From: Chitinophagaceae bacterium
Lineage (GTDB): Bacteria; Bacteroidota; Bacteroidia; Chitinophagales; Chitinophagaceae
NCBI GenBank assembly: GCA_947456805.1
Contig: CANGTN010000001.1
Span: 124,001-188,000 of the forward strand
Length of the DNA: 64,000 bases
Direction: 5' to 3'
The notes beneath the pieces were generated by a model. That model ran no database searches. It saw only the letters and a program-made list of their open reading frames with translations, and was not told the DNA's origin. Within the stretch, counting starts at the first letter, position 1; every line of letters begins with the position of its first letter. This document shows, piece after piece, positions 1-64,000 of the stretch. A program made the translations under genes and the position numbers.

Positions 1-1
1 T

Positions 2-484
2 ATTGGTATTGAAAAAGCCGGCAAAATGATTATGGGCGCTGTTTACAATCCATTTATCAATGAATTGTTTTTTGCCGAACGCGGACAAGGAGCAACCATG
101 AACGAAAAAAAAATTAGTGTTACAAATACTACTGAATTAGAGAAAAGTTGTTTGGTTACCGGTTTTCCATATACTTATTTAGATGAGCCTAATGGACCAT
201 TGCAAGTGTTTGAAAAATTTATTAGAAAGGGTGTGCCTGTAAGAAGACTAGGAAGTGCAGCAATTGACTTATGCTGGGTGGCGGCAGGCAGATTTGATGG
301 GTTTTATGAGCATAAATTAAGTGCATGGGACAGCGCTGCTGGTTTTATCATTGTAGAAGAAGCAGGCGGAAAAGTAACGGATATGAAAGGCAATTATTAC
401 AACCCTTATCAGCCGGGCATTGTAGCAACAAACGGAAAAATTCATGAAGATTTGTTGCATATAGTACAAGGTGGTAACATATAA
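2..484 (+). CDS. inositol monophosphatase family protein, C-terminal part (5' end outside window)
   Basis: Frame is open from base 2 (IGIEKAGKMIMGAVYNPF...); LSAWDSAAGFIIVEEAGGKVTD is the IMPase C-terminal signature. Confidence 0.9.
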   Translation: MGIEKAGKMIMGAVYNPFINELFFAERGQGATMNEKKISVTNTTELEKSCLVTGFPYTYLDEPNGPLQVFEKFIRKGVPVRRLGSAAIDLCWVAAGRFDGFYEHKLSAWDSAAGFIIVEEAGGKVTDMKGNYYNPYQPGIVATNGKIHEDLLHIVQGGNI

Positions 485-542
485 ATTAATAATATTTTCA
501 GCTCAGATAAAAATGTTGAGCAAATTCAATTAACACACAATA

Positions 543-1580
543 ATGGAAGAAATACAACGTACAGAAATAGCAACACTTGGTGAATTTGGTTTGATAGATC
601 ATCTTACCAAAAACTTTGAAATTAAAAACGCCTCAACAATTGTAAGTGTTGGCGATGATGCCGCGGTAATAGATCATTTTGGAAAGCAAACAGTTGTAAC
701 AACTGATATGCTTTTGGAAGGCATTCATTTTGATTTGATGTACACCCCTTTAAAACATCTTGGTTATAAAAGTGTGGTAGTGAATCTGAGTGATATTTAT
801 GCAATGAATGCAACACCTACACAAATAACAATCAGCATTGCTTTTAGCAACAGATTTAGTGTTGAGTCTTTGGATGAATTTTATGAAGGTGTTTATGCCG
901 CTTGCGAAAAATATGGCGTTGATTTGGTGGGTGGCGATACATCTTCTTCTTTAAAAGGATTTGTTATTTCTGTAACTGCTATCGGAGAAGTCACACCCGA
1001 TAAACATGTAGTTCGCAGTACAGCAAAATCAGGCGATTTAATATGCGTAAGCGGAGATGTTGGCGGTGCTTTTTTAGGACTTACTATTATGGAAAGAGAA
1101 AAGAAAATTTATCTGGAAAATCCTCAGATACAACCTGATCTTGAAGGCGAAGATTACATCGTTGGCAGATTGTTGAAACCGGAAGCAAGAAAAGATATTA
1201 TTGAATTTTTTGCGAGCAATAATATTACACCAACAAGTATGATGGATGTAAGTGATGGCATTAGCAGTGAAGTACTACACTTGTGCAAACAAAGCAATCT
1301 TGGTTGTCGTGTGTACGAAGAAAAATTACCTATTCATGATGATGCACGAAGGGCTGCATTTAAATTTGGTTTAGACCCAACCGTTTGCGCATTAAATGGC
1401 GGAGAAGATTATGAATTGATATTTACTTTGAAACAGGAAGACTACGATAAAATTACTTTGAATGAAGAAATCAGTGTAATTGGTTATATGACCGATATTG
1501 AAGAGGGCTGCAAATTTTTAACCAAAGGCGGTAATACGCATCCGATTACTGCACAAGGTTGGAATGCGTTTACTAAGTAG
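543..1580 (+). CDS. thiL: thiamine-monophosphate kinase
   Basis: SVGDDAAVID, VGGDTSSS, MMDVSDGIS and NGGEDYELIFT motifs of ThiL. Confidence 0.95.
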   Translation: MEEIQRTEIATLGEFGLIDHLTKNFEIKNASTIVSVGDDAAVIDHFGKQTVVTTDMLLEGIHFDLMYTPLKHLGYKSVVVNLSDIYAMNATPTQITISIAFSNRFSVESLDEFYEGVYAACEKYGVDLVGGDTSSSLKGFVISVTAIGEVTPDKHVVRSTAKSGDLICVSGDVGGAFLGLTIMEREKKIYLENPQIQPDLEGEDYIVGRLLKPEARKDIIEFFASNNITPTSMMDVSDGISSEVLHLCKQSNLGCRVYEEKLPIHDDARRAAFKFGLDPTVCALNGGEDYELIFTLKQEDYDKITLNEEISVIGYMTDIEEGCKFLTKGGNTHPITAQGWNAFTK

Positions 1581-1604
1581 AAATTAAGATTAACCGGGAG
1601 GACG

Positions 1605-2669
1605 TTACTCCCAGTCAGTAAATACTGCCTGAAATCCTTTTTCAATTTTTCCAAGTTGTTGGTCCAAACCCAATACTATAGAGGGATATAAGCTGCACAT
1701 TCTAATTGCTTCTTCTATTTCAATGCCACAATAATTTACCAGATTATTTACTGCTTTTTCCATGGTTAATGCGCTACCGCTTAATATAAAATTGCTTTGA
1801 TATTTATCTCCCATCAAATTATGTTGGTAATGTCCTTGTGTGGTTTGTGTAACGGCATCTGTAATGACAAACAATCTGTTGCCCATCATTTTTTTGGCAA
1901 TTTTGACAGCAGCAAAATCTACATGGTATCCATCGGGAATAATGCTAGCCATTACCTGATGATGATTGAATGTAGCACCTACCATTCCCGGTGCCCGGTG
2001 CTGTAAGCCACTCATTGCATTGTATAAATGTGTAACTGTTGTAATGCCATTATTAAAACTATTCATTGCTTGTTCGTATGTGGCATTGGTGTGTCCTGCA
2101 GAAACTACAATTCCATAACTTTTTATTAATTGAATAATGGCAGCATCACAAACTTCGGGAGCCAATGTAATCATCTTAATCACACCTTTTCCGTATTCCA
2201 GTAATTGTAAAACTTCTTCTTTTTGGGGCGAATGAATTAATGATTCAATATGAGCTCCCCGCTTTTCTGAGTGTATCCACGGACCTTCAATATGCAATCC
2301 CAAACAACCTTTGCCCCCCTGTTGCCAATATGTTTTTATTGCATCAATACAATCATACATTACCCGATAAGTATTGGTAGCAACGGTGGGTAAATAAAAA
2401 GCTGTTTTGCCTGAAACACAATATTCATAAAGCTTTTGCAAAGTATCTGTATCCGGATAAACAGAAAATAACCGATTGGCTGCGCCATAAATTTGCAAAT
2501 CAATGAATGCAGGAATTAAAGTACGATATTCCTGAGTGGGCTTTTCATTTAGTTGGTTAGTAGGAATCAAATCGACAATAAAACGATCTTTTACAACAAC
2601 AGAAAAATCATACAACCAGCTTGTTCCGGTAAACATTTTTTTTGCTGCATAAATACCGGCTTGTTTCAT
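1605..2669 (-). CDS. nagA: N-acetylglucosamine-6-phosphate deacetylase
   Basis: GLHIEGPW, SAGHTNATYEQA, THLYNAMSGLQHRAPG and FVITDAV motifs. Confidence 0.93.
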   Translation of the reverse strand: MKQAGIYAAKKMFTGTSWLYDFSVVVKDRFIVDLIPTNQLNEKPTQEYRTLIPAFIDLQIYGAANRLFSVYPDTDTLQKLYEYCVSGKTAFYLPTVATNTYRVMYDCIDAIKTYWQQGGKGCLGLHIEGPWIHSEKRGAHIESLIHSPQKEEVLQLLEYGKGVIKMITLAPEVCDAAIIQLIKSYGIVVSAGHTNATYEQAMNSFNNGITTVTHLYNAMSGLQHRAPGMVGATFNHHQVMASIIPDGYHVDFAAVKIAKKMMGNRLFVITDAVTQTTQGHYQHNLMGDKYQSNFILSGSALTMEKAVNNLVNYCGIEIEEAIRMCSLYPSIVLGLDQQLGKIEKGFQAVFTDWE

Positions 2670-2688
2670 GGTTTAATTTTTTTCTTGA

Positions 2689-3486
2689 TTACATTGCTGA
2701 AATTGTAAAATCATCTGCATCGTGTAAAAAAGGAAATTTATTTCTTATTTTCTGTAAACTTTCTTTTTGAAGTGTAATGGTAAAAACAGTTTCATCATCT
2801 GCCTGATGAAACAATACTTCTCCCAATGCATCTATCACCATACTATCGCCACTATGGTAAATTTCATTACCATCATTTCCCACTCTGTTTACACCAATTA
2901 CATAAGCCTGATTTTCTATGGCTCTTGCGGTAAGCAATGTTTTCCAGGCATGTGCTCTTCGTTGTGGCCAATTTGCAACATACAATAAAATATCAAATTC
3001 AGGTTCGTGGTTTTGTTGCTGCTGTCTTGCCCATATCGGAAAACGCAAATCGTAACAAATTTGTAAATTAATTTTCCAGCCTTTTACACTTGCTATTAAC
3101 CTTTTGTTGCCTGATGAATAGTGTTGGTCCTCACTAGCAAAAGAGAATAAATGTTTTTTATCATAATAGCCCAATTGCCCGTTGGGCAACATCCAAATTA
3201 AACGATTAAAATAATTTCCATTCTCTTCAATCATCATACTTCCGGTAAGAATTACTTTTTTTTCGGTAGCAATTTTTCGCATCCAACTTACCGAATTGCC
3301 ATCCATCGTTTCAGCCAATTTTTTGGGTTTCATGCTAAAACCTGTTGTAAACATTTCAGGTAAAATAATTATTTCAGTAGGTAGGCTGATGTTATTAATT
3401 TTTTCTGCTAATAATGCAAGATTAGCCGCTTTATCCTCCCAAAATAAATTAGTTTGAATTAGTGTAATTGTTAAGGTTGAATTCAT
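2689..3486 (-). CDS. nitrilase/omega-amidase family protein
   Basis: Nitrilase Glu-Lys-Cys pattern: ILPEMFTTGF, YDKKHLF, LQICYDLRFPIW. Confidence 0.9.
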   Translation of the reverse strand: MNSTLTITLIQTNLFWEDKAANLALLAEKINNISLPTEIIILPEMFTTGFSMKPKKLAETMDGNSVSWMRKIATEKKVILTGSMMIEENGNYFNRLIWMLPNGQLGYYDKKHLFSFASEDQHYSSGNKRLIASVKGWKINLQICYDLRFPIWARQQQQNHEPEFDILLYVANWPQRRAHAWKTLLTARAIENQAYVIGVNRVGNDGNEIYHSGDSMVIDALGEVLFHQADDETVFTITLQKESLQKIRNKFPFLHDADDFTISAM

Positions 3487-3509
3487 ATCATGAAGTTACT
3501 TCTTAGTTT

Positions 3510-4487
3510 TTAATAACTGTACCCAATTTGTAACCGGATATAACTAGCGGGATTTCGTTGTGTTGTAGCTTCCTGTGATTGAAATACCATTTCAAAGCGT
3601 CCTTGCCATCTTCCCGTAGCATATAACATTCCTAATTTTTGTTGAAATACAAAGACTTTTGGTGATGCAGTAAATACAGCTGTATCCTTTGGCTGATTGA
3701 ACAAATCGCCCTGAAGGGTAGCATTGTAGCATTGAAGGATTAATTGAGGATATGCGTAAAAGAAAAATTCTTTTTTCAAAAACTTCGTTTCTTTTTTGCT
3801 ACTGATTCTTGCATTGAATAAAGCACTGTTTTCTGTTTTCTCAAATAAACCCATACAGAAATATGCTCCTGCTTTTGCATTGATAAAAAAATTGCCAAGG
3901 GTTGCCTCTGCAATAGGAACAATTTTAAATAACTGATATTGTTTATCAGAAGACGATATAGTGTTTGCATATTTTGCTGTAACATTCATACCAAACGAGT
4001 TGGGAATTTGCATTCCCCAATGTTTAAAATTATTAACACCAATATTTCCATGATACCAAGATTGAAATTGTTCGCCAAGCGACCACTTGCCGGTAACGCC
4101 AGCCTCAATACTATAGCCAAATAATTGATTGGAATTGATAAACTTATCTCTAGTATATTTTGTAAATAAATATCCACAATATGGTCTGTCTGCATCTTCT
4201 AGTTGACGAATAATTGAAAGGCGGTCTCTACTATTATACAATTCCTGACCAACTTCTATTCGCCTGATGATTTTTAAATTTTTTTTAGCAAATGCTTTGC
4301 TGAACTGAAAAAACAATCCATTGGTGTAATAACCATCTTTCGCAGCAAGCAAATACGCATCATTATCTGTTGTAATTGCAAAAGTATTTCTGTACGCCTT
4401 ATTGGTCTGGGCTTTACAAGTGTTTACAAGAAAGCTAAACAGTAATATAAATAAATACTTCATAATGAATAATTCATGGAAACTCAT
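3510..4487 (-). CDS. lipid A deacylase LpxR-like (DUF2219) outer membrane protein
   Basis: TDNDAYLLAAKDGYYTNGLFFQFSK..., beta-barrel character, N-terminal signal peptide-like segment; start may be the internal Met of MKYLFILLF. Confidence 0.7.
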   Translation of the reverse strand: MSFHELFIMKYLFILLFSFLVNTCKAQTNKAYRNTFAITTDNDAYLLAAKDGYYTNGLFFQFSKAFAKKNLKIIRRIEVGQELYNSRDRLSIIRQLEDADRPYCGYLFTKYTRDKFINSNQLFGYSIEAGVTGKWSLGEQFQSWYHGNIGVNNFKHWGMQIPNSFGMNVTAKYANTISSSDKQYQLFKIVPIAEATLGNFFINAKAGAYFCMGLFEKTENSALFNARISSKKETKFLKKEFFFYAYPQLILQCYNATLQGDLFNQPKDTAVFTASPKVFVFQQKLGMLYATGRWQGRFEMVFQSQEATTQRNPASYIRLQIGYSY

Positions 4488-4526
4488 AGTAAAGCTTCTT
4501 TGTAATCAATGTAAACAGGCAGGTTT

Positions 4527-5000
4527 TTATTTGGATTGAATATTTGTAATTGCCTCTTTTATTAAATTTAATTCAAACCCTTTTTGTAACAAATAATTCG
4601 TTGTTTTTACCTGACGATTGATGTATTGTTCATTTTTCAAACTATTCCATTTGGTAGTAGTTAGTTTTTTTAAAGTTTTTGTGTAGTCCAACTCATCAAT
4701 TTCTTTGAATGCTTTTTTTATAATATAATCACTGATTTTTTTTTGTTTCAGTTCATATTTTATTTTAACCCTACCCCATTGTTTCATTCTAAACTTTCCC
4801 CCAGCAAATTGTTGAGCATATCGTTCTTCATTCAAATAATCATCTTCAATTAGTCTGCTCATCACTAGTTCAACAGCTTGTTTGTTTAAACCGAAAGCAT
4901 ATAGTTTTTCTTTTACTTCTACATGACATCGTTCTTGGTAACTGCAGAAATGTTTTCCTTTTTGAAATGCTTGTTCAGCCGTAAGATATTGTTTAATCAA
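4527..5000 (-). CDS. recX: regulatory protein RecX family
   Basis: RecX-like repeats (YLTAEQAFQKGKHFCSYQERCHVEVKEKL..., LIEDDYLNEERYAQQFAGGK). Confidence 0.85.
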   Translation of the reverse strand: MIKQYLTAEQAFQKGKHFCSYQERCHVEVKEKLYAFGLNKQAVELVMSRLIEDDYLNEERYAQQFAGGKFRMKQWGRVKIKYELKQKKISDYIIKKAFKEIDELDYTKTLKKLTTTKWNSLKNEQYINRQVKTTNYLLQKGFELNLIKEAITNIQSK

Positions 5001-5176
5001 AATGGATATTTACTCACAAAAATAACCAAAGCAGTCAATTCTTCATTGATTGCTGATATAATCTAAATTTTTTGATAAAAAGGCATAAAGTTGACTTCCA
5101 ATTCACAAGTCATCAACAATTTCGATGTTAATGAATTTGTGTAAAATTTCTATGATGTAATCTTAATATTTTACAC

Positions 5177-5184
5177 TACGTTTG
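5177..5184 (+). promoter_or_regulatory. Bacteroidetes -7 promoter-like element TACGTTTG upstream of dnaN
   Basis: Matches TAnnTTTG 22 bp before the dnaN ATG; no clear -33 element assigned. Confidence 0.4.
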
Positions 5185-5206
5185 TCATAATCTTAAAATC
5201 AGAACA

Positions 5207-6322
5207 ATGAAGTTTATTGTTTCATCATCTTCCCTTTTAAAGCACTTGCAACAAATTAGCGGTGTTATTAATGCCAATACGGTATTGCCAATTTTAGAAG
5301 ATTTTTTATTTGATATTCAGGATAAAAAATTAAGCGTTACAGCAACCGATTTAGAAACGGTAATGCGTGTACAAATGGATATTGAAAGTAAAGTAAGCGG
5401 TAAGGTTTGTATCCCTGCAAAAATTTTATTGGATTCCCTTAAAAACATAGCGGACCAACCATTAACCATCAGTATTGATAAAAATTTTGGTATTGAAATT
5501 ACAAGCGATAATGGTAAGTATAAATTGATGGGTGAAAATCCGGATAATTTTCCAAAAGAACCTACAGCAGATGATGCTACTGGTTTTGTAATGTCGAGCA
5601 GCGCTTTGGTAACTGCAATCAATAAAACAATTTTTGCGGTAAGTAATGATGATTTACGTCCGGCAATGACTGGTGTTTTTTTTGAATTAACTCCTGAAAG
5701 TGTTCAGTTTGTTGCAACAGACGCTCACCGATTGGTTCGTTATAAAAGAACCGATGCCAAAGCAACAAAAGCCGATTCATTTATCGTTCCTAAAAAACCT
5801 TTGAACCTGGTAAAAAATGCACTGCCTGATAATGACGATGAAATTAAAATTAGCTACAACAAAAATCATTTGTTTGTAAGCCATGGCGATGTACAAATGA
5901 TTTGTAGATTAATAGACGCAAGATTCCCGGATTATAAAGTAGTAATTCCTGCAGACAATCCATATCATTTAATTGTAAATAAAAATGATTTTCAAAATGC
6001 ATTGCGCCGCATCAATGTATTTAGTAATAAAAGCACCAATCAAGTTGCTTTAAATATTACCGGAAGTGAATTGCAAATGACAGCTCAAGATGTTGATTTC
6101 AGCAATGAAGGTAATGAGCGTATGAATTGCGAATACAACGGCGAAGATTTACAAATAGCTTTTAATGCGAAGTTTTTAATTGAAATGTTAAACGCTGCCG
6201 ATACAAATGATGTTCGTTTGGAACTTTCAACGCCTACAAAAGCCGGTTTAGTAAAGCCTACCGAACAAGCAGAAGGCGAAGATTTGTTGATGTTAGTTAT
6301 GCCTTTGATGTTGAATAATTAA
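5207..6322 (+). CDS. dnaN: DNA polymerase III subunit beta (sliding clamp)
   Basis: MKFIVSSSSLLKHLQQISGVI..., FVATDAHRLV, C-terminal LMLVMPLMLNN. Confidence 0.97.
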   Translation: MKFIVSSSSLLKHLQQISGVINANTVLPILEDFLFDIQDKKLSVTATDLETVMRVQMDIESKVSGKVCIPAKILLDSLKNIADQPLTISIDKNFGIEITSDNGKYKLMGENPDNFPKEPTADDATGFVMSSSALVTAINKTIFAVSNDDLRPAMTGVFFELTPESVQFVATDAHRLVRYKRTDAKATKADSFIVPKKPLNLVKNALPDNDDEIKISYNKNHLFVSHGDVQMICRLIDARFPDYKVVIPADNPYHLIVNKNDFQNALRRINVFSNKSTNQVALNITGSELQMTAQDVDFSNEGNERMNCEYNGEDLQIAFNAKFLIEMLNAADTNDVRLELSTPTKAGLVKPTEQAEGEDLLMLVMPLMLNN

Positions 6323-6345
6323 AATGTTCTTGAGAAATAAATTAT

Positions 6346-6375
6346 ATCCCTTTGCAACTGCAAAGGGATTTTTTG
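6346..6375 (+). terminator. rho-independent terminator after dnaN
   Basis: ATCCCTTTGC-aact-GCAAAGGGAT perfect stem followed by TTTTTTG. Confidence 0.85.
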
Positions 6376-6376
6376 T

Positions 6377-7231
6377 TTGTATATTCACTTTTCAAAAAAG
6401 ATTGCAATGCTTGAAAAGATCATTCAACATTTCTCGACTTTAGACCAACGTCCTTTGGAAAGATTGGCTTTTTTAGTAGGTGGTTTATTAATTTTTTGGA
6501 TAATGGAAGGCGCAATTCCATTATTTCAAAATCAATATAAAAAAACCAAACTTCGACATGCTGCGGTTAATTTTTCGTTCACACTCATTCATTTACTCAT
6601 TCATACTTTTTTAGCAATTATCATCATTCAACTAAGTGATTGGTGCAAAGCAAAACAATTTGGATTGGCGTATTGGCTAAATGCTTCTGTTATTGCAACT
6701 ATTTTCATTTCTTTTTTGGTATTGGATTTTTTTGGCGGATGGCTGGTACATATAACCGAACATAAAGTAAAATTTTTATGGCAATTTCATGTAGTGCATC
6801 ATGCAGATAATAATGTAGATGTTACAACAGGCCTCAGGCATCATCCTATAGAAAGTGTATTGCGAGGGTGTTTCTTTTTTATGGGCATCTTGCTGAGCGG
6901 TGCACCAATGTATGCCGTAATGATTTTTCAAACAATATTAATTATTGCAACAGCATTTACACATGCCAATATTCGTTTACCAAAATGGCTAGATAACGCG
7001 TTGAGTTTTGTTTTGGTAAGTCCCAATATGCACAAAGTGCACCACCACTGGAAACAACCTTATACCGATACCAATTATGGAGCCGTATTGAGTATTTGGG
7101 ATAGACTTTTAGGAACATTTGCACACCTCGATGCTCAGCAAATTCAATACGGATTGGATAGATATTATCCCAATGAAAAAGATGAAGATTTTCTGCTTTT
7201 ATTAAAAAAGCCTTTTGGTAAAATGGAATAA
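6377..7231 (+). CDS. sterol desaturase / fatty acid hydroxylase family protein
   Basis: His clusters HVVHHADNNVDVTTGLRHHPIE and HKVHHHW; start may be the internal Met (MLEKIIQHF). Confidence 0.88.
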   Translation: MYIHFSKKIAMLEKIIQHFSTLDQRPLERLAFLVGGLLIFWIMEGAIPLFQNQYKKTKLRHAAVNFSFTLIHLLIHTFLAIIIIQLSDWCKAKQFGLAYWLNASVIATIFISFLVLDFFGGWLVHITEHKVKFLWQFHVVHHADNNVDVTTGLRHHPIESVLRGCFFFMGILLSGAPMYAVMIFQTILIIATAFTHANIRLPKWLDNALSFVLVSPNMHKVHHHWKQPYTDTNYGAVLSIWDRLLGTFAHLDAQQIQYGLDRYYPNEKDEDFLLLLKKPFGKME

Positions 7232-7351
7232 TTTGTTGTTACAAGCTTTTGAATAAATATCGGGCAGTAGTTGCGTCGCACACTTGTACTGCAACAATAC
7301 TATGTAACAACTATTTCATTTTCAAACTGCATCTTTGTAAAAATAAAATTG

Positions 7352-8071
7352 ATGAAAAAAGTTGCAATGATTCCGGCACGCTATGCTGCTACTCGTTTTC
7401 CTGCAAAGCTGATGCAATTATTGGGTAATAAAACTGTTATCAGACATACCTATGACAATACTGTTGCTACAGGGTTGTTTGATGAAGTTTGGGTGGTAAC
7501 AGATAGCAACATTATCTATGATGAAATTGTAAACAATGGCGGGAATGCAATCATGAGCATTAATACACATGAAAGTGGCAGCGATAGAATTGCAGAAGCA
7601 ATTGCAACAATGGATGTTGATATTGTTGTAAATGTGCAGGGCGATGAACCTTTTGTACAACGTGCCCCGCTTGAAAAATTATTACAAACTTTTGAAGATG
7701 TTTCCGTACAGGTTGCAAGTCTGATGCAAGTTTTATCCGATCCAACATCAATTGCAGACCCTAATTATGTAAAAGTTGTAGTAGATAAAAACTGGAATAG
7801 TTTATTTTTCAGCCGCAGCCCAATTCCCTTTCACAGAGATCAAAGTTTAACACCCGTTTACTACGAACACATTGGTGTGTATGCATTTCGTAAAGAAGCT
7901 TTACTCAACTTTTCAAGTTGGTCCATTACACCATTAGAAGCTGCAGAAAAAATAGAATGTTTGCGCTATCTTGAAAATGGCATTCCATTAAAAATGGTTG
8001 TTACCGAATACATGGGAGTAGAAATAGACACTCCCGAAGATTTAAAAAAAGCAACACAGTTGTTGAAATAA
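7352..8071 (+). CDS. kdsB: 3-deoxy-manno-octulosonate cytidylyltransferase
   Basis: MKKVAMIPARYAATRFPAKLM, NVQGDEPF, HIGVYAFRKEALLNF; start moved to the internal Met at 7352. Confidence 0.95.
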   Translation: MKKVAMIPARYAATRFPAKLMQLLGNKTVIRHTYDNTVATGLFDEVWVVTDSNIIYDEIVNNGGNAIMSINTHESGSDRIAEAIATMDVDIVVNVQGDEPFVQRAPLEKLLQTFEDVSVQVASLMQVLSDPTSIADPNYVKVVVDKNWNSLFFSRSPIPFHRDQSLTPVYYEHIGVYAFRKEALLNFSSWSITPLEAAEKIECLRYLENGIPLKMVVTEYMGVEIDTPEDLKKATQLLK

Positions 8072-8206
8072 AAAGAACTTTCTAATTGGCGAATAAGGAT
8101 TTAAAAACGAACACCTTTATAATTAAATTATTAAAAGCAATTCTGATGAAAGCAATTTAATTGTGAAAGCAACCATCAAAAATATAGCAACATATCTTGT
8201 ATTCTA

Positions 8207-8238
8207 TTTGCTGAAATATCAACTGTTGCCTACCTTAG
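8207..8238 (+). promoter_or_regulatory. polA promoter TTTG-N20-TACCTTAG
   Basis: -33 TTTG at 8207-8210, 20-bp spacer, -7-like TACCTTAG at 8231-8238. Confidence 0.5.
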
Positions 8239-8242
8239 CCAA

Positions 8243-11095
8243 ATGCAAAAAAAGTTGTTTTTATTAGATGCATATGCTCTTATTTTCAGAGCTTATTATG
8301 CATTAATTCGTAGCCCAAGAGTAACTACAAATGGAAAAAATACCAACGCACAGTTTGGGTTTACCAACGCATTGGTAGAATTGATGAACAAAGAAAAACC
8401 TACACATCTTGCCGTTTGTTTTGATATGGATGGCAAAACAGAAAGACATACTGATTTTGCAGATTACAAAGCCAACAGACAAGAAACTCCGGAAGATTTA
8501 CTCGCTGCTGTTCCCGACATCAAAAAAATCATTGAAGGGTTTAATATTCCCGTTATTGGTGTAAGAGGTTATGAAGCAGATGATGTAATTGGCACATTGG
8601 CCTGGGAAGCTCATGATGCAGGTTATGATGTATTTATGGTAACTCCCGATAAAGATTATGGGCAGCTAGTACGTGATGGAATCAGTATTTACAAACCCGG
8701 TTATCAGGGTGGTGATGTAGAAATTTTAGGACCAAAAGAAGTTTGTGCGAAATGGGATATTGAAAGAGTAGATCAGGTAGTAGATATGTTGGGATTGATG
8801 GGCGATGCAGTAGATAATATTCCCGGCATTAAAGGTGTTGGTGAAAAAACTGCTGCTAAATTATTGAAGGAATATGGCACATTAGAAAATGTACTGGCTA
8901 ATGCTGATAATATTAAAGGCTCAATTGGAGAAAAAATACGTGCTGGAAAAGATGCGGCAATTATGAGCAAAAAACTAGCTACCATTATTACCAAAAGCCC
9001 GGTAGTTTTTCATGAAGAGGATTTCAAATTAAAAGAATGGAATAAAGAAGCCTTGAAGGAAGTGTTTACGGAGTTGGAATTTAAAACAATGGCCAAAAGA
9101 ATATTGGGCGAAGACATTGTAGTAGCTCCCAAACAAACAACGGGTGTACAAACTGATTTGTTTGGAAACATTGTACCTCAGAAATCAAACACCATTCATC
9201 GCTCTGAAAATGACGCAGTGGTTGCATCACAGCTTACCGAAGCACCAACACAAGCAGATAATACAATTGCAGATAACAATATTAATACTGTTGCGCACAA
9301 TTATATTTTAGCCAATACGCCAGAATTAATTCAACAAATGATTCAGGTGTTAATGCCGCATCAAGAAGTTTGTTTTGATACCGAAACAACAGCCTTAGAT
9401 GCCAATGAAGCCGAGCTTGTTGGAATGAGTTTTGCTTGTCAGGCACATGAAGCATATTATGTTCCTTGCTCCGAAGATAAAGCTGCAACACTCGCTGTTT
9501 TAGAATCGCTGCAACCTTTGTTTAATGATGCTTCTAAAGTTTGGATTGGACAAAATATTAAGTACGATTTGTTGGTTTTAAAATGGTACAATGTTGCATT
9601 GAAAGGAAATGTTTACGATACAATGCTTGCACATTATGTAATAGAGCCCGAAGGTAAAAGAAGCATGGATGTACTGAGTGCAAAATATTTAAACTATCAG
9701 CCTGTTTCTATTACAGAATTAATTGGTAAAAAAGGAAAACAGCAGGGCAACATGCGGGATGTGGAGTTGAATGTGATTAAAGAATATGCAGCCGAAGATG
9801 CGGATATTACCTTTCAATTAAAACAAAAATTGCATCCGCAATTAGAAGAGAAAAAAGTAAGCAAAGTATTTTATGAAGTAGAAAATCCTTTGGTCAAAGT
9901 ACTGACAGACATGGAGTTTGAGGGTGTAAAAATTGATGAAGCCTTTTTAAATGATTACAGCAAAACTTTAGAAACAGAAGCCAATCAGGCGGAAGAAAGT
10001 GTTTATCAGCAAGCCGGCGTTCGTTTTAATTTGGCTTCTCCAAAACAATTGGGTGAAGTATTGTTTGATAAATTACAATTAGATCCTTCTGCTAAAAAAA
10101 CAAAAACCGGACAATACCAAACCGGTGAAGATGTGCTTTCTAAACTTGCTGTAAAAGGACATAAAATCGTAGATGATATTTTAATTTTCAGAGAACTTAC
10201 CAAATTAAAAAATACGTATGTAGATGCATTGCCTTTAATGATCAATAGCAAAACGGGCAGAGTGCATACAAGTTATTCACAAGCTATTGCAGTTACAGGA
10301 AGACTAAGCAGCAATAATCCCAATCTTCAAAACATTCCGATACGAACAGAACGTGGTAAAGAAATCAGAAAAGCATTTATTTCAAGATCGAAAGACAGGG
10401 TTTTGGTAAGCGCTGATTACTCTCAAATTGAACTGCGTATTGTGGCTGCAATGAGTGGCGATATCAATATGTGTGAGGCATTCAGAACCGGAAAAGATAT
10501 TCATACCGCAACAGCTGCAAAAGTTTACAGTGTAGCAGAAACAGAAGTTACCAAAGAAATGAGGTATAAAGCCAAGAGTGTAAATTTTGGAATTATTTAC
10601 GGACAAGGAGCATTTGGATTGGCAGATAACTTGGGTATTTCAAGAACTGAAGCCAAAGAAATTATTGAAAACTATAAACGTGAATTTAGCAGCATTCAAA
10701 AGTACATGGATGCAACGATAAATTTTGCAAGAGAACATGGTTATGTAGAAACCTTGATGGGACGAAAAAGATGGCTGGCTGATATTAACTCAAGCAATTT
10801 TACAGTTCGTGGATTTGCAGAACGAAACGCCATTAATAGCCCAATACAAGGTACAGCAGCTGATATGATTAAACTGGCTATGATTAAAATTCATGCAGCT
10901 ATGCAACAAGCAAATTTGCAAAGCAAAATGATATTACAGGTACATGATGAATTGGTATTTGATGCAGTGCCCGAAGAGCTGGAGGTATTGAAACCATTGA
11001 TTCTTAACAATATGAAAACTGCATTAATTTTACCTAATGAAGTTCCTGTAGACGCAGAAATTGGCATCGGCGAAAACTGGTTGTTGGCGCATTAA
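8243..11095 (+). CDS. polA: DNA polymerase I
   Basis: 5'-3' exonuclease, 3'-5' exonuclease (FDTETTALDANEAELVGMSF) and polymerase (SADYSQIELRI, YKAKSVNFGIIYGQGAFGLA, QVHDELVF) domains. Confidence 0.97.
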   Translation: MQKKLFLLDAYALIFRAYYALIRSPRVTTNGKNTNAQFGFTNALVELMNKEKPTHLAVCFDMDGKTERHTDFADYKANRQETPEDLLAAVPDIKKIIEGFNIPVIGVRGYEADDVIGTLAWEAHDAGYDVFMVTPDKDYGQLVRDGISIYKPGYQGGDVEILGPKEVCAKWDIERVDQVVDMLGLMGDAVDNIPGIKGVGEKTAAKLLKEYGTLENVLANADNIKGSIGEKIRAGKDAAIMSKKLATIITKSPVVFHEEDFKLKEWNKEALKEVFTELEFKTMAKRILGEDIVVAPKQTTGVQTDLFGNIVPQKSNTIHRSENDAVVASQLTEAPTQADNTIADNNINTVAHNYILANTPELIQQMIQVLMPHQEVCFDTETTALDANEAELVGMSFACQAHEAYYVPCSEDKAATLAVLESLQPLFNDASKVWIGQNIKYDLLVLKWYNVALKGNVYDTMLAHYVIEPEGKRSMDVLSAKYLNYQPVSITELIGKKGKQQGNMRDVELNVIKEYAAEDADITFQLKQKLHPQLEEKKVSKVFYEVENPLVKVLTDMEFEGVKIDEAFLNDYSKTLETEANQAEESVYQQAGVRFNLASPKQLGEVLFDKLQLDPSAKKTKTGQYQTGEDVLSKLAVKGHKIVDDILIFRELTKLKNTYVDALPLMINSKTGRVHTSYSQAIAVTGRLSSNNPNLQNIPIRTERGKEIRKAFISRSKDRVLVSADYSQIELRIVAAMSGDINMCEAFRTGKDIHTATAAKVYSVAETEVTKEMRYKAKSVNFGIIYGQGAFGLADNLGISRTEAKEIIENYKREFSSIQKYMDATINFAREHGYVETLMGRKRWLADINSSNFTVRGFAERNAINSPIQGTAADMIKLAMIKIHAAMQQANLQSKMILQVHDELVFDAVPEELEVLKPLILNNMKTALILPNEVPVDAEIGIGENWLLAH

Positions 11096-11359
11096 TCTTT
11101 GAATTGATTACAAAAATTCCTCAATAATTATGGCCGAAGTTTTAAGATAATAGAATGGTAATCCCATCAATATTCCCAAAGCAAGCACTACAATTAAGGG
11201 TAAAGGATATAAATTGTACCCTTATTTCGGCAGGGAATGAAGTAGCATCTCATGATGTGATTATCAAGATTAAAGCGTTTTTACTTTTTTAACCTTAACA
11301 CTTCGTTTATAAAAATTTCTTATAAAAATTGAATTTGAACAACTTCTTTTTTGTTCAAG

Positions 11360-11367
11360 TACCTTTG
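11360..11367 (+). promoter_or_regulatory. -7 promoter-like TACCTTTG upstream of the M3 peptidase
   Basis: Exact TAnnTTTG 20 bp before ATG 11387; it overlaps the ORF-track upstream extension and so argues for the 11387 start. Confidence 0.5.
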
Positions 11368-11386
11368 TGCTACAAAAATAAATTAC

Positions 11387-13111
11387 ATGACATTAAGTGC
11401 TGATATTCAAAAACTACAAAGACATTTTGTACCTGCAGATTTCGTAATAACCACTTGGGAAAATTTAGAACCTTTTTTTAAAGAATTATTGGATAGAACA
11501 ATTGCAAGCAAACAAGATTTGGAGCAATGGTTAAAAGACATGAGTGAGTTAGAAGCTATTGTAAGCGAAGATGCGTGCTGGCGCCAGATAAAAATGACTT
11601 GCGATACAACAGACAAAACACTGGAAGATGCTTTTGCTTATTTCTGTATGCAGATTCAACCGCAGTTACAACCATACGCCGATGCATTGAATAAAAAATT
11701 AATTGCCTGTCCATTTACACAAGAACTAGATCAACAAAAGTTCTTTACCTACTTGCGCAGTGTGAAAAAAAATATTGATTTATATAGAGAAGAAAACATT
11801 TCTATTCAGGCAGAAATGAGTGTACAACAACAACAATATGGCGCTATCGCAGGAAAGATGTCTGTAGAAGTAAACGGAAAAGAGTATACGTTACAACAAG
11901 CTGCTAAGTTTTTAGAAAACGATGATAGGAATTTACGTGAAGAAGTATATATCAAAATTAATGAACGCAGGTTGCAAGATGCGGAAAAAATGCAGGAATT
12001 ATATTCTGCACTTATTGCCAAACGCCATGCAATAGCTGTCAATGCAGGGTTTGAGAACTATGTTGATTATAAATTCGTAGAGTTGGGTAGATTTGATTAT
12101 ACCAAAGAAGATTGTTTTAATTTTCATGAAGCAGTGAAATTGCATGTGCTTCCATTAATTGAAAAAATTTATGAAAAGAAAAAAAATAAATTAGGGTTAA
12201 GTACTTTAAAGCCCTGGGATACTGAAGCAGAACCGGCAGGCATTAATCCCCTAAAACCTTTTACAACCGGAAATGATTTATTTGAAAAAACGGTGGCTTG
12301 TTTTAAACAGCTACATCCATTTTTTGCGGATTGTTTGGTGAAAATGAATGAACTAAAACACTTTGATTTGGAAAGCCGCAAAGGCAAAGCTCCGGGTGGT
12401 TATAATTGCCCCTTAACTGAAAGCGGTGCCCCTTTTATTTTTATGAATGCCGCCGGACAAATGAGTGATGTAACAACAATGGTTCATGAAGGAGGGCATG
12501 CAATTCATTCTTTCTTAAGTCATAATTTAGAATTAAGTGCGTTTAAAGAATACCCAATGGAAATTGCCGAAGTGGCAAGTATGGCAATGGAATTATTTAG
12601 CATGAATCATTGGGAAAGTTTTTTTGATAATGCAACAGATTTAAACAGAGCCAAAGAACATCAGCTGGAACGCGCTATTACTATTTTTCCATGGATTGCT
12701 ACTATTGATAAATTTCAGCATTGGGTTTATAGCAATCCTGCCCACACTGTAGAAGAACGTACTAATAAATGGGTTGAAATTCTTCAAGAATTTTCTCCTG
12801 CAACTATTGATTACACAGGGCTTGAGCGATACAGAGCAATCAGCTGGCAAAGGCAGTTGCATTTATTTGAAGTGCCATTTTATTATATTGAATATGGCAT
12901 TGCTCAATTAGGTGCTATTGGTTTGTGGATGCAATACCAACAAAACAATGAAAGCGCATTAAATAATTATATCAATGCATTGAGCTTGGGAGGTACTAAA
13001 ACACTGCCCGAACTATATGGTGCTGCAGGATTGAAGTTTGATTTGTCACCTGCTCATATTAAAACACTAATGGAATTTACAAGTAAGGAAATGGAAAAAT
13101 TAATTTCATAA
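11387..13111 (+). CDS. M3 family oligoendopeptidase
   Basis: HEGGHAIHSFLS zinc motif, YNCPLTESGAPFIFMNAAG; start moved to the internal Met (MTLSADIQKLQ). Confidence 0.93.
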   Translation: MTLSADIQKLQRHFVPADFVITTWENLEPFFKELLDRTIASKQDLEQWLKDMSELEAIVSEDACWRQIKMTCDTTDKTLEDAFAYFCMQIQPQLQPYADALNKKLIACPFTQELDQQKFFTYLRSVKKNIDLYREENISIQAEMSVQQQQYGAIAGKMSVEVNGKEYTLQQAAKFLENDDRNLREEVYIKINERRLQDAEKMQELYSALIAKRHAIAVNAGFENYVDYKFVELGRFDYTKEDCFNFHEAVKLHVLPLIEKIYEKKKNKLGLSTLKPWDTEAEPAGINPLKPFTTGNDLFEKTVACFKQLHPFFADCLVKMNELKHFDLESRKGKAPGGYNCPLTESGAPFIFMNAAGQMSDVTTMVHEGGHAIHSFLSHNLELSAFKEYPMEIAEVASMAMELFSMNHWESFFDNATDLNRAKEHQLERAITIFPWIATIDKFQHWVYSNPAHTVEERTNKWVEILQEFSPATIDYTGLERYRAISWQRQLHLFEVPFYYIEYGIAQLGAIGLWMQYQQNNESALNNYINALSLGGTKTLPELYGAAGLKFDLSPAHIKTLMEFTSKEMEKLIS

Positions 13112-13134
13112 AATATCAGAATTTTCAACAAATA

Positions 13135-13165
13135 AAAATGCCACCGAATTTTCAGTGGCATTTTT
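13135..13165 (+). terminator. rho-independent terminator after the M3 peptidase
   Basis: AATGCCAC...GTGGCATT stem followed by TTTTTATT. Confidence 0.75.
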
Positions 13166-13188
13166 ATTACATATTATTTTATAAATGA

Positions 13189-14109
13189 TTATACCAAGTT
13201 AATATCAAAATTCACTAACTCTACAAACTGGCTTAGTCTGCTATCAATATCTTCTTTACTCAATTGCCTTAATCTTTCAGTACCAAATTTTTCTACACAG
13301 TAACTTGCCATTGCACTGCCAATAATTATAGCAGTTTTCATGTTTTCAAAGCTGATATCCTTTGTCTTAGCAATATGACCAATAAATCCACCTGCAAAAG
13401 TATCGCCAGCTCCTGTTGGGTCAAACACCTCTTCCAAAGGTAATGCCGGGGCAAAGAATACATTATTTTCATGAAATAATAAAGCGCCGTGTTCGCCTTT
13501 TTTAATAATCAAATATTTAGGTCCCATTGCCATAATTTTTTTAGCAGCACGCACCAAACTATAATCACCACTTAACTGTCTTGCTTCGCTATCATTCACC
13601 ATCAACACATCCACTTTAGCAATAACTTTTTTCAAGTCATCCATAGCAACTTCCATCCAAAAATTCATAGTGTCCAACACAATTAATTTGGGTTGGGTTT
13701 TCAATTGCTCTATGACACTCAATTGTACAGCAGGTACAAGATTGCCCAACATTAAAAATTCACAATCCTGAAAATTATCCGGAACAACAGGATGAAAATT
13801 TTCCAACACATTTAATTCTGTAACCAAAGTATCTCTGGAATTCATGTCCATGTGGTATCTGCCACTCCAGAAAAATGTTTTTTCGTCTTTCTTTATTTGC
13901 ACACCTTCTAAATCTACATTTCTTGCAGTAAGTGCATCTAATTCAGATTGTGGAAAATCTCCACCTACAACACTAATTTGTTTAATAGGAGTGAAATTGC
14001 TGGCGCACCATGCAATATATGTTCCTGCTCCGCCAATAATTTTATCGCTTTTTCCAAATGGAGTTTCAATAGCATCAAACGCCATTGAACCCACAACAAC
14101 TAAACTCAT
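13189..14109 (-). CDS. PfkB family carbohydrate/nucleoside kinase
   Basis: IIGGAGTYIAWCA, FDPTGAGDTFAGGFIGHIAK; start taken at MSLVVVGSMAFDAIETPFG rather than the 14199 extension. Confidence 0.9.
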   Translation of the reverse strand: MSLVVVGSMAFDAIETPFGKSDKIIGGAGTYIAWCASNFTPIKQISVVGGDFPQSELDALTARNVDLEGVQIKKDEKTFFWSGRYHMDMNSRDTLVTELNVLENFHPVVPDNFQDCEFLMLGNLVPAVQLSVIEQLKTQPKLIVLDTMNFWMEVAMDDLKKVIAKVDVLMVNDSEARQLSGDYSLVRAAKKIMAMGPKYLIIKKGEHGALLFHENNVFFAPALPLEEVFDPTGAGDTFAGGFIGHIAKTKDISFENMKTAIIIGSAMASYCVEKFGTERLRQLSKEDIDSRLSQFVELVNFDINLV

Positions 14110-14253
14110 AAAATAGGTTTTGATTATTGGCGGCGAAACTAAAGCATTAGTAGGAGATAAAGGAAAAATATTGAAAAAACAAACCAATCCCCCCGCCACT
14201 ATTTAAGCATGAGGCAACTTAGCAGCTTCTGGCATATAAACATTTTTTACAAA

Positions 14254-14379
14254 TTACGCCTTGATTTTTCCGGTAATAAGCAAAACCGCAATAATGATTA
14301 ATGCTGTAATCATTACAGCAAACATTGCAATAGTAAATGTCTTGTCATGCTTTTTGTAATTGGTTTCCTGTGAACTCAT
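14254..14379 (-). CDS. small single-TM protein, 41 aa (MSSQETNYKKHDKTFTIAMFAVMITALIIIAVLLITGKIKA)
   Basis: ORF below the track cutoff, read from sequence; clean Met start, charged N-terminus, one hydrophobic helix, no longer competing ORF. Confidence 0.55.
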   Translation of the reverse strand: MSSQETNYKKHDKTFTIAMFAVMITALIIIAVLLITGKIKA

Positions 14380-14558
14380 GGCAAAAGTTTTAGTTTAGAG
14401 TGTATTAGGGTAACGTTTAAAACCAAACTAATTAATAATTGTAGTCATGTAAACTACTAAAATGCGTATGAATATGTCCTTGCTGTGAATCGTTAGGTGT
14501 GAATTTAAAACTATTGTTCGAAAAAATAAAATTTCATTGTAAAATAAAAGAGCCGCAA

Positions 14559-16349
14559 TTAATAACAATACTCATTTTCAGCGAGCATTTTATTACAAAT
14601 TCTTCTTCTTGCTTCTTTGGTATTAAATGGCTCTATTTTTGTAAATCTTTTTAGTCCAATGTGCATCATTCTTAATTCATCGCCTTCTGCAAAACTGTTC
14701 AAAGCATCTTTTCCTGCTTTATTAATTTTGTCTGCAGCATCATATAAATAAGTACGCATCATATCTATTTCTAAAGACGTTGCTTCTTCGCCTTGCTTAT
14801 CTACCAGTTTCATTACACGCAACAAAGCACTTTCGGTATGATAGGTTTCAATTGCCATATCAGCGATGTTCATCAATACTTCCTGTTCCTTATCCAAACT
14901 CATCATCAACTTTTGTACAGCAGCACCAGCTGTCATTAAAATGGCTTTCTTAAAATTATTGATGTACTTTATTTCTTTTGAAAATGCACCTTCTTCGTCG
15001 CTACCAAAATCAGGAATGCTCATTAATTCTTTCTGTACATTCATAGCCGGTGTCATTAAATCCAACTTTCCTTTCATGGCGCGTTTCAATACCATATCTA
15101 CAGTAAGTAAACGATTGATTTCATTAGTTCCTTCATAAATTCTATTAATACGAGAATCTCTGTATGCTTTGCTTATTAGATATTCATCGCTGTAACCATT
15201 GCCACCGTGTATTTGCACACCTTCATCTACTACATAATCCAATACCTCACTTCCAAAAACTTTCAGCATAGCACATTCAATTGCAAATTCTTCCGCAGCC
15301 CCCAACAATGCTTCATTAAAAGGTTTTCCGCCTTCAATCATTTCATGTTCTTTATCATCAATCCATTTAGCTGCTCTGTATAAAGCACTTTCGCCTACCC
15401 AAATTCGAATTGCCATTTCTGCCAATTTATGTTTGATGGCACCAAATTTTGCAATCGGTAATTTAAATTGTTCTCTTGTATTAGCGTATTGTATACTTAT
15501 AGTAGTTGCGCCTTTACTGCCTCCCAATGCTGCGGCACATAATTTTAAACGACCAATATTTAAAATATTGAATGCAATGGTGTGTCCTTTTCCAATTTCT
15601 CCTAAAACATTCTCTACAGGCACTTTACAATCCTGAAAATACAACTGAACAGTAGATGAACCCTTGATGCCCATTTTATGCTCTTCAGGTCCTTGTGTAA
15701 ATCCGTCCATTCCTCTTTCCAAAATGAATGCAGTGAATTTATCACCATCAATTTTTGCAAATACAGTATATACATCTGCAAAACCACCATTGGTAATCCA
15801 ACATTTTTGCCCGTTCAATAAATAATATTTTCCATCATCACTTAATTTGGCGGTCGTTTTAGCACTCAATGCATCACTTCCGCTGTTGGGCTCTGTCAAT
15901 CCGTATGCCCCTTTCCATTGACCACTTGCTAATTTGGGAATGTATTTTTGTTTTTGTTCTGCCGTACCAAAATATAAAATGGGTAATGTGCCAATGCCGG
16001 TATGTGCTGCTACAGCCACGCTAAAACTATGACCGCCACCCAATCCTTCGTTTACTATTGTGCTTGTGATAAAGTCTTTACCCAAGCCTCCCAAATCCTC
16101 CGGAAACGAAGTAGAAAGCAATCCTTGTTCTCCTGCTTTTTCCAATAAAGATGGCATTAACCCGGCTTCTAGTTTATCAATTCTATCAACAATTGGAAGT
16201 ATCTCATTTTGTAAAAACTGATGACACATATCCAACACCATGTGTTGTTCTTCATTAAAATCCTCCGGAATGAAAGTATCAGATGCGCTACTTTCTTTAA
16301 TCATCCATTCGCCACCTTTTAATGCTGTGTTTTGTTTTGTGGTATTCAT
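14559..16349 (-). CDS. acyl-CoA dehydrogenase family protein
   Basis: GAYGLTEPNSGSDALS, QKCWITNGGFADVYTVFAK, QIHGGNGYSDEYLISKAYRDSRINRIYEGTNEINR. Confidence 0.95.
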   Translation of the reverse strand: MNTTKQNTALKGGEWMIKESSASDTFIPEDFNEEQHMVLDMCHQFLQNEILPIVDRIDKLEAGLMPSLLEKAGEQGLLSTSFPEDLGGLGKDFITSTIVNEGLGGGHSFSVAVAAHTGIGTLPILYFGTAEQKQKYIPKLASGQWKGAYGLTEPNSGSDALSAKTTAKLSDDGKYYLLNGQKCWITNGGFADVYTVFAKIDGDKFTAFILERGMDGFTQGPEEHKMGIKGSSTVQLYFQDCKVPVENVLGEIGKGHTIAFNILNIGRLKLCAAALGGSKGATTISIQYANTREQFKLPIAKFGAIKHKLAEMAIRIWVGESALYRAAKWIDDKEHEMIEGGKPFNEALLGAAEEFAIECAMLKVFGSEVLDYVVDEGVQIHGGNGYSDEYLISKAYRDSRINRIYEGTNEINRLLTVDMVLKRAMKGKLDLMTPAMNVQKELMSIPDFGSDEEGAFSKEIKYINNFKKAILMTAGAAVQKLMMSLDKEQEVLMNIADMAIETYHTESALLRVMKLVDKQGEEATSLEIDMMRTYLYDAADKINKAGKDALNSFAEGDELRMMHIGLKRFTKIEPFNTKEARRRICNKMLAENEYCY

Positions 16350-16470
16350 AGCAATCTTAATTTAAATTATTATTTTTTTTGTTTTTTACCGAACTGTAGC
16401 ACTTCAGTTGAACCTCTGTTGCGTCGCACACTTGTACTTTTGGATCTTTATTAAGCAAGACACAATCATC

Positions 16471-16965
16471 TTAACTCGATAAATTATCATACACTTTTTG
16501 CAACACATTTTTTACTGTTTCAATTTCAGCTTTTGTAACCCCCACCAACGCCTCATCCATTGTTTGATTTGCCAATTCAATTGTTTGATTGTGTAATTCC
16601 CTTGCAGTATCTGTTAATGAAACAATATTGATTCTTCTGTCGTTTTTACTAGCACTTCTTACAACTAATTTTTGTTTTTCCAAATTGTCTATAAGCCTTG
16701 TGATGCTTGGTTTGTCTCTAAAAGTTCTGTTACACAATTCTTGCTGACTAAGATGATCTTCTTTCCATAAATGGTATAAAATACTCCATTGTTCTATGGT
16801 AATATCCAGTCCTGCATTTCTAAAATTCTTTTGCATGCGTCTAGCAATAGCAGCAGCAGCCATTGCATTAATGACGCTGTATAATTCTCCTCGTTTAAAT
16901 TGGTTGTTTGGCATATAGTTGTTTATGCAACTATTCAAAGTTACGTATGTTTTGTGTTTGTACAA
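16471..16965 (-). CDS. MarR family transcriptional regulator
   Basis: LSQQELCNRTFRDKPSITRLIDNLEKQKLVVRSASKNDRRINIVSLT winged-helix motif; start may be the internal Met (MPNNQFKRGE). Confidence 0.9.
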   Translation of the reverse strand: MYKHKTYVTLNSCINNYMPNNQFKRGELYSVINAMAAAAIARRMQKNFRNAGLDITIEQWSILYHLWKEDHLSQQELCNRTFRDKPSITRLIDNLEKQKLVVRSASKNDRRINIVSLTDTARELHNQTIELANQTMDEALVGVTKAEIETVKNVLQKVYDNLSS

Positions 16966-17106
16966 TAAATGTTTTGTAAAAAATACTGCAATTTTTGTCT
17001 GTTGTTTTTAGTACAGATTTTTTGATTTATCAGCACCCTATCACAATAACTTAATTTTAAAGATAGATTTTCACTTTAATGTTGCATTTTCGCTGAAGAT
17101 TTTGCA

Positions 17107-17799
17107 TTGTTGTGTTATTGTATTAAAAGTTTCATGGAAATACACAACCCTCTTATTGTATCATTAATGAATGTATCTTATTTTATCGAGCAATTTGTTA
17201 CAGGAATACAGCAAACAAGCTGGTACGAATTTGTTGCTGTAATTGCAGGTGTTGTAAGTGTTTGGTTTAGCCGTAAAGAAAATATATTGGTGTATCCAAT
17301 TGGTTTAATCAACACAACCATCTATATTTTTATCAGTTTTAAATATCATTTGTTGGGCGAGGCTACTGTAAATTTTTATTACACAATAATGAGTATTTAT
17401 GGCTGGTTATTATGGTCTAAAAAAGACAAGCACAACCAAAAAAGCATTTTACAAATCAGCTATAGCACTAAAAGAGAATGGGTATGGCAACTATTGTTTT
17501 TTGGGGTTTTTTATATAGTTATTTTTTTTGTGTTAACCCTAGCCAAAAAAAGTTTTGCTGATGGCGCAATTCCTTGGGCAGATGCTTTTGCCAGTGCTAC
17601 AGCTTATACGGGGATGTGGTTAATGGCAAAAAAGAAAGTAGAAAGTTGGTGGTGGTGGATTGCTACAAACATTGCATCTATTCCTTTATTCTTTATAAAA
17701 TCATTGGTATTTACTAGTTTTCAATATTTGTTATTATTAATGCTCGCCATAGCAGGGTTATATTCTTGGATGCAAAAAGCAAAATATGCAAAACCTTAG
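17107..17799 (+). CDS. pnuC: nicotinamide riboside transporter
   Basis: WYEFVAVIAGVVSVWFSRKENILVYPIGLINTTIYI... PnuC signature; start may be an internal Met. Confidence 0.92.
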   Translation: MLCYCIKSFMEIHNPLIVSLMNVSYFIEQFVTGIQQTSWYEFVAVIAGVVSVWFSRKENILVYPIGLINTTIYIFISFKYHLLGEATVNFYYTIMSIYGWLLWSKKDKHNQKSILQISYSTKREWVWQLLFFGVFYIVIFFVLTLAKKSFADGAIPWADAFASATAYTGMWLMAKKKVESWWWWIATNIASIPLFFIKSLVFTSFQYLLLLMLAIAGLYSWMQKAKYAKP

Positions 17800-18358
17800 A
17801 AAAATTGTAATCATAGGACCCGAAAGCACCGGCAAAAGCAGTTTATGCAGGCTACTTGCAGAACATTACAACACAGAATGGTGTCCTGAGTTTGCAAGAG
17901 ATTACTTGCTATACCATGGAAAAAATTATAGTTATGCTGATTTAGAAATCATTGCAAAAGGGCAAATTGATCTGGAAGAAAAATTTGCTTCAATTGTACA
18001 AGAGACCCCACGCAACTTATCTGATAAACTAATAGCAAAAAAATTGCTTTTTGTAGATACTGACATGTATGTAATGAAAGTTTGGTGCGAATATGTTTTC
18101 GGGAAATGTCATCAATTGATATTAGATGAAATAGTTACCCGCAAATACGACTTGTATCTACTGTGTAACACTGACTTACCCTGGAAACAAGACGAATTAA
18201 GAGAATATCCCGATGAGCAGCCGCGTCTGGAGCTGTTCAATATTTATAAAGATATTTTGATTAACCAAAATGTTCCTTGGGTTCAAATCAATGGCGATTA
18301 TGCAGAAAGATTACAAAAAGCTATTGAAACAATTAATAAAACATTTGGTATTGATTGA
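17786..18358 (+). CDS. NadR-like nicotinamide riboside kinase / P-loop ATPase
   Basis: Walker A GPESTGKSSLC, EFARDYL; overlaps pnuC by 14 bp (translational coupling). Confidence 0.85.
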   Translation: MQNLRKIVIIGPESTGKSSLCRLLAEHYNTEWCPEFARDYLLYHGKNYSYADLEIIAKGQIDLEEKFASIVQETPRNLSDKLIAKKLLFVDTDMYVMKVWCEYVFGKCHQLILDEIVTRKYDLYLLCNTDLPWKQDELREYPDEQPRLELFNIYKDILINQNVPWVQINGDYAERLQKAIETINKTFGID

Positions 18359-18408
18359 AAGAAGAACTAAAACCGATTCTTTTTATAGGCTCTTTAACCA
18401 AATAAAAA

Positions 18409-19254
18409 TTATCCATCTTTTTCATCACTTAATTGTACATGAGTAGCATGAACATGTTTACCAAAAAACTTGCTGGCTTGTACATCAAAAAACTCGGTGG
18501 CATCGGTAGTGAAAAAAGAAGTATTGCTGTTTTCTTGCACGCAAACACTTTCCAATTCAGGATGTCGTTGTAAATAATCTTCCAAACTTTTTGCTACAAT
18601 TGATCCTTGGGTAATAATATTAATGTGCGAAGGAGTATGTTTTTTAATCTTATCCAACAACAACGGATAGTGGGTACAAGCCAATAAAAACGTATCAATT
18701 GTGGGAGATTGCTGTAAAAGCTCCTGTATGTATTTCTCTACAAAATAATCAGCACCATCGGCTTCGTATTCGTTGTTTTCAATTAACGGAACCCACATTG
18801 GACAAGCCTGTTGAAATACTTTTACATCCGGGTAAAATTTTTGAATTTCCAATATATATGAATTAGATTGTACAGTACCATTGGTGGCTAATATGCCAAT
18901 CTGCTTGCTTTTGGTATAATTACCAATTGTTTCTGAGGTTGGTCTAATTACACCCAATACTCGTTTTTGTGCATCTAATTGTGGTAAATCATTCTGTTGA
19001 ATCGTTCTCAAAGCCTTTGCAGATGCTGTATTGCAAGCCAATATGACCAACGGACAACCTTGACGAAAAAGCCATTGAACACTTTGTAGTGTATATTGAT
19101 AAACCGATTCAAAACTTCTTGTTCCGTAAGGTGCACGTGCGTTATCACCCAAATACAGATAACTGTATTGTGGTAATTGTTGTACAATTTCTTTCAAAAT
19201 TGTTAAGCCCCCATAACCACTATCAAATACACCAATTGGTCCTTTTGTTTGCAT
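18409..19254 (-). CDS. murI: glutamate racemase
   Basis: GVFDSGYGGLTILKEI, YLGDNARAPYG, VILACNTASAKALR, LLACTHYPLL; start moved to MQTKGPIGVFDSG. Confidence 0.95.
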   Translation of the reverse strand: MQTKGPIGVFDSGYGGLTILKEIVQQLPQYSYLYLGDNARAPYGTRSFESVYQYTLQSVQWLFRQGCPLVILACNTASAKALRTIQQNDLPQLDAQKRVLGVIRPTSETIGNYTKSKQIGILATNGTVQSNSYILEIQKFYPDVKVFQQACPMWVPLIENNEYEADGADYFVEKYIQELLQQSPTIDTFLLACTHYPLLLDKIKKHTPSHINIITQGSIVAKSLEDYLQRHPELESVCVQENSNTSFFTTDATEFFDVQASKFFGKHVHATHVQLSDEKDG

Positions 19255-19268
19255 TGTATAAAAATAAG

Positions 19269-19296
19269 AAACCATCACACAAATTGGTGATGGTTT
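19269..19296 (-). terminator. terminator of the bamA-ompH-ompH operon, directly upstream of murI
   Basis: AAACCATCAC...GTGATGGTTT inverted repeat; T-rich on the minus-strand distal side. Confidence 0.6.
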
Positions 19297-19328
19297 CTAA
19301 AATATTTAATGGTGTTGATTAAAAATTA

Positions 19329-19910
19329 TCATTTTTTAGCAGGGGCTTTTGCTGGAGCTGCACCACCTAAAGCGTTGATTTGATCTTCAACATCTTTAGG
19401 TACAGGGATTTTTAATTTTTGAATCACTCTCAGCATTAGCTCATCTGATTTATCAGCATAAATAAACACATCTTTCTTAAATACGTGTGTATATTTTTGT
19501 TCTTGTAATACTACTTGTAAAGCAGCATAAATTTTTTCTAAGTATGGTCTTAAAAACTCTTGTTGTTTCGCTTGCAACATTTGTTGTTGGTATTGTTGCC
19601 AGTTTTGAATTTTTGCTAAATGCTGACCAATTTCTTTTTTTACAATTGCTTTTACAGAGCTATTCATATTAGCTGAATCTCTTTTAAAAGTGCTATCTTT
19701 TGTTTGAAACTGATAGATTTCGTACTCATATTCAGGCTTCAAAGAATCGGCCATGTATTTCTGTAAAAGCGTATCTACTTTTTGAATGCCGGGCATTAAA
19801 GACAAAATAGCTTCTTCATCAAATGTTCCGATTTTAACCTGTGCATTGGTTTGTGTTGTTACAAAAAGGCTTAATGCAAAAGCCATACTTACGAATAGAA
19901 GTTTTTTCAT
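19329..19910 (-). CDS. OmpH/Skp family outer membrane chaperone
   Basis: Signal peptide, AQVKIGTFDEEAILSLMPGIQKVD, coiled-coil body. Confidence 0.85.
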   Translation of the reverse strand: MKKLLFVSMAFALSLFVTTQTNAQVKIGTFDEEAILSLMPGIQKVDTLLQKYMADSLKPEYEYEIYQFQTKDSTFKRDSANMNSSVKAIVKKEIGQHLAKIQNWQQYQQQMLQAKQQEFLRPYLEKIYAALQVVLQEQKYTHVFKKDVFIYADKSDELMLRVIQKLKIPVPKDVEDQINALGGAAPAKAPAKK

Positions 19911-19939
19911 TGTTTGGTTTATTTAAAAAATCTAATTAA

Positions 19940-20461
19940 CTAAATTTTTATTCCTAATTCTTTCAAGACATCATCGCTCTTGTCAATTTTAGGGTCGGCA
20001 AATATAACGGTAATTCCTTCACTTTTATCCAATATGAAATCATATCCGCGGCTAGTTGCAATTTTTTGTATTACAGTAAATACTTTGTCTTGTATCGGTT
20101 TTACTAATTTTTGTCTTTCTTTAAACAAATCCCCTTCGTAACCAAAACGTTTTTTTTGCAAATCCCTGAGGTCTTTTTCTTTGTTAAACAATTCATCTTC
20201 TCGTTTCTTTTTCAGTTCATCACTTAACATAAATTGTTCTGCTTCGTAGTTTTTATACATTTTATCCAACTGTAGTTGTTGGTCGTCAATTTCTTTTTGC
20301 CACAATTCTGTAGTTGACTGTAGTTTTTTATCTGCCTCTTTGTACTCAGGCATTTTATTTAAAATATATTTTGTGTCTATTACCGCATATCGTTGCGCAT
20401 TAGCTGAAACCATTATGAATAATAGGCTGCAGAAAAGCAAAGCAAATTTTTTCATATACAA
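19940..20461 (-). CDS. OmpH/Skp family outer membrane chaperone
   Basis: NAQRYAVIDTKYILNKMPEYKEADKKLQ, downstream of bamA. Confidence 0.9.
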   Translation of the reverse strand: MYMKKFALLFCSLLFIMVSANAQRYAVIDTKYILNKMPEYKEADKKLQSTTELWQKEIDDQQLQLDKMYKNYEAEQFMLSDELKKKREDELFNKEKDLRDLQKKRFGYEGDLFKERQKLVKPIQDKVFTVIQKIATSRGYDFILDKSEGITVIFADPKIDKSDDVLKELGIKI

Positions 20462-20490
20462 TACATTTAGTTGTTTTCTATTATAAGTTA

Positions 20491-23271
20491 CTATTCTGGT
20501 TCAAAACCTAACATAAAGGTAAACCTTGCAGCATCTTTAAATTTATTATTGGGTGTAAATCTATCCAATCCTATGCCATAATCAAAACCAAGTAAGCCAA
20601 ACATTGGCAAGAAGAACCGCATGCCTATACCAACCGATCTGCGTAACTGGAATGGGTTGTAATCTTTAAAGTTGAACCATCCGTTTGCTGCTTCAAAAAA
20701 TGTTAAGGCATAAATTGTGCTACTAGGATTTAAACTTAAAGGATAACGCAACTCCAAAACATATTTATTAAACATGGTAAAATATTCTGATGCACCTTGC
20801 TGATCAGGATTAATTTTTGGATTCGATGTTTGATAAACCGGATAACCACGTTGAGCAATAATATCGTAACCCAACAACGCAAACTGGTTACTTAAACCCG
20901 CATCGCCCACTTGAAAGCGCTCAAACGGAGATATTTTTAAATCGCTGTTGAATCTGCCTAAGAAACCAAATTTAGCTGCAACTTTCAACACAAACTGTTT
21001 GTTTTTTTCAGGACCGGCAGGACGACCCAATGGCACATACCATTCTGTATTAAATCGCCATTTGTGATATTCTATCCACTGATAAGGGTTATCTGATGTT
21101 ACGATGTTTTTATCGAATACAGAGTATGGTGGTGTTACCTGTAAGCTCAACAAAAATGATGACCCGGTTCTTGGAAACAATGGTTGGTCTACAGATGAGC
21201 GTTGAAGTGCGACTTTTAAATTTAAGTTGTTGGAAAAACCATTGTTAAAGCCGGGCAAATTCACTTGATCTATAAAATAATTTTTCAATTGATATCTTGA
21301 ATAACTCAAGCCTACACTTAATGAAAAATAATCGTCCGGCCATTTTAATTGCTTAGCTATACTAACCGAAACACCTGTGGTTTTGATATACGAACTATTT
21401 GCTGCATCACTTGTAAATGTTCCTGTAATCGGATCAAATGCATTGGCAAATTTGGTATCAAAAATAGAAAAGGTAAATGCGTTTCGTTTTTTACCCCCCA
21501 ACCATGGCTCGGTAAATGAAAAGTTATAACTACGGAATGCTCGTCCATTACTTTGAATACGCAAACTCAATTTTTGTCCATCTCCCATTGGTAAAGGATC
21601 CCAAGCCGATTTCTTTAAAATATTTTTCAAAGAAAAATTATTGAATGTTACACCAACTGTTCCGGTCAAACCAATGCCGCCGCCCCAGCCTGCGCTTAAC
21701 TCTAATTGATCGCTACTTTTTTCTTCTACAGAATAATCAATATCTACCGTTCCATCATCTTGGTTTGGACGCGGGTTGATCCCAATTTTTTCCTGATTGA
21801 AATAATTCAGTTGTGCAATTTCACGTTGTGAACGAATTAAATCACTGCGTCTGAATTTTTCACCGGGTATTGTTCTTATTTCTCTTCTAATAACATATTC
21901 TTTGGTTTTGTCGTTGCCGGTAATATGAATATTTTTTATCGTTGCTTGGGGACCTTCAATTACGCGAATTTCATAATCGATTGTATCATTATAAACCGCG
22001 GTTTCAATAGGGTCTGTTCTGAAAAATAAATATCCATCATCCATGTACAACCCACTAATATCTCCACCTTCAGCAGAGAGTGTTTTTCCCAGTCCTTTAT
22101 TCAGTACATCTAAATTATAAACATCTCCTTTTTTAACACCCAAAATTGCGGTAAGTATAGAATCGGAATATTTTGTATTTCCTCTCCATTGAATATTTCC
22201 GAAATAATATTTATGACCCTCATTTACCTTAACGCTAATATTCAAATTGCCTGCTGAGTTGGGTTTGATTTTCGAAGAGTCTTTATTGATAGCTGCATCT
22301 CTATAACCTTGGGCGTTGTAAAACTCTAATAACTTATCCAAATCTTCTTCATACTTTTTTTGGTTGAATTTCGCAGAAGAAAATAATTTGATTCTCAAAT
22401 AAGGATCTAAGATTTTTTTTGTTTTGCTGTACGTTAAATAACCGGTTTCTGCAAGATATTCGTTGAATGTATATGTTTTCCCTAGGCCAAAGGCACTTAA
22501 ATCATCGGGCTTGTGAAGTGTTAACCGGCTCATTTCCTTTGTGTCCTTCATTTGTTTTTTCAACTTCAAAGGATCAAGGGTGTTACCGGCAAAATCAATG
22601 TTGTTTACTTTTACTTTTTGTCCTCTGTTAACTTCAAATATCAATATCACAGCATCTCCAAAGGATGTGTCTCTTTTTTCATTGATATTGACTTGTACAT
22701 TTTTATATGCCTTCTCCGCATAATATTTTTCAATCGCTTCTTTAGCGCTACGTTTCATGTTTTCGGTAACAATACGATTGGGAACCAATCCAGACTTGCC
22801 CATTAAATCTTCTTTATCGCTTTTATTTATACCCGTAAATTCATATTTAGATAATCTTGGTCTTTCGGTAACATTTATTTCCAACCAAATATTTTTATCT
22901 TCTAATTTAGTAACATAAATTTGTACATCACTGAAATAATTTTGACCCCAAAGCTTGTTAATTGCTTTTGCAAAATTGTCTCCGCCGGGAATGATGATTT
23001 CATCGCCAATAGATATATTGGCTATTGATATTAATAATGTTTCATCAAAAAAGCGATTACCCGTTACAGTAATTCCCGCAACTTTATATTTTTTAGGTGT
23101 TTTTTGGCTGAATAGGTTTACTAAATCTACGTCTACTGAAGTAATAGTGGTGTCTGCACTTTTTTCTTGTGCATAAGAAAATAAAGAGACAAAAGCCATT
23201 ACTATTGTAAATACTAAAACCTTGTACATTCTAGGCATCCGCATATTTTTTATTTGGAACTGATTTTGCAT
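20491..23271 (-). CDS. bamA: outer membrane protein assembly factor BamA
   Basis: POTRA repeats, SAGWGGGIGLTGTVGVTFNNFSLKN, GIGMRFFLPMFGLLGFDYGIG barrel end; operon with ompH genes. Confidence 0.95.
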   Translation of the reverse strand: MQNQFQIKNMRMPRMYKVLVFTIVMAFVSLFSYAQEKSADTTITSVDVDLVNLFSQKTPKKYKVAGITVTGNRFFDETLLISIANISIGDEIIIPGGDNFAKAINKLWGQNYFSDVQIYVTKLEDKNIWLEINVTERPRLSKYEFTGINKSDKEDLMGKSGLVPNRIVTENMKRSAKEAIEKYYAEKAYKNVQVNINEKRDTSFGDAVILIFEVNRGQKVKVNNIDFAGNTLDPLKLKKQMKDTKEMSRLTLHKPDDLSAFGLGKTYTFNEYLAETGYLTYSKTKKILDPYLRIKLFSSAKFNQKKYEEDLDKLLEFYNAQGYRDAAINKDSSKIKPNSAGNLNISVKVNEGHKYYFGNIQWRGNTKYSDSILTAILGVKKGDVYNLDVLNKGLGKTLSAEGGDISGLYMDDGYLFFRTDPIETAVYNDTIDYEIRVIEGPQATIKNIHITGNDKTKEYVIRREIRTIPGEKFRRSDLIRSQREIAQLNYFNQEKIGINPRPNQDDGTVDIDYSVEEKSSDQLELSAGWGGGIGLTGTVGVTFNNFSLKNILKKSAWDPLPMGDGQKLSLRIQSNGRAFRSYNFSFTEPWLGGKKRNAFTFSIFDTKFANAFDPITGTFTSDAANSSYIKTTGVSVSIAKQLKWPDDYFSLSVGLSYSRYQLKNYFIDQVNLPGFNNGFSNNLNLKVALQRSSVDQPLFPRTGSSFLLSLQVTPPYSVFDKNIVTSDNPYQWIEYHKWRFNTEWYVPLGRPAGPEKNKQFVLKVAAKFGFLGRFNSDLKISPFERFQVGDAGLSNQFALLGYDIIAQRGYPVYQTSNPKINPDQQGASEYFTMFNKYVLELRYPLSLNPSSTIYALTFFEAANGWFNFKDYNPFQLRRSVGIGMRFFLPMFGLLGFDYGIGLDRFTPNNKFKDAARFTFMLGFEPE

Positions 23272-23366
23272 TATAGCTTTTCAGCAGTTTTATTGGTTAA
23301 AGAAGGGCAAATTAAAGGCATTTATGAAAACTCTTTGTTAAATAAAGTTATCAGTTCGAGTTTTAG

Positions 23367-24140
23367 CTACGAAGACTGTTCTTCTGATGATTGAATTTGT
23401 CTGCCGGTTTTGCCAAATCTCCTTTCTCTTCCCTGAAAATCCAGAATTGCTTCGTATAAATTTTCTTTCCTGAAATCGGGCCACCTTGTATTGGTAAAAT
23501 ATAATTCAGCATAAGCCAATTGATACAATAAAAAATTACTGATTCTATATTCACCACTTGTTCTAATCATTAATTCAGGATCGGGGAAATTACTCGTAGT
23601 TAAATATTGCGGCAATGTATTTTGATTAATGTCTACAGCCCTAATTTTACCTGCTTCAACATCAAAAGCAATGTTTTTTACTGCGTTTTCCAATTCCCAG
23701 CGACTACTGTAACTTAATGCCATAATTAAATTAAGACCTGTATTTTGGCTCGTCATTTCCAATGCTTCCTGCAATTCTTCTTTTGCAAATTCAGGTAACA
23801 TTTGCATATCACCAATCACATGCAGCTTAATATTATTATCGTTCAAAACTGATATTTCCTTTCTGATTGTATCTACCAACAACGACATTAATCCATCTAC
23901 TTCTTGCTGAGGCCTATCCCAGTTTTCGGTGCTAAATGCATAAAGTGTAAGATATTCTATCCTCAATTCGGCACTTCCTTCAATAATATTTCTTACGCTT
24001 GCTACGCCATGAAAATGACCAAACAAGCGGTCTTCACCCTTCTCTTCTGCCCATCGTCCATTGCCGTCCATAATAATGGCTATATGACGTGGTAGCTTTT
24101 GTTTGTCAATCTTGTCAATCAAATCCTGCATGGTACACAT
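23367..24140 (-). CDS. uppS: isoprenyl transferase (undecaprenyl diphosphate synthase)
   Basis: HIAIIMDGNGRWAEEKG, TLYAFSTENW, PELMIRTSGEYRISNFLLYQLAYAELYF. Confidence 0.95.
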   Translation of the reverse strand: MCTMQDLIDKIDKQKLPRHIAIIMDGNGRWAEEKGEDRLFGHFHGVASVRNIIEGSAELRIEYLTLYAFSTENWDRPQQEVDGLMSLLVDTIRKEISVLNDNNIKLHVIGDMQMLPEFAKEELQEALEMTSQNTGLNLIMALSYSSRWELENAVKNIAFDVEAGKIRAVDINQNTLPQYLTTSNFPDPELMIRTSGEYRISNFLLYQLAYAELYFTNTRWPDFRKENLYEAILDFQGRERRFGKTGRQIQSSEEQSS

Positions 24141-24292
24141 TCTTTTGATGGTTGCAAAAGTAACAAAATGAGTGGGTTATTGGTATAATAAATAGAATTA
24201 AGGAAGTTGTAAATTCTGGATATACCAATTTCTAATCATAAAAACACCCCCTCAAGCAAAGAAAAAATTGATTTTAACTACAAAAATTAATG

Positions 24293-25321
24293 TTACTTTT
24301 TGCCAACTAGAATCATAAATGGGCTCAATATTTTTCCCTGCATCCTGAATAAGCGCAGCAACAAATTAAGTGACTTAGCAAACAAACATTTGAATCCCGA
24401 TTCAAACTCGTTGAAATAACCGTAAGAAATCTTGAGTTGAAAATCAAATTTATGATACAATTCTTTGTACTCTTTCTGTGTTAATAATCGCTCTGTCCAG
24501 CTTCCCGTAATCGGATCACAAGTATTGGTAGGATGCTGAATGGATATTGGTAATTTTTTGTGCTGAATAAAGTCATCGACAGCAATATAAATATCATTTT
24601 CTTGCAAACCCCTTGTTGCTCTTGCAAGCGATTCAACAGTTTCATTATCTAATTGTTGGTATTTCTGTTGGATGAGTTTTTTTCTGATCATTAAAAAAGA
24701 CAATCCAGCAAAATCATTTTGATAATTGCAATGTAGTGCATTGCTTTCAAAAAGCTCATCCTTGCGTTGCAATGATTGCAACTGTTTTGATTTGATTGGG
24801 TTTTCGGCAACCGATGCAGTTGTAAAAACCGTTGTCATGTTATTGTTTAATCGACTGATGATTGCAAAAAAATGATCGAGATTATAAATATGCTCAATGA
24901 CATCTGTGCCTATTACAATATCTAATACTTTATTTTGAAAAGCTTGCGGCAAAATATTTTCGTTGCCAATTATCCACTGATCTAAGGGCAAATCCAATTG
25001 TTTACTCAATTGCTGTGCCGATAATAAAAAAGGTACATTCATATCACTTGCAGCCACAAAACCTACACCCGAAAACTTTGCAAACAAAGCCAACAAACCA
25101 TTGCCACAACCAAAATCCAACAATGAAACCTCATCAATTGATTTTTGAATATCGGCAAATGCTGCGTCTAAAACAGTTGCATAAATATGTAAATAATAGG
25201 TTTTATGTTTTAGCAGAACATTCAAATATTGTTTTGCATAAGCATCCGCTGTAATGCTTGATGCATCTATATTTAACAAGATTTTACTAAATGCGGGAAT
25301 ATTTTCTTTAAACGATTGCAT
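24293..25321 (-). CDS. class I SAM-dependent methyltransferase
   Basis: LLDFGCGNGLLALFA motif I and DIVIGTDVIEHI. Confidence 0.85.
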   Translation of the reverse strand: MQSFKENIPAFSKILLNIDASSITADAYAKQYLNVLLKHKTYYLHIYATVLDAAFADIQKSIDEVSLLDFGCGNGLLALFAKFSGVGFVAASDMNVPFLLSAQQLSKQLDLPLDQWIIGNENILPQAFQNKVLDIVIGTDVIEHIYNLDHFFAIISRLNNNMTTVFTTASVAENPIKSKQLQSLQRKDELFESNALHCNYQNDFAGLSFLMIRKKLIQQKYQQLDNETVESLARATRGLQENDIYIAVDDFIQHKKLPISIQHPTNTCDPITGSWTERLLTQKEYKELYHKFDFQLKISYGYFNEFESGFKCLFAKSLNLLLRLFRMQGKILSPFMILVGKK

Positions 25322-26038
25322 TTAAACTTTTTCAAACAGCCACCATTTTTTTCTGGCAACTATCGTTTTATAATTTTTATTTACGTAAATATTGATGTGT
25401 TCTATTGCTTCGTCAATATCATCTGTTAACAATAATAGTTTCAAATCTTCGGGAGAAATCGTTTTTTCCCGCTCCATAATGTGAATATAATCCATCAATG
25501 GCTGATAATATTTTTTCCCGTACAACACAACCGGAAAATCATGAATTGTTTTCGTTTGTATCAACGTCAACGTTTCAAATAATTCATCCATTGTACCAAA
25601 TCCTCCCGGCATAATGATAAATGCATAAGAGTATTTTACAAGCAATACTTTTCTGGTAAAAAAATGATTGAACGTAATTGTTTTTTGAACATAAGGATTG
25701 GGTTTCTGTTCAAAAGGCAATTTTATATTACACCCAATTGATTTCCCGCCTTGCTCAAATGCACCTCTGTTTGCGGCTTCCATTGTTCCCGGACCACCGC
25801 CTGTCATTGTAGTAAATCCCAATTTAGCAATGCGATTTCCAAATGCTCTTGCAGCAATATAATATTCATGTTCTTCTGTAAATCTTGCACTTCCAAAAAC
25901 AGTAATACAGGGTCCAACAAAGTGAAGTTTTCTAAAGCCTTTGATGAATTGAAAAAATACACTCAATGCAAATTTTAACTCATGAAACCTGGACTTTGGT
26001 CCTTGTTCAAACGAAATACTTTTAGACTGTTTAGACAT
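25322..26038 (-). CDS. LOG family protein (TIGR00730 Rossmann fold)
   Basis: MTGGGPGTMEAANRGA and MPGGFGTMDELFETLT motifs. Confidence 0.93.
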   Translation of the reverse strand: MSKQSKSISFEQGPKSRFHELKFALSVFFQFIKGFRKLHFVGPCITVFGSARFTEEHEYYIAARAFGNRIAKLGFTTMTGGGPGTMEAANRGAFEQGGKSIGCNIKLPFEQKPNPYVQKTITFNHFFTRKVLLVKYSYAFIIMPGGFGTMDELFETLTLIQTKTIHDFPVVLYGKKYYQPLMDYIHIMEREKTISPEDLKLLLLTDDIDEAIEHINIYVNKNYKTIVARKKWWLFEKV

Positions 26039-26064
26039 AGTTCTGTTGTTGCATTAAAAGAAAA

Positions 26065-26889
26065 ATGAAACTATTTTCATATTACAAACCTAACTATATT
26101 GCAGATGAAAAAATACAGATGAAAATTATTTCTTACAACACCAACGGCATCAGAGCAGCACTTAAAAAAGGATTTTTAGATTGGGTGAAATCAAGTGATG
26201 CAGATATTATTTGTTTACAGGAAACCAAAGCCAACAAAGAAGATGTTCCTTATCAAGATATTGAAGCTCTTGGCTATGAAACGTATTGGTTTTCTGCCCA
26301 AAAAAAGGGATACAGCGGCGTTGCCATTTTTACAAAAATAAAACCCGATTTTGTAGAATACGGACATAAGGTTGATCAAAGCGATTTTGAAGGAAGGGCC
26401 ATTCGTCTTGACTTTAAGGACATTACTTTAATCAACGCCTATTTTCCAAGTGGTACAAGTGGCGATGAGCGTCAGGCATATAAATACCAATGGTTGGATG
26501 AGATGTTTGATTATTTAAAAGATTTAAAAAAACAAAGACCGAATATTATTTTACTTGGCGATTACAACATTGCGCATACCCCTATTGATATTCATGACCC
26601 AAAGGGGAATAAAAACTCTTCCGGATTTTTACCAGAAGAAAGAGCTTGGATGGATAAGTTTTTAAGCAGCGGATGGATTGATACATTTAGATACAAACAC
26701 CCTAATATTACCGGTGCGTATAGCTGGTGGAGTCAGCGCTTTCCTTCGGTTCGTTTACAAAACAAAGGTTGGCGTATAGATTATATATGCGTCACAAAAA
26801 CATTGGAACATACAATCGCAGATGCAGGAATACTGCCCGATGTAAAACACAGCGATCATTGCCCCATTTTTTTAACCATTAACAACTAA
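26065..26889 (+). CDS. xth: exodeoxyribonuclease III
   Basis: ISYNTNGIRAALKKGFLDW, CLQETKA, GDYNIAHTPIDIHDPKGN, HSDHCPI; start likely the internal Met at MKIISYN. Confidence 0.95.
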   Translation: MKLFSYYKPNYIADEKIQMKIISYNTNGIRAALKKGFLDWVKSSDADIICLQETKANKEDVPYQDIEALGYETYWFSAQKKGYSGVAIFTKIKPDFVEYGHKVDQSDFEGRAIRLDFKDITLINAYFPSGTSGDERQAYKYQWLDEMFDYLKDLKKQRPNIILLGDYNIAHTPIDIHDPKGNKNSSGFLPEERAWMDKFLSSGWIDTFRYKHPNITGAYSWWSQRFPSVRLQNKGWRIDYICVTKTLEHTIADAGILPDVKHSDHCPIFLTINN

Positions 26890-26895
26890 AACTCG

Positions 26896-27201
26896 ATGGT
26901 GATTTATAATGTTACCATTCAATTGCTACATTCAATACATGAACCATGGGTAAAATGGATGCAGGAAAAGCACATGCCCGAAATTATGAATACCGGTTGC
27001 TTTGAAAAATGTCAGCTGGTAAGATTGTTGGAGGTAGATGAAACAGAAGGCGTTACTTATGCAGCACAGTATTATGCAACAGATTATGAACAGTATAATA
27101 ACTACATCCAAAACTTTGCAACGGCACTCCGCAAGGATTCTTTTGAATTGTGGGGCAAACAATTCATAGCATTTCGCAGCTTAATGCAGGTTGTGAATTG
27201 A
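26896..27201 (+). CDS. DUF4286 family protein
   Basis: MVIYNVTIQLLHSIHEPWVKWMQEKHMPEIMNTG matches the Bacteroidetes DUF4286 pattern. Confidence 0.8.
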   Translation: MVIYNVTIQLLHSIHEPWVKWMQEKHMPEIMNTGCFEKCQLVRLLEVDETEGVTYAAQYYATDYEQYNNYIQNFATALRKDSFELWGKQFIAFRSLMQVVN

Positions 27202-27436
27202 GTGTGGATAGATTTTTTATTATTGTTTTAGTAAATGATGATAACCCCTATATTCATCTGGAATGCTCATCAGCACTGATTTTTAACATATACAAGGCTG
27301 AAAATCAATGCTACAAAGGGTTTCGGCGAATTCCGGTTTCTATTTGCTCTTTTTTAAACAAAGAACATTTTGAGCAAACCCTTTGCCTATAAGAGTTTCA
27401 TGATTACTTTACAAATTAAATATTGAAGAAAATTAT

Positions 27437-27466
27437 TTTGATGATTGATAAAACGAGATAAATTTG
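27437..27466 (+). promoter_or_regulatory. HU gene promoter TTTG-N18-TAAATTTG
   Basis: TTTG 27437-27440, 18-bp spacer, TAAATTTG 27459-27466. Confidence 0.6.
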
Positions 27467-27496
27467 TTTTGCATTTAAAAATTAAAAAATAAAACT

Positions 27497-27766
27497 ATGA
27501 ACAAAGCTGAATTAATTGCACAGTTAGCAGAAGATGCAGGAATCACAAAAACACAAGCGAATGCAACTTTAGATTCGTTTATTGCTACTGTAACTAAAAC
27601 TTTGAAAAAAGGTGATAAAGTTACTTTGGTAGGTTTTGGAACTTTCTCAGTTACCAAACGTGCTGCACGTACTGGTCGCAATCCTCAAACTGGAGCAACT
27701 ATTAAAATTAAAGCTAAAAAAGTAGCTCGTTTTAAAGCCGGAAAAGAATTAAGCGCTAAAATCTAA
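27497..27766 (+). CDS. HU family DNA-binding protein
   Basis: [28 protein letters not shown]... [22 protein letters not shown]. Confidence 0.97.
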
Positions 27767-27787
27767 GTACAATCTTCAGATTTTATT

Positions 27788-27819
27788 AAAAAATCCTGCC
27801 TTATTGGGCGGGATTTTTT
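27788..27819 (+). terminator. rho-independent terminator after HU
   Basis: AAAAATCCtGCC-ttatt-GGGcGGATTTTTT. Confidence 0.8.
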
Positions 27820-27826
27820 ATTTTTG
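27819..27826 (+). promoter_or_regulatory. -7 promoter-like TATTTTTG for the THX gene, fused to the HU terminator T-tract
   Basis: Exact TAnnTTTG beginning in the last bases of the HU terminator. Confidence 0.4.
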
Positions 27827-27858
27827 CAGTTCACATCATTTAAACAAAAAATATTATC

Positions 27859-27978
27859 ATGGGTAGAGGTGACAAGAAAACAGCAAAAGGTAAACGCTTT
27901 AAGGGTTCTTTTGGTAAAAGCAGACCACACAAAATTGCTATTGATAAAAAACCTGCGACTGCTGCAAAAGCTTCTTAA
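27859..27978 (+). CDS. 30S ribosomal protein THX, 39 aa
   Basis: Read from sequence (missed by ORF track): MGRGDKKTAKGKRFKGSFGKSRPHKIAIDKKPATAAKAS, typical Bacteroidetes THX. Confidence 0.92.
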   Translation: MGRGDKKTAKGKRFKGSFGKSRPHKIAIDKKPATAAKAS

Positions 27979-28005
27979 TAATTTAGAAGTAAGTACCAAC
28001 TTTTT

Positions 28006-28036
28006 AAATCCTGCTTTTTTAAAAAGCGGGATTTTT
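28006..28036 (+). terminator. rho-independent terminator after THX
   Basis: AAATCCtGCTTTTT/AAAAAGCgGGATTTTTT. Confidence 0.75.
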
Positions 28037-28072
28037 TATTGGGATAATTTAATGTAATAAAAAGCATCACAA

Positions 28073-28846
28073 TCAGACTTTTTTCAAATTGTCTGTTCTG
28101 CTTTTTACTTCATCAAATTTAATATCATAATCTTCCCGAATGGTTTTAAACCACCTGTCCCACCACAAAAAATACAATCCATAATTACCCTTAAAGTATT
28201 GGTGGTGCTGGTTATGGTTTACACTTGTGTTAATCCATTTACCAATTTTTGAAGTACTAAATCCCTTTGGATACAATTCCCAGCCCAAATGCCCGTAAAC
28301 ATTATACACCATCATGATAAAGAAAAAGAAGAATAAATGCAAATTGCAAATTGGCATAATAAAAAGAAACAGAACAACTACACCAACTTCTATAACAGCT
28401 TCAAAAGGATGAAAAGCAAAAGCAGCCCACGGCGACGGGTTGGTGCTTTTATGGTGTATCAAATGAAACCACTTAAACAATTTTGGGTGGTGCATTAAAC
28501 GATGGGTAAAATAGAAATATGCATCATGTACAAGAAGCATTACAGGAAATGCAAACCAAAACCAAAGCATTCCATACTTGTCTATTTCATCATAAAACAA
28601 AGTATACTGACGGGCGGATGATTTCAGTAAAAAATAAGGAACCGATGAAAAAATTAAAATACTCAGTATGGAATAAAAAATTTCACGCTGATAATCTTTG
28701 TTTGCAGGCAATCGCAATTGAATTTTTTTAAAGGCAATTTTGCGTCTGCGAATGATGTACCAAATTAAGTATGCAATTCCTGCAATAATAAAATAACGCA
28801 ACCCTATCAACAACAATAGCTGATTCCATGATTTAATCTGAGGCAT
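28073..28846 (-). CDS. sterol desaturase / fatty acid hydroxylase family protein
   Basis: HDAYFYFTHRLMHHPKLFKWFHLIHHKS and NHNQHHQYFKGNYG His boxes. Confidence 0.93.
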   Translation of the reverse strand: MPQIKSWNQLLLLIGLRYFIIAGIAYLIWYIIRRRKIAFKKIQLRLPANKDYQREIFYSILSILIFSSVPYFLLKSSARQYTLFYDEIDKYGMLWFWFAFPVMLLVHDAYFYFTHRLMHHPKLFKWFHLIHHKSTNPSPWAAFAFHPFEAVIEVGVVVLFLFIMPICNLHLFFFFFIMMVYNVYGHLGWELYPKGFSTSKIGKWINTSVNHNQHHQYFKGNYGLYFLWWDRWFKTIREDYDIKFDEVKSRTDNLKKV

Positions 28847-28859
28847 ATCTAATCTTATT

Positions 28860-29759
28860 TTATAAAACTTCTCCTGCTAATAATACTTGCCAAGCGTCTT
28901 GCACTTTATGTTGCAACAACAACTCTTTGGCAAAAGTATGCAACTCCATTTCCATCTCGGTTGGATTAATTGAAAAATACTGCACAATATTTTTCAAACG
29001 TTGGTCTTCAAATGTATTGTCAACAATTGGCAAAGAATGCACGTTAGCCAACTGTGCCAAATTGTTACCCGTTAAAACTAAACTATTTTTAATGCTTAAT
29101 GGTAAAGCATCAATTCCAATACCAATTTTAGTATTGGGTTTTTCTACTTCAAACAAATTGGAAGCATCTACTTTGCAATACCAATCTCCGCCTAATCTTG
29201 AAATTGTATTTAGTTTTGTTTGATCTATCATTGTGTGTGCTTCATTTAAAATACTTTCGTCTACATGCATGCACAAAACTTCTGCAATCACCAATTGACC
29301 TGCGCCTGCCCCATCTCCTAAACTTTTTATTTCTACTACACTACATTCTAATTTTATCTTCGCTTCTTTTACCATTGGCGGCTTTATCATGGTCGCTGCT
29401 TCTTTGGTAAAGCCGGATTTGATAAACTCGTCAACGCCTTTTTCAAATTCACAACTGCTGAGACTCATTTGTTGCACCATATCATAATCACAAATATTGA
29501 TTACGACTTCGGGTACTTCCATTACGTTTTGTAATGTGTGTTTTGTACTGCCGTCTCTTGCGCGGCGTGAAGGTGAAAAAATAACAATCGGTGGATTGGT
29601 AGAAAATAAATTGAAAAATGAAAACGGACTAAGGTTTACATTTCCATTGCCATCAATTGTTGATGCAAAGCAAATTGGTCTTGGCGCAATAGCATGTTGC
29701 AGCCAGGCTTGCTTTTGTTGAATGGGAAGTTGGTTTAAATGAATTAGCATCGTACTCAC
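28860..29759 (-). CDS. flavin reductase family protein (FMN-binding split barrel)
   Basis: IAPRPICFASTIDGNGNVNLSPFSFFNLFSTNPPIVIFSPSRR. Confidence 0.92.
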   Translation of the reverse strand: MSTMLIHLNQLPIQQKQAWLQHAIAPRPICFASTIDGNGNVNLSPFSFFNLFSTNPPIVIFSPSRRARDGSTKHTLQNVMEVPEVVINICDYDMVQQMSLSSCEFEKGVDEFIKSGFTKEAATMIKPPMVKEAKIKLECSVVEIKSLGDGAGAGQLVIAEVLCMHVDESILNEAHTMIDQTKLNTISRLGGDWYCKVDASNLFEVEKPNTKIGIGIDALPLSIKNSLVLTGNNLAQLANVHSLPIVDNTFEDQRLKNIVQYFSINPTEMEMELHTFAKELLLQHKVQDAWQVLLAGEVL

Positions 29760-29769
29760 GAATTAATTA

Positions 29770-30162
29770 TTAACGAATTAACGAATTATTGTTATTATTC
29801 AACACTTTGAGATACTGAATAAACCCTCCTATTTTTTTTGTAAAATCCATAGCCTTTGTTGAATAATTTAAATAATCTTTTTCCTCTATCATTTTTGCTT
29901 TGTATAAAATTGTGAACTGATTATAGGCTTCGCCCGCAGAGCCTTTCGAGTATGTCAAAAACCGTATAAACACTTTTGAATTTACATATTCAAACCCTTC
30001 CGCTATATTGTTTGAAATAGAAGATGCTGCTGCCCTGAGTTGATCTTTCATCCGATAATCAGATTTTAATTTGACTTCTTCACAAAACATATAAACTTCA
30101 GCAGCAAAATCAACTGCTTCTTTCCATAAAGGTAGCTCTGTAAATGAATAGTACTTAGCCAT
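29770..30162 (-). CDS. four helix bundle protein (TIGR02436 / S23-IVS / Avd-like family)
   Basis: LPLWKEAVDFAAEVYMFCEE...DYRMKDQLRAAASSISNNIAEGFE, flanked by ACGAATTA/TAATTCGT. Confidence 0.9.
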   Translation of the reverse strand: MAKYYSFTELPLWKEAVDFAAEVYMFCEEVKLKSDYRMKDQLRAAASSISNNIAEGFEYVNSKVFIRFLTYSKGSAGEAYNQFTILYKAKMIEEKDYLNYSTKAMDFTKKIGGFIQYLKVLNNNNNSLIR

Positions 30163-30216
30163 AATTATGATAAATAATTCATCAATCTGATAATTCGTAA
30201 ATTCATGAATCCCCCA

Positions 30217-31221
30217 TTACTTCTTCTTCCCCAAAATACTAAACTCACTCCCTTCTTTCACAATGGTATTTACCAGTTTTCCCAAGCCGGCGATTTCCAT
30301 TTCTACTACATCGCCTTCCTGTAACCATTGTTCCTGATATTCGGGATTGTTCAATTTACCAGTGCCATTCAATTCTAAAAAACAACCCGTGCCTACAGTT
30401 CCGCTTCCGATAACATCGCCGGGATGTAAGTTTACGCCATAACTGGCACGTTCAATAATTTCAGCAAATGTCCAATCCATATCTCCCACATTTCCTTCAC
30501 TTACCTGAATACCATTTACCCAACATTTCATCGATAAATTCCAGGCTTTTCCTTCATGATTTTCTTTAGGAGCAATTTCACAATCAACAAGCTCATCCAA
30601 TGTTACCAAGCAAGGGCCAATCACTGTGCTGAAATCCTTTCCCTTAGCGGGTCCCAGGTTCAGTAACATTTCTTCCATTTGTAATTTTCTTGCACTCATG
30701 TCGTTCATAATCATCAGTCCGCCAATGTATGCATCGGCTTCAGAGGCGGGTATATTTCTGCCTTGTTTACAAATGACAATTGCTGCTTCCAATTCAAAAT
30801 CTAATTTTTCAAAATGATCTGGCATACAAAAAATATCTCCCGGACCCTGAATACTATGATGGTTGGTAAAATAAAAAATTGGGTATTGATCAAACTCCGG
30901 AATCATCTCAACTTTTCTATTGCGCCTTGCTGCTGCTACATGTTGCCTGAAAGCATATCCGTCTCTGCAACTTGTTGGAAAAGGAATTGGAGCTAACAGT
31001 TGAATGGTATTAATATCAATGCCTTTGTCTTTGGTAATAACTCCCTGTAAGATCGCGTTGTTCACGCTTTTAGCGATTTCAAACATATCATCCCAATAAT
31101 TCAAAAACATATTCATGCTGCCAGGCAAGTCGGGATGCAATGCATCACAATCATATAAAAAATCGTCTACTAAAAAGGCAAGTTGGTCATGTCCGTCACG
31201 TAAGTAAGATACAAGTTTCAT
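30217..31221 (-). CDS. fumarylacetoacetate hydrolase family protein
   Basis: PGDIFCMPDHFEKLDFELEAAIVICKQGRNI, PGDVIGSGTVGTGC. Confidence 0.93.
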   Translation of the reverse strand: MKLVSYLRDGHDQLAFLVDDFLYDCDALHPDLPGSMNMFLNYWDDMFEIAKSVNNAILQGVITKDKGIDINTIQLLAPIPFPTSCRDGYAFRQHVAAARRNRKVEMIPEFDQYPIFYFTNHHSIQGPGDIFCMPDHFEKLDFELEAAIVICKQGRNIPASEADAYIGGLMIMNDMSARKLQMEEMLLNLGPAKGKDFSTVIGPCLVTLDELVDCEIAPKENHEGKAWNLSMKCWVNGIQVSEGNVGDMDWTFAEIIERASYGVNLHPGDVIGSGTVGTGCFLELNGTGKLNNPEYQEQWLQEGDVVEMEIAGLGKLVNTIVKEGSEFSILGKKK

Positions 31222-31322
31222 GGTATTCTAATTTCAGCGAAAGTAGAATATATAAGATTGAAAATAAAAGAAATGAAAAGTGTGTTTGGTTGTTCCTGAA
31301 TGAATTCCTCAACAAACAACAA

Positions 31323-31892
31323 TCAGGCGTTCTTTGATTGCAGGTGTAACAACCCAAGTTCAGGATTCTTTCCATGAATGGTTGAAAAAAATTGAATGAT
31401 ATGCCGAAAATCCTTTTCTATACTTTCAGAGGTATAAAATGGCTCAGAGATTACTGAAATCTTGCGTTTATAATCTAAGCCCACCATTACAATTGGAACA
31501 TTGGCTTGCTTAGCTATATAATAAAACCCCGTTTTTAATTTTTCTACTTTTTTTCTTGTTCCTTCGGGAGATAATGCCAAACGAAAATTGGTATTGTTGT
31601 TAAAATAAGCAACAACCTGGTCTACTAAATTTTGCTTCGAAGATCGCTCAACCGGAATACCGCCAAACCAATGGAAAATGAAACCAAACGGAGGTTTAAA
31701 CAATTCGGCTTTGCCCAAAAACTTTGCACCTTTAATTCTCATCACACTTCTGTAAGCCACACCAATTAAAAAATCGGAGCTGCTGGTATGCGGCGCAACA
31801 ACAATTACACATTTGGGTAAAAAAGTAGGAAAAACAACCTTAGTATTCCAGCCTTTTAATTTTAAAAACAATATCCAAAACCATCTAAACAT
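31323..31892 (-). CDS. 1-acyl-sn-glycerol-3-phosphate acyltransferase-like protein
   Basis: VVAPHTSSSDF (variant of HX4D), GGIPVERSSKQ, LALSPEGTRKK. Confidence 0.88.
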   Translation of the reverse strand: MFRWFWILFLKLKGWNTKVVFPTFLPKCVIVVAPHTSSSDFLIGVAYRSVMRIKGAKFLGKAELFKPPFGFIFHWFGGIPVERSSKQNLVDQVVAYFNNNTNFRLALSPEGTRKKVEKLKTGFYYIAKQANVPIVMVGLDYKRKISVISEPFYTSESIEKDFRHIIQFFSTIHGKNPELGLLHLQSKNA

Positions 31893-31952
31893 TTCAAATC
31901 TTTATATAAAGGTACTCTGAAAGAAATTGTTTCAATACAAAAAAATTGAACT

Positions 31953-33500
31953 TTATTTTCGTTTGCTCTGTTGGTATTTGTTGTAAATAATTGTACTCAT
32001 TGGTTGTTGGTTTACTTTGCTTTCAACCCACGAAATCACATCTAGATAAGCAAAAGCCCTGGTTTCAAATCTGTTTTTTTCCAGATGTTTGATTTTATAC
32101 AATAACTGTTCAAATTCGGGTTTTAATTTTTTAGGAGACACATGAAATGAGCGGCGTAAAAACTTAAACATTTCTTCCTCAACAACAGTTAAGTTTTTCA
32201 TTTTAGCCATGAAGCGGTACACCGATTTGATTAAAGGTTCCATGATGTCAAAATTACCCAGTTCATAATGTGCCATCATATGCAGCAAGCGGGCATAGCA
32301 TTGTAAATCTATCCGTAAATCAAGCGGGCCATTAATAATTTTTTGCAGATAATCAATTGATGTTCCATAATTACCATTACCAAAGTGTAAGGTGGCAAAT
32401 TTGTAATTGAAAACCAGTATCCGGTGCACATCTACAAACAACTCATATTCTTTTAGCTTTTTTTCAATTACCGGAATCAGTGCAACGCCCTCTTTAAAAG
32501 TTCCCTGCATCAGGTGCTGGTTAATTTTTGCGCTGTTGATATAAATGGAAGTATGGGTTTTAAAATTATCGTATTGCTGTGCAACTTCTGACTTTTCAAA
32601 AAACTCAAACTCCTTCAGCACTTCTTCAAATTGATGAAAATTGCGGAGGTCAAAATGTGCATTTAATAATGCGTGAACGCCTTTGATATAATGCCCCGTT
32701 TCTACCGAAACCATATTGGGGTGATTTCTGAATAAATCCACCCACTTTTTACTGTAACGATAATACATTAAAAAATCTTGACGGATAAATGCATACCAGC
32801 AATAGCTTTGGTACAAATACAGTTTTTCATAAAAACCGCTGATGGCATTAATATCAACAGGAAGTTGGGTTTTGAAATAGGCTTTAATATCCGTTTCATC
32901 ATGTTCATTTCTTGCATGACCATTTATTAAATACCATCTGTACAACAACAACGCAAGATTAGACAATTTTGTAACCCTGTATATATGGTCGCTCACGACC
33001 ATTGCCTCTTCAGCCAAGAGCTCTGTTTTATCTGTTGTAGTTCTTGTGATATGTAGTGTTTCAATTTTTTTCTCTAAAGAAATCGCCTGTACTAAAAAAT
33101 TAAATTTTTGATTGGCTCTTGCCAGTTCTTTAGCTCTGTCTAATATTCTAAGGGCTTGAATTTTTAATCCCTTGTTGTACAAAAGCCTTGCATTGTCTAA
33201 GTGTTCGCTCAGTTGCAAGTCAATGTTTTCAGTTGTTTTCAGCAAGCGCAAACTTGCAAGCAGTTGTTTGTATAAATGAGATTTTAAATTAGCAAGTTGT
33301 GGCTTTGTAACGAATGGAAGTTTTTTCATCAACAATGCCTCATCATACTCGGGTAGTTTGTCCATTGCATCAAACAGCTGCACAATTTTCAAATCTTCTT
33401 TTGCTGAACTTCTGTTGATGTAAAGTTTAAAATGTCGCTTTTCAGCCTTTTCTAAAGACTGAATCAGTTGAAATAATATGTCGGTAAAGCGGTTGGACAT
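31953..33500 (-). CDS. hypothetical protein, alpha-helical/TPR-like, Bacteroidetes type
   Basis: Long clean ORF, helix-rich, no catalytic motif recognised. Confidence 0.75.
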   Translation of the reverse strand: MSNRFTDILFQLIQSLEKAEKRHFKLYINRSSAKEDLKIVQLFDAMDKLPEYDEALLMKKLPFVTKPQLANLKSHLYKQLLASLRLLKTTENIDLQLSEHLDNARLLYNKGLKIQALRILDRAKELARANQKFNFLVQAISLEKKIETLHITRTTTDKTELLAEEAMVVSDHIYRVTKLSNLALLLYRWYLINGHARNEHDETDIKAYFKTQLPVDINAISGFYEKLYLYQSYCWYAFIRQDFLMYYRYSKKWVDLFRNHPNMVSVETGHYIKGVHALLNAHFDLRNFHQFEEVLKEFEFFEKSEVAQQYDNFKTHTSIYINSAKINQHLMQGTFKEGVALIPVIEKKLKEYELFVDVHRILVFNYKFATLHFGNGNYGTSIDYLQKIINGPLDLRIDLQCYARLLHMMAHYELGNFDIMEPLIKSVYRFMAKMKNLTVVEEEMFKFLRRSFHVSPKKLKPEFEQLLYKIKHLEKNRFETRAFAYLDVISWVESKVNQQPMSTIIYNKYQQSKRK

Positions 33501-33518
33501 AATAACATTTTTTAGCTA

Positions 33519-33799
33519 AAAACCAATAGCATCGTGTATTTCAGAAAAAACAATTCATTTTGGCATGATAAAAATAAGCATAAGTTAATTTGTAGACCGA
33601 CAAAGCCACAGCTACTTTTACTTTGCAATTAAGCCATTAGCGGGCAAGCAACCGTTAGAATTTGTGGCAATCAGCAAAGGATAGAGGCTAAAACGGGATG
33701 CAAAATTAATTGCAAATAACTCAGCGTTATCTTTTTTTCATATGGCAAGCAATCGTTAGAGGCTGTTCCGTTTCTACGGAGGGGCCCTTTTTTGGAAAG
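33519..33799 (+). repeat. intergenic repeat unit R1, paralogous to R2
   Basis: Aligns with 33945-34184 at its 5' block (AACCAATAGC...ACTTTGyAATTAAGCC) and its 3' block (CATATGGCAAGCAATCGTTAGAGGCTGyTCCGTTTCTACGGAGGrGCCC). Confidence 0.85.
33625..33793 (+). ncRNA. candidate small RNA from unit R1 (approximate ends)
   Basis: Promoter-like TTTG(33589)-N20-TACTTTTA(33613-33620); ends in hairpin 33761-33787 plus T6. Confidence 0.5.
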
Positions 33800-33944
33800 T
33801 GCAATATAGGATGATTTGATTTTAAAAAATTTTTTCTTTGTTTTTTATTTTTGAAAATGTTGTTAACAAACCCGGAAACTACAATTAATTATACAATAAT
33901 TACCCGCTTTTTTAACCTTGGAGATGATATCATTTACATAATAT

Positions 33945-34184
33945 AAACCAATAGCAGCAAGGATTTCGGCACCATAAAGTTTTTTTGGGATGATAAAAAC
34001 AAGCAGAAGTTGTTTTGTACTAACACAAAGCCAAAGCTATTTTTACTTTGTAATTAAGCCGAGATAAGTTAAGAGTTGATAAAGCCAGGGAGCACACTAA
34101 TTACCACAACATGGTATTATATTTTTTTTCATATGGCAAGCAATCGTTAGAGGCTGCTCCGTTTCTACGGAGGAGCCCTTTTTT
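33945..34184 (+). repeat. intergenic repeat unit R2, paralogous to R1
   Basis: See R1; 3' block differs from R1 at two positions over ~59 nt. Confidence 0.85.
34050..34184 (+). ncRNA. candidate small RNA from unit R2 (approximate ends)
   Basis: Promoter-like TTTG(34014)-N20-TATTTTTA(34038-34045); ends in GGCTgCTCCG-tttcta-CGGAGgAGCC hairpin plus T6. Confidence 0.5.
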
Positions 34185-34389
34185 ATTCAAAAGCCGCTGC
34201 TTCTGCAAGAGTTTTTATTTTGTTTTTTATTGTTTCTTCTCATGCTATAAACATGTTTATTACAAAAGGTTTTTATTCTTCGTTTGATGCTAGAGTTGTT
34301 TTTATAACAAAAGATCATTTGTTGATTTATAAAAAATTGATACATTTGAAAATACACCTCTCAAATCTGAACCTACACAATCAGATAAA

Positions 34390-34917
34390 TTGAAAATGAA
34401 CTTTCAAATACAAAACAGCAATATTGACGACATAGACGAAATTTTTCGTTTATACAAAATCGCTACCGATTTTCAAAAGACAAGATTTACCAATCATTGG
34501 CCAGAGTTTGACAGAAAACTTATTGAAACGGAAATTTCAGAAAATAGACAATGGAAAATAATTGCTGATGAAAAAATTGCGTGTCTTTGGGCAACAAGTT
34601 TTGATGACCCTCAAATTTGGGAAGAAAGAAATGAAGACCCATCCGTTTACATTCACCGAATTGCAACAAACCCTGATTTTCGTGGGCAAAATTTAGTTGA
34701 ACAAATCGTAAAATGGGCGAAAGTTTTTGCCATAGAAAATCAAAAACAATTTGTTAGAATGGACACCGTTGGCGACAATCCTGGGCTAATTAATCATTAC
34801 ATAAAATGTGGTTTTGACTTTTTGGGATTATTGAAACTTAAAAATACAGAAGGGTTACCTGCACATTATAACAATGCAACAGTAAGTTTATTTCAATTGA
34901 AAGTTAACTCTAAATAA
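34390..34917 (+). CDS. GNAT family N-acetyltransferase
   Basis: HRIATNPDFRGQNLVEQIVKWAKVFA, HYIKCGFDFLG; start likely the internal Met (MNFQIQNS). Confidence 0.88.
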   Translation: MKMNFQIQNSNIDDIDEIFRLYKIATDFQKTRFTNHWPEFDRKLIETEISENRQWKIIADEKIACLWATSFDDPQIWEERNEDPSVYIHRIATNPDFRGQNLVEQIVKWAKVFAIENQKQFVRMDTVGDNPGLINHYIKCGFDFLGLLKLKNTEGLPAHYNNATVSLFQLKVNSK

Positions 34918-34967
34918 AACACAACGAACCCCGATAGCGCTAATATGCAGTCTGGCGTTGCAATAGA

Positions 34968-36269
34968 TTAATTTGCCAAACCGTTGCTGATTCTTTTGAG
35001 TTCTATTTCGGAAAGTTTTGCCAGATAACTTAAATTGATTAAGCGAAAGCCGGCTTCCTCAAAACTTTTTTGTGCTTCTCTTACTTCAATAATTGTAGCG
35101 GCGGCTAATTGAAATCTTTGCAACGAAAGCTGTACCAATTGCTGTGCCAACTGATACGTGTTTTGCTGTGTTGTGATTTGTTGTAAACTGCTTGTATAAG
35201 CCTGATAGGTTTTTATGGCTCCTGATTTAAAATCGAGTTCGATGTTTTCTTTTTGAAGCTTTGCGTTGGTGGTGTTGATTTTTGCAATTTGTTGTTGGCG
35301 TTTTACTGCGCCCGAATTGTACAACGGAACAGAAAGTGTGAGCCCGAGAAAAGGACCATAAGATTGATTGAGCAACAACTGTCCGCCATTGCTTTGATTG
35401 CGGCCATAATTGATGCCGGTATTTGCTCTTAAAGAAGGATAGCGTTGTGCGAGTGTTTCTTTTTCTAAAAATTCATTTATTTTAATCTGGCTGCTTAGTG
35501 CACCAATTTGCGGATTAGCATTTACTGCCTGTAACACATCGTTGATACGCACGTTTTTATCCACCACAATGCTGTCTTTAATTCGGATTGCAGAATCGGG
35601 TTTTACGTTTAATACATTGAGCAAATCGGTGGTTGCCTGTGCCAAAATCAGTTGCTGGCTTTGCATTTCCTGAACCCTTGTATTTAAATCGATTTGCGAT
35701 TGAAATAAATTGGCATTGTTGGCAAGCCCCAGCGCTTGTTTGTTTTGTATTAACTCTACTTGTTGTTTGCTTAAATCGATACTTTGTTGCAGCGTTTTGA
35801 TGTAACCCTGTTGCCTTACCACGTTGTAATAATTGACCATTACATTGGCAATAGTGTTTTGTATTTGGCTATTTAAATTTTGTTCACTTTGCTGCTGTAG
35901 TGTTTCGAGTCTTTTTTTGGTTGCAACAACCCTGTAACCATTGTACAACAACATGGTGCCCGAAACATTTGCAGTGAGAATATTGCTTGTAGCGCCATCA
36001 CGCGTAATCTCTGTTCCGGTATTTAATTTTTGGTTGATGTTGACAACGCTTTCCTGATTGGTAGCTGTAGCAGCAACGGTTGGCAAGCCGCCGGCAACAC
36101 CAATATTGTTATTTATTTTATTGGCGTCTGCTACATTTTTTGCAATTTGTATGTCAAAACTATTTTTCAGTGCCAGGTTGATTGCATCTTGTAAAGTAAG
36201 CTCCTGTGCATTTGTTTTAACAACAATTAATGCCAATAGAAAAAATAATTTCTTCATGTTTCTGTTCAA
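34968..36269 (-). CDS. TolC family outer membrane efflux protein
   Basis: ELTLQDAINLALKNSFDIQIAKN, coiled-coil repeats; last gene of the efflux operon. Confidence 0.93.
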   Translation of the reverse strand: MNRNMKKLFFLLALIVVKTNAQELTLQDAINLALKNSFDIQIAKNVADANKINNNIGVAGGLPTVAATATNQESVVNINQKLNTGTEITRDGATSNILTANVSGTMLLYNGYRVVATKKRLETLQQQSEQNLNSQIQNTIANVMVNYYNVVRQQGYIKTLQQSIDLSKQQVELIQNKQALGLANNANLFQSQIDLNTRVQEMQSQQLILAQATTDLLNVLNVKPDSAIRIKDSIVVDKNVRINDVLQAVNANPQIGALSSQIKINEFLEKETLAQRYPSLRANTGINYGRNQSNGGQLLLNQSYGPFLGLTLSVPLYNSGAVKRQQQIAKINTTNAKLQKENIELDFKSGAIKTYQAYTSSLQQITTQQNTYQLAQQLVQLSLQRFQLAAATIIEVREAQKSFEEAGFRLINLSYLAKLSEIELKRISNGLAN

Positions 36270-36304
36270 TTTATTTCGGCAAAAAACCCAATGTTGTGCA
36301 TTGA

Positions 36305-39300
36305 TTATTCTGTGATATTTGTTTTTTTCGGTTGGTGCTTTCCGCTGATGTACGTATATACAGCAGGTATTACAAGCAAGGTTAAGAACAAACTAAAAAT
36401 AATTCCGCCTACAATTACAATGCCCAATGGAATGCGGCTTGTGCTTGCCGCTCCGAGACTTAAAGCAATTGGTAATGCGCCAAATGCAGTAGCCAAACTT
36501 GTCATTAAAATTGGGCGAAGCCTTTGCTGTGCGGCTTCTACAACTGCTTGTCTTTTGGATAAACCCAGTTCTCTTTTTTGGTTGGCAAATTCTACAATTA
36601 AAATTCCGTTTTTGGTTACCAAACCAATCAGCATAATCATTCCAATTTGAGAAAATATATTGATGGTTTGATTAAACAACCAAAGGCTGATTAATGCACC
36701 CGCCAAAGCCAATGGCACTGTAAGCATGATGGTAAGCGGATCTTTGAAACTTTCAAACTGTGCAGCCAAAACTAGGTAAATTAATATTAATGCCAAACCA
36801 AATGCAAAGCTTGTGTTGCTGCTGCTTTCGGCAAAATCTCTGCTAGGTCCGGACAATGCAGTTTGAAAACTTTCATCTAATAATTTTGCTCCAATATCTT
36901 GCATAGCTTTTACACCGTCGCCAATTGTTTTTCCTTCGGCAAGTGAAGCGCTGATTGTTGCAGCTTTGAAACGATTGTAGTGATACAGTGTTGGCGGATT
37001 AGTGCTCTCTTCAAATTTTGTAACAGCAGCCAATGAAATGTTTTCGCCACGGCTGTTTCGTACATACAAACCCGAAATGTCTTTTGGCGCTTGTCTGTCT
37101 TTATATTCAACTTGGCTGATTACCTGGTATTGTTTACCATTCATGGTAAAATAAGCAAGCCTTCTGCCGCTGAAAGCACTTTGTATTACTTCGGAAACAT
37201 CGCTGATGCTAAGTCCTAAATCTTTTGCTTTAATTCTGTCAACCGTTAATTGTAATTCGGGTTTGCTGAACTTTAAGTTTACATCTACGTTGCTGAATGT
37301 TTTATGTTTTCTTGCTTCTTCTAAAAACTTGGGAATGGTTGCTTTTAGTTTTTCAAAATCTAAGTTTTGTAAAATGTATTGTACGGGCAAAGCGCCTCTG
37401 CTGCCCAATCCTACGCTGATTGTTTGTTCTTCTACCGGAAAAATTCTAACATTATTTATTCTCGCTAATTTCTTTGAAATATCTTTTGCCATTTCACTTT
37501 GCGTACGCTTACGCTGATCAGGTTCTACAAAACGAATCCTTGCTGTGCCCGAGTTTACACCACCGCCGCCAAAGCCCGGAATTGCAGCGAAAACAAATTG
37601 TTTTTCCGGAATGCTGTCACTTAAAAAATTGGTGAGTTTTGTTCCGGCTTCTACCATATAATCATAGCTTGCACCTTCGGGTCCCGTCATCTGAAAACGG
37701 ACGCTACTTCTGTCTTCCAGTGGCGCTAATTCGGTTTGTAAACTATTGTATAAAAAATAAATTAATGTAGCACAAACTAAAACAATCACCCAAGCCATCC
37801 ATCGTATTTTCAAAAACCCTTCCAATAGTTTTCTGTAGCCATTTTCCATGCCTTTGAAGAAAGGTTCTGTTTTGTCGTAAAACCAACCATGACCGGCTTT
37901 TTTTCTGTTCAAAACTACATTCAAAACAGGCGTAATGGTTAATGATACAAATGGAGAAATAAGTACTGCTGCAGCAACAACAATTCCAAATTCTCTGAAT
38001 AAACTTCCAATGAAACCTTGCAAAAAAATAACCGGCATAAATACAACCGCCAATGTGATAGATGTTGAAATAACGGCGAAGAAAATTTCTTTACTTCCTT
38101 CTAAGGCGGCCTTATGAATGGGTAATCCTTGTTCTAATTTTCTGAAAATATTTTCCGTAACAACAATACCATCATCTACTACCAAACCCGTTGCAAGTAC
38201 AATGCCCAAAAGCGTTAATACATTAACACTAAATCCAGCAATGTACATGATGAAGAAAGTAGCAATCAAGGAAATTGGAATATCAATTAATGGGCGAATA
38301 GCTATTAATATATTTCTGAAGAAAAAGAAAATCACCAGTACCACCAACCCAAATGAAATCAACAATGTTTCTCCAACTTCTGCAATACTCTTTCTTACGT
38401 TGCTTGTGCTGTCGATTAATGTGGTTAAAATAAAATCGCCTTTCTGTGTTTTTTTAATTTCCTCCAATCGTTTATAAAACTCGTTCGCAATGTTGATATA
38501 GTTTGCGCCGGGTTGTGGCGTAATTGCCAACCCCACTGCAGGCACGCCATTCAATCGCCAGCTTTGCTCATCATTCTCCGGACCAATTTCTACTTTTGCA
38601 ACATCTGCCAAACGAACAATTCCATTGGCATCTTCTCTGATGATTAAATCGCTGAATTCTTTTTCTGTAGTTAATCTGCCCAAAGCCCTGATGGTAAGTT
38701 CTGTTTTATCACCATACAATTTTCCCGAAGGGATTTCAACATTTTCTTTATTCAACGCATTGCGGATATCCGCAAAAGAAATATTGTATGCATTCATTTT
38801 ACTTGGGTCGTTCCAAATACGCATGCTTGCGCGCTTTTGACCATAAATGCTGATTCCGCTTACTTCCGGAATTGTTTGTAATCTGTCTTGCAAAACATTC
38901 TCAGCATAATCACTTAATTCCAATAAACTTTTTGTTGGACTTTGAATGGCCATTAAAATGATGAAATCACTATTGGCATCACTTTTTGCAACTACCGGAG
39001 GTGCATCAATATCCTGAGGTAAATTTCTTACTGCCTGTGCAACTTTGTCACGAACATCATTTGCTGCGGCATCTAATTTTTCGCCTACATTAAACTCAAC
39101 GGTAATGTTGCTTCTCCCAACCTGGCTTGAAGAAACGATGGAACGAATTCCGGGAATTCCATTCACTACTTTTTCAATGGGTTCGGTTACCTGACTCTCC
39201 ACAATATTAGCATTTGCGCCGGCATAAGCGGTGCTGATATTAATCGTTGGCGGATCAATTGCAGGATACTCTCGTACTGCTAAAAAAGAATAGCCAACTG

Positions 39301-39376
39301 TGCCAAAGAGAACAATTAAAATGTTCATGACAGTTGCTAATACTGGCCGCTTAAGCGATAGTTCTGATATGTTCAT
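36305..39376 (-). CDS. RND efflux transporter permease (AcrB/HAE1 family)
   Basis: MNISELSLKRPVLATVMNILIVLFG, EYPAIDPPTINISTAYAGANA, GLVVDDGIVVTENI. Confidence 0.97.
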   Translation of the reverse strand: MNISELSLKRPVLATVMNILIVLFGTVGYSFLAVREYPAIDPPTINISTAYAGANANIVESQVTEPIEKVVNGIPGIRSIVSSSQVGRSNITVEFNVGEKLDAAANDVRDKVAQAVRNLPQDIDAPPVVAKSDANSDFIILMAIQSPTKSLLELSDYAENVLQDRLQTIPEVSGISIYGQKRASMRIWNDPSKMNAYNISFADIRNALNKENVEIPSGKLYGDKTELTIRALGRLTTEKEFSDLIIREDANGIVRLADVAKVEIGPENDEQSWRLNGVPAVGLAITPQPGANYINIANEFYKRLEEIKKTQKGDFILTTLIDSTSNVRKSIAEVGETLLISFGLVVLVIFFFFRNILIAIRPLIDIPISLIATFFIMYIAGFSVNVLTLLGIVLATGLVVDDGIVVTENIFRKLEQGLPIHKAALEGSKEIFFAVISTSITLAVVFMPVIFLQGFIGSLFREFGIVVAAAVLISPFVSLTITPVLNVVLNRKKAGHGWFYDKTEPFFKGMENGYRKLLEGFLKIRWMAWVIVLVCATLIYFLYNSLQTELAPLEDRSSVRFQMTGPEGASYDYMVEAGTKLTNFLSDSIPEKQFVFAAIPGFGGGGVNSGTARIRFVEPDQRKRTQSEMAKDISKKLARINNVRIFPVEEQTISVGLGSRGALPVQYILQNLDFEKLKATIPKFLEEARKHKTFSNVDVNLKFSKPELQLTVDRIKAKDLGLSISDVSEVIQSAFSGRRLAYFTMNGKQYQVISQVEYKDRQAPKDISGLYVRNSRGENISLAAVTKFEESTNPPTLYHYNRFKAATISASLAEGKTIGDGVKAMQDIGAKLLDESFQTALSGPSRDFAESSSNTSFAFGLALILIYLVLAAQFESFKDPLTIMLTVPLALAGALISLWLFNQTINIFSQIGMIMLIGLVTKNGILIVEFANQKRELGLSKRQAVVEAAQQRLRPILMTSLATAFGALPIALSLGAASTSRIPLGIVIVGGIIFSLFLTLLVIPAVYTYISGKHQPKKTNITE

Positions 39377-39394
39377 ATATTCCTGATCGGAAAA

Positions 39395-40462
39395 TTATTT
39401 GATGATTTCTTCTGCTTTTTTTACGCTTCTTATTTTAACTGCTGCATTGGGGCGAACAAATAATAAACCCGTTACTACAACAGAATCACCAACATTTACG
39501 CCTTTCAAAATTTCTACGCCAGATGCTGTTCGCAAGCCGGTTTCAACATTTACAAATTTTCCTTTTCCGTCTTTTACAATTACCACTTTTTTAGAGCTTG
39601 CTTCTGGAATGATTGCATTGGTTGGTAAAAAAATATTATTGCTGTTGCCAGATTCTATCATCACTTTTACAAAACTACCCGGCTGATATGGATCACCATT
39701 TAATGTTGCTCTTACTTTTAAATTTCTTGTTGTTGTATTAATATCGGCTTGTGTTGCAACAATTGTTGCAGATTTTTTTGCAGCATTTTCATTGGTTATG
39801 ACGCTCACGTTTGTGCCAATTTTTATTTTATTGGCATACAATTCCGGAACTGAAAAATCAATTTTCACTTTGTCTACTTGTTGTAAAGTTGCTAAGGTAG
39901 AGGCCGTAGTAACATAACTTCCCGGACTTGTTTGTCTTAACCCCAAAACACCGCTGAAAGGTGCTTTCACATTGGTTTTTTCGATTTGTGCTTGTAGTAA
40001 TGTGATGTCGGCTTTGATGTTGTTTACATTGTTTAAAGCAATATCATAATCAGCTTGGTTGATGCCGCTGATGTCTAATAATTTTTTGAGTCTTTGTTCT
40101 GTTTTTGTTGCCAGTTCCAGTTGTACTTTACTCTTATTCAGCTGAGCAGCTAGTTCGGCATCATTAATTTTTGCCAACAATGTTCCTGCTTTGACAGGTG
40201 CTCCATCAGGAACATTTAAATACGTTAATCTGCCGTTTGTTTCTGGGTGTATTTCTACAAATTCGTTCGGTATTACAGATCCATTTACTTCAACCGTATT
40301 CACGAAACTCGTCTTTTGTGTAATCATCACATCTACAATCGTTGCCTGGCTAGGAGTTGCTTTTGATTTGGCATCTTTTTGTCCGGATTCTTTACAAGAA
40401 AAAACAAAAAATGGAAGCACAAAAAGAATATTTTTATTTCGCATTGATAAAGGAATTACCAT
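39395..40462 (-). CDS. RND efflux periplasmic adaptor (MFP) subunit
   Basis: NGSVIPNEFVEIHPETNGRLTYLNVPDGAPVKAGTLLAKI, KAPFSGVLGLRQTSPGSYV. Confidence 0.94.
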   Translation of the reverse strand: MVIPLSMRNKNILFVLPFFVFSCKESGQKDAKSKATPSQATIVDVMITQKTSFVNTVEVNGSVIPNEFVEIHPETNGRLTYLNVPDGAPVKAGTLLAKINDAELAAQLNKSKVQLELATKTEQRLKKLLDISGINQADYDIALNNVNNIKADITLLQAQIEKTNVKAPFSGVLGLRQTSPGSYVTTASTLATLQQVDKVKIDFSVPELYANKIKIGTNVSVITNENAAKKSATIVATQADINTTTRNLKVRATLNGDPYQPGSFVKVMIESGNSNNIFLPTNAIIPEASSKKVVIVKDGKGKFVNVETGLRTASGVEILKGVNVGDSVVVTGLLFVRPNAAVKIRSVKKAEEIIK

Positions 40463-40544
40463 GAATAATATTTGCTAAGGTAAACTAAAAACAAAGAGTA
40501 CTAGGCAAAGGAAGAAAATTGAAATAAAATGGATAAAAAACCAT

Positions 40545-41045
40545 TTACAACAACATCGCCCAAACATAAACATCCAACACTGCGTTATTTTTAATTGCTG
40601 CTTTTCTTTGAATGCCCTCTAAATAAAATCCGGCTTTTTGTAAAGCTTTCATGCTTGCTTTATTGTGTTCGAAGACCCTTGCAAAAACCCTGTCAATTTT
40701 CTCGTTTTGATTAATGTGTGCTACCAAAATCTTGATTGCTTCTGTTGCAATTCCTTTGCCCCAATATGGTTGACCAATGTAATAACCAAGTTCGACAGCG
40801 TTTTTATAAACATCATCTTGCATATTCATTCCAATACTTCCAACAATTTTTCCATTGTAATGAATGGCGAATTTTGAAGCCGGTGTTATTGCGCTTTCAT
40901 TGGTAATCCATTGCAACGCATCCATTACTGTATATGGACTTGGAAAACTATCCAAAACATTGTTCCAAATACTTTTATTATTTGCAATCGCAGCAAGTTG
41001 TTGTGCATCTTCTTTTTGCCATGGGCGAAGTATAGTTTTGCTCAT
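40545..41045 (-). CDS. GNAT family N-acetyltransferase (RimJ/RimL type)
   Basis: LRPWQKEDAQQLAAIANN, ELGYYIGQPYWGKGIATEAIK, NKASMKALQKAGF. Confidence 0.93.
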   Translation of the reverse strand: MSKTILRPWQKEDAQQLAAIANNKSIWNNVLDSFPSPYTVMDALQWITNESAITPASKFAIHYNGKIVGSIGMNMQDDVYKNAVELGYYIGQPYWGKGIATEAIKILVAHINQNEKIDRVFARVFEHNKASMKALQKAGFYLEGIQRKAAIKNNAVLDVYVWAMLL

Positions 41046-41098
41046 AAATAAATTTTACGGATAGAATAACAATTAATCGTCTTGCAAATAAAGGCAAT

Positions 41099-41127
41099 TA
41101 AAAAGGCTCCAAGAGAAATGGAGCCTT
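41099..41127 (-). terminator. terminator downstream of recA
   Basis: AAGGCTCCA-agagaaa-TGGAGCCTT stem; T-run on the minus strand. Confidence 0.75.
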
Positions 41128-41151
41128 GATTTCATAATTTATTCTTACAAT

Positions 41152-42183
41152 TTATTTTTCAGCCGCTTCAGCCGGCAATGTTGCGCCACCTTGTATCTCT
41201 GCCAACTTCCCTCTTATTTTAGCTTCAATTTCATTAGCAAGCTCTGGATTATCTAACAATAATTGTTTTACACCTTCGCGACCCTGACCTAATTTGTTGG
41301 TATCATAACTAAACCAGCTTCCGCTTTTATTTACAATTCCCAGCTCTACACCCATATCAATGATTTCACCAACCTTGCTGATACCTTCACCAAATATGAT
41401 ATCAAATTCTGCAGAACGAAACGGAGGGGCAACTTTGTTTTTTACTACTTTCACCTTTACATGATTTCCCACAGCAGCATCGCCATCTTTAATTTGTGCT
41501 TGTCTGCGAATATCCAAACGAACAGAAGCATAAAACTTCAAAGCATTGCCCCCGGTTGTTGTTTCAGGATTACCAAACATAACACCGATTTTTTCCCTCA
41601 ATTGATTGATGAATATGCAAACGGTATTCGTTTTATTAATGGTAGCGGTTAATTTACGCAGAGCCTGACTCATTAATCTTGCGTGTAAACCCATTTTACT
41701 ATCGCCCATTTCTCCTTCCAACTCACTTTTAGGAACCAATGCTGCAACAGAATCGATTACCACAACATCCAATGCTCCAGATAATATTAATCTGTCTGCA
41801 ATTTCCAAGGCTTGTTCCCCATAATCTGGTTGAGATATTAAAAGGCTATCTACATCAACACCTAATTTTTTAGCATAGCTATTATCAAAAGCATGTTCAG
41901 CGTCTATAATAGCACACATGCCGCCTTTTTTTTGTGCTTCTGCAATAATATGAATAGCAATAGTTGTTTTACCGCTACTTTCAGGACCATAAATTTCAAT
42001 AATTCTACCTTTAGGAACACCGCCAACACCTAATGCTGCGTCTAATCCAATTGAACCCGTGCTGATGACCTCCATTTCCTTATCCGCCTTATCGCCCATC
42101 ATCATTACACTTCCTTTGCCGTAATCTTTGTCTATTTTATCAATAGTAAGTTTAAGGGCTTTTAGTTTTTCTGCGTTACTCAT
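41152..42183 (-). CDS. recA: recombinase RecA
   Basis: [62 protein letters not shown]; start at [11 protein letters not shown]. Confidence 0.98.
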
Positions 42184-42319
42184 GTCTGATACTGTTTTAA
42201 TCTTATAAAAATGGTTGAGATTGTAAAAATAGGAGGTTTTTATTATAAACACTAATTTTTTTAGTATTTTTTTGCTAAGTTTTTTGTTTCCCGTTTTTTA
42301 GGCTGTTTTTGTACAGAAT

Positions 42320-44596
42320 CTATAACCTCAGTAAGCCTACTTTGTTCAAAGTGTTGACAGGTTTATTATCCCAAAATAATTCAAAGTCTTCCAAGCCCGA
42401 AGCTTCGTAATTTGCTTTTACCTCTTGTAAAGTAATCATCGGTTCATTTTGAATAGCCGCTTTTTCCAAAATTTGTAGCAACCATTCACCCTGGGCTTTA
42501 TCAACTTTTATATTGACTGTTTCTTTTTTTGTTTGAAAAGTAATAGATGCCAACTCCCATTGATTTCCTTTTTTTGATTTGGTAATTACTTCCACCTCGG
42601 GTTTATTGCCCAACCAAATAAGTTTGTTGTTTGGCTGAAACGCTTGTGGCCCCTCATTTTGCAATATGTTGATAATATAATCCGGTGCGATGGTGGTTTT
42701 AGGTGTTTTCATATCAAACCATTTGTGTAAAGGATCCTCCAAACACAAACCGTGCATATAATTGAACAAAGATTTTTTTAAACCAAAGCTAAATGTATCA
42801 TGATCGGCGCCGCTTGCATCTACATGATCTACATCATTATCTGCAAACATGATTGCTACTTCTTTTGCTTTTGTGACGCCAAATTTTTCGGGGTTCAATC
42901 CAACCGGACTATGGGCCGTCATGGTAAATAAATGCCAAAATGCAGATTGTAATACGCCCGATTTAAACAACTGCCTTACCATTTCTAAGCTATCAATAGT
43001 TTCCTGTGTGGTTTGTGTAGGAAATCCATACATCAAATAAGCATGCACCATAATTCCGGCTTCGGTAAAGTTTCGATTTACGCGAGCTACTTGTGCCACG
43101 GTTATTCCCTTATTAATCAACAACAGCAGTCTATCACTTGCAACTTCCAATCCGCCTGAAACAGCAATACAACCACTTGCTTTTAACAGCAAGCACAAAT
43201 CTTTGGTAAAGCTTTTTTCAAAGCGAACATTGGTCCACCAACTCACCACCAACTTGCGTTTAATAATTTCTATTGCGAGTGCACGCATCAATGCAGGAGG
43301 TGCAGCTTCATCTACAAAATGAAAACCCGATTCACCCGTTTGAGCAATCATTTGTTCCATTCTGTCGCACAAAATGCTTGCTGCCACTGGTTCGTAGAGT
43401 TTAATATAATCCAGACTGACGTCACAAAAAGTACATTTTCCCCAATAACAACCATGTGCCATTGTTAATTTATTCCATCGTCCATTGCTCCATAAGCTGT
43501 GCATGGGATTAATAATTTCAATGGCTTGAATATATTTGTGCAAGAAAAAATCGCTGTAATCTGGTGTACCAACTTCACCTTGTTTATAATCTTTACAAGA
43601 TGTATTATTTTGGTAATGCACTTTGCCGTTTACCAATAAATACGTTCGTTTTAATTCCTCCTGTGTTTTGTTTCCTTCAATAAAACCAATCAAGTTTTCT
43701 ATTGGTGCTTCGCCATCATCCAAAGTAATGAAATCAAAAAATTCAAACACCCGCTCATCTTTTAATGAGCGAAGCTCTGTATTCGGAAAGCCTCCGCCCA
43801 TAACGGTTTTAATCGTGGGATATTTTTTTTTGATGTATTGTGCACAACGAAAAGATGTGTATAAATTTCCGGGAAAAGGAACAGATAATGCCACAATTTT
43901 TGGCTGCACTTCTTGTATTCTTTGTTCTAATATTTCAATCAACAAATCATCAATGTGGCTATAAGGCTGATGCAAGGCTTCATATAATTCATCAAAACTA
44001 TTGGCACTTCTTCCAAGTCGTTCTGCATATCGGCTGAAACCAAATTTATCGTCCACACATTCTTTAATTAAATCACTGATGTCTTCTAAAAACATCGTTG
44101 CCAAATATTTTGCTTTATCCTGAACGCCCATGTTTCCAAAAGCCCATTGCAAATCATCAATCTGCGCAAACCTTGATGCTTCAGGTAAAAAATTTCTGCT
44201 GCAAATTAAATGTGCCAGTGTAGGATTGTTGCCTTGCAAAAATTCAATTACCGCATCAATCTCATGAACGTATGCGTCTTTCAAAGCAATCATTCTTTTT
44301 GCATTGTCTGAAAGCAAAATGGATTGTTCATTAAGAGCGGCACATTGTTCAAAAATATTTTGCAACCCTTCTTTACAAAACAAATGCAGCATTACTTCAA
44401 TTCCCAAATCACTTTGAAACGAAGAAATATTTTTTGTGTTGAGAAATCCTTTTAAATAAGCCGTTCCGGGGTAGGGCGTATTCAATTGTGTAAAAGGGGG
44501 CGTTATTAAATAAACGGTTGCGGGCAAAAGAAAATATTTAGACTGCGAAAATATTGTATAATACGGTAAGCCCTCTATTTTTATGCTAACAAGCAA
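42320..44596 (-). CDS. B12-binding domain radical SAM protein
   Basis: Cobalamin-binding-like N-terminus (IVALSVPFPGNLYTSFRCAQYIKKKYPTIKTVMGGGFPN), HGCYWGKCTFCDVSLDYIK cluster motif. Confidence 0.85.
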   Translation of the reverse strand: MLVSIKIEGLPYYTIFSQSKYFLLPATVYLITPPFTQLNTPYPGTAYLKGFLNTKNISSFQSDLGIEVMLHLFCKEGLQNIFEQCAALNEQSILLSDNAKRMIALKDAYVHEIDAVIEFLQGNNPTLAHLICSRNFLPEASRFAQIDDLQWAFGNMGVQDKAKYLATMFLEDISDLIKECVDDKFGFSRYAERLGRSANSFDELYEALHQPYSHIDDLLIEILEQRIQEVQPKIVALSVPFPGNLYTSFRCAQYIKKKYPTIKTVMGGGFPNTELRSLKDERVFEFFDFITLDDGEAPIENLIGFIEGNKTQEELKRTYLLVNGKVHYQNNTSCKDYKQGEVGTPDYSDFFLHKYIQAIEIINPMHSLWSNGRWNKLTMAHGCYWGKCTFCDVSLDYIKLYEPVAASILCDRMEQMIAQTGESGFHFVDEAAPPALMRALAIEIIKRKLVVSWWTNVRFEKSFTKDLCLLLKASGCIAVSGGLEVASDRLLLLINKGITVAQVARVNRNFTEAGIMVHAYLMYGFPTQTTQETIDSLEMVRQLFKSGVLQSAFWHLFTMTAHSPVGLNPEKFGVTKAKEVAIMFADNDVDHVDASGADHDTFSFGLKKSLFNYMHGLCLEDPLHKWFDMKTPKTTIAPDYIINILQNEGPQAFQPNNKLIWLGNKPEVEVITKSKKGNQWELASITFQTKKETVNIKVDKAQGEWLLQILEKAAIQNEPMITLQEVKANYEASGLEDFELFWDNKPVNTLNKVGLLRL

Positions 44597-44600
44597 TTCT

Positions 44601-45497
44601 ATGAAAAAAAATTTTTTGCTAATTTTTCTTTCGTCGCTTATTCATTTTTGCAATGCACAAACAATGATTCCTTTATATGTAGGCAGCATTGCCAACAGCA
44701 AGCCTTGTGCGGTACAGGAAAAAATTCCTGCAGAAGGTCGTGTTGCAGGAATTATAAAACCTATGCTTTATGCTTTTTTACCGTTGAAAAAAGATTCATT
44801 AAAAACAGCTGTAATTATTTGTCCAGGAGGTGGTTACAGCCGATTGGCAATAGATCATGAAGGATTTAAAGTTGCAGAAACTTTGAACAAATAAGGTATT
44901 ACAGCATTTGTATTAAAATACAGAAATCCTATTGATTCGGCTTGTTTTATCGATAAAGAGTTGGTGGCACTTGAAGATGCGCAACAAGCATTAACGCTTG
45001 TAAGATCAAAAGCAGCCGAGTTTGACATCAACTCACAAAATGTAGGCATGATGGGCTTTTCAGCCGGTGGGCATTTAACGTCTACCGTTGCAACACATTT
45101 TGGAAACAATACAAAACTCCGACCAGATTTTATTATTCTGGGCTATCCTGTAATTAGTTTTCAAGACAGTTTAATGCACAAGGGTTCCAGAGAAAACATG
45201 CTGGGCAAAAACCCCGCAAATGAAAAAATTGATTTATACAGCAACGAGCTTCAGGTTACAGCAAATACGCCACCTGCATTTATCATGCATGCAGCAGATG
45301 ATAAAACCGTTAAAGTGCAAAACAGCATTTTGTTTTACCTCGCTTTGCTTAAAAACAAAGTTCCAGCGGAATTACATCTTTTTCAAACAGGCGGACACGG
45401 ATTTGGATTGTTGAACAAATCCGAACCATCGCCCTGGATTGAAAATGTGTTTTTATGGCTGAAAGTCAACCAATTTATAAAAGGCAATTTGTTGTAA
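44601..45497 (+). pseudogene. alpha/beta hydrolase (esterase/xylanase-like) interrupted by an in-frame TAA
   Basis: Same frame before (CPGGGYSRLAIDHEGFKVAETLNK) and after (GITAFVLKYRNPIDS...GFSAGGHLTS...HGFGLLNK) a single TAA at 44892-44894. Confidence 0.85.
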
Positions 45498-45890
45498 TTA
45501 TTTTTTTGCCTTTGGTGCTGCTTTTGTCGTTGTCTTTGTTGATTTTGCAGCAGCTTCAACTTTGGCAGTTGTTACTTTTTTTGTTTTTGGTGCTGCTTTT
45601 TTTACTTCGTTTGGTACAGTTATCAAACAATTTTCAACTTGAAATTGAGAAACAAAATGATAGCCGTCTGCCGAGTCATCATTTACCCATCTGCCATCAT
45701 TTAACAAATAACGATAACTATATGTTTTTCCTTTTTCTAAAGGGACACTTACTTTCAGGCTGCCGTCCTTTTGTTTTTTTAATTTTATGCCGTTGTTGAT
45801 ATCCCAATCATTAAAATCTCCTACTAATGTTCCCTCTGTTGCTGATAATACAATATTTGGAGAAAGTCGAAATGTTACTTTAGTTGTCAT
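45498..45890 (-). CDS. isoamylase early-set (CBM48-like) domain protein with Lys/Ala/Thr-rich C-terminal tail
   Basis: TEGTLVGDFNDWDINNGIKLKKQKDGSLKVSVPLEKGKTYSYRYLLNDGRWVND; start moved to MTTKVTFRLS. Confidence 0.8.
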   Translation of the reverse strand: MTTKVTFRLSPNIVLSATEGTLVGDFNDWDINNGIKLKKQKDGSLKVSVPLEKGKTYSYRYLLNDGRWVNDDSADGYHFVSQFQVENCLITVPNEVKKAAPKTKKVTTAKVEAAAKSTKTTTKAAPKAKK

Positions 45891-45986
45891 TGCTTGTTTT
45901 TTTAAATAAAAAAAGTCGAGTTGTTGTCTGTATATACGCATTTCATAAAAAAGTAACCCGTCGAAAAGAAATTTTTTACCCGAAAT

Positions 45987-46607
45987 TTGTCTTCATTGAA
46001 AACAAATACACAACAATTTATTTTTGGCAATATCACCATTGAGTTGTGTATGCCTGATGCAGCGTGCATTCGGAAGGATTACGAAACAACAAATAACAAC
46101 AATACTCCCTTTCCTTTTTGGGCAAAAGTTTGGCCAGCTTCCATAGGGCTGTGTAGTTTTTTAGCAGAAAATATTGAATACATAGCAGATAAAAAAGTGG
46201 TAGAAGTTGCAGCCGGATTGGGTTTGCCATCTTTGTACGCAGCACATGTTGCTGCTCATATTGTTTGTAGCGATTATTTGCAACAACCAATAGATTTTGT
46301 AAATAAATCTATTGAACTAAACGCATTGAAAAATATTACAACAACGATTTTCGACTGGAATCATTTGCCCGATGATTTTAGTGCAGATGTGTTGTTGTTA
46401 AGTGATGTCAATTATGATCCCGTTGCATTTGATTCCCTTTATTTAATGATGGAAAAATTAATTCAAAACAATACGACCATTATTTTGGCAACCCCTCAGC
46501 GACTGATGGCAAAACCGTTTATTGAAAAAATTGAACATTGGTGTATTGTTAAAACAACACAATTGGTGAATAATAGCTGGGTAAGCGTATTTGTTTTGGA
46601 GGATTAG
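45987..46607 (+). CDS. SAM-dependent methyltransferase (METTL-type, Rossmann)
   Basis: KKVVEVAAGLGLPSLYAAHVAAHIVCSDY; ORF track start is a TTG codon. Confidence 0.75.
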   Translation: MSSLKTNTQQFIFGNITIELCMPDAACIRKDYETTNNNNTPFPFWAKVWPASIGLCSFLAENIEYIADKKVVEVAAGLGLPSLYAAHVAAHIVCSDYLQQPIDFVNKSIELNALKNITTTIFDWNHLPDDFSADVLLLSDVNYDPVAFDSLYLMMEKLIQNNTTIILATPQRLMAKPFIEKIEHWCIVKTTQLVNNSWVSVFVLED

Positions 46608-46629
46608 CAGGTTGTCCCTAAATGTTACC

Positions 46630-46700
46630 CGCTTGGCGTAGTCTGCGACTATTTCGCGGCGTAAACAAACCTCTGATTTGTATTTTCAAGAACTTTAATT
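46630..46700. repeat. dispersed intergenic repeat copy 1 with TAGTC-tgc-GACTA hairpin and AACAAACCTCTGATTTGTATT
   Basis: Shares GCTT...GTAG...CTATT and CTCTGATTTGTATT with the copy near 55860-55945. Confidence 0.6.
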
Positions 46701-46896
46701 GCATAAGGGTTTTTTGCGAATTAAATTTTTGCTCAATGATATTCATCTGCTCAGTGGCTGCGTGATGGAAGTGGTTGGCGCCCGATGCAATCTGGACTTA
46801 TAACGTACAGCACGAAACACAGATGAGACAAGCGTTGTAGGCCATAGCCCCAAAATGTTTTTCCTTTAAGCTGGTTGTTTTTATCTTCACCGCAAT

Positions 46897-47943
46897 ATGA
46901 CGGGAATAAAAAATGTAGAAATTGTACAGGCAATTGTACATAAAGTTGGCAACCCTACGAGGAGCGAGGGTTTGAAATTATCTACAAACTGTTTGTCTTT
47001 GAACGATACAGGTGTTCGTGATGTGTTGGCGCATTATTTTTTGCATCCTTTTAATGAACACGAACAATACCATTTTGCACACATCAGTAATTTGGCGATG
47101 AATGAAGTATATACTTATGTGCAAGAAATATTTGCCAACCCAAAAAGTTTTGTTTCGCAAAGTGCATTGCTTGCGCATTTTTTATACAGCAAAAGCAATC
47201 ATGTAAAAATAAAAGAGGGCGAATTATATATAGTACAATTTAATGATGTACTTTTTAATAATGAAAGTGTTGATGCAATTGGGTTGTTTAAAAGTGAAAG
47301 CAAAGAAACTTTTTTGAAAGTGTTTCCACATGGGCAAGGCTGGGAAGTGGCGACCGAAGAAGGTATTGATATTCACAAACTAGATAAGGGTTGCCTTATT
47401 CTGAAACCCAATGAAAGTAAGGATTACATTGTTTTGGCTGTTGACAACACGAATAAAAATAATGATGCACAATACTGGATGAAAGACTTTTTACAAATAG
47501 AAAGGCTTGCGAATAATTATCATCATACCAACGATATGCTAAGCATGTGCAAGCTTTTTATTCACAACGAAATGAATGAAAAATTTGAAGTGAATAAAAG
47601 CGAACAGATTGATATGCTGAATAGAAGCATGGAATATTTTAAAACAAGGGAACAATTTGAATTTGATGATTTTGCAAAAGAGGTTATTCACCATGAAGAT
47701 GTCATTGATGCTTTTACACAATACAAACAAAACTATGAACGCGCCAGGCAAGTGCAACTGGATGATGCATTTGATATACATTTAAGTGCAGTGAAAAAGC
47801 AAGAGAAAAACTTTAAAAGTGTATTGAAGCTGGATAAAAATTTTCATGTGTATATACACGGCAGAAGGGATTTGATAGAACGTGGCGTAGATGAAACAAG
47901 TGGTAAAAGGTATTATAAATTATATTTTGATGAAGAATCTTAA
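46897..47943 (+). CDS. nucleoid-associated protein (NdpA/37-kDa family)
   Basis: IVQAIVHKVGNPTRSEGLKLSTNCLSL... FAKEVIHHEDVIDAFTQYKQNYE family pattern. Confidence 0.8.
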   Translation: MTGIKNVEIVQAIVHKVGNPTRSEGLKLSTNCLSLNDTGVRDVLAHYFLHPFNEHEQYHFAHISNLAMNEVYTYVQEIFANPKSFVSQSALLAHFLYSKSNHVKIKEGELYIVQFNDVLFNNESVDAIGLFKSESKETFLKVFPHGQGWEVATEEGIDIHKLDKGCLILKPNESKDYIVLAVDNTNKNNDAQYWMKDFLQIERLANNYHHTNDMLSMCKLFIHNEMNEKFEVNKSEQIDMLNRSMEYFKTREQFEFDDFAKEVIHHEDVIDAFTQYKQNYERARQVQLDDAFDIHLSAVKKQEKNFKSVLKLDKNFHVYIHGRRDLIERGVDETSGKRYYKLYFDEES

Positions 47944-47952
47944 AGCAGCCTA

Positions 47953-48192
47953 ATGGATACAGGATTACAAGGCAAGCCAGAGTTGTTATTAGATTTGGTA
48001 AACACAAAAATGCCTTTTGGTAAATACAAGGATCGATTGATCTGCGACCTTCCGGATGCTTATCTGGAGTGGTTTTCGCGCAAAGGCTTTCCGAAAGGGA
48101 AGATGGGGGTGTTGTTGCAAACAATGCACGAAATACAACTCAATGGCTTGGGGGATTTATTAATTCCGTTAAAGAAAAAAGCTAAGCAGTAA
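47953..48192 (+). CDS. DUF3820 family protein
   Basis: MPFGKYKDRLICDLPDAYLEWFSRKGFPKGKMGVLLQTMHEI. Confidence 0.88.
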   Translation: MDTGLQGKPELLLDLVNTKMPFGKYKDRLICDLPDAYLEWFSRKGFPKGKMGVLLQTMHEIQLNGLGDLLIPLKKKAKQ

Positions 48193-48348
48193 CCCTTTAG
48201 TTTAGAATTTTTTGTCTTTTATAAGATGATTCAAATCATGTACAAAAATGATTGGCATAAGCATTCAGTTTTTTAATTTTTTGCACTTTTATCCTCGCAA
48301 AATAAACATTGAAAGAATGACTGTTTTACCTTTTTAAAAATTGATTTT

Positions 48349-48603
48349 ATGTACATCCAGAATTTACAATCATCTTCTGCCGACGATAAAAGTTATCTTA
48401 ACATTATTGCAGATCAAATGGCTAAACTTACTTTTAAAGTAGTTGATGTACGCGGCATGATTGCTAAAAAATTGACTACAGAAGTACCCGAAGGAAATCA
48501 TCAATTAGATTTACAATTGGGCGAACTGGCAACAGGCAACTATATCATCAACGCCTTTATGGGCGATACTTTTATTAAATCAATTCGTTTTCAGAAGCAA
48601 TGA
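48349..48603 (+). CDS. orphan T9SS type A sorting-domain-like small protein, no signal peptide
   Basis: LTFKVVDVRGMIAKKLTTEVPEGNHQLDLQLGELATGNYIINAFMGDTFIKSIRFQKQ fits the T9SS CTD pattern. Confidence 0.7.
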   Translation: MYIQNLQSSSADDKSYLNIIADQMAKLTFKVVDVRGMIAKKLTTEVPEGNHQLDLQLGELATGNYIINAFMGDTFIKSIRFQKQ

Positions 48604-48610
48604 AAGGTTG

Positions 48611-49645
48611 CTATTTTTTCCAGAACATTTTAACCCTGTTCATTGCATTTTCACGAATATTCAAATAATAAAAATTATAATCTGCAATATGGTAATTTTT
48701 TGTTCTTAATAAAAAGCTACCAAAAAAATGTGGTTTTTCTGCCCACAACACTCCACCATCAACACTTGCACTTGTAACGCCGGGAATCAGTTTATTAAAG
48801 TCCCTTAGTATAGCGCCGGTGTTTTTTTCTTTTGGTGCAGCGGGTTGTGTAATATCCCAGGTTAGCGGGTTTGTAACAACAGAAACAAAATTCTCTTTCA
48901 ACACGAATGGTGGCTTATAATCTTCCCTATAGGTTCTCCAGGAACAAATGCATCCAGTTTGATTGGGGTTGGTGCAAGGTTTTATTGCTATAAAATAATC
49001 AGGTTCTACCGCCATTCCAATAACATAAGCCACTACCAGTTTGTTTTGTAGGGGTTTGCCGTCAAAAAATTCTTTTATCAATCTTTTTGCGTGTGTGCTT
49101 CCCTGGCTGTGCGATGCAATGATAATTGGTCTTCCATTATTATAATATTCTAAAAAATATTTGAAAGCTGTTTTAATATCTTCATAAGCAATATCAAATG
49201 CATGAGCGGAAGCTGTATATTCTTCTGTTGATGTTGGATAATAGGCGCCAATATTTGCTTGTCTGTAACGAGGTGCAAATATTCTTCCTACTTGGTTAAA
49301 AACGCTTGCCTGATATAGAATGCTGCTGTAATCTGTTTTTGCATTTAGTGCGCTATCGTCCACAACTGCATTCCAGCCGAATGGTTTTTCTTTATCTAGA
49401 TAAGAGGTTGGGTGCAAGAAAAAAACATCAATAGTAGAATCTTGAAGTGCATTATTTTGAAGAGGCTTGGGAATACTGTCGCTTGTATCATGCTTGTAAG
49501 GATGGGCGGCCCAGTAATCTAAACTTTCGTAATGCGGCTTTCCGTCGGATGACTTGAATGTGTATTGACTTGCAAATTTGATAAATCCTTTAGAACAACC
49601 CGTTGCCACAAAAATGATAATCGCGAGTGAAAATGTTTTTTTCAT
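48611..49645 (-). CDS. DUF3089 domain lipoprotein (alpha/beta hydrolase-like)
   Basis: [62 protein letters not shown], lipobox-like ATGC. Confidence 0.88.
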
Positions 49646-51047
49646 AAAACTAAAGATGGGTAATATTTTTTATTTACAAAATGTGTTTAGGATAAGATTA
49701 AAAAATATTCTCTCGATGTTGCTTTTAATTAACACCTCATTTTATTTTGTTTTATCTTGTAGCCGCATAATAAATAGTTGTCTCACATTGATTTTAAAAC
49801 GACATATCCATTTTTTACAAGCTGTTTTTTTACACAGTCTTACTGCTTTTGGTGGTCCACAAGGACATTATGGTATGATGTTGAAAACATTTGTGAACAA
49901 TCGCAAAGATATAACAGAGGCGGAGTTGTTAGAGCTTGTTAGTTTTTGTAATATTCTTCCGGGAGCAAGCAGCACACAAACACTTGCACTGATTGGTTAC
50001 AAGCGTGGAGGATTTATTTTGGCCTTGCTTACTTTAATAATTTGGGCTACTCCGGCTTGCTTATTAATGGGTAGCCTTTCTTTTTTGTTGGATTATTTTG
50101 CCGACAACTCCATCAGTACAAAAGGTTTAAGATTTATAAAACCAATGGCCATTGGTTTTATCGCATTTTCTGCATTTCGATTATATAAGATTTCTATTAC
50201 AAATACAATTACAAGGGTGGTGTTGGTTGTTGCAACAATTATTACTTTTTTATATTTTAAAACGCCCTGGGTTTTTCCCGCATTGATGGTTGCAGCAGGG
50301 ATAGCAACCAACTTCAGCAGCAAACGTATTCCGCAAAAAGAAGTGTTACCGAAGAAAATTAATTGGGGAAACCTTATTGTGTTTTTGTTACTATTTGCAA
50401 CAGCAGGTTATTTATCTGAAACAGCCACACAACAAAACTGGAAAAACAGGAAATACATCAATCTGTTCGAACACAATTATCGTTTTGGTAGTTTGGTTTT
50501 TGGCGGGGGAGATGTATTAATGCCGGTAATGTATGAGCAGTTTGTGGTTCGCCCAAAAAGTACAGTTGTGCAAAAAAACAAAAGAGATGTTTTGAAAATG
50601 AGCAGCGAAGAGTTTTTAACCGGTTCGGGTATTGTTCGTGCAATTCCGGGGCCCGTATTTAGTATTGGGGCATTTGCAGGCGGCATGGTGATGCGATCTG
50701 AAAACAATACAGTGGCTCAAATTATCGGTTGCTTTTTAGGGGCTATAGCAATCTTTTTACCAAGTGCTTTATTGGTGCTTTTCTTTTTTCCTGTTTGGAA
50801 TAACATTAAAAAATATGCGGTAATGTATCGGTCATTAGAAGGAATCAACGCCGCTTCTGTGGGTATAATGTTTGGTGCAATTTTGTTTTTTTCTAATGCA
50901 AATTTTTATAATAGATTTCCTGTTTCTCATTTTGAATTTTTAGTGGATATTTTTGTATTGATTGGTGTGTTTATAGTTTTAGCATTTACTAAACTGAGGG
51001 CTCCTTTGCTGGTTTTAGGATGCCTTTTGTTGGGATTTATTTTTTGA
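49578..51047 (+). CDS. chrA: chromate transporter (true start probably downstream of 49578)
   Basis: [56 protein letters not shown]. Confidence 0.9.
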
Positions 51048-51092
51048 TTTTTGGTGTGGGTTTTCGGATTTAATAAATATTTCTGAGAAGAA

Positions 51093-51118
51093 AGATTGCT
51101 GCGTCCCTCGCAAAGACG
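51093..51118. repeat. REP-like short palindromic-type element AGATTGCTGCGTCCCTCGCAAAGACG
   Basis: Resembles GATTGCTTCGT..CCTCGCAATGACG elements recalled from other bacterial genomes; single copy in this window. Confidence 0.35.
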
Positions 51119-51178
51119 TTTTACAACTTCTGGAACTTTTGAAACCTCTTCAACTTTTAAAACAAAACAATCAAAAAA

Positions 51179-53665
51179 CTAAATTCTTTTCATAGCCGCC
51201 TGCACCATTTTTATTTCGCCATAGCTAATTGCTGCGCCAAGTTTTTCTTTAATCATTGTCAAGCCAAATGTAGCATCATGGTTTTCTAATAACGATTGTA
51301 TCAAAGCAATTTTATCGGTAGTTACCAAAGCTCCAATTTCTAAAAATCCTTCTTCTATATAATGTGTCAAATGGTATTCAATTGTTGATGCCGCAAACCC
51401 CCTGATTGCCGCTATTTCTGCAATTGTTTTTCCTTCTTTAAACAATATAAAACTTGCTTCTTTGGTATTAGGTTTAGCAGTCGTAGTTTTTACTTTCTTT
51501 TCTTTTTGAATTGGTTTCTCGTGAACCATGGAAGTCAAATTTCGTTCATTAGAATATCGTTGAATGATATCAATAAACTGCAGTCCAAATTTTTTAATTT
51601 TTGCTTCGCCAAAGCCTGCAATCTTTTTTAATTCGTGTGCGTTTTGTGGTAAATATGTTGCCAGTTCATTCAATGTTGCAGCATTTGCAACCATATAAAT
51701 AGCAAGGTTATGTTTGTCACAAAGGGCATCTCTCAATTCGCGCAATTGCATGTGCAGCAAAGGGTTTGGACCATCTGATTTTTTATGGGTTGTTGCGCTT
51801 GCATAAGCATTCACCGAAAATTTTGGTATAATAAATTTATTCTTTTGTTGGTGAAAGGCTTTCACATTAAACCCGCTGATACAAGAAGCAATTCCGTTTT
51901 GTTGTGCAGATAATGCGGTAAATATTTCTTCCAATAATTCATTGAAAGTGGTGGCGTGTTGTTTGCTGTCTGTGATCGCAGGAGAAGATACAATAAACAG
52001 AACAACATCCTGTAGCTGTTGTTCAAAATATACCGCAGCTTTTTTCAATCTTTGTTGAAGAGCTGTATTGTTTTCCGGTAACGTTTGTGAAGCTGACAAT
52101 TGTTGTATTTGCAAACTAAATTTAATAGCCACTTCATTTAGTTGTTCCGCTATTTCATGAAGTTTATCTGCAAATACAATAGCATCAGTATTAAAATATG
52201 GTGCAATTTCTTGGATCGTTTGCAGAAAGGCTGCTGTTTGTTTTTTAAATAGAGAAAAATCAAACAATCGGAATAGAATTGTTGATTGATAATTATGTTT
52301 TTCTTTTTGTAATGTTTCGGGGAATGGGGTGTTTTGTTGTTTTGCAGAATAATCTATAATACGCTGATCTACCGAAAGACTACTTGGAGTTATTTTGCTC
52401 AACAAAACCATACCCGACAAGGAGGTGCATCTGCTCAATGCCACATATACTTGTCCCGGCGCAAACGCTTGTCCGGCATCGATGATGGCTTTTTCGAAAG
52501 TCAAGCCTTGGCTTTTATGAATAGTGATAGCCCACGCAAGTCTTAATGGATATTGTGTAAACGAACCCACCACTTCCTCTTCCAGTTTTTGTGATTGTTT
52601 GTTGAGCGAATAGCGAATGTTTTCCCAGCGATGTTTCTTTACTTCAATCGCTTCGATTTCACCTTTGCACAACACCATTATTTTTTCTTCTTCAATACTT
52701 TCAACAATTCCAATTTTACCGTTATAATAACGCTTCGCTTTGTCGGCATCATTTTTTATAAACATTACCTGACACCCTAATTTCAATTGTAATGTTTCAT
52801 CTGCTGGAAACATTTTTGCGCCAAAATCCTGTTCTATGGCTGCTTTGTATGTAAAGACTGGTGTTTTCAATTTTACCAATTCTTCGGTATTGATTGTATC
52901 AGCCTTATGGTTGTGTGTGGTAAGTGTGATGTAACTATCTTCTTTCGGATTTTGAAAATTCGGATTGTATTGCTGGTGCAAAATTTCATACCCGGATTGG
53001 TTCAGTTCGTTGTTGCGAACCTGATTGAGTACATTGATAAATCGTTCGTCTTTTTGGCGATAAATTTTTTCTAATTGTACAAAAGCGGGCGTTTTTTGTT
53101 GGATTACTTTGCTGCTAAAAAAATAGGGCGACTCATAATAAGACGACAACAAGCTCCACTCTTCTTCTTTCACAACAGGTGGCAATTGCAATAAATCGCC
53201 TATGAATAAAACTTGTACGCCACCAAATGGTTCTAGAAAATTATTTCTAAAATGCTGCAATACCACATCTATTGCATCAAGCACATCGGCACGAACCATG
53301 CTTATTTCATCAATGACTAAAAGTTCTAATTGTTGAAATATTTTTCTTCTTTCGGATGAAACTTTTATTCTGCCAATCAGCTGGTGTTTATCCAAAGAAT
53401 CCTCTTTTTTAAACCCTTTTGATTGTGGGATAAAAGGACTAAGGGGTAATTGAAAAAAAGAATGAATGGTAACACCGCCGGCATTAATAGCCGCTACACC
53501 CGTAGGAGCAACAACAGCCATTTGTTTAATGCTGTGTTGCTTGATATGTTTCAAAAAAGTTGTTTTTCCGGTACCGGCTTTTCCGGTTAAAAAAACAGAA
53601 CGGTTGGAAAAATTTATAAAATCGGCGGCGAGTTGAAAATTGATATTCGACGGGTCGGTTGTCAT
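51179..53665 (-). CDS. PIF1/RecD-like helicase with C-terminal HRDC and helix-turn-helix domains
   Basis: Walker A LTGKAGTGKTTFLKHI, VIDEISMVRADVLD, YVALSRC, HRDC-like LRELRDALCDKHNLAIYMVANAATLNELA, C-terminal HTH. Confidence 0.9.
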   Translation of the reverse strand: MTTDPSNINFQLAADFINFSNRSVFLTGKAGTGKTTFLKHIKQHSIKQMAVVAPTGVAAINAGGVTIHSFFQLPLSPFIPQSKGFKKEDSLDKHQLIGRIKVSSERRKIFQQLELLVIDEISMVRADVLDAIDVVLQHFRNNFLEPFGGVQVLFIGDLLQLPPVVKEEEWSLLSSYYESPYFFSSKVIQQKTPAFVQLEKIYRQKDERFINVLNQVRNNELNQSGYEILHQQYNPNFQNPKEDSYITLTTHNHKADTINTEELVKLKTPVFTYKAAIEQDFGAKMFPADETLQLKLGCQVMFIKNDADKAKRYYNGKIGIVESIEEEKIMVLCKGEIEAIEVKKHRWENIRYSLNKQSQKLEEEVVGSFTQYPLRLAWAITIHKSQGLTFEKAIIDAGQAFAPGQVYVALSRCTSLSGMVLLSKITPSSLSVDQRIIDYSAKQQNTPFPETLQKEKHNYQSTILFRLFDFSLFKKQTAAFLQTIQEIAPYFNTDAIVFADKLHEIAEQLNEVAIKFSLQIQQLSASQTLPENNTALQQRLKKAAVYFEQQLQDVVLFIVSSPAITDSKQHATTFNELLEEIFTALSAQQNGIASCISGFNVKAFHQQKNKFIIPKFSVNAYASATTHKKSDGPNPLLHMQLRELRDALCDKHNLAIYMVANAATLNELATYLPQNAHELKKIAGFGEAKIKKFGLQFIDIIQRYSNERNLTSMVHEKPIQKEKKVKTTTAKPNTKEASFILFKEGKTIAEIAAIRGFAASTIEYHLTHYIEEGFLEIGALVTTDKIALIQSLLENHDATFGLTMIKEKLGAAISYGEIKMVQAAMKRI

Positions 53666-53806
53666 ATAAAATTAAAAATAGTGTATTAAAAGCAAACTGA
53701 TTTTTAAATAGAAATTTTCTGTTGGATCTGGTTTTATTGGTGAACATTTTTTCTCACAGATCGCTCGGATAACAGAGATCTAAATTGATTTAGAATTAAA
53801 TAGAAA

Positions 53807-53838
53807 AAGACACATAGCGCTTGTATGCTATGTGTCTT
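53807..53838 (-). terminator. terminator downstream of ssb
   Basis: AAGACACATAGC...GCTATGTGTCTT perfect inverted repeat. Confidence 0.7.
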
Positions 53839-53864
53839 AAGGGAAAATGTTTTATTGTTTTGAT

Positions 53865-54209
53865 TTAGGATTTGTTTTCTTTTCCAAACATCAATATTTC
53901 ATTTACCTGAACTTCGGTAATGTATTTCTTATTACCATCTTTATCGTTGTAGCTGCGATTGATGAGTTTTCCCTCAATTGCTACTTCGCTTCCCTTTTGC
54001 AAATACTTTTCAGCAATATCGGCAACCTTGCCCCAGGCAACTAGTGTGTGCCATTGTGTTTCTGTAACTTTTTCGCCTTTGATGTTGCGATAGCTTTCAT
54101 TTGTGGCTACATTAAAGCGCGCTACTTTTTTACCTCCGTCTAAGGTTTTTACTTCCGGGTTATTACCTAGGTTACCAATCAATTGAACTTTGTTTTTTAA
54201 TGCGTACAT
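53865..54209 (-). CDS. ssb: single-stranded DNA-binding protein
   Basis: NKVQLIGNLGNNPEVKTLDGGKKVARFNVATNESYRN, TQWHTLVAWGKVADIAEKYLQKGSEVAIEGKL. Confidence 0.96.
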   Translation of the reverse strand: MYALKNKVQLIGNLGNNPEVKTLDGGKKVARFNVATNESYRNIKGEKVTETQWHTLVAWGKVADIAEKYLQKGSEVAIEGKLINRSYNDKDGNKKYITEVQVNEILMFGKENKS

Positions 54210-54470
54210 GGTTTTTAAGTTTGTGCAGTGTTTGTTTTTTTAACTGCGGTGATTAATTTATTTCAATCAAATTTTTCGGCGACGTCTTACCGATTGTTTG
54301 ACAGGGCAAAGATGCTATTGCGAAAAGGGGAGAGTCGGTTTTTACCCGTTTACTTGTGATGTTAAGCGATTATAAGCGTTTAAAACCGGATAATTATCTT
54401 GTCTTGATTCCCTGAAACGCTTTGCTATTCATTAATAGGATAAAAATTATTAATTTTAAAAAAATTTTAC

Positions 54471-54842
54471 ATGGAAAACAAAAACTGCCTTGCGTGTAAT
54501 AAAATATTGAAAGGAAGAATTGATAAAAAATTTTGCGATGATTATTGCCGCAATAATTACAACAATTTGCAAAAGAGCAAAAACCAAAATAGTGCGTATG
54601 TAAAAAACATCAATAACACATTGCTGAAGAACCGAAATATTTTAGAAAATATATTACCCGAAACGGAAGAGATGGTGAAAATACCGCAACAAAAATTACT
54701 GGATAAGGGCTTTGTATTTAAATACCACACCCACACTTATAAAAACAAAAAAGAGCAAGTGTATTTTTTTTGTTACGACTATGGTTATTTGCCATTGGAA
54801 AACTATTGGCTGTTGGTGGTAAAAAGGAAAGAGGAGAAGTAG
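54471..54842 (+). CDS. zinc-ribbon-like hypothetical protein
   Basis: CLACNKILKGRIDKKFCDDYC four-Cys motif at the N-terminus. Confidence 0.75.
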   Translation: MENKNCLACNKILKGRIDKKFCDDYCRNNYNNLQKSKNQNSAYVKNINNTLLKNRNILENILPETEEMVKIPQQKLLDKGFVFKYHTHTYKNKKEQVYFFCYDYGYLPLENYWLLVVKRKEEK

Positions 54843-54990
54843 AAATTGATACAACCATATAAGTGTATTTAAAAATTTATCATAAACAACTACATTTGAA
54901 AATACACTATTGATAGTACTTGGAAAACTAGTTATTTATAAGGTTAATATTCCAACAAACAACAATCGCTTTTCATTAAAAAGATATCCA

Positions 54991-55815
54991 ATGCTTTTAA
55001 AAAAAAATTTTGCGCTTTTCTTTTTGCTTGTTTTTCAAGTTTCTATTTGCTTAGCGCAAAAAAAATTTTTATACAAACAAATAGATACCACTAAATTATT
55101 TGTAGAAGTTTATTATCCCGAAAAGAAAGAATCATCAGTAGCTCATCCTGCAATTGTTTTTTTTTTTGGAGGCGGTTGGGTTGGTGGCGATAAATCTCAA
55201 TTTGTAAACCATGCTAACTATTTTTCTAAAAGAGGTTTAACCTGTTTTTTGGTTGATTATAGAATAAAAAGCAACAACAATACAACACCTTTTGAATCGC
55301 TTAAAGATGCTAAATCTGCAATAAGATTTATCAGAAAAAATGCAACATCCTTTGGAATAGATGCAACAAAAATAGTTGCTTCCGGAGGATCGGCGGGTGG
55401 GCATCTTGCAGCTGCTACTGCATTAACGAATAGTTGTTTTGAAAATACTGACGATTTGATGGTTAGTTGTATTCCAAATGCTTTGGTATTGTTTAACCCA
55501 GTAATTGACAATGGTCCAGGTGGTTATGGATTTGAAAAAATTGGAGAAGCGTATACATATTTTTCTCCGCTTCATAATATTAAAACAGGGGCTCCTCCTA
55601 CGATTATTTTTCTTGGTACAAAGGACAAGCACATTCCTGTTGAAACTGCAGTATTGTATAAAAAAGAAATGGAAAAAGTAAATAGCAGGTGCGATTTGAA
55701 ATTATATGAAGGTGCAGGACATGGATTCTTTAATTTTAAGAATACAGAGTACTATGCAAAAACAATTCACGATGCTGATGAATTTTTGGTTTCTCTTGCT
55801 TACTTAAAAAAATAA
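54991..55815 (+). CDS. alpha/beta hydrolase (BD-FAE/lipase-like), secreted
   Basis: PAIVFFFGGGWVGGDKSQF, ASGGSAGGHLAA, GAGHGFFNF; start moved to MLLKKNFALFFLLVFQVSICLAQ. Confidence 0.9.
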   Translation: MLLKKNFALFFLLVFQVSICLAQKKFLYKQIDTTKLFVEVYYPEKKESSVAHPAIVFFFGGGWVGGDKSQFVNHANYFSKRGLTCFLVDYRIKSNNNTTPFESLKDAKSAIRFIRKNATSFGIDATKIVASGGSAGGHLAAATALTNSCFENTDDLMVSCIPNALVLFNPVIDNGPGGYGFEKIGEAYTYFSPLHNIKTGAPPTIIFLGTKDKHIPVETAVLYKKEMEKVNSRCDLKLYEGAGHGFFNFKNTEYYAKTIHDADEFLVSLAYLKK

Positions 55816-55860
55816 TTATTGCAATTGGGTGTGTTGGTATAAAGAACTTTTTAAATCCTC

Positions 55861-55945
55861 GCTTTGAGTAGACACACTAAGTCGGTCTATTCGTTTACTA
55901 ATCTCTGATTTGTATTATAAACATCGAAACGAAATAAAAGCCCTT
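55861..55945. repeat. dispersed intergenic repeat copy 2 (TAGAC...GTCTA, TAATCTCTGATTTGTATT)
   Basis: Aligns with 46630-46700. Confidence 0.55.
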
Positions 55946-55983
55946 TTGATGATTTATAATTATATAACTATATTTGAAAAATA

Positions 55984-56020
55984 CGCTACTAAGTAGCGCA
56001 TATACACCCAAAAATGGGTG
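55984..56020. repeat. two adjacent hairpins CGCTACT-a-AGTAGCG and CACCCA-aaaa-TGGGTG
   Basis: Perfect stems of 7 and 6 bp, upstream of the membrane-protein cassette. Confidence 0.7.
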
Positions 56021-56096
56021 GATAGACGAATATTTATAGCGCATATATACAAGTTAGCTGCAAGTGTAAAAGCTGTCGATAAATAAAAACAGAAAA

Positions 56097-56612
56097 ATGA
56101 CTAAAAAAGATTTAATAAAACGGTTGAATAAAACTTACCTAATGGAAAGATCGCATGCATTTATTACTTTTCCTGCGATTACGGTTTATCTGCTTTTTAC
56201 AAACTCCCCACTTGATATTGTTTTTCTTTTATACGGATTGATTCTCTGCATTTATATTTTGCTTCAAGGACAACATTATTTTAAGTTAAAACTGCAAAGT
56301 CTAAAAGGAGTAACATTTGACCAAAACAAGAGTCTAATATTTTTTAGAAAATCAAAGAAACTCAATCTGATTTTTATAGTTCTGATCCCTTTTGTATTTA
56401 TTCTTCAGCTTTTTCTTAATAATTGGACTATAAAAACTGAGAATTTGATTTATTGGGCAATCATAGCAAACGTTTTTGGCATACTTGAACACATCAATTA
56501 TTACAACAGACAACTCATGATTGATAATTCATCCGATCTTAACTATGTAATTAAAAACAGAAAACTGAAAATTGCAAGCTTAGCAAAGGATTTATTGGAA
56601 AATGAAATTTAA
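56097..56612 (+). CDS. hypothetical membrane protein, intact paralog of the 60225-60714 pseudogene
   Basis: MERSHAFITFPAITVYLLFTN...QGQHYFKLKLQSLKG...FFRKSKKLNLIFI; several TM helices. Confidence 0.8.
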   Translation: MTKKDLIKRLNKTYLMERSHAFITFPAITVYLLFTNSPLDIVFLLYGLILCIYILLQGQHYFKLKLQSLKGVTFDQNKSLIFFRKSKKLNLIFIVLIPFVFILQLFLNNWTIKTENLIYWAIIANVFGILEHINYYNRQLMIDNSSDLNYVIKNRKLKIASLAKDLLENEI

Positions 56613-56621
56613 CAACCAGCA

Positions 56622-56757
56622 GCTAACAGCAGTTTGGCAAAATGGCGGGTTCAGTGCTAAATTGAACATTCGGAATTCTAATAAACTATAGTGCTAAATT
56701 GAAAGTAAGTGCTTCTAAATCCGCCACTTCGCCAAGCTGCAAAACGTTACCAGCAAG
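56622..56757. repeat. attC-like long inverted repeat boundary element
   Basis: GCAGTTTGGCAAAATGGCGG (56629-56648) pairs imperfectly with CCGCCACTTCGCCAAGCTGC (56721-56740), bracketed by TAAC and GTTA; internal 14-bp direct repeat AGTGCTAAATTGAA. Confidence 0.6.
56735..56757 (+). repeat. 23-bp direct repeat AGCTGCAAAACGTTACCAGCAAG, copy A
   Basis: Exact match to 60172-60194. Confidence 0.95.
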
Positions 56758-56988
56758 CGTAAAAAGACACCGACACAGCAGACAACGACCCTACAGACTG
56801 AAAAAAACGTTTTACAAAACTTGACAAATGAACAGGACTTTTAAAACATACAGTTGGACAGCAGTTAAGCCGACACTCAATGCCTACCCTTCTGTATTTT
56901 TTATTTTCCCCAACGCACTTTTTTTAATTCAATTTTTAGCCAACCCACAGGTTAGATTTTCGGAAACAAATTATATCTTTACAGAGCA

Positions 56989-57336
56989 ATGAAATTATTG
57001 ACATTCATATTAGCGACTTTTATTCTGTTCCTTGCTGTTAAGCCGGGGATTGATTTGCTTTCATTGCAGGCAGACACCGAACAAACTTGTTGTGGCGGAC
57101 AATGCACCCAAACTTCTGACAATGATAAATCACAAGACCAAAATCAAGACAACGACTGTGGCGGAAAATCCTGTAACCCTTTTCAGGTTTGCAGTTCTTG
57201 TGTTTTAGTTTGTTTCAATATACCATTAATCAGTATTCCTAAACCTACAGTTTTCTCAGACAAAGGATTTACATACCAATCAACTTTTTCATCACAATTT
57301 GCTCCTGAATTTTGGCAACCGCCAAAAATTGTTTAA
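56989..57336 (+). CDS. Cys-rich small secreted/membrane protein (DUF6660-like)
   Basis: Signal-like N-terminus, TCCGGQCTQT, CGGKSCNPFQVCSSCVLVC; precedes HMA and TonB genes. Confidence 0.7.
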   Translation: MKLLTFILATFILFLAVKPGIDLLSLQADTEQTCCGGQCTQTSDNDKSQDQNQDNDCGGKSCNPFQVCSSCVLVCFNIPLISIPKPTVFSDKGFTYQSTFSSQFAPEFWQPPKIV

Positions 57337-57411
57337 CAACCCTATTGGACTTTGCACCTAGAATTTTTACGAGCAACAGCTCTTATTGTTAAACAATTAA
57401 AATCAGAAAAA

Positions 57412-57750
57412 ATGAAATTTATAAAATCATTCGTTTTGGCTATCATCGTATTGACAGCAAACAGTGCGTTTTTGCAAACAACAACTACTAGTCAAACAAC
57501 GGACAGTTTGAAAACTGCAACCGTAAAAGTTAAGGGTATCACCTGTTCAATGGACTTAAAAATGATTTCCGCTAATTTGGGAAAAGTAAAAGGCGTGAGC
57601 AGTTGCAAAGCAGGAAAACAAGGAACAACCACAACCTTTGAAGTAAAATACAATCCTGCATCAGTAACAGAAAAGGAAATTTTTGCAGCAATTGAAAATA
57701 CGGGCAGTTGCGAAAATCCTGACGAAAGACCATACAAAATAAAACAGTAA
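57412..57750 (+). CDS. heavy-metal-associated (HMA) domain protein, secreted
   Basis: Signal peptide then TVKVKGITCSMDLKMISANLGKVKGVSSCKAGKQGTTTTFEVKYNPASVTEKEI; start moved to MKFIKSF. Confidence 0.85.
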   Translation: MKFIKSFVLAIIVLTANSAFLQTTTTSQTTDSLKTATVKVKGITCSMDLKMISANLGKVKGVSSCKAGKQGTTTTFEVKYNPASVTEKEIFAAIENTGSCENPDERPYKIKQ

Positions 57751-57807
57751 ATCATTTGTAGTGCAGGGCTTTGAAAATGCCCTGCACTACTTTTAAAAAT
57801 CAAGACA

Positions 57808-60039
57808 ATGAAAAAATATATCTTCATTGTTGGTTTACTGTTTCCATTAGGCATTTCGGCTCAAAATATTTTAGGAAAAGTAACCAACGACAAAAAAGCA
57901 CCGCTAATTGGTGCAAGCATTTATTGGCTTGGCACTTCCATTGGCGTAACCTCTGGAAGCAAAGGAGAGTTTGAAATTTCCGTTAAAGATATTTCAAATA
58001 AAAAACTCATTGCAAGTTATGTTGGGCATTCATCAGACACGATTGATATTATCAGTCAAACCTTTGTTGAGTTCCGCTTGCAGGAAACAAAAACACTTAA
58101 TGAAGTGGTTGTTCAAGGACAACGAGACGGAGTAATTATTTCAGACATCAAGCCAATAAAGACCGAGCAAATCACACAAACAGAACTTGGGAAAGCTGCT
58201 TGTTGCGACCTTGCAGGTTGTTTTGAAACGCAAACCACCGTGCAACCTCAAACGACCAATGTAATTACGAACTCAAAAGAGTTACGGATTTTGGGTTTAT
58301 CGGGCGTTTACAATCAGGTGTTGATTGACGGCTTTCCAATGACTCAAGGTTTGTCGTACACTTATGGCATCAGCAGTATTCCAGGCACATTGGTTGACAA
58401 TATCTATGTTTCAAAAGGTGCAAACAGCGTATTACAAGGTTATGAAAGCATCAGCGGACAAATAAATGTTGAGACAAAAGAACCCGACAAAACAGACCGC
58501 TTGTTACTCAATGCTTATATGAACAATTTTTCAGAGAAACATTTTAATGCCAACTGTGCTTTCATGCAAGGCAAATGGAGCAACTTAACAGCGTTTCATA
58601 CGGTCCAACCAGCCAATAAAATTGATAGAGATAATGATAATTTTATTGACTTGCCATTGCTTACCCGTTATATGATTTATAATAAATGGAAATACGGTAA
58701 TGAAAAAGAATGGGGCTGGAACAGCAGAATTGGTTTACGTTTTTTTAACGAACAACGAATTGGCGGACAAACTTTTTTCAATGCCGAAAGCGACAAGGGA
58801 AGCACCAGTGTTTACGGACAAAGTGTAAATATTAACCAACCTGAAATTTGGACGAAAACAGGTTATCGCATAAACGACAAACACAATATTGTTCTGTTTG
58901 CTTCGGCTTTTCATCAACAGCAAAACTCCTATTTCGGAACAGTAAAATACAACGCACAGCAAACCAATTTTTACGGTAACATTCAGTATGAACTGAATTA
59001 TGGCAAAAACGAATTAAAAACAGGAATTAGTTACCGTCATTTGAACTTGAATGAAGATATTACATTTACCGACACATTTTTGCAACGGACTTATGCAGGA
59101 AATTATCAACGATTGGAAAACATTCCCGGACTTTTTGCCGAAAATACAATGCGAATTTTCAATAATAAACTTACTTGGATTGCAGGAGTGCGGGGCGACA
59201 ATCACAACCAATTTGGTTTTCAGTTTACACCAAGAACACTATTGAAATATGATATTACACCCAAAACTATTGTTCGGGCAAATGTTGGAACAGGTTGGAG
59301 AACTGTAAACTTATTCAGTGAAAACATCGGATTGCTTGTTAGTTCAAGAGACATCATTTTTAGCGATCAATTACAACCCGAAAAGGCTGTAAATTTTGGC
59401 GTTAACTTGACACAAAAATTTGAAACAAAAAACAATAACTTATCAGGTTATTTTAGTGCGGACTATTACCGAACAGATTTTCAAAATCAAATTTTTCCAG
59501 ATTACGACACTGACCCTACTAAGGCAATCATTAAAAATTTCACAGGAACAAGTATAAGCAATGGTTTTCAGGCAGAGTTGTATTTGAAAATTTACAGACG
59601 CTTTGAACTGAAAACAGGATATAATTTTTTGGATGTCTATAGAGCAATTGGCGAAACCAAACAGCTATTGCCGTTCAATCCAATGCACAAATTAATAACA
59701 ACTTTCAGTTACAAACTATTGTCGAATAAATTCCACTTTGATATGAATGTGCATTGGTATGGAGAACAGCGTTTACCCGACACTAAATCAAACCCGATAG
59801 AATTTCAACGACCTGACTTTTCACAACCTTACACAATCGTAAATGCACAGTTCACTTACAATCTTAAGAAATTTGAAGTGTATGCGGGCTGCGAAAACAT
59901 TTTTGACTTTCGACAAAAACAACCGATAATCAGTTGGCAAAACCCGTTCAGTCCATACTTTGACACATCTTCCGTTTGGGGTCCGACACGGGGAAAAGAA
60001 ATTTATGCAGGTGTAAGGTTTAAGTTGAAAAAAGAATAA
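57808..60039 (+). CDS. TonB-dependent receptor, metal-associated type
   Basis: Carboxypeptidase-like N-terminal domain, plug LRILGLSGVYNQVLIDGFPMTQGLSYTYGISSIPG, GANSVLQGYESISGQINVETKEP, C-terminal barrel. Confidence 0.92.
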   Translation: MKKYIFIVGLLFPLGISAQNILGKVTNDKKAPLIGASIYWLGTSIGVTSGSKGEFEISVKDISNKKLIASYVGHSSDTIDIISQTFVEFRLQETKTLNEVVVQGQRDGVIISDIKPIKTEQITQTELGKAACCDLAGCFETQTTVQPQTTNVITNSKELRILGLSGVYNQVLIDGFPMTQGLSYTYGISSIPGTLVDNIYVSKGANSVLQGYESISGQINVETKEPDKTDRLLLNAYMNNFSEKHFNANCAFMQGKWSNLTAFHTVQPANKIDRDNDNFIDLPLLTRYMIYNKWKYGNEKEWGWNSRIGLRFFNEQRIGGQTFFNAESDKGSTSVYGQSVNINQPEIWTKTGYRINDKHNIVLFASAFHQQQNSYFGTVKYNAQQTNFYGNIQYELNYGKNELKTGISYRHLNLNEDITFTDTFLQRTYAGNYQRLENIPGLFAENTMRIFNNKLTWIAGVRGDNHNQFGFQFTPRTLLKYDITPKTIVRANVGTGWRTVNLFSENIGLLVSSRDIIFSDQLQPEKAVNFGVNLTQKFETKNNNLSGYFSADYYRTDFQNQIFPDYDTDPTKAIIKNFTGTSISNGFQAELYLKIYRRFELKTGYNFLDVYRAIGETKQLLPFNPMHKLITTFSYKLLSNKFHFDMNVHWYGEQRLPDTKSNPIEFQRPDFSQPYTIVNAQFTYNLKKFEVYAGCENIFDFRQKQPIISWQNPFSPYFDTSSVWGPTRGKEIYAGVRFKLKKE

Positions 60040-60171
60040 CTCGCCCTAAAAGCAAGCACATTCCACAGCAACGCAAAACCGCGGGGTTTCGTGTTCCAAA
60101 GACAGTTTTGTAGGTAATCAAACATTAGTTTTTCAAATCAAGCTTTGTGGTAAAAGTCCCGCCCTTCGGGT

Positions 60172-60194
60172 AGCTGCAAAACGTTACCAGCAAG
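60172..60194 (+). repeat. 23-bp direct repeat AGCTGCAAAACGTTACCAGCAAG, copy B
   Basis: Exact match to 56735-56757. Confidence 0.95.
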
Positions 60195-60224
60195 TATTTA
60201 TCGCCAATAAATAAAAACTTAAAA

Positions 60225-60714
60225 ATGAGTAAAAAGAATTAATTAAACGTTTGAATTGGTATTATCCAATGGAAAGAATGCACGCATTCATTACTTTCCC
60301 ATTAATAACAGTTTATTTGATTTATACTAATTCTTTATCTGACATACTTTTTCTTCTCTATGGTTTGATTATTTGTATTTTTATATTGTTTCAAGGACAA
60401 CATTATTGGAAACTCAAACTTAATAGGTTTACCGGAAAGTCATTTGACCAGAAAAAGAATCTAACATTTTTTAGAAAATCAAAAAGGATCAATCTTATTA
60501 TTATTGGTTTAATATCCTTAATAATTGGACTATAAAAAAAGAGAATTTATTGTTTTGGGGTATTGTAACAATTATTTTTGGTGTTCTTGAGCACGTCAAT
60601 TATTACAATAGGCAACTTATGATAGACAATACTTCAGATATTAACTATTTAATTAGAAAAAGAAAATTAAAAATTGCAATTGTAGCTAAGGGCTTATCGG
60701 AAAAAGAAAATTAA
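60225..60714 (+). pseudogene. degenerate paralog of the 56097-56612 membrane-protein gene
   Basis: Homology in three frames; one A missing near codon 5 and a ~25-bp deletion around 60517; the 94-aa ORF is a fragment. Confidence 0.85.
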
Positions 60715-60739
60715 AAATGAGCCGCCAACCGTTAATCAC

Positions 60740-61003
60740 ATGAAAAATAAAAGACTCGTCTTTATCATTATTTTCATAGCAATTTTTTTATCAATTCCAT
60801 TGATTGCTATGCAATTTACCAATGCCGTACAATGGACTTTGTTTGATTTTTTGGTTGCCGCCGTTTTACTTTTCAGTACAGGTTTGGTTTGTGAACTAGT
60901 ACTGCGTAAGGTGAAAAAAAATAAACAGCGTTTTATAATTTGCTTTGTTGTAATTGCTTTACTAACAATAATTTGGGTAGAACTGGCTGCTGGAATTTTT
61001 TAA
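60740..61003 (+). CDS. small hypothetical membrane protein, 87 aa
   Basis: MKNKRLVFIIIFIAIFLSIPLIAMQF..., three hydrophobic segments. Confidence 0.6.
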   Translation: MKNKRLVFIIIFIAIFLSIPLIAMQFTNAVQWTLFDFLVAAVLLFSTGLVCELVLRKVKKNKQRFIICFVVIALLTIIWVELAAGIF

Positions 61004-61082
61004 AATTATAAAATAGATACTAGCATTATTTAAACGTCAATTTTTTCTTGATAAAATTTCTCTTCTTTTTCATTAGCAAACA

Positions 61083-62090
61083 TTACACTATCAACCCAGC
61101 TTTCTTACTTATTTCCATCATTCTTGTAATCGGTTGTAAAGCTGCTTGTCTTAAATTTTCATCCATTATTAATTCTGGTTGCTCGTATTGCATGCACACA
61201 TAAATTTTTTCGAGGGTATTCAGCTTCATATGCGGACAATCGTTGCAAGCGCAGGAATTGGTAGGTGGCGCTGGAATAAAGGTCTTGTTGGGGCTTAATT
61301 GCTGCATTTTGTGCAATATGCCGGTTTCGGTGCCTACAATAAAAGTATTTGCATTGTTTTGGCTGCTGTATTTTAATAATTGGGTGGTGCTTCCAATAAA
61401 ATCGGCAATATTTAAAACAGCATCTTCACATTCGGGATGTGCAATAAACTTTGCTTCGGGATGTCGAACTTTTAACTGCAGAATTTTTTGCAGGCTAAAA
61501 ATTTCGTGTACCATACAGGCTCCATTCCATAACAACATTTCTCTTCCTGTTTTTTTATTCAAATAAGCGCCTAAATTTTTATCGGGTGCAAATAGGATGG
61601 GCTGATTTGTTGGAATACTGTTGATAATTGCTTCGGCATTGCCGCTTGTACAAATAATATCGCTCAAGGCTTTTATTTCGGCAGAGCAATTGATATAACT
61701 TACCACCAAATGATCGGGATGTTTAGCTTTGAATGCTTTGAATAATTCTGCCGGTGCACTGTCTGCCAAACTGCATCCTGCTTTTAAATCGGGTAATAAT
61801 ACTTTGGTATTTGGATTTAATATTTTGGCTGTTTCAGCCATAAAGTGTACTCCGGCAAACACAATTATTTCGGCATCTGTTTCTGCGGCTTTTTGTGCAA
61901 GTCCCAAACTATCGCCAATATAATCTGCTACATCCTGTATATCGGGCTCCTGATAATAATGCGCAAGCACAATCATTTTTTTTTGTTTCTTTAAATCATT
62001 AATTGCTTCAAACAAATCTAATGTTGGAGGTACATCAATATCTAAAAAACCTTTTTCTAAAATTTTCAATTGTGGATTGTTAATAATCAT
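61083..62090 (-). CDS. nadA: quinolinate synthase
   Basis: [70 protein letters not shown]. Confidence 0.97.
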
Positions 62091-62594
62091 TGTAATAGTA
62101 TTTAATACTACTTATTTATATAAACACCTAATACTATTACGGGTGTGTATATCGTGAAAAGTTATTTATAAACAATTGTCAAAGTTAATAAAGCAAGGTT
62201 TATTAACTACTAATTAAACATTAATACACAAATACTTTTTAATAGTAGAAAGGATTTGTAATGGTTTCAAACAGTTGTTGATTATTTTCAATTGAGATAT
62301 CAACATTGCCAATTCACCGGTTTTCCACTGTTAATAAACAGGGAGTAATTTGTTTAATTTTCTGAGGGTTTTAAAAAAAGTTCTTTAATTGGCTTACTTA
62401 TTCTATAACTATCCACATTGTTTTTTTTAGGTTATTGTACTTTTCCACCGAAAAAGGTACGTTATTCATAAATGTCTGTGTATAAAAATTTAGCAAGCTT
62501 TTCTGCCATGTGATTTTTAATTCAGCTATTTTTATTTTTTTATTGGCAGCAATAGAATATAAGTGTGATGCGGATTGGTATATGTTTTCCACAA

Positions 62595-62625
62595 TTTGTT
62601 CAATAATTTTATTCCCCTATTTTTG
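62595..62625 (+). promoter_or_regulatory. promoter TTTG-N19-TATTTTTG upstream of ppiD
   Basis: TTTG 62595-62598, 19-bp spacer, TATTTTTG 62618-62625. Confidence 0.6.
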
Positions 62626-62653
62626 CCAACCAAATTTATAAATATATAATAGT

Positions 62654-64000
62654 ATGTCTGTTATTCAAAGAATTCGTGACAAAGGAACCTGGATCATTTT
62701 TGCTGTAATTGCTATTGCATTAATTGCATTCATTTTACAAGATGGAATGGGCAGCAGAGGCGGTAGTATTTTTGGTAATTCTAATACTGTTGGTACTGTT
62801 AATGGTACATCAATCAGTAAAGAAGATTTTGATCAAAAGTTAACGATGTACAGTCGTGGTCAGGATAAATCTACTATCATTCCTCAATTGTGGAATATGG
62901 AAGTAGAAAAAATATTGATGGAAAATGAATATCAAAAACTTGGCTTACAAGTTAGTGGTAAAGAATTATCTGATGTATTGTTTGGGCCACAATCTCCATT
63001 GAGCAGAGAACAACAATTTGTAGATGAGAACGGACAGTTTAAAGCAGAAGAAGCAAGACAAGCATTTGCACAATTAAAAAAGTCTAAAAATGCTGAACAA
63101 ATACAAGGTGTGGTTCAAGGTTATATTGAACCAACACAACAACAAATATTAAGCAAGAAATACCAGGCACTTACACAAAATGCTGCTTACGTTCCTTCTT
63201 GGTTGTTAGAAAAACAAAAAGCAGATAACAGCGCTATTTCAAATATATCTTATGTATTTGTTCCTTATACAACAATATCAGATAGCACTGTAAATGTTAG
63301 CGACAATGAAATTGTAGCTTATGTAAAAAAACACCCAAGCGGCTTTGAAAAAGAAGAAGAAACAAGGGCAATATCATATATCAACTTCGATGCAAAACCA
63401 AGTGCTACTGATAGCATGAATGCATTGAACCAAGTGATGAGTTACAAATCAGAATTTGAAACTACACCCGATGTAAAGTCTTTCATTGCCAAATCAGGAA
63501 GTGAAATTCCTTACCTTGATGGATATGTAATGAAAAGCAGTTTAAAAATGCCTAAAGCAGATAGCATTAAAGCTTTGGCAGACGGAAAAACATTTGGTCC
63601 CTATTTAGATGCATCTAATTATACTTTGGCAAGAATGTTGGGCAGAAGAGTTTTGCCGGATAGTGTGAAAGTGAGACACATTTTGGTGAAAACAGAAGAC
63701 AAAGGTCAACCTGTTTTGGCTGACAGCGTTGCTAAAAAAAGAATGGATAGCGTAGAAGCTTTATTAAAAGGTGGCGCAGACTTTAACAGTATTGTTCAAA
63801 AATATAGCGACGATGGTGGTAGCAAAAATACAAAAGGCGAATACGATTTTACTTTACAACAATTTACAGGAATTAGCAAAGAATTCGCAGAAGCAATTTT
63901 CTATGGTAAAACCGGTGACAAAAAAGTAGTAAAAGTTGAAAATGATCAATATGCAGGTTTTCATTATATTGAAGTAATGAGCCAAAAAGCAGTTGGTGAA
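62654..64000 (+). CDS. SurA/PpiD-type peptidylprolyl isomerase, runs off the window end
   Basis: Read from sequence (absent from ORF track): MSVIQRIRDKGTWIIFAVIAIALIAFILQDG...NTVGTVNGTSISKEDFDQKL; parvulin-type VRHILVKTEDKGQPVLADSVAKKRMDSVEALLKGGADFNSIVQKYSDDGGSKNTKGEYDFT. Confidence 0.93.
   Translation, partial: MSVIQRIRDKGTWIIFAVIAIALIAFILQDGMGSRGGSIFGNSNTVGTVNGTSISKEDFDQKLTMYSRGQDKSTIIPQLWNMEVEKILMENEYQKLGLQVSGKELSDVLFGPQSPLSREQQFVDENGQFKAEEARQAFAQLKKSKNAEQIQGVVQGYIEPTQQQILSKKYQALTQNAAYVPSWLLEKQKADNSAISNISYVFVPYTTISDSTVNVSDNEIVAYVKKHPSGFEKEEETRAISYINFDAKPSATDSMNALNQVMSYKSEFETTPDVKSFIAKSGSEIPYLDGYVMKSSLKMPKADSIKALADGKTFGPYLDASNYTLARMLGRRVLPDSVKVRHILVKTEDKGQPVLADSVAKKRMDSVEALLKGGADFNSIVQKYSDDGGSKNTKGEYDFTLQQFTGISKEFAEAIFYGKTGDKKVVKVENDQYAGFHYIEVMSQKAVGE

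Follow-up and report, generated by a model that had tools for sequence, protein, structure and literature searches.

Between a 515-aa gene on the minus strand and a gene for a GNAT acetyltransferase, the plus strand of the window (the whole 64-kb stretch of Chitinophagaceae DNA analyzed here) carries two paralogous units arranged head to tail. They raise the question of what such units encode and, if they are RNA genes, which part of the RNA acts. A preliminary description had proposed twin small RNA (sRNA) genes with a conserved promoter and 3' end, in which variable middles would recognize the targets. The twin units and the positions of their promoter elements were correctly described (Table 1), and comparison among genomes supports the reading as sRNA genes. 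That description was probably right about the genes and probably wrong about their target-recognizing part. We consider it likely that the units are tandem paralogues of a Chitinophagaceae family of trans-acting, base-pairing sRNAs that would repress mRNA leaders through a conserved 3' segment.

Units 1 and 2 lie at a constant offset of 425 bp. Their 5' repeat (33493-33635 and 33918-34060, offset 425) contains the promoter, as reported, and is longer than had been stated, extending over 143 nt at 75% identity. Since it begins within the start-codon region of the 515-aa gene, unit 2 resembles a tandem copy of unit 1 together with its surroundings. Both predicted promoters share the pattern TTTG-N20-TAnTTTTA, of the Bacteroidota -33/-7 type. 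The shared 3' repeat, here called the block (33732-33793 and 34123-34184), spans 62 nt at 97% identity and does end in a terminator hairpin and T-run. Its two differences between the units both fall in the terminator stem and keep the pairing (U-G to U-A and U-G to C-G). A simple terminator scan of the window missed both terminators, probably because of a G-G mismatch in the stem. The middles, described as unrelated, are indeed unlike each other, but that of unit 1 holds two degenerate copies of the block core, the second weaker than the first; unit 2 has no clear extra core copy in its middle. The CGTTAGA within the block resembles the core of an integron attC site, a candidate identity that we rejected because no conserved inverse core site could be seen by eye.

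Table 1. Features of the twin units and the adjoining divergent gene (positions in the window)
Feature	Position	Strand	Basis
Unit 1, conserved upstream element TTTTGGCATGATAAAAATAA (family consensus TTTTGnCATAATAAAATnA)	33558-33577	+	Consensus of 58 intergenic regions
Unit 1, predicted promoter TTTG-N20-TACTTTTA (Bacteroidota -33/-7 type)	33589-33620 (boxes 33589/33613)	+	Position conserved in 58 homologous regions
Unit 1, predicted transcript of ~170 nt, putative ends	33624-33793	+	Promoter and terminator positions
Unit 1, degenerate extra core-motif copy GGCAAGCAACCGTTAGA	33643-33659	+	Sequence comparison with block core
Unit 1, second, weak core copy AGCAAAGGATAGAGGCT	33673-33689	+	82% to block; position of second copy of family consensus
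Unit 1, U-tract and nearly invariant single strand TTTTTTTCATATGGCAAGCAATCGTTAGA, proposed seed region	33732-33760	+	24 invariant columns, 85 sequences
Unit 1, terminator hairpin (stem 33761-33771/33776-33786) and T-run	33761-33793	+	Covariation; fold -17.3 kcal/mol, z = -2.04
Unit 2, conserved upstream element TTTTGGGATGATAAAAACAA	33983-34002	+	Same 58-region consensus
Unit 2, predicted promoter TTTG-N20-TATTTTTA	34014-34045 (boxes 34014/34038)	+	Same 58-region conservation
Unit 2, predicted transcript of ~135 nt, putative ends	34049-34184	+	Promoter and terminator positions
Unit 2, U-tract and nearly invariant single strand, proposed seed region	34123-34151	+	Block alignment
Unit 2, terminator hairpin (stem 34152-34162/34167-34177) and T-run	34152-34184	+	Covariation; fold -19.5 kcal/mol, z = -2.54
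Divergent 515-aa gene, distant relative of BT2802-family ribose-utilization proteins	31953-33500	-	Divergently upstream of 68/121 stand-alone copies

A search allowing at most one mismatch over 23 nt detected the block in 146 of 249 Chitinophagaceae genomes, representing 64 of 95 genera, at 1 to 11 copies per genome; the reversed pattern, searched as a control, gave zero matches in the same 249 genomes. The window's own genome holds exactly two copies. When a phylum-wide draw of Bacteroidota was searched with up to three mismatches over 24 nt, the block was present in 11 of 14 Chitinophagaceae genomes and in none of the 382 other genomes sampled. Covariance-model and Rfam searches had been suggested as checks. 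Our covariance model (R1), built from 29 clean block sequences, also recovered copies in genera missed by the string search, and gave only weak matches in a neighboring family. Rfam 15 had no match at gathering score in the 64-kb window, a permissive scan of the region (E ≤ 10) gave no plausible family, and six homologous loci were likewise without a match, consistent with the earlier statement that no known RNA family fits. A search of a literature collection for the literal block sequence found nothing. These data indicate that the block defines a Chitinophagaceae RNA family that is absent from Rfam and present in most genera sampled.

The single strand of the block, CAUAUGGCAAGCAAUCGUUAGAG, barely varies across the family. 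Among 85 block sequences, 24 columns are invariant, the segment ATATGGCAAGCAATCGTTAGAG is fully so, and the U-tract and C that precede it hardly vary. The terminator stem changes while remaining paired: in the 29 clean sequences, 97.6% of cells are paired (31 to 59% for stems slid along the alignment), and 38 cells are double-changed compared with 13.6 in shuffles, with double changes in 5 of the 10 pairs. Judged from these alignments, the pattern is what an invariant single strand beside an ordinary terminator would leave. Because the same block recurs across the family and its stem covaries, the resemblance between the twin blocks is far beyond chance. No fold besides the terminator hairpin is conserved, and the predicted fold of the entire unit 2 is only slightly more stable than those of its shuffles (z = -1.54), so that the term "structured" used for these sRNAs was too strong.

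Upstream of the block, alignment of 58 intergenic regions, each reaching from the divergent gene to the block, gave a consensus comprising the element TTTTGnCATAATAAAATnA, a promoter of the form TTTTG...CTACTTTTGT, a first core copy GCAAGCAATCGTTA, a second core copy AATCGTTAGAGGC, an unconserved linker, and then the block. The element, conserved in 58 loci approximately 10 to 15 nt ahead of the -33 box, resembles a regulator site and may be one. When up to three mismatches were allowed, 56 of 115 stand-alone RNAs had one or more extra core copies, whereas the reversed motif was counted in 21 of the 115; in the class that lies behind a small lipoprotein gene, 5 of 45 members had an extra core copy. 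Outside these copies the middle is simply unconserved. We therefore read the conserved segment CAAUCGUUA, not the variable middle, as the putative seed; both conservation and the target evidence presented below point to the 3' single strand.

The genomic settings of the block bear on several other explanations. A homologue of the 515-aa gene adjoins 68 of the 121 stand-alone copies and is always divergent; the first copy mostly lies 170 to 260 nt from the start of this gene, and extra copies follow in tandem. The 515-aa protein has no Pfam match and aligns over its full length with NCBIfam model NF058569 (BT2802-family ribose utilization) at 139 bits, the cutoff being 550. BT2802 is presumably RusR. 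In Bacteroides, the regulator RusR controls the ribose operon (PMC12596196). The intergenic position between two genes would also suit a cis-acting leader or attenuator, either of the downstream GNAT gene (34408) or of the divergent gene. We regard this as highly improbable, given that each unit is closed by its own terminator, that downstream genes vary between genomes while the divergent gene alone is constant, and that tandem copies of such a leader would be redundant. Still less credible is an origin as mobile-element fragments (a MITE or IS end) spread by transposition. Multiple copies, tandem arrangement, and occurrence on some viral contigs would fit such an origin, but synteny with one divergent gene is fixed over most of the family, no terminal inverted repeats bracket the units, copy number is low, and promoter, seed, and terminator follow one another in the order of a gene. 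The phage and plasmid records searched likewise contained no match to the block. An IS or MITE origin had been named as what would overturn the sRNA reading; the missing bracketing repeats and the fixed synteny speak against it.

Other copies lie at the ends of genes. The 3' untranslated region (UTR) of a small lipoprotein gene (MKKLLFVLALGAFAAC...), whose product lies near the PG1828 lipoprotein model, holds 45 of 170 copies, 6 to 86 nt behind the stop codon. Five IMG/VR contigs of 65 to 129 kb (our loci L159-L163) carry blocks with their own covarying terminators, and on two of them (L160 and L163) the block follows shortly behind an ORF. These contigs are only putatively viral: the ten proteins neighboring their blocks gave one PHROG match, a lipoprotein. 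In a further locus (L200, 3014-3074, minus strand), the block stands 5 nt behind an ammonium-transporter-like gene, named by eye, of which it is the likely terminator. Copies behind the lipoprotein and ammonium-transporter genes and on viral contigs are what one would expect if the block were merely a favored terminator or 3'-end stability cassette placed behind various genes and had no regulatory targets. This explanation appears improbable to us, since a terminator has no need of an invariant 24-nt single strand when only the stem varies, since degenerate core copies lacking a terminator recur in the middles, and in view of the fadD leader evidence described below. What the neighbors do (the BT2802-like protein and the lipoprotein) is no more than suggestive. 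Among the lipoprotein-class 3' UTRs (within L017-L152; for example, L019, L060, and L144), 28 of 33 that are at least 40 nt long have (C/U)UUGC, usually GCUUGC, upstream of the block. GCUUGC is the complement of GCAAGC in the block, and the stretch that holds it can form a stem-loop. This stretch could serve to mask the block in cis, or the sRNA could bind it in trans.

Evidence for a target comes from the leaders of genes for FadD-like acyl-coenzyme A (CoA) synthetases, which we collected from further genomes by protein similarity alone. With the discovery case left out, AACGATTG stands 2 to 10 nt before the ATG in the FadD-like leaders of 19 of 46 block-bearing genomes, compared with 0 of 22 block-free genomes and 3 of 1,403 background leaders; neither the reverse nor the reverse complement of AACGATTG ever occurs in those leaders. 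Scored against seeds shuffled behind a fixed U-tract, the predicted pairing of fadD leaders with the block had a mean z of -2.46 in block-bearing genomes and +0.19 in block-free genomes (Mann-Whitney P = 9.5 × 10^-8). The flanks of the conserved 8-mer are saturated, with an identity of 0.325 compared with 0.300 expected from composition. Because they differ as much as random sequence, the site has been kept by selection and not by recent common descent. Conserved complementary sites in targets, by which base-pairing sRNAs are judged, are thus present here as AACGATTG in the FadD-like leaders. On a protein tree, genomes with both site and block spread over two large clades, and 17 of the 22 block-free genomes cluster together; the five other absences are scattered, none with the site. 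Since the block-free genomes fall mostly in one clade, the association between block and site amounts to roughly one deep event plus five weak ones, and as an independent test it is weak. The fadD leader of the window's own species is without the site.

We also searched for start-codon sites more broadly. A first test of leader pairing in two genomes gave mild signals, and its best matches pointed to complements on start codons. Compared with control seeds that kept a 7-U tract and were otherwise shuffled, the seed gave a better mean energy in start regions (z = -3.0 and -3.6). The core alone showed no start-region enrichment in the two genomes (z = -0.3 and -1.6), and leader k-mer counts that left out the AUG revealed no excess of antisense core. 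General complementarity to leaders is therefore no evidence for a broad set of targets, and the target list may be short. The perfect complement GCTTGCCATATGA was rejected as a target, its exact matches outside blocks being mostly divergent block copies on the other strand. For the split motif ACGATTG-gap-CCATATG, in which a gap of 4 is the block itself, a gap of 0 gave 18 sites in 199 family genomes, versus about two to four for each of the gaps 1, 2, 3, 5, and 6. In 14 of these 18, the site coincides precisely with the ATG of a real gene, and this ATG is almost always the first in its reading frame; an sRNA paired to the gapless 14-mer would have four bulged bases. The genes include that of a FadD-like acyl-CoA synthetase twice, in different genera and 62% identical, together with those of an acyl-CoA dehydrogenase, an FAA hydrolase family protein, a 2-oxoacid:ferredoxin oxidoreductase, a xylose-isomerase-like protein, two AraC regulators, two FecR proteins, a TonB-dependent receptor, a radical-SAM protein, and two proteins of unknown function. 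A gene for phosphoenolpyruvate carboxykinase has the site with a one-base gap. As predicted sites, each a single observation, they point to catabolism. Searching the window's own genome with AACGATTGCCATATGA gave 45 matches compared with 22 for the control, and none of the 20 near-matches checked lay on a start codon. The only in-place candidate met within the sampled sequence of this genome is a FabH-like gene (MPRSKIAGIGMYVPKN...; L202, contig C1, 1-20000) with AACGATTG 3 nt before its ATG (AAAAACGATTGATTATG). The target set beyond fadD is a lead rather than a result.

We propose that each unit would be transcribed from its own promoter into a 135- to 170-nt RNA ending in the U-tract, CAUAUGGCAAGCAAUCGUUAGAG, and the terminator. 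The functional core would be the single strand, above all CAAUCGUU(A), of which many members have one or two further degenerate copies. CAAUCGUU(A) would pair with (U)AACGAUUG a few nucleotides upstream of the start codon in target mRNAs, including that of the FadD-like acyl-CoA synthetase, and such pairing would block ribosome entry or initiation. Where the half-site CCAUAUG overlaps the AUG, UCAUAUGG of the sRNA could join the duplex with CAAG bulged. Extra core copies would raise the valency, one RNA taking several mRNAs or binding again, and copies at mRNA 3' ends (behind the small lipoprotein gene and possibly phage genes) would probably yield 3'-UTR-derived sRNAs with the same seed. Hfq was found in none of 21 relatives' genomes, while RRM proteins are encoded in 18 of the 21 and two RRM genes in the window's own genome. 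With Hfq absent, an RRM protein would be the likely partner, and one resembling RbpB is plausible.

The same RRM proteins and missing Hfq could instead mean that the conserved segment is mainly an RNA-binding-protein site (for example, for an RRM protein), that RNAs with two or three copies act as CsrB-like sponges, and that leader pairing is secondary. Sponges of the CsrB/RsmZ type carry repeated GGA motifs in hairpin loops for CsrA. The family shares with them a short motif repeated within one RNA, and differs in that its motif is longer, single stranded, and matched by complements at start codons. An invariance of 24 nt, which exceeds what most seeds need, the several motif copies per RNA, and the presence of the segment at mRNA 3' ends would also agree with protein binding. 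We nevertheless think a sponge unlikely: it leaves unexplained the exact complement 2 to 10 nt before fadD start codons with saturated flanks, and many stand-alone members have only one clear copy. On the preferred reading as base-pairing sRNAs, one may go further and envisage a family-wide regulon, in which a multi-seed sRNA, made in part from tandem genes adjoining a carbon-utilization regulator relative and in part from the 3' UTR of a small lipoprotein gene, would restrain fatty-acid and other catabolic genes without Hfq, and viruses would carry the module to act on the regulon of their host. We offer this extension tentatively, as a possibility.

OmrA and OmrB are a known case of neighboring, duplicated sRNA genes that are alike at their ends and differ in their middles; these RNAs are enterobacterial, Hfq dependent, and equipped with 5' seeds, and no sequence relation to the units of the window is expected. 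A closer parallel is the FopS family of Bacteroides, with GibS, whose multicopy paralogues are bound by RbpB and carry a single-stranded seed beside an intrinsic terminator (PMC11697453, PMC7366714). Most FopS members are intergenic, with one 3'-UTR-derived member and one phage copy, and the seed pairs around the start codons of catabolic mRNAs in a host that lacks Hfq and has RRM proteins (PMC11697453, PMC7366714). The Chitinophagaceae block likewise consists of a conserved single-stranded putative seed followed by an intrinsic terminator, is multicopy, in part apparently 3'-UTR derived, and sometimes found on viral contigs, and belongs to an Hfq-free host with RRM proteins. The candidate counterpart of catabolic start-region pairing is here the comparative signal in fadD leaders plus the 14 predicted single-genome sites. 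The GibS consensus begins GUGUUUUUCAUAGUAUUAGAU, and GibS and the block have UUUUUCAUA in common, a stretch that is itself complementary to start codons followed by A-rich codons (AUGAAAAA). The GibS and FopS Rfam models had no gathering-score match in the window or in the six homologous loci, and a GibS match obtained at E ≤ 10 was dismissed as chance (opposite strand; 22 bits, with a cutoff of 115). In FopS/GibS the seed occupies the 5' end of 65- to 70-nt RNAs, whereas here it would lie at the 3' end of 135- to 170-nt RNAs, before the terminator and approximately 110 nt (unit 1) or 75 nt (unit 2) from the predicted transcript start. The core also differs (CAAUCGUUAG), as do the degenerate upstream copies in many members and the bacterial family. 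The block family would thus work like FopS/GibS by analogy, with homology not implied. Rfp18 of Flavobacterium, which pairs by its third stem-loop, is a conserved trans-acting sRNA of another Bacteroidota family (PMC9723704); it differs, by its description, in being a single, strongly folded RNA.

In Bacteroidota other than Bacteroides, post-transcriptional control has hardly been charted. The family described here occupies a constant place in the genome and has a defined seed, and comparative evidence supports at least one target (fadD); its function is therefore directly testable in cultured genera such as Niastella, Niabella, or Segetibacter; the sequence to be targeted by a probe for the family RNAs is GGCAAGCAATCGTTAGAGG. 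The likeness to FopS suggests that this plan arose more than once in Bacteroidota. Divergent block copies of the form TTTTCATATGGCAAGCAATCG, with the different tail AAGAyGGCCyGTTGTTT, were also observed in three genera (loci L281, L284, and L296 in genomes G056, G061, and G003).
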